NCBI GenBank assembly: GCA_029240395.1 | Contig: JAREAJ010000019.1 | Location: 1-12,844, forward strand | DNA: 12,844 bases | From: Nitrososphaeraceae archaeon | GTDB taxonomy: Archaea > Thermoproteota > Nitrososphaeria > Nitrososphaerales > Nitrososphaeraceae | Direction of reading: 5' to 3' | Shown here: positions 1 to 12,844 of the stretch, in pieces | Layout: each line of letters begins with the position of its first letter | Numbering within the stretch: the first letter of the stretch is position 1 | The notes under the pieces: generated by a model | Database searches by the model: none | What the model saw: the letters and a program-made list of their open reading frames with translations, nothing else | What the model was told of the DNA's origin: nothing | Position numbers and translations under genes: made by a program

Positions 1-33
1 AAGATGCGATTACAATGGTGGGGTCGAAGGGAT

Positions 34-64
34 GTGTTCTGATACAGCTGCCAACTCTGATCAT
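34..64 (-). other. Non-canonical tRNA-Trp intron in the T loop (58/59)
   Basis: These 31 nt interrupt the T loop after TTCAA; the downstream exon continues AT-CCCTT. The junction forms a convincing bulge-helix-bulge. Exon GTTC pairs with intron GAAC as the 4-bp central helix. On the 5' side a 3-nt bulge AAA follows, and inner helix TGAT pairs with ATCA directly next to GAAC. On the 3' side a bulge ACA follows. Cutting after the second base of each bulge (AA|A and AC|A) regenerates exactly TTCAAAT. The outer helix is short if GTTC is formed, so this is a near-canonical rather than perfect motif. The junction could also be written 59/60. Confidence 0.82.
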
Positions 65-85
65 TTGAACCCTTGATCCACGGGT

Positions 86-115
86 GTCTTCAACTATATG
101 CCCTATCTATGAGAT
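86..115 (-). other. Canonical tRNA-Trp intron, position 37/38
   Basis: These 30 nt separate the anticodon-loop exon ending CTCCAG (position 37, base 116) from A38 (base 85) and the 3' anticodon stem CCCGT. Removal restores a 7-nt loop CTCCAGA on a 5-bp stem. Because the intron starts with A and the next exon base is A, the boundary can shift by one base without changing the mature tRNA. The bulge-helix-bulge is imperfect: exon CTCC against intron GAAG gives only 3 of 4 pairs. Confidence 0.85.
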
Positions 116-179
116 CTGGAGCCCGTTGCGATGCCTGTCTTCGCTACGACCCCGCCATTGTTCCATCTCCCGCGAATAT

Positions 180-189
180 CTGTATAAGT
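180..189 (-). promoter_or_regulatory. TATA-like box for tRNA-Trp
   Basis: On the minus strand the sequence ACTTATACAG lies about 28-35 bases before the 5' end of the tRNA (153). That spacing suits transcription beginning a few bases ahead of the mature end. Confidence 0.55.
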
Positions 190-258
190 CTTACTAAGGA
201 TAGGGAAGATTATAACATTCTCGAATAATTGTTGGCATCAACACGATAATCAATTCCA

Positions 259-277
259 ATTAGAGTGTCACTCTAAT
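259..277. promoter_or_regulatory. Perfect 19-bp palindrome, putative operator
   Basis: ATTAGAGTG-T-CACTCTAAT is a perfect inverted repeat with 9-bp arms around one central base. It sits in the spacer between the tRNA-Trp promoter and the winged-helix gene at 396. Arm length and symmetry suit a dimeric helix-turn-helix protein. No U-rich run follows it, so a terminator is less likely. A link to the neighbouring regulator is inference only. Confidence 0.5.
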
Positions 278-354
278 AATAATGTCAGTAGTATTATGTT
301 TTTACTAGGCTGAGCAAGGTATCGGTAGTGCCAGGATTTGAAATTAGATTACAT

Positions 355-386
355 GAGGTAACCTCCTAGTAAAAGATAAATAATTT
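355..386 (+). promoter_or_regulatory. TATA-like box and small palindrome ahead of the winged-helix gene
   Basis: The A/T run ATAAATAATTT (376-386) lies about 20-25 bases before the TTG start(s) at 396/405, as expected for a leaderless archaeal transcript. Just upstream, GAGGT-A-ACCTC (355-365) is a perfect palindrome with 5-bp arms. It lies where a protein bound there could block TFB/TBP. Confidence 0.45.
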
Positions 387-395
387 TAATGGATA

Positions 396-656
396 TTGAT
401 CCTGTTGACCGGGGAGATTCAGCTTCGAGCCCGAAGAACGCGAATAAAGATACTGAAGGCTATAGCAGGTTTGAATCAATCTGCAGGCTTCTCTGAAATT
501 AGGAATGCGACTGGATTATCAACTGGTTCAATTTATTATCACTTAGGAAGGATGAATAAATATGTCTCCAAAGATCTAAAGCAATATAGACTTACTGATG
601 AGGGACTGCGGCTTCTGCATGAAATTGGCTTCAAATCATTAATCTCGAGTCAATAG
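396..656 (+). CDS. Small winged-helix (ArsR-like) transcriptional regulator
   Basis: An 86-residue basic protein that is essentially one winged-helix DNA-binding domain. An N-terminal helix (RTRIKILKAIAGL) is followed by helix-turn-helix segments: FSEIRNATGLS, then STGSIYYHLGRM as the likely recognition helix. The wing strand KQYRLTDEGLRLL has the typical 'x-L-T-x-x-G' ending of ArsR/MarR-like archaeal regulators. No metal-binding cysteines or ligand domain are visible, so the signal is unknown. The frame has a stop at 387-389, and the first usable start is TTG at 396, with a second TTG at 405. The ATG at 389 is in another frame that closes quickly. The gene lies alone between tRNA-Trp and FttA, and palindromes at 259-277 and 355-365 upstream make autoregulation plausible but unproven. 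Confidence 0.75.
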   Translation: MILLTGEIQLRARRTRIKILKAIAGLNQSAGFSEIRNATGLSTGSIYYHLGRMNKYVSKDLKQYRLTDEGLRLLHEIGFKSLISSQ

Positions 657-865
657 CAGCCACTCAGAGCAATGACGATATAGATATTAGCTGCGATGCG
701 TTCCGTCTTCACCTTTGCGGAGACTATGGTGCAGTTTATTGCATAGGATTATATTATCGACGATTACCCTTGAGTACCTTGCCGGCAGTGTATCTCATAT
801 CTTGACTAATGTAATTATTAAGCTTGATTCAGAGAAAAGTGTCTAGGATTGCTAGCTGATTAAAA
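657..865. other. Intergenic spacer before FttA
   Basis: Only very short reading frames are seen on either strand. A weak TATA-like stretch AATTATTA at 813-820 could drive the gene at 866 with a leader of about 20 nt. No clear Shine-Dalgarno sequence precedes the TTG start. Confidence 0.4.
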
Positions 866-2932
866 TTGGCTCAGATAGATAATACAGAACATAAACACAA
901 AAAGTTACCCCGTGAAAGCTCTAGGAGACTATCTGACCGTGAAAGTCTAGCTGCGAAGAATATCTTGGAAGCGCTCCCCTCTGAATCACAAATATCGATA
1001 GCGAAGTTTGAAGGCCCTAATATTGCCCTTTACACGAAGAATCCGAAATTTTCCCTAACTGAACTAACTTATCATCTATCGTCACTTTCAAGGACTATCA
1101 AAAAAAGGTTTGTTGTCCGAACGGATCCCTCAATCCGATTGCCCGAGGATGAGACAAGGGAAACAATCTCTAAGTTGCTCCCTAAGGGGGTTATAGTCTC
1201 AGCTGTCTTTTGCGATGAAGCGACAGGTGAGGTAATTCTAGAAGTAAACAAACCTGAAGTTGTAAATGCAGAGATGGTAATAGAAATAGCTCAATCGACA
1301 GGATGGATATCACATACTCGGCTCTCACCTCATATTCCATCGACTAGCATAAACACCATCCATTCAACACTCAAGGCTTCTGCAAAGGAGAGGAGCAATT
1401 TTCTCCAAGAACTTGGAAAGAAAATATTCCGACCCCCACTTCTTACTCGTCATAAGAACACAGAAAGTGATTACTCTGGTGTCAGGAATCCTGAGTATAA
1501 ACAAAAATTTACAAATAAATATGATGGTGGCACAGAACAACACAGACTTCTCAACAAGGAGGAAGTTATGCTATTCTGTTTAGGTGGTGTCAAGCAGGTG
1601 GGCAGATCTTGCTTTATTGTCATGACTCAGGAGAGTAAGGTTATGTTAGATTGTGGGATCAATCCGGCTGAGCCTGAACCATTAAATGCGTTCCCGCGTT
1701 TGGATTGGTTTAACTTTAATCTTGACGAACTGGATGCTGTGATCATCAGTCACGCTCATATTGATCATCAAGGATTTCTCCCGACATTATTTAAGTTCGG
1801 CTATAACGGTCCGATTTACTGCACAGAACCCACCTTACCCTTAATGACGTTGCTTCAGACTGACTCCGTCAAAATTGCAAAGAGCAATGGCGCATATATA
1901 CCATATGAAATTCGTGATATAAGTGAGGTTATCAAGCATTGCATTACCATTCCTTATGGCAAGCCCACTGATATTTCTCCTGATATCACCATTACGTTAA
2001 ACAACGCCGGACATATAATGGGAAGCGCAACCGTTCATCTGAACATTTCTGGGGCACATAATATTCTTTACTCTGGAGACTACAAGTATTCTAAAACACA
2101 GCTGTTAGACAGCGCCTTATCTATATATCCTAGGGTCGAGACATTGATAACAGAAAGCACATATGGAAACAGCACAGACATTATGCCGGAACAATCCATA
2201 GTGTATCAGACGTTTACAAGCAATATCAACAGGACGTTAACAGGGGGAGGAAAAGTCCTAATCCCAGTCCCGGCGGTAGGTAGGGCACAGGAGATTATGC
2301 TGGTGTTAGACAAGGAAATGCGTGAAGGAAGATTAATGGAGTCTCCTATTTATATCGAAGGAATGATTTCGGAGGCGAGTGCAGTCCATATGTCATACGC
2401 ACATTACCTCGGTTACGACGTAAGAAAGTCTGTATCTCAGGGAATTAATCCATTTAAGTCAGAATACTTTACTGTAGTTAGCGGTCCAGGAAACCGGGCG
2501 GACATTCTAAACGACGAGGCTCCGTCAATAATAATGGCAACTTCGGGGATGTTAGAAGGCGGTCCGTCGGTAGAGTATTTTAAAGAGATAGCCCCCCAGA
2601 AAGGAAATAGGATTATGTTCGTCTCATACCAAATTAATGGAACCCTAGGCCGACGGGTCCTCGATGGAGCAATGAACGAAGTCAGCATGCTAGACAAGAA
2701 TGGAAAACTCAAAGTTGTTCCTGTCAAGTGCGAAACTAACCGCATTGACGGCTTTAGCGGACATAGCGATTTCAACCAAATAATGAGCTTCGTATCACGT
2801 GTAAAGCCCAAGCGAGTTTTGGTTAATCACGGAGAGAAATCCAAATCAGAGTCTGTAGCTAGCGCTGTCCACTATCGATACAAATTGAGGTCAAGCGTTC
2901 CTGACAATAGAGAAATAATAAGATTGCGATAA
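866..2932 (+). CDS. fttA: Archaeal transcription termination factor FttA / aCPSF1 (KH, metallo-beta-lactamase and beta-CASP ribonuclease)
   Basis: A 688-aa homologue of eukaryotic CPSF73. In archaea this family cuts nascent RNA at U-rich sites, ends transcription and can trim RNA 5' to 3'. The N-terminal 30-40 residues are a charged tail, followed by paired KH-type RNA-binding modules (about 40-185; FEGPNIALYTKNP and RTDPSIRLP are family hallmarks). The metallo-beta-lactamase core begins near CLGGVKQVGRS (238). Zinc ligands are visible: H296-A-H298-I-D300-H301, H383 in HIMGSA, D405 in YSGDY, and H655 in VNHGE. The beta-CASP part contains TESTYG, ATSGMLEGGP and GFSGHSD (H633). The C-terminus ends NREIIRLR, as in the family. 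Homologues I recall are about 630-650 aa; the extra length is the tail plus a polar linker around 193-235. The TTG start is needed because the first internal Met lies beyond residue 130. Confidence 0.95.
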   Translation: MAQIDNTEHKHKKLPRESSRRLSDRESLAAKNILEALPSESQISIAKFEGPNIALYTKNPKFSLTELTYHLSSLSRTIKKRFVVRTDPSIRLPEDETRETISKLLPKGVIVSAVFCDEATGEVILEVNKPEVVNAEMVIEIAQSTGWISHTRLSPHIPSTSINTIHSTLKASAKERSNFLQELGKKIFRPPLLTRHKNTESDYSGVRNPEYKQKFTNKYDGGTEQHRLLNKEEVMLFCLGGVKQVGRSCFIVMTQESKVMLDCGINPAEPEPLNAFPRLDWFNFNLDELDAVIISHAHIDHQGFLPTLFKFGYNGPIYCTEPTLPLMTLLQTDSVKIAKSNGAYIPYEIRDISEVIKHCITIPYGKPTDISPDITITLNNAGHIMGSATVHLNISGAHNILYSGDYKYSKTQLLDSALSIYPRVETLITESTYGNSTDIMPEQSIVYQTFTSNINRTLTGGGKVLIPVPAVGRAQEIMLVLDKEMREGRLMESPIYIEGMISEASAVHMSYAHYLGYDVRKSVSQGINPFKSEYFTVVSGPGNRADILNDEAPSIIMATSGMLEGGPSVEYFKEIAPQKGNRIMFVSYQINGTLGRRVLDGAMNEVSMLDKNGKLKVVPVKCETNRIDGFSGHSDFNQIMSFVSRVKPKRVLVNHGEKSKSESVASAVHYRYKLRSSVPDNREIIRLR

Positions 2933-2998
2933 TCAAGTTTGACACGATTTGTTTGCATATCTTTTTAGCCATGTTCCGGATATAGAATCTGAAGGAAG

Positions 2999-3142
2999 TT
3001 GGCCATAAGATATCGATGCATTAATTGTAATATTGTACTGAGTGGAGAAGGTGCGTCGCGACACTATCTAGCATATCCATCACACAAACTCGAGAAACTT
3101 CCACCGCCAATTAAATCGGTAAGGAACACGGATATGAGGTAG
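2999..3142 (+). CDS. Small C2H2-type zinc-finger protein (47 aa)
   Basis: A short reading frame starts at TTG 2999, just after an in-frame TGA (2990-2992), and ends at TAG 3140. The protein has C7-x2-C10 and H22-x6-H29, i.e. a Cys2-His2 pattern C-x2-C-x11-H-x6-H. It is preceded by RYR and followed by a conserved-looking basic/proline tail (HKLEKLPPPIKS). Single zinc-finger mini-proteins of this kind are frequent in thaumarchaea and usually uncharacterised; nucleic-acid binding is the likely role. GAAGGAAG just before the start is purine-rich, and an A/T-rich TATA-like stretch CATATCTTTTTA lies about 35-45 nt upstream. It follows FttA by 66 bp. The same frame reopens right after the TAG for 69 codons (3143-3352). 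I regard that as probably non-coding. Confidence 0.6.
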   Translation: MAIRYRCINCNIVLSGEGASRHYLAYPSHKLEKLPPPIKSVRNTDMR

Positions 3143-3561
3143 TTGATCTGTTCAATAGTGTGCTCTCCGTGTCCGAATAGGTTTGAAAGAGCATTGTCCA
3201 AATATGAAACCGCCTTACATTTCTACATAATTGTAACATTGGCAGCTCTTTTGGTCTTGTTTCCAGCTTCTCGGCTTTTTCCACAGAAGCAGTGGTTAAA
3301 CAATAGATTTGTACCGCTTCACGAAGATCTAAACATTAAATTTCTACTATAATGTATCAGGCCATGCACAATCAGCCCCCAGCACTGATATCTAACTGGC
3401 TCCATGTATAGCCAATAGTGCTTTGACACAGCCAGGAGACTTGAATCTCAATTCTAAACAAAGTGCATGTGCCGGAATAGTTTCCCCCTCGCAGGTGTGC
3501 TTAGAATTCGATTTAATTCTTGCTCTCCTTTTACTAATAGCAAATTTTAGGCTAGAATGGT
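3143..3561. other. Region between the zinc-finger gene and TauE: no convincing gene
   Basis: A 69-codon frame (TTG 3143 to 3352, plus strand) contains a hydrophobic stretch (FYIIVTLAALLVLF) and a CSPCPNR motif. It has no ATG start and no recognisable family, and abuts the stop of the zinc-finger frame. I leave it as doubtful. The rest (3353-3561) lies downstream of the TauE stop. I looked for a tRNA around the TTCAAGT on the minus strand near 3440 and found no cloverleaf. Confidence 0.4.
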
Positions 3562-4335
3562 CTATAACGCATCCTCAGCGACTTGGAAAATTAACCCGCA
3601 AGATACGAGCAGGAGATAGATGGAAAGAAAAATCTGTAACAGTCGTTCCCTTAGGCGGCCCGAAAGCTCAGCTCCGATTAGCCCTCCTGCGAACGCTCCA
3701 GCTCCCAGCGAGAGAGCATGTAAATAAGCGGGATGTCCCAGCATGACATGAGTCGCTAGCCCGATCAATGCGCTTATCATAATGACAAACTGGGATGTGG
3801 GTGCCGCTTCATACATTCTCATACCCAGCATTATTAACAGTAAGGGAACAAAGATTATTCCACCGCCTACTCCAAAAAGACTAGATACCACGCCCGCAGC
3901 AAAGGCACAAAAATATGCTACCGGTTGATGATACTGGCTCTCTCCTTTTTCAACTTTCCTTTCCTTAAAATGACTGTTGAATAACATGTATATCACGGCT
4001 GATATCAAGATAACGGAAAAGATTAGCTTGAATAGTTCGGTTGAAATTACAGCAGAAAGGTAGGCGCCTAGTACTGCGCCCGGCGCCGATAGGATAGCCA
4101 GCTTGGAAGCAGTATCATACTTTATTCTTCTTAGCCGCGCGTAGGAGACCGTGGATGAAATACTAGTAAACGCAACAGCAATGAGACTGGTGCTTGAAAC
4201 TGATGTCGGCTGAAATCCGAGCAGGGCCAGCGTTGGAGTAAAGATTATTCCACCTCCCACACCCAGGATCGAGCCAACCGTTCCTCCTGCTATCCCTACT
4301 GCTACCAAAATAATGGTAAAAATGATATCGAACAT
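3562..4335 (-). CDS. TauE/SafE family membrane permease (putative sulfite/organosulfonate exporter)
   Basis: A 257-aa very hydrophobic protein with about eight membrane segments. It shows the internal duplication of the TauE/SafE family: the loop motif GVGGGIIFTP (about 25-34) recurs as GVGGGIIFVP (about 155-164), each opening one half. A charged cytoplasmic linker (HFKERKVEKGESQYH, about 122-136) separates the halves. The family exports sulfite, sulfoacetate or related anions, but most members have no proven substrate. The frame runs 23 codons further upstream to a TTG. I prefer ATG 4335 because it begins directly with the first membrane helix (MFDIIFTIILVAVGI) and a TATA-like TTTTAATATG (4376-4367) sits 30-40 bases ahead. 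It is divergent from Amt. Confidence 0.88.
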   Translation of the reverse strand: MFDIIFTIILVAVGIAGGTVGSILGVGGGIIFTPTLALLGFQPTSVSSTSLIAVAFTSISSTVSYARLRRIKYDTASKLAILSAPGAVLGAYLSAVISTELFKLIFSVILISAVIYMLFNSHFKERKVEKGESQYHQPVAYFCAFAAGVVSSLFGVGGGIIFVPLLLIMLGMRMYEAAPTSQFVIMISALIGLATHVMLGHPAYLHALSLGAGAFAGGLIGAELSGRLRERLLQIFLSIYLLLVSCGLIFQVAEDAL

Positions 4336-4366
4336 AGACTTCCAGTATAGTAAGGGAGGGAGATAG

Positions 4367-4475
4367 CATATTAAAAGTGCGATGTTTCGACTTCTATTTA
4401 TCAATGGATAGAATTCAAAATAGATTCCACATTTGAAACTCGTGGTGGAGGGGGTCGCTGCTGGTTTTATATATT
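4367..4475. promoter_or_regulatory. Divergent promoter region of TauE and Amt, with a 7-bp inverted repeat
   Basis: On the minus strand TTTTAATATG (4376-4367) suits the TauE start at 4335. On the plus strand TTTATATATT (4466-4475) suits the Amt start at 4506. Between them TCTATTT (4393-4399) and AAATAGA (4418-4424) form a perfect inverted repeat with an 18-bp spacer, roughly two helical turns centre to centre. A shared regulator of both genes is conceivable. Confidence 0.5.
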
Positions 4476-4505
4476 CCTTGGAGTTTATTTTGTCGTCGTA
4501 TCACA

Positions 4506-5732
4506 TTGGCCATTGATACTGGTGACACCACTTGGATGCTCATTTCAACAGGCCTGGTAATGTTAATGACGCCAGCTTTGGGATTCTTTGAAGCTGGTCT
4601 CATTCGAAGTAAGAATTCGCTGTCCGTCCTAGTTCAAACATTCTCTGGTCTTGCAATCTTGTCGGCTTTATGGTTCATTCTCGGTTTTACACTAGTCTTC
4701 TCCCCCTCACAGTCGGGGATAATTGGCGGGTTTGATTGGCTTTTCTTCAGAGATGTTCCAGTGAATGATTCATTGGATTATGCACCAACTATTCCAGGTA
4801 TAACTTTCGCATCCTTTCAGATGATGTTTGCAGTGATTACACCGCTTCTCATTACGGGAGCATTTGCTGAAAGGTTGAAGTGGTCTTCCTTTTTTGTATT
4901 CATAATAGCGTGGAGCATTCTCGTATATTATCCTCTGGCGCACTGGGTATGGGGTCGGGGATGGCTAGCGGATCTAGGTGTCTTTGATTTTGCAGGGGGT
5001 ATCGTTATTCATACAAGTGCAGGGCTCGCGTCCGTGGCTGCTGCTCTGGTTTTGGGTCGCAGAAGGAATTTCGGTCCGGACATCATGGTTCCCCACAACA
5101 TACCGCTGGCAGTCTTGGGAGCAAGCTTGCTATGGATAGGGTGGTTCGGATTTAATGCCGGTAGTGCATTGGCATCAGGAGGCTTAGCCGCTAACACCTT
5201 ACTCGTAACCCACATTGGTTCGGCAACGTCTGCAATAGTATGGTTGTTTCTTTCGTGGAAAAGAGCAGGGAAACCCTCCACTACCGCGGTCATTAATGGT
5301 GCCATCTCTGGTCTGGCCGGGGTGACCCCGGCTGCGGGCTTTATTACTGCTCAAACCTCATTTTTACTAGGCATTGTACTCGGCTTTGCATCATACTACG
5401 GGATTTTGCTTATCAAAGAACGTCTTAAGATAGACGACGCCTTGGATGTAAGCTCTGTTCATGGCATTACAGGAATAGTGGGTTCGATCGCAATAGGATT
5501 GGTTGCTACAACAATCATTAATCCTGCTGGTCCAAATGGTTTGCTATATGGCAATTCTAATCAGTTGGCAGTCCAGGCTTTAGGGGTGGCCATAGCTGCT
5601 GTATTGGCTTTTGTTGGGACTATATTGATAATGAGAGTAATTGACATTACAATAGGTCTAAAGGTTAAAAGTGAAGAAGAGGAGATTGGTCTAGACATAA
5701 CACAACATGCAGAGAGAGCGTACGTTGACTAG
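4506..5732 (+). CDS. amt: Ammonium transporter Amt
   Basis: A 408-aa Amt/Rh-family channel-like transporter with about 11 membrane helices, importing ammonium across the cytoplasmic membrane. The start AIDTGDTTWMLISTGLVMLM is the usual N-terminus of periplasm-facing Amt proteins lacking a signal peptide. The conserved pore elements are present: D161 in DFAGG, twin histidines H169 (VIHTSAG) and H319 (VHGITG), and the signatures GFFEAGLIRSKN and WFGFNAGSA. These match E. coli AmtB D160/H168/H318 by position. The TTG start at 4506 is required, since the next ATG (Met11) would cut into helix 1. TATATATT at 4466-4475 gives a leader of about 10 nt. No PII (GlnK) gene lies next to it, unlike many bacterial amt loci. 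The C-terminal tail is short and acidic (KSEEEEIGLD). Confidence 0.96.
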   Translation: MAIDTGDTTWMLISTGLVMLMTPALGFFEAGLIRSKNSLSVLVQTFSGLAILSALWFILGFTLVFSPSQSGIIGGFDWLFFRDVPVNDSLDYAPTIPGITFASFQMMFAVITPLLITGAFAERLKWSSFFVFIIAWSILVYYPLAHWVWGRGWLADLGVFDFAGGIVIHTSAGLASVAAALVLGRRRNFGPDIMVPHNIPLAVLGASLLWIGWFGFNAGSALASGGLAANTLLVTHIGSATSAIVWLFLSWKRAGKPSTTAVINGAISGLAGVTPAAGFITAQTSFLLGIVLGFASYYGILLIKERLKIDDALDVSSVHGITGIVGSIAIGLVATTIINPAGPNGLLYGNSNQLAVQALGVAIAAVLAFVGTILIMRVIDITIGLKVKSEEEEIGLDITQHAERAYVD

Positions 5733-5807
5733 CGTTGAACCTGCTGTCATTTCCTAAGGATATATTTCAGGTTTCTCGGATGATATGCAATATAGAAGGA
5801 AGAGGAC

Positions 5808-5900
5808 ATGAGGAACAAAAAGTCTCTTGAGGCAGGGAGGTCATTGTGGGATAAGTACCCAAACAATGCCCTGAATCTGAACGAGTACCTTGATATCTAA
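5808..5900 (+). CDS. Possible 30-aa small protein
   Basis: ATG 5808 opens a 30-codon frame ending at TAA 5898. An in-frame TAG lies just upstream. AAGGAAGAGG immediately before the ATG is Shine-Dalgarno-like, and GATATATTT (5759-5767) is a fair TATA box about 40-50 nt upstream. The peptide is amphipathic with a motif SLWDKYPNNALNLNEYL. I do not recognise a family. It could be a real small protein or chance. Confidence 0.38.
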   Translation: MRNKKSLEAGRSLWDKYPNNALNLNEYLDI

Positions 5901-6106
5901 TCGGTTGACTGTTCAATATAAGAACGTCCCCGACCAGCACAATGCAGGTTTTTCTTCAGACGCAAAATAGTCGCTTTCACGAGCTTATACATACAACGCA
6001 GCCAATACATAGAACACAGGGACCGACTGGATGTGACTCTGCGATACGACGCAGAGATAAGAGAGCATAATAAATATGTCTGAGTAATCAAAAATCACAG
6101 TTCAAA
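5901..6106. other. Spacer before homoserine dehydrogenase, with hairpin and TATA box
   Basis: CTCTGCG-ATACGA-CGCAGAG (6037-6056) is a perfect 7-bp stem with a 6-nt loop. It lies just ahead of the TATA-like ATAATAAATAT (6067-6077), which serves the TTG start at 6107 with a leader of only about 10 nt. The hairpin would lie upstream of the transcript, so it is more likely an operator or the end of an upstream transcript than an attenuator. No gene is recognised here. Confidence 0.4.
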
Positions 6107-7120
6107 TTGCGATTAACAATTATTGGGTTTGGTATTGTAGGTCAGAGTTTTGCCAAGCTTATACTAGATCGCGCATCTGAATTATACAGTGTGTATGGTG
6201 TCAATCCCCGTATAGTTGCATGCGTCGATACAAAAGGAGTTGCCATTTCTCCTGGGGGGCTTGACCTTCGGAGATTACTAGACATCAAAAAGACTAAAGG
6301 AACTGTGGGAGGGTATGATCCGGAAGGATATAAAATTAGAGAAGGCAGCATCGCAGAGCAAATTGATTGCGAGGTGATGCTAGAGCTAACCCCAACCAAT
6401 TTGCAGAACGGAGAGCCCGGGATTTCCAACATAGTAGCAGCGATGCGGTCTGGAAAACACGTCATAACAGTAAACAAGGGTCCTCTTGCACTCGCGTTCC
6501 CATCTCTAATGGAGCTCGCAGACTATAATAATGTCATGCTGCGCTTCAGCGGTACTGTCGGAGGAGGAACTCCTATCCTCGAATTTGCAAAAAAGTGTCT
6601 CAAAGGAGACAAAATAACCTCGTTTAAAGGGATACTCAACGGTACAACTAACTACATTTTAACCAAAATGGAAGAAGGTCTAGCATTCGAAACCGCGCTG
6701 AAAGACGCTCAGAATAGAGGAATTGCAGAAGCTCTTCCCCATCTGGATACAGATGGCTACGATGCGGCAGCAAAAGTTTCGATCGTCGCTAATTGGGTCA
6801 TGGGAATGAAGAAAACGATTTGCGACGTGGACAGAATCGGGATAGCCGGAGTCACTCTTAAGGACATTGAGGAGGCCCGGAAGAGGCACAATGCAATAAA
6901 GCTAATCGGAGTAGCTGAGCAAAAGAAGCTTTCTGTGAAGCCCACAGAAGTCTCAAAAATGGATCCTATATGTGTAAACGGGACGTTAAATGCAGTGACT
7001 TTTTCATCGGAACATTCTGGACAACAGACAATTATCGGACGAGGTGCAGGAGGCGTTGAAACCGCTAGCTCAGTATTGAGGGATCTTATAGAAATAAAGA
7101 ACACAATTTACGAAATATGA
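6107..7120 (+). CDS. hom: Homoserine dehydrogenase
   Basis: A 337-aa cytosolic enzyme reducing L-aspartate 4-semialdehyde to L-homoserine with NAD(P)H, on the route to threonine, methionine and isoleucine. The N-terminal Rossmann fold shows GFGIVG (7-12). NKGPLA (about 123-128), GTVGGGTPIL (149-158), and NGTTNYILTKM (from 178) are family signatures. The active-site block reads E208-A-L-P...D214...D219-A-A-A-K223. E208, D219 and K223 correspond to catalytic/substrate residues of the family; the usual Asp two residues after the Glu (EADP) is Leu210 here. There is no C-terminal ACT domain and no fused aspartokinase, so this is the short archaeal form. The TTG start is set by the Rossmann strand MRLTIIG. 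No aspartokinase, homoserine kinase or threonine synthase gene is adjacent. Confidence 0.93.
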   Translation: MRLTIIGFGIVGQSFAKLILDRASELYSVYGVNPRIVACVDTKGVAISPGGLDLRRLLDIKKTKGTVGGYDPEGYKIREGSIAEQIDCEVMLELTPTNLQNGEPGISNIVAAMRSGKHVITVNKGPLALAFPSLMELADYNNVMLRFSGTVGGGTPILEFAKKCLKGDKITSFKGILNGTTNYILTKMEEGLAFETALKDAQNRGIAEALPHLDTDGYDAAAKVSIVANWVMGMKKTICDVDRIGIAGVTLKDIEEARKRHNAIKLIGVAEQKKLSVKPTEVSKMDPICVNGTLNAVTFSSEHSGQQTIIGRGAGGVETASSVLRDLIEIKNTIYEI

Positions 7121-7137
7121 TATGCATCGAGCTGTGA

Positions 7138-7353
7138 GTGGTTTTCTATAAAGGCTGCTACCCCATTAAAATTTCCTCCGACAACAACATCGTTGTGGCT
7201 GTCATTAGACACGATGTCCCTGAAGCATAAGCATACCTTGCACTCGATAATCACGGTTTCCGAGTCATGTTTTTATCTCAAGGTGCGGTAACGTACGCAA
7301 TATTGAAGAGATTATTTCAAGGGGCCCCCTCGAGAGCGTTTCGTTCTCGGTAA
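7138..7353 (+). pseudogene. Possible remnant of a small gene interrupted by TAA
   Basis: From GTG 7138 a 30-codon frame reads protein-like (SSDNNIVVAVIRHDVPEA) up to TAA 7228. The same frame then stays open for 40 more codons with similarly natural sequence (AYLALDNHGFRVMFLSQG). The two pieces together look like one alpha/beta domain of about 71 residues broken by a stop. I cannot name the family, and 40 open codons are not statistically unusual, so this may be chance. A TATA-like TCTATAAAGG at 7145-7154 lies inside the frame. Confidence 0.25.
7331..7349 (+). other. Hairpin in the spacer before endA
   Basis: CGAGAGCG-TTT-CGTTCTCG forms an 8-bp stem (one G-U pair) with a 3-nt loop. It follows a GGGGCCCC palindrome (7321-7328). 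No poly-U run follows. It lies at the end of the possible remnant at 7138-7353. The rest of the 415-bp spacer (7121-7535) shows no further gene. Confidence 0.35.
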
Positions 7354-7503
7354 ACTGAAAAGCATTCTAGACAAACACCTCACTGCAACACTATAAGTCC
7401 ATGCCACTTGTCTATCTCGTTAATAGCATATTGCAGGAATTTCTACGTAATAAGGGGTATTGAGTGAACGTGTAGTTGAAAATCGAGCGTTTGAATAAGG
7501 CAA

Positions 7504-7513
7504 GTATATAAAT
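7504..7513 (+). promoter_or_regulatory. TATA box of endA
   Basis: GTATATAAAT is centred about 27 bases before the GTG start at 7536, predicting a leaderless transcript. It is the clearest TATA box in the window. Confidence 0.65.
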
Positions 7514-7535
7514 GCATAGAGGCAATGGCAGTTAA

Positions 7536-8135
7536 GTGTCGAGACGTTTAAGGTCCAATGACAACATTTCCCCTGAAAATGTAGCACAATCAATCGACGG
7601 CGTTTTAGTTGGGAATAGAATAGTAGTGTGGGATATAGAAAGCTCTCGCCTATTGTTTGGGAATGGCTATTTTGGGAAACCGATGGGTATAGCAAAACCC
7701 AAAGGAACTCAGTTTAGCCATCCGCTCATCCTAGATCTCATGGAGGGATATTATCTCTCCTTGAAATTAAAACTCATATTACATACAAATGACGGCAAGC
7801 CATTGTCCGTGTTAGATATTAAATCAATCTGTAGAAAACAATACGAAGGATTTGATACAAAATATTTAGTTTTCCATGACTTAAGAGATAGAGGCTACGT
7901 AGTCTCTCCTGGTATTAAGTTTGGTTGCGATTTTGCTGTTTATGAACATGGCCCCGGAATTGATCACGCTCCTTACTTGGTTCAAGTCTGCAAACCGCAC
8001 TTTGATCTAACAGCGACATCAATAGTACTCGCTGGCAGGCTTGCAACAACAGTAAAGAAGCAGTTTATAATAGCAATTCCTAAGCCAATCGAGAAAAAGG
8101 TTGAGTTCATTGGATTCGATTGGTGGCGTGCATGA
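7536..8135 (+). CDS. endA: tRNA-splicing endonuclease
   Basis: A 199-aa homologue of archaeal EndA, which cuts bulge-helix-bulge motifs to release tRNA (and rRNA) introns, leaving 2',3'-cyclic phosphate ends for RtcB. An N-terminal alpha/beta domain (about 20-90) precedes the catalytic domain (about 95-199). The catalytic block reads KFGCDFAVYEHGPGIDHAPY, placing the catalytic Tyr at Y136 and His at H144; the Lys is K174 or K175 in TVKKQF. The length suits a single-unit subunit (alpha type) rather than the fused euryarchaeal form. The loop YFGKPMGIAKPKG (45-57) is Lys-rich; crenarchaeal subunits carry a Lys-containing loop in this general region tied to broad substrate range, but I could not align it. 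GTG start fits the leaderless promoter. The doubly interrupted tRNA-Trp in this window is an obvious substrate. Confidence 0.93.
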   Translation: MSRRLRSNDNISPENVAQSIDGVLVGNRIVVWDIESSRLLFGNGYFGKPMGIAKPKGTQFSHPLILDLMEGYYLSLKLKLILHTNDGKPLSVLDIKSICRKQYEGFDTKYLVFHDLRDRGYVVSPGIKFGCDFAVYEHGPGIDHAPYLVQVCKPHFDLTATSIVLAGRLATTVKKQFIIAIPKPIEKKVEFIGFDWWRA

Positions 8136-8171
8136 TCTGTAGATTTATTGAATTATCAGTAGAAGAGGGCC

Positions 8172-8807
8172 TCAATCAAGCGACTGCATTACGGTTTGCA
8201 CTTTTTCCTTATTTTGCGGTAGATCGAATCCAACAAAGTTTTCTCCTGAAATAGTCAACACCGTGGACAACTTGTCCGAACCGTGAGTAAGCCATCCTTT
8301 ATACCTTATGGAGTTTTTCACTATGTCGATAATGCTAGGTTTTTTTTCATCTACTTCGTCATAGCAAGAAAGTATTTCGCCAAACTTCACTTCTGACTGT
8401 TTATTGAATTTAGTTAGATAGTAGACGAAGACTGCAGTTTTTTCGTAGTGGTTAGCAGGTCTCTTTTTATTATAAAATTCCCTTAAACCAACCTTATCAC
8501 TTCCTGCTTTCAAATCCACTGGTATAGGAGGCAGAACCATGTGCTGTCTGGTTAGATGTTTGTTGTTGGTTTTTACGGCATGCAAGCCGACCGTCGTCCT
8601 AGATTCATCTCGTTCAAGCATCCTGTCAGTATTTCTTCCATCTTCATTTCTCATCCTGCCGATTCTCTTCACCATAGCTTCCTGTATTGCTGATTTGCAT
8701 ATTTCCTCAAATTTTTCTAGATGTCTTTCAACAAACGTACTGCTTCCTTCTATCTCTACTATGCCTTCTCTAACATTTATCTTGAATTTGGCTTCAGAAG
8801 GGGTCAT
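8172..8807 (-). CDS. Conserved-looking archaeal protein of unknown function
   Basis: A 211-aa soluble protein that I do not assign to a named family. Residues about 3-40 (KFKINVREGIVEIEGSSTFV) look like a small beta-hairpin module followed by a helix, a pattern I associate with uncharacterised archaeal proteins. A charged, probably disordered linker (about 50-95) leads to a C-terminal domain (about 105-211) with LREFYNKKRPANHYEKTAV, IDIVKNSIRYKGWLTH and LTISGENFVGFDLP. This resembles a winged-helix-like module with a terminal 'LT..Ge..V...LP' wing. ATG 8807 is chosen over GTG 8819 because TTAATTAG (8838-8831) lies about 27 bases upstream, as in leaderless genes here. It is convergent with endA, 36 bp apart. 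DNA or protein binding is a guess. Confidence 0.72.
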   Translation of the reverse strand: MTPSEAKFKINVREGIVEIEGSSTFVERHLEKFEEICKSAIQEAMVKRIGRMRNEDGRNTDRMLERDESRTTVGLHAVKTNNKHLTRQHMVLPPIPVDLKAGSDKVGLREFYNKKRPANHYEKTAVFVYYLTKFNKQSEVKFGEILSCYDEVDEKKPSIIDIVKNSIRYKGWLTHGSDKLSTVLTISGENFVGFDLPQNKEKVQTVMQSLD

Positions 8808-9148
8808 TAGACTAACCACTCTTCAGACTCTAATTAACCTGTCGGTACAATACGGTAGTGCTGCTTCTCTAAATTGTATTGATAGCAAATATTTGATTGG
8901 TGCTACTCAGATAGCAAGCAGCCTGGATAAACCAAATAGATCCTCCTCTTAAACCTTATGGTGAGTAGGAGAAGTTTGTACAAAAATTATCTACGAGATG
9001 TAAGCTAGCGAACGAAAAAAGAATCAGCGTTCAGATTAAAGAATGAAATTGAATAACATGACTATACTTCTATAGAATAAAATAATGCATGAGTATTTTG
9101 GACTTAGTCGAAAGTTAACTTTAATAATATACAAAATGCTCATATGCC
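8808..9148. other. Divergent intergenic region
   Basis: The 340 bp separate the start of the unknown protein (minus) from the tandem SDR gene (plus). TATA candidates are TTAATTAG (8838-8831, minus) and TTTAATAATATAC (9120-9131, plus). An AGGAGG-like run on the minus strand near 8940-8946 precedes only an 11-codon frame. The longer plus-strand open frame through 8539-8952 is the complement of the minus-strand gene. No RNA gene was recognised. Confidence 0.4.
9120..9131 (+). promoter_or_regulatory. TATA box of the tandem SDR gene
   Basis: TTTAATAATATAC is centred about 24 bases before ATG 9149, so the mRNA is probably leaderless or nearly so. Confidence 0.55.
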
Positions 9149-10954
9149 ATGGAAAAGCAGGCTCTTCGGTCATACTCTAGTCTCAGTAACAAGGTCGTTT
9201 TAATTACTGGCAGTGGCACAGGAATTGGCCAGTCAATTGCTAAGAAATTCGCAGAAAATGGCGCAAGCATCATCATTATGGGCAGAAGGAAGGAGCCACT
9301 TGAGCAAACAACAACAATATTAAACGGAATTATTGCAGACAATGGCTTGTCTGCTCGAGTAAAATCTTTTTCCGGAATTGATGTTGCAGACGAGACAGGA
9401 ATCAACAATATGTTGAAACAGATAGCAGAAGAATTCGGTCGTATTGATATTGTGGTTAATAACGCAGGCGTGTCGGGACCAGTGAAAGCATTTACTAATG
9501 CCAATTTCACTGAGTTTAAAGATTGTGTTGCTATTCACCTTACAGGCACCTTTTGGACTTCTCGACAGTGTATACCTTTGATGGGCCAAAATGCCAAGAT
9601 AATTACGATATCCACATTTTTTAGCGAAGAAAATCGGTACGAGCAGAGACCATATAGATTTAGAACGCCTTACACAGCTGCTCAGGGGGCTAAAAATAGG
9701 CTCGCTGAGGCCTTAGCTTGGGAACTGACGGACAAGGGTATCAAGTCTATTGCAACCAACCCGGGACCAGTTCACTCTGACAGAATATACAAAACTGTCT
9801 ATCCGAAGGCTGCAGCCGAATTCTTGAGGATCAGCGGGTATTCGGGGCTTTCACCTTCACAAACAGAATATGCCTGTACCAAATTACTGCCATTACTTGG
9901 AGAAGATAATGCTGTAGTTTTATCTGCAATAAATGAAACCGCTCAGCAACTAAGCTCAGGTCGGGACAGCTCACTGGATCCCGCGTACCTTGTTCAAGTG
10001 TTGTCCGGACTATTAAGTAAAATACAGGAAATAGCAGAAAAGATACAAGCTAATACCAAGAACATGATTGTGGACAGCGAATTCCTTACACAGGAAGACG
10101 TCGCTGACATTGTGTTGAACCTGTGTGATGAAAAGATATCTGCACTAATAAATGGAAGAATTGTTCCCAGCGATCGGGTTTTCTATCCAGTCCGACCATT
10201 AGTAAGAACTTCCCTCGATGACAACTCTTCGTCTTTACGTATTGAGGAAAAAGTTGTTATTCTTTTGGGAAATCCCTCAAATGCTAAGGATTTGGATCGT
10301 CTAAAAAACTTAGCAAATGCTTTAAGGGTTGAAGGAGTAAGGAATTTGACGATTTTCCTGCATAGTTGTAACTTGCCATTCAAATTTGAGAGCTTTTCTT
10401 ATGAAATGTTTAACCTGAATGATGAGGAACAAATTGGATATAAATTCCAGCAGGTGGCCAAGAAATACGGATCCATTGACTCTGTAGTCTATATGACTGG
10501 TAATTACGACTATGAACGGTCACTCTTGTCCCTCAGCAGAAAAGAATGGGATTCCCTCGTTGAACAGTTTATTAATATCCCAGCGTTGGTGACCAAGGAA
10601 TCGGTAAATGCTATGTGTCCAGGCGCAGTACTAGACCCTCCACGATATAAGAATTCTAACGGAAGGGTTATCATAGTAGGTCCTGAGAGTCCCGCGGGGG
10701 CGAAAATCTCTGGTCTTGTCAGAGCGAGGTCAGAAGTTTTTCGGGGTGCCTTAAGACCGTTTGCGGCAACAGTCAACCAAGAGCTCTTCGAGGTATTAGG
10801 TTCGAATATCAGGCTATTTCTTATACTTCCGGGGACAATAGCGGGATCCGGGTCAGACGCACAAAGGCTCCATCGTTCTGCGGCACAGATAATTTCTGGC
10901 CATGTAGGAAACAATGGTGATGCAATATTTTATATAGACGAAGTAAAAAAATGA
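9149..10954 (+). CDS. Tandem SDR protein, homologue of the reductase half of malonyl-CoA reductase (candidate malonic semialdehyde reductase)
   Basis: A 601-aa protein with two short-chain dehydrogenase/reductase domains. Domain 1 (about 14-345) has TGSGTGIG (20-27), GRRK after strand 2 (45-48, suggesting NADPH), NNAG (104-107) and ISTFFSEENRY (S155). It also has NPGPVHSDRIYKTVYP and QEDVADIVLNLC. Domain 2 (about 355-600) lacks the glycine motif and YxxxK and is probably structural. From memory, the N-terminal half of Chloroflexus Mcr has the same order of motifs (STIFS, PGPIESDRI, GDVADAAVFLA, then a degenerate second SDR); that half reduces malonic semialdehyde to 3-hydroxypropionate. A helical insert (about 235-310) is extra here. 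Y175-T-A-A-Q179 has Gln where the catalytic Lys is expected. The aldehyde-forming half of Mcr is absent. A role in the 3-hydroxypropionate/4-hydroxybutyrate cycle is inference. Confidence 0.8.
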   Translation: MEKQALRSYSSLSNKVVLITGSGTGIGQSIAKKFAENGASIIIMGRRKEPLEQTTTILNGIIADNGLSARVKSFSGIDVADETGINNMLKQIAEEFGRIDIVVNNAGVSGPVKAFTNANFTEFKDCVAIHLTGTFWTSRQCIPLMGQNAKIITISTFFSEENRYEQRPYRFRTPYTAAQGAKNRLAEALAWELTDKGIKSIATNPGPVHSDRIYKTVYPKAAAEFLRISGYSGLSPSQTEYACTKLLPLLGEDNAVVLSAINETAQQLSSGRDSSLDPAYLVQVLSGLLSKIQEIAEKIQANTKNMIVDSEFLTQEDVADIVLNLCDEKISALINGRIVPSDRVFYPVRPLVRTSLDDNSSSLRIEEKVVILLGNPSNAKDLDRLKNLANALRVEGVRNLTIFLHSCNLPFKFESFSYEMFNLNDEEQIGYKFQQVAKKYGSIDSVVYMTGNYDYERSLLSLSRKEWDSLVEQFINIPALVTKESVNAMCPGAVLDPPRYKNSNGRVIIVGPESPAGAKISGLVRARSEVFRGALRPFAATVNQELFEVLGSNIRLFLILPGTIAGSGSDAQRLHRSAAQIISGHVGNNGDAIFYIDEVKK

Positions 10955-11129
10955 CGTATATTATAATAAGTGAACTAAGTATAACCATTAATTCTGACGG
11001 ACTCCAACTTGCAGCGTTACTCGGACCGGGTTTTGCTGTTCTGTACAGTTTCTTCTACTGTGACGATTTAATTTTCATCCCGTCAATGTCAAGGCAATTT
11101 TGGGAACCGCATCAACGTGGCGGGTAACG
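10955..11129. other. Convergent intergenic spacer
   Basis: This A/T-rich spacer lies between the ends of the tandem SDR gene and the TRAM gene. T-rich patches on the plus strand (around 11036-11052 and 11067-11073) could end SDR transcription. No gene was recognised. Confidence 0.35.
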
Positions 11130-11158
11130 AATAAAACAAAAATGTAGTTAGCGACTAC
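11130..11158 (-). terminator. Hairpin plus U-tract after the TRAM gene
   Basis: On the minus strand, about 30 bases after the TRAM stop, GTAGT-CGCTA-ACTAC forms a 5-bp hairpin. It is followed by ATTTTTGTTTTATT. The T-rich run alone fits archaeal termination, where FttA acts on U-rich RNA; the hairpin is a bonus. Confidence 0.5.
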
Positions 11159-11188
11159 TTCAACGACCATGCCTTGCTCTAAAATTTG

Positions 11189-11461
11189 TTACGAAGACTG
11201 ATCAGATGCTTCGCCCGTAATACTTTCCTTCGGTTGACCGTCGATAATTTCGGCAGTGGCGAATCTGTTGCCTACCTGGGTTATTCTGATTTTTGCATTC
11301 TGGCCAACCTTTCCGTCCTTGACAAAAATAACAAAGCCTTGAATTCTTGCTATACCTTCGCCCTTCCTGCTTATTTCAGTTATTTGTACGTCATATTCTT
11401 TTCCTGTCTCTACAGGTTTTGGACCGAAGCTATCGTTCCTTCTGAATCCTCCATCACTCAT
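11189..11461 (-). CDS. Stand-alone TRAM-domain RNA-binding protein
   Basis: A 90-aa protein with a single TRAM domain (about 18-75). It opens with PVETGKEYDVQITEISRKGE and continues GIARIQGFVIFVKDG and VGQNAKIRITQVGNRFA, the five-stranded OB-like barrel seen in TrmA/MiaB-type enzymes. The N-terminal tail is Gly/Arg-containing (SDGGFRRND) and the C-terminal tail is polar. Free-standing TRAM proteins are abundant in archaea; some act as RNA chaperones, comparable to bacterial cold-shock proteins. The ATG start is supported by TATATAAA upstream. The gene stands alone, with its own probable terminator. Confidence 0.92.
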   Translation of the reverse strand: MSDGGFRRNDSFGPKPVETGKEYDVQITEISRKGEGIARIQGFVIFVKDGKVGQNAKIRITQVGNRFATAEIIDGQPKESITGEASDQSS

Positions 11462-11469
11462 TCTTAATA

Positions 11470-11504
11470 CCTTGATCCAAGGACAAACAAAACCCTATAT
11501 AAAC
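11470..11504 (-). promoter_or_regulatory. TRAM gene promoter with 13-bp palindrome at the predicted start site
   Basis: GTTTATATAG (11504-11495 on the minus strand) is a strong TATA box, predicting a start near 11474 and a leader of about 13 nt. CCTTG-ATC-CAAGG (11470-11482) is a perfect inverted repeat covering that predicted start. It could be an operator or an RNA hairpin at the 5' end. Confidence 0.55.
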
Positions 11505-11546
11505 TGTCAAAGCAATATCTGCTTAAGAATCTTAATAATTCCATAA

Positions 11547-12386
11547 TCAGGTTCCTATTCTAATCTTGTTACCACACATTCTTCTGAGACATTCAATTGC
11601 TGACAATGAAGCGAGAAAGCTTGTCCGGGGGTTGGAGGGACTCGGAACATTCCGAACCATTATCGAGATTTCTCCAAACTTACCTATCGCGGTAATTTTA
11701 TGTTCGTTCCGTGTTGCACGAGGATCTGCAATTACTCTTACCCTAGTATTCCTAGCCCCTCGCCCTGCCAAGCTAAGTACCATAGCAACATTGATGTTCG
11801 AAGGAAACATCGTGGCTGCATCTATTGCGTTTCCATCGTATAGTAACGTTTTCTTCTTAATACTTTCCGGTTTTGTCTTTCTTAGATTAAAATATGGGGC
11901 CCCTGCAAGAGACTTTGGGTTTTTTGTGGTAGTGAGCATCACGAAATCAAGGAGATGTCTTACACTGCATATAGCATCGATACCTGCAATGGCACCCGTT
12001 GGCACATAGATATGACCATCATGCTTTGTTGCTGCGTTGTATAGCGCATGAACCAAGTGAGAATCAGATAACGCGCCTGTGCTCATGATCATAAGGCTTT
12101 TGTCCGACAAAACAATTTTCTTTGCATAGGCCCGAACTGCTTCCTGTGAGGCTGCTTCAACCACGATATCTGCCATTCTAAACTGCTTAGAGGAAATCAG
12201 ATCCGAAAAATTCGAAAAAGTGGCAGGATTATTGTTTATAAGGCTATCTTTCAGACTTAACGAAGCAGTAGTTATTGTATCAAATAAAAAAACTAGAGCA
12301 GCGTTCTCGACGCTTGAATTATCAATAGCAAAGGATAACTCATGACCTATCGTTCCACAACCTATTATTCCTATTTTTTTCTGCAT
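11547..12386 (-). CDS. nadX: L-aspartate dehydrogenase (NAD biosynthesis)
   Basis: A 279-aa enzyme oxidising L-aspartate to iminoaspartate, which quinolinate synthase NadA condenses with dihydroxyacetone phosphate for NAD synthesis. It replaces L-aspartate oxidase NadB without using oxygen. The Rossmann motif is GIIGCGTIG (6-14). Family blocks follow: VVEAASQEAV (75-84), STGAL (102-106), YVPTGAIAGIDAI (127-139), MFPSNINVAMVLSLAGRG (193-210), H229 near HKITAIGKFGE, and PSPSNPRTSFLASLSAI (248-264). The length is normal. The ATG directly follows a TAA (TAAATG). S30e lies 118 bp upstream on the same strand, so co-transcription is possible, though TATATCTCTTAAAA near 12440-12454 could be a separate promoter. 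NadA and NadC are not in the window. Confidence 0.93.
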   Translation of the reverse strand: MQKKIGIIGCGTIGHELSFAIDNSSVENAALVFLFDTITTASLSLKDSLINNNPATFSNFSDLISSKQFRMADIVVEAASQEAVRAYAKKIVLSDKSLMIMSTGALSDSHLVHALYNAATKHDGHIYVPTGAIAGIDAICSVRHLLDFVMLTTTKNPKSLAGAPYFNLRKTKPESIKKKTLLYDGNAIDAATMFPSNINVAMVLSLAGRGARNTRVRVIADPRATRNEHKITAIGKFGEISIMVRNVPSPSNPRTSFLASLSAIECLRRMCGNKIRIGT

Positions 12387-12504
12387 TTATAAAACACGTA
12401 CCGCGAGCCGCAAAGATTCGCTCAGTTTCAATAAAGACGGTTTTAAGAGATATACCCTAGCTTCACTAGGTTGCTTTACGAGCAAAACTTCTAAAAATGT
12501 CTCA

Positions 12505-12684
12505 TTATCTTCGTCCGGAGCGCTCGGGCTTTCTTTGACCAGGAGATCGTCTTTTTTCGAATCGCTTGATGAAGTTAGTTCTGTTGCGAATCCGAGAAAT
12601 CGGACTGATCCGCTCTCGAGCAACGATCTTTGGTGTTTGCCCTCGAACTTTTCCCGCCTTTGTTAGTGAGCCATGTGTTGGCAT
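12505..12684 (-). CDS. rps30e: Small-subunit ribosomal protein S30e
   Basis: A 59-aa, very basic protein with the S30e signature [17 protein letters not shown] at residues 4-20 and a basic C-terminal tail rich in Arg/Lys. S30e is shared by archaea and eukaryotes and absent from bacteria; it sits near the decoding region of the 30S subunit. The frame extends eight codons upstream. I choose ATG 12684 because the protein then begins MPTHGSL, as in other archaeal S30e, and CATATATT (about 12714-12707) lies about 26 bases upstream, predicting a leaderless mRNA. An overlapping frame on the same strand (12623-12387) runs through its 3' part into the gap before nadX; I do not call it. Confidence 0.9.
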
Positions 12685-12706
12685 ACCGTAGATGAAATTA
12701 AACCCC

Positions 12707-12714
12707 AATATATG
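12707..12714 (-). promoter_or_regulatory. TATA box of S30e
   Basis: CATATATT on the minus strand is centred about 26 bases before ATG 12684, giving a leaderless transcript. Confidence 0.55.
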
Positions 12715-12732
12715 GTTTGAGCATTGTTTATT

Positions 12733-12844
12733 ATTGCCATGTGTCTAGGGTGGCAATACTTGCCGCTAAGCGCATTTTTAAGGCAAACTTAACCGGAAGT
12801 ATACTACTTTAAATGGGTTGCAGCTATCAAGATCTCCCATGGCA
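12733..12844. promoter_or_regulatory. Half-site repeats and possible start of a divergent gene at the right edge
   Basis: ATTGCCA (12733-12739) and TGGCAAT (12751-12757) form a perfect 7-bp inverted repeat with an 11-bp spacer. TTGCC (12760-12764) and GGCAA (12782-12786) add two more half-sites. On the plus strand ATTTTTAAGG (12774-12783) or AGTATACTAC could serve a gene starting at ATG 12813 or ATG 12839. The window ends too soon to identify it. Confidence 0.35.

Follow-up and report, generated by a model that had tools for sequence, protein, structure and literature searches.

The gene and its surroundings

The window analysed here is the first 12,844 nucleotides of a contig of a Nitrososphaeraceae archaeon (JAREAJ010000019.1, assembly GCA_029240395.1). 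One of its genes encodes a protein of 601 amino acids (Table 1). The reading frame is intact and starts with ATG. Its homologs in ammonia-oxidizing archaea (AOA) are 45-61% identical to it and nearly all full length, and therefore we regard it as a real gene and not a chance open reading frame. Its neighbours encode the tRNA-intron endonuclease EndA (7536-8135), a TRAM protein (11189-11461, minus strand) and the aspartate dehydrogenase NadX (11547-12386, minus strand). A nearby ORF of 215 aa (8172-8819, minus strand) matched no Pfam or NCBIfam family. The window also carries a beta-CASP ribonuclease gene of the aCPSF1/FttA type (866-2932, plus strand; above the NCBIfam cut-off) and a TauE/SafE-type permease gene (3562-4404, minus strand), which adjoins and is divergent from an Amt ammonium transporter gene (4506-5732, plus strand).

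A sequence-only reading of this DNA had proposed two short-chain dehydrogenase/reductase (SDR) domains in tandem, and this was borne out. Pfam placed adh_short on the first domain (E = 8.6e-42, residues 15-211). The second domain received no match in the Pfam scan of the protein, and its strands and helices were clear in the AlphaFold model (residues 369-594). It has no SDR catalytic motifs; the active-site residues are confined to the first domain. The GRR sequence after strand 2 presumably reflects a preference for NADP(H). In the model, helices at residues 211-305 and 315-334 form an insertion, at a place comparable to the extra domain in the C-terminal half of bifunctional malonyl-CoA reductase (Mcr; halves Mcr-N and Mcr-C). 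Conservation was counted in 58 homologs, leaving out the protein's own copy and single SDRs (L001-L003, L061-L063). Alignment A1 holds 38 of the 58, and the trees take 12 of those 38. The three arginines of a basic segment in the second domain are kept in 57 homologs, the remaining one being an unread X, and this segment is a possible CoA contact.

Table 1. Features of the tandem-SDR gene, with positions in the window
Feature	Residues	Positions	Strand	Basis
Whole gene, Mcr-like tandem-SDR protein	601 aa	9149..10954	+	ORF, homologs, AlphaFold model, Foldseek
First SDR domain	11-211	9179..9781	+	Pfam; model strands and helices 16-204
Nucleotide-binding motif TGSGTGIG	20-27	9206..9229	+	No variation in A1 (38 rows)
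GRR after strand 2	45-47	9281..9289	+	Invariant, 58/58
NNAG motif	104-107	9458..9469	+	Invariant, 38/38
Catalytic Ser/Thr position	Thr156	9614..9616	+	58/58 homologs
Mcr-type substrate signature with Gln at the catalytic Lys position, Y169-x2-R172-x2-Y175-x3-Q179-x2-K182	169-182	9653..9694	+	58/58
NPGPVHSDRIY, including S210 and R212	204-214	9758..9790	+	Invariant in A1
Helical insertion ahead of the first domain's last strand	211-334	9779..10150	+	Model, spacing
Second, degenerate SDR domain	366-596	10244..10936	+	Model, hhalign
Conserved basic stretch in the second domain, R525..R532-GAL-R536-P	525-536	10721..10759	+	Three Arg, 57/58

Distribution of the gene

A search with the single protein over 398 genomes sampled from the phylum gave matches at 1e-40 in 73 of them, one in each; all 73 belong to the order of the window, and none of the remaining 325 passed this threshold. 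A profile built from 38 homologs matched 145 of the 200 class genomes searched, at a threshold of 1e-25. All of these belong to four AOA families, namely Nitrososphaeraceae (f1), Nitrosopumilaceae (f2), the Nitrosocaldus-like family f3 and f67, in which only G469, G473 and G510 of 148 genomes did not match. At the same threshold, the gene was found in 0 of 52 genomes from the other families of the class. Further profile matches, among the matches listed, were gene fragments or single SDRs. A pattern scan from one protein over 84,980 species genomes, which detects close relatives only, gave 31 loci. Nearly the whole protein was matched at 28 of them, all in AOA or Thaumarchaeota, with genera including Nitrososphaera, Nitrosocosmicus, Nitrosocaldus and Nitrosotenuis; the other three were bacterial single SDRs of 22-26% identity. 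The tandem-SDR gene is a single-copy signature of AOA and is absent from all other archaea examined. This agrees with the earlier description of a free-standing archaeal gene in a lineage that uses the 3-hydroxypropionate/4-hydroxybutyrate (HP/HB) cycle.

In the 200 genomes of the class, a search for archaeal AmoA was positive in 139. Both genes were present in 138 genomes and neither in 54; seven had only the SDR gene, and one (G510, 89% complete) had only AmoA. The seven are all from f1 or f2 and include the source genome of the window (G000), where AmoA was not found. Since that genome is only 59.66% complete, tests within it are weak.

Predicted fold

The AlphaFold model, built on the AOA alignment, had a pLDDT of 84.9 and a pTM of 0.87. 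Low-confidence spots were residues 1-9, the active-site loop 159-169 (pLDDT < 50) and residues 344-346. When the model was compared with the PDB by Foldseek, ranks 1-25 were all Mcr chains (E = 1.2e-24 to 1.8e-16), aligned over 628-694 columns, gaps included. The first other match, at rank 26, was a single-domain alcohol dehydrogenase that covered one domain (E = 3.2e-14). The Mcr-like fold suggested from the motifs is thus also the best match of the model, ahead of any other tandem-SDR family.

Ranks 1-16 were Mcr-C or full-length chains. A full-length chain stood first, and Mcr-C (8j2e, 8aet, 8hi5, 6k8s) was matched over the full-length fold at ranks 2-16. Mcr-N (6k8v, 8hi6, 8aew) was also matched over the full-length fold, with E values of 8.7e-23 to 1.4e-20, its first chain standing at rank 17 and three Mcr-C chains below it. 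Normalized by query length, TM scores reached only 0.66-0.71 (C chains) and 0.65-0.68 (N chains); by target length they were 0.62-0.66 and 0.71-0.75, respectively. The rmsd was 8.3-9.4 Å for C chains and 6.1-9.2 Å for N chains, and was lower for N in three of four cases. With values of 6.1-9.4 Å, the orientation of the domains must differ from that in both Mcr halves. The fold ranking leans to Mcr-C, by a small margin. As in a two-SDR unit of Mcr, a predicted active first domain and an inactive second domain go with a full-length fold match. The layout of the Chloroflexus-type bifunctional Mcr, with four SDR domains in about 1,220 aa, is not found in this protein of 601 aa and two SDR domains.

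Active-site residues and motif spacing

Both sites of Roseiflexus Mcr are described in PMC10470521. The N half has T165-Y178-K182 with Y172/R175, and its Lys is assigned a proton-relay role in alcohol formation. The C half has S731-Y749-K753 with Y743-R746, R785, R799 and R1164; malonyl-CoA is bound by Arg799 of the extra domain and Arg1164 of SDR4, and alanine at S731, Y749, K753 or R799 abolished activity.

The Y-x2-R-x2-Y motif together with an Arg after PGP was present in 12 of 12 AOA sequences and 7 of 7 Mcr sequences. It was complete in 0 of 15 ordinary SDRs, two of which do not reach the Arg212 column; partial forms occurred in L081 (both Arg) and L087 (one Tyr). L081 is a single-domain haloarchaeal SDR on a Natrinema plasmid, with Arg at the places of R172 and R212, as in Mcr. 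The invariant Y169, R172 and R212 correspond to the Tyr743-Arg746 pair and Arg785 of Mcr-C; in the numbering of PMC10470521, R212 aligns with two Mcr arginines, R785 in the C half (Roseiflexus) and R215 in the N half. For R799 and R1164, an alignment by eye gave no clear counterpart. The counterpart of Thr156 was Thr in all four Mcr-N sequences and Ser in all three Mcr-C sequences, and both T156 and S210 match Mcr-N in the alignment.

The main departure is at the catalytic Lys, a feature absent from the earlier reading. All 58 AOA homologs have YxxxQ instead of the classical YxxxK, and all 22 non-AOA sequences in the alignment have Lys at this position. The Ser-Tyr-Lys triad of Mcr-C is thus replaced by T156, Y175 and Q179, and of the Thr-Tyr-Lys triad of Mcr-N, Thr and Tyr are kept and Lys has become Gln. 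A Y-x6-K motif, as in Y175 and K182, is typical of enoyl-ACP reductases. This reading was rejected: the distance from Tyr to PGP is 30 (29-32 in Mcr), and therefore Q179, not K182, stands at the place of the Lys.

Nothing argues more strongly against ordinary catalysis than the lost catalytic Lys. Together with the second domain's lack of SDR catalytic motifs, it would fit a pseudo-enzyme that kept the fold, lost catalysis and now acts as a regulator binding NADPH or a CoA ester. We consider this improbable, because none of the other active-site residues examined varies among the 58 homologs, at overall identities of 48-61% to the 601-aa protein. Should the protein prove inactive, a conserved pseudo-enzyme of this kind would be no less odd.

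Motif spacing was measured on six AOA sequences (the Ser/Thr columns of L004 and the last-strand column of L044 were left out). From NNAG to Ser/Thr, the distance was 52 in AOA, 62-68 in Mcr-N and 54 in Mcr-C; from Ser/Thr to Tyr, it was 19, 13 and 18. Between PGP and the final strand of the first domain, it was 128-140 in AOA (130 in the 601-aa protein), 70 in Mcr-N and 176-178 in Mcr-C. The GxGIG-to-NNAG column was unused for the AOA sequences and the gammaproteobacterial C half, where the pattern failed. Two of these distances fit Mcr-C, and the insertion length falls between the two halves. Compared with Mcr-C, the loop before Tyr is of about equal length and the helical insertion sits in the same place, but the insertion is about 36-50 residues shorter. 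Compared with Mcr-N, in which SDR1 and SDR2 are joined without the extra domain, the catalytic loop is six residues longer and an insertion of about 60 residues is added. The sequence-only reading had claimed the motif spacing of the reductase half, Mcr-N, and this did not hold.

Profile comparison and descent

With three sequences on each side, hhalign scored the whole protein almost equally against Mcr-N (207.1) and Mcr-C (207.5). The first domain alone scored 186.5 against Mcr-N and 180.4 against Mcr-C, and the second domain scored 41.3 against SDR2 of Mcr-N and 27.4 against SDR4 of Mcr-C. An initial lean to Mcr-N (183.5 vs 158.6) was discounted, as it compared three sequences against one. 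Profile matches of the insertion to the Mcr-C extra domain were weak, and not significant when the insertion was compared alone. In a profile search of the PDB, the scores were about 72 bits for the first domain of Mcr-N, 84-86 for Mcr-C and 87 for a glucose dehydrogenase. Two ordinary SDRs (167 and 165) outscored Mcr (158-136) in first-domain profiles, and therefore no kinship to Mcr is claimed from the first domain alone. The sequence alone does not settle which Mcr half is nearer.

The first-domain tree contained 12 AOA, 4 Mcr-N, 3 Mcr-C and 15 ordinary SDR sequences. AOA and Mcr grouped together with a support of 93/83, just below the starred level, and of 96/94 in a smaller tree; Mcr-N grouped with Mcr-C at 86/36, and at 87/79 in the smaller tree. 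The smaller tree had nine ordinary SDRs, as the motif search recovered no frame for L002, L073, L074 and L078. For the larger one, the long-branch L076, L079 and L080 were dropped and nine were added. AU tests rejected neither AOA with Mcr-N nor AOA with Mcr-C (p-AU 0.318 and 0.366). The AOA first domain is possibly sister to both Mcr halves. A transfer between Chloroflexi-like and thaumarchaeal lineages, raised earlier, finds little in this result: the tree sets the first domain beside both halves, and the AU tests place it with neither.

The protein is a mosaic that reproduces neither half as such. It shares with Mcr-N the Thr, the S-x-R after PGP, the Y-x2-R-x2-Y motif and an SDR2-like second domain, which also sets it apart from Mcr-C, as do Thr in place of Ser and its free-standing form. 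Its YxxxQ differs from the YxxxK of both halves. Because the triads and the four-domain layout are absent, we do not class the protein as a member of Mcr. The earlier assignment to the semialdehyde-reducing half is not supported: the 16 best fold matches are Mcr-C or full-length chains and two indels fit Mcr-C, but two residues, the second-domain profile and, slightly, the first-domain profile fit Mcr-N better. In a more specific scenario, which we hold as doubtful but worth weighing, AOA would have a malonyl-CoA reductase that lacks the SDR Lys and descends from an unduplicated two-SDR unit sister to both Mcr halves; the four-domain Mcr would therefore have arisen by doubling.

Among the comparison sequences, L067:312-3941 encodes a full-length Mcr of 1,209 aa. 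Of 274 genomes taken from the class to which the L061 gammaproteobacterium belongs, one carried it, and the three other genomes of its family gave no match.

The MaoC-like neighbour

The gene order around the SDR gene varies between AOA clades (29 loci). In Nitrosopumilaceae, a gene for a protein of 148 aa lies directly downstream, and at 9 of 9 loci its start either overlaps the stop codon of the SDR gene or lies right against it (L046-L052, L055 and L056; e.g. L048:7788-8231). A profile of this protein matched 106 of 200 genomes: 95 of 115 in f2, 11 of 26 in f1, 0 of 6 in f3 and 0 of 1 in f67. All 95 matches in f2 lie downstream of the SDR gene on the same strand; the gap from the last matched SDR codon was -7 to +12 bases in 90 of them and 31-202 bases in five. 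In Nitrososphaeraceae, the gene is unlinked, adjoining the SDR gene in none of the 11 genomes that carry it; one copy (G507) is full of stops.

The 148-aa protein resembles the MaoC-like 1q6w in a single weak profile match (E = 6.5e-4). Pfam gave nothing above the cut-off for it, and its model was poor (pLDDT 38). The catalytic Asp and His of the MaoC hydratase motif were checked in 10 aligned sequences: the Asp was absent, and the His was kept only in the four from f1. Its position directly downstream of the SDR gene hints at thioester chemistry.

This tight gene pair in Nitrosopumilaceae could mean that the SDR protein is the reductase of another AOA-specific thioester pathway (envelope, lipid or storage) that works with the MaoC-like protein outside the HP/HB cycle. 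AOA have several lineage-specific traits in common, so finding the gene together with AmoA does not point to carbon fixation in particular. However, the Mcr signature and the full-length Mcr fold point to a short, carboxylate-bearing substrate. Because no more than 106 of 200 genomes, none of them in f3, gave a match to the neighbour, the MaoC-like protein is not essential to the function. On balance, we find this other pathway unlikely, with a probability that is still appreciable.

A proposed role in carbon fixation

AOA rank with the most abundant of all chemolithoautotrophs, and for some steps of the cycle by which they fix carbon no gene has been proven. The sequence-only reading had put the gap at malonic semialdehyde reduction. 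Nmar_1110 of Nitrosopumilus maritimus is a characterized malonic semialdehyde reductase according to PMC5797428. The gap lies instead at malonyl-CoA reductase. In PMC6038301 (2018), this enzyme and those of three further N. maritimus cycle reactions are listed as unidentified, although the reactions were measured in extracts; succinyl-CoA reductase is likewise listed for AOA. Malonyl-CoA reductase went undetected in three Amazon AOA genomes (PMC6964070).

One variant of the cycle in a 2026 marker list is, on our own reading, that of the AOA. For this variant, the list has no malonyl-CoA reductase marker (PMC12894919). Our search of open-access papers found no proposal of a tandem SDR as the malonyl-CoA reductase of AOA.

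Fold, signature residues, distribution and this pathway gap converge, and for these reasons we read the protein as an Mcr-like reductase of AOA carbon fixation. We tentatively put forward that it is an NADPH-dependent enzyme, most likely the missing malonyl-CoA reductase; it is a candidate that we hold with somewhat less than even confidence. The analysis shows the reading frame, its conservation, the predicted fold with its match, the distribution and the residues; cofactor, substrate, reaction and the roles of residues, including Q179, are what we infer. In the proposed mechanism, the first SDR domain would bind NADPH and substrate with the helical insertion beside the site, and the second domain would have lost its own site. 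Malonyl-CoA would be reduced to malonic semialdehyde in the HP/HB cycle: Y169, R172, Y175 and R212 would bind the free carboxylate and place the thioester, with NADPH giving the hydride and CoA departing. Q179 would replace the usual Lys in hydrogen bonding to the nicotinamide ribose. Release of CoA would need less proton donation than formation of an alcohol, which is partly why we prefer a CoA-reducing role to a semialdehyde-reducing one. A single-copy, lineage-tracking gene with the fold of a bacterial enzyme and an unusual active site makes this pathway question testable with one purified protein. The Sulfolobales malonyl-CoA/succinyl-CoA reductase of the Msed_0709 type catalyses the reaction proposed here; it resembles aspartate-semialdehyde dehydrogenases and is not known to have an SDR fold.

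Several points weigh against malonyl-CoA reductase. The chief one is the lost Lys, since K753A abolished the activity of Roseiflexus Mcr (PMC10470521). The second domain, T156, S210 and, slightly, the first domain are nearer to Mcr-N, and the MaoC-like gene is unlinked in Nitrososphaeraceae. GabD and Asd are among the proposed, unproven cycle candidates that respond to carbon limitation in a 2025 proteome study (PMC12542715). A succinyl-CoA reductase, or a dual malonyl-/succinyl-CoA reductase, would use the same chemistry on a carboxylate-bearing thioester and would fill a step likewise listed as lacking its enzyme. We give this only a small probability, since the relatives compared act on a shorter C3 substrate and GabD is proposed in the same study (PMC12542715), its assignment to this step being our own reading.

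The Mcr-N-like features named above would suit a malonic semialdehyde reductase making 3-hydroxypropionate. PMC5797428 reports that Nitrosocaldus cavascurensis has no Nmar_1110-type homolog and suggests SDRs about 30% identical to Caur_2614 as candidates for Nitrosocaldus. Against such a role, the Lys described as a proton relay for alcohol formation (PMC10470521) is gone and the spacing is not that of Mcr-N, and we think this reading improbable as well. Nmar_1110 shares the proposed pathway with our protein but belongs to an unrelated family, the iron-type alcohol dehydrogenases (Fe-ADH). Most f1 and f2 genomes have both the SDR gene and a strong Fe-ADH match, so the SDR protein is not simply a replacement; exceptions with a weak or no Fe-ADH match were G000, G474, G479, G509, G510 and G519. 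Strong Fe-ADH matches are taken here to be of the Nmar_1110-like kind, with orthology assumed. Six f3 genomes (G197, G257, G273, G350, G461 and G488) and one f67 genome (G436) all carry the SDR gene (7/7), with a strong Fe-ADH match in none (0/7), a point in favour of a semialdehyde-reducing role; the lack of the Nmar_1110 type may thus extend from one Nitrosocaldus to all sampled f3 genomes and to a further family.
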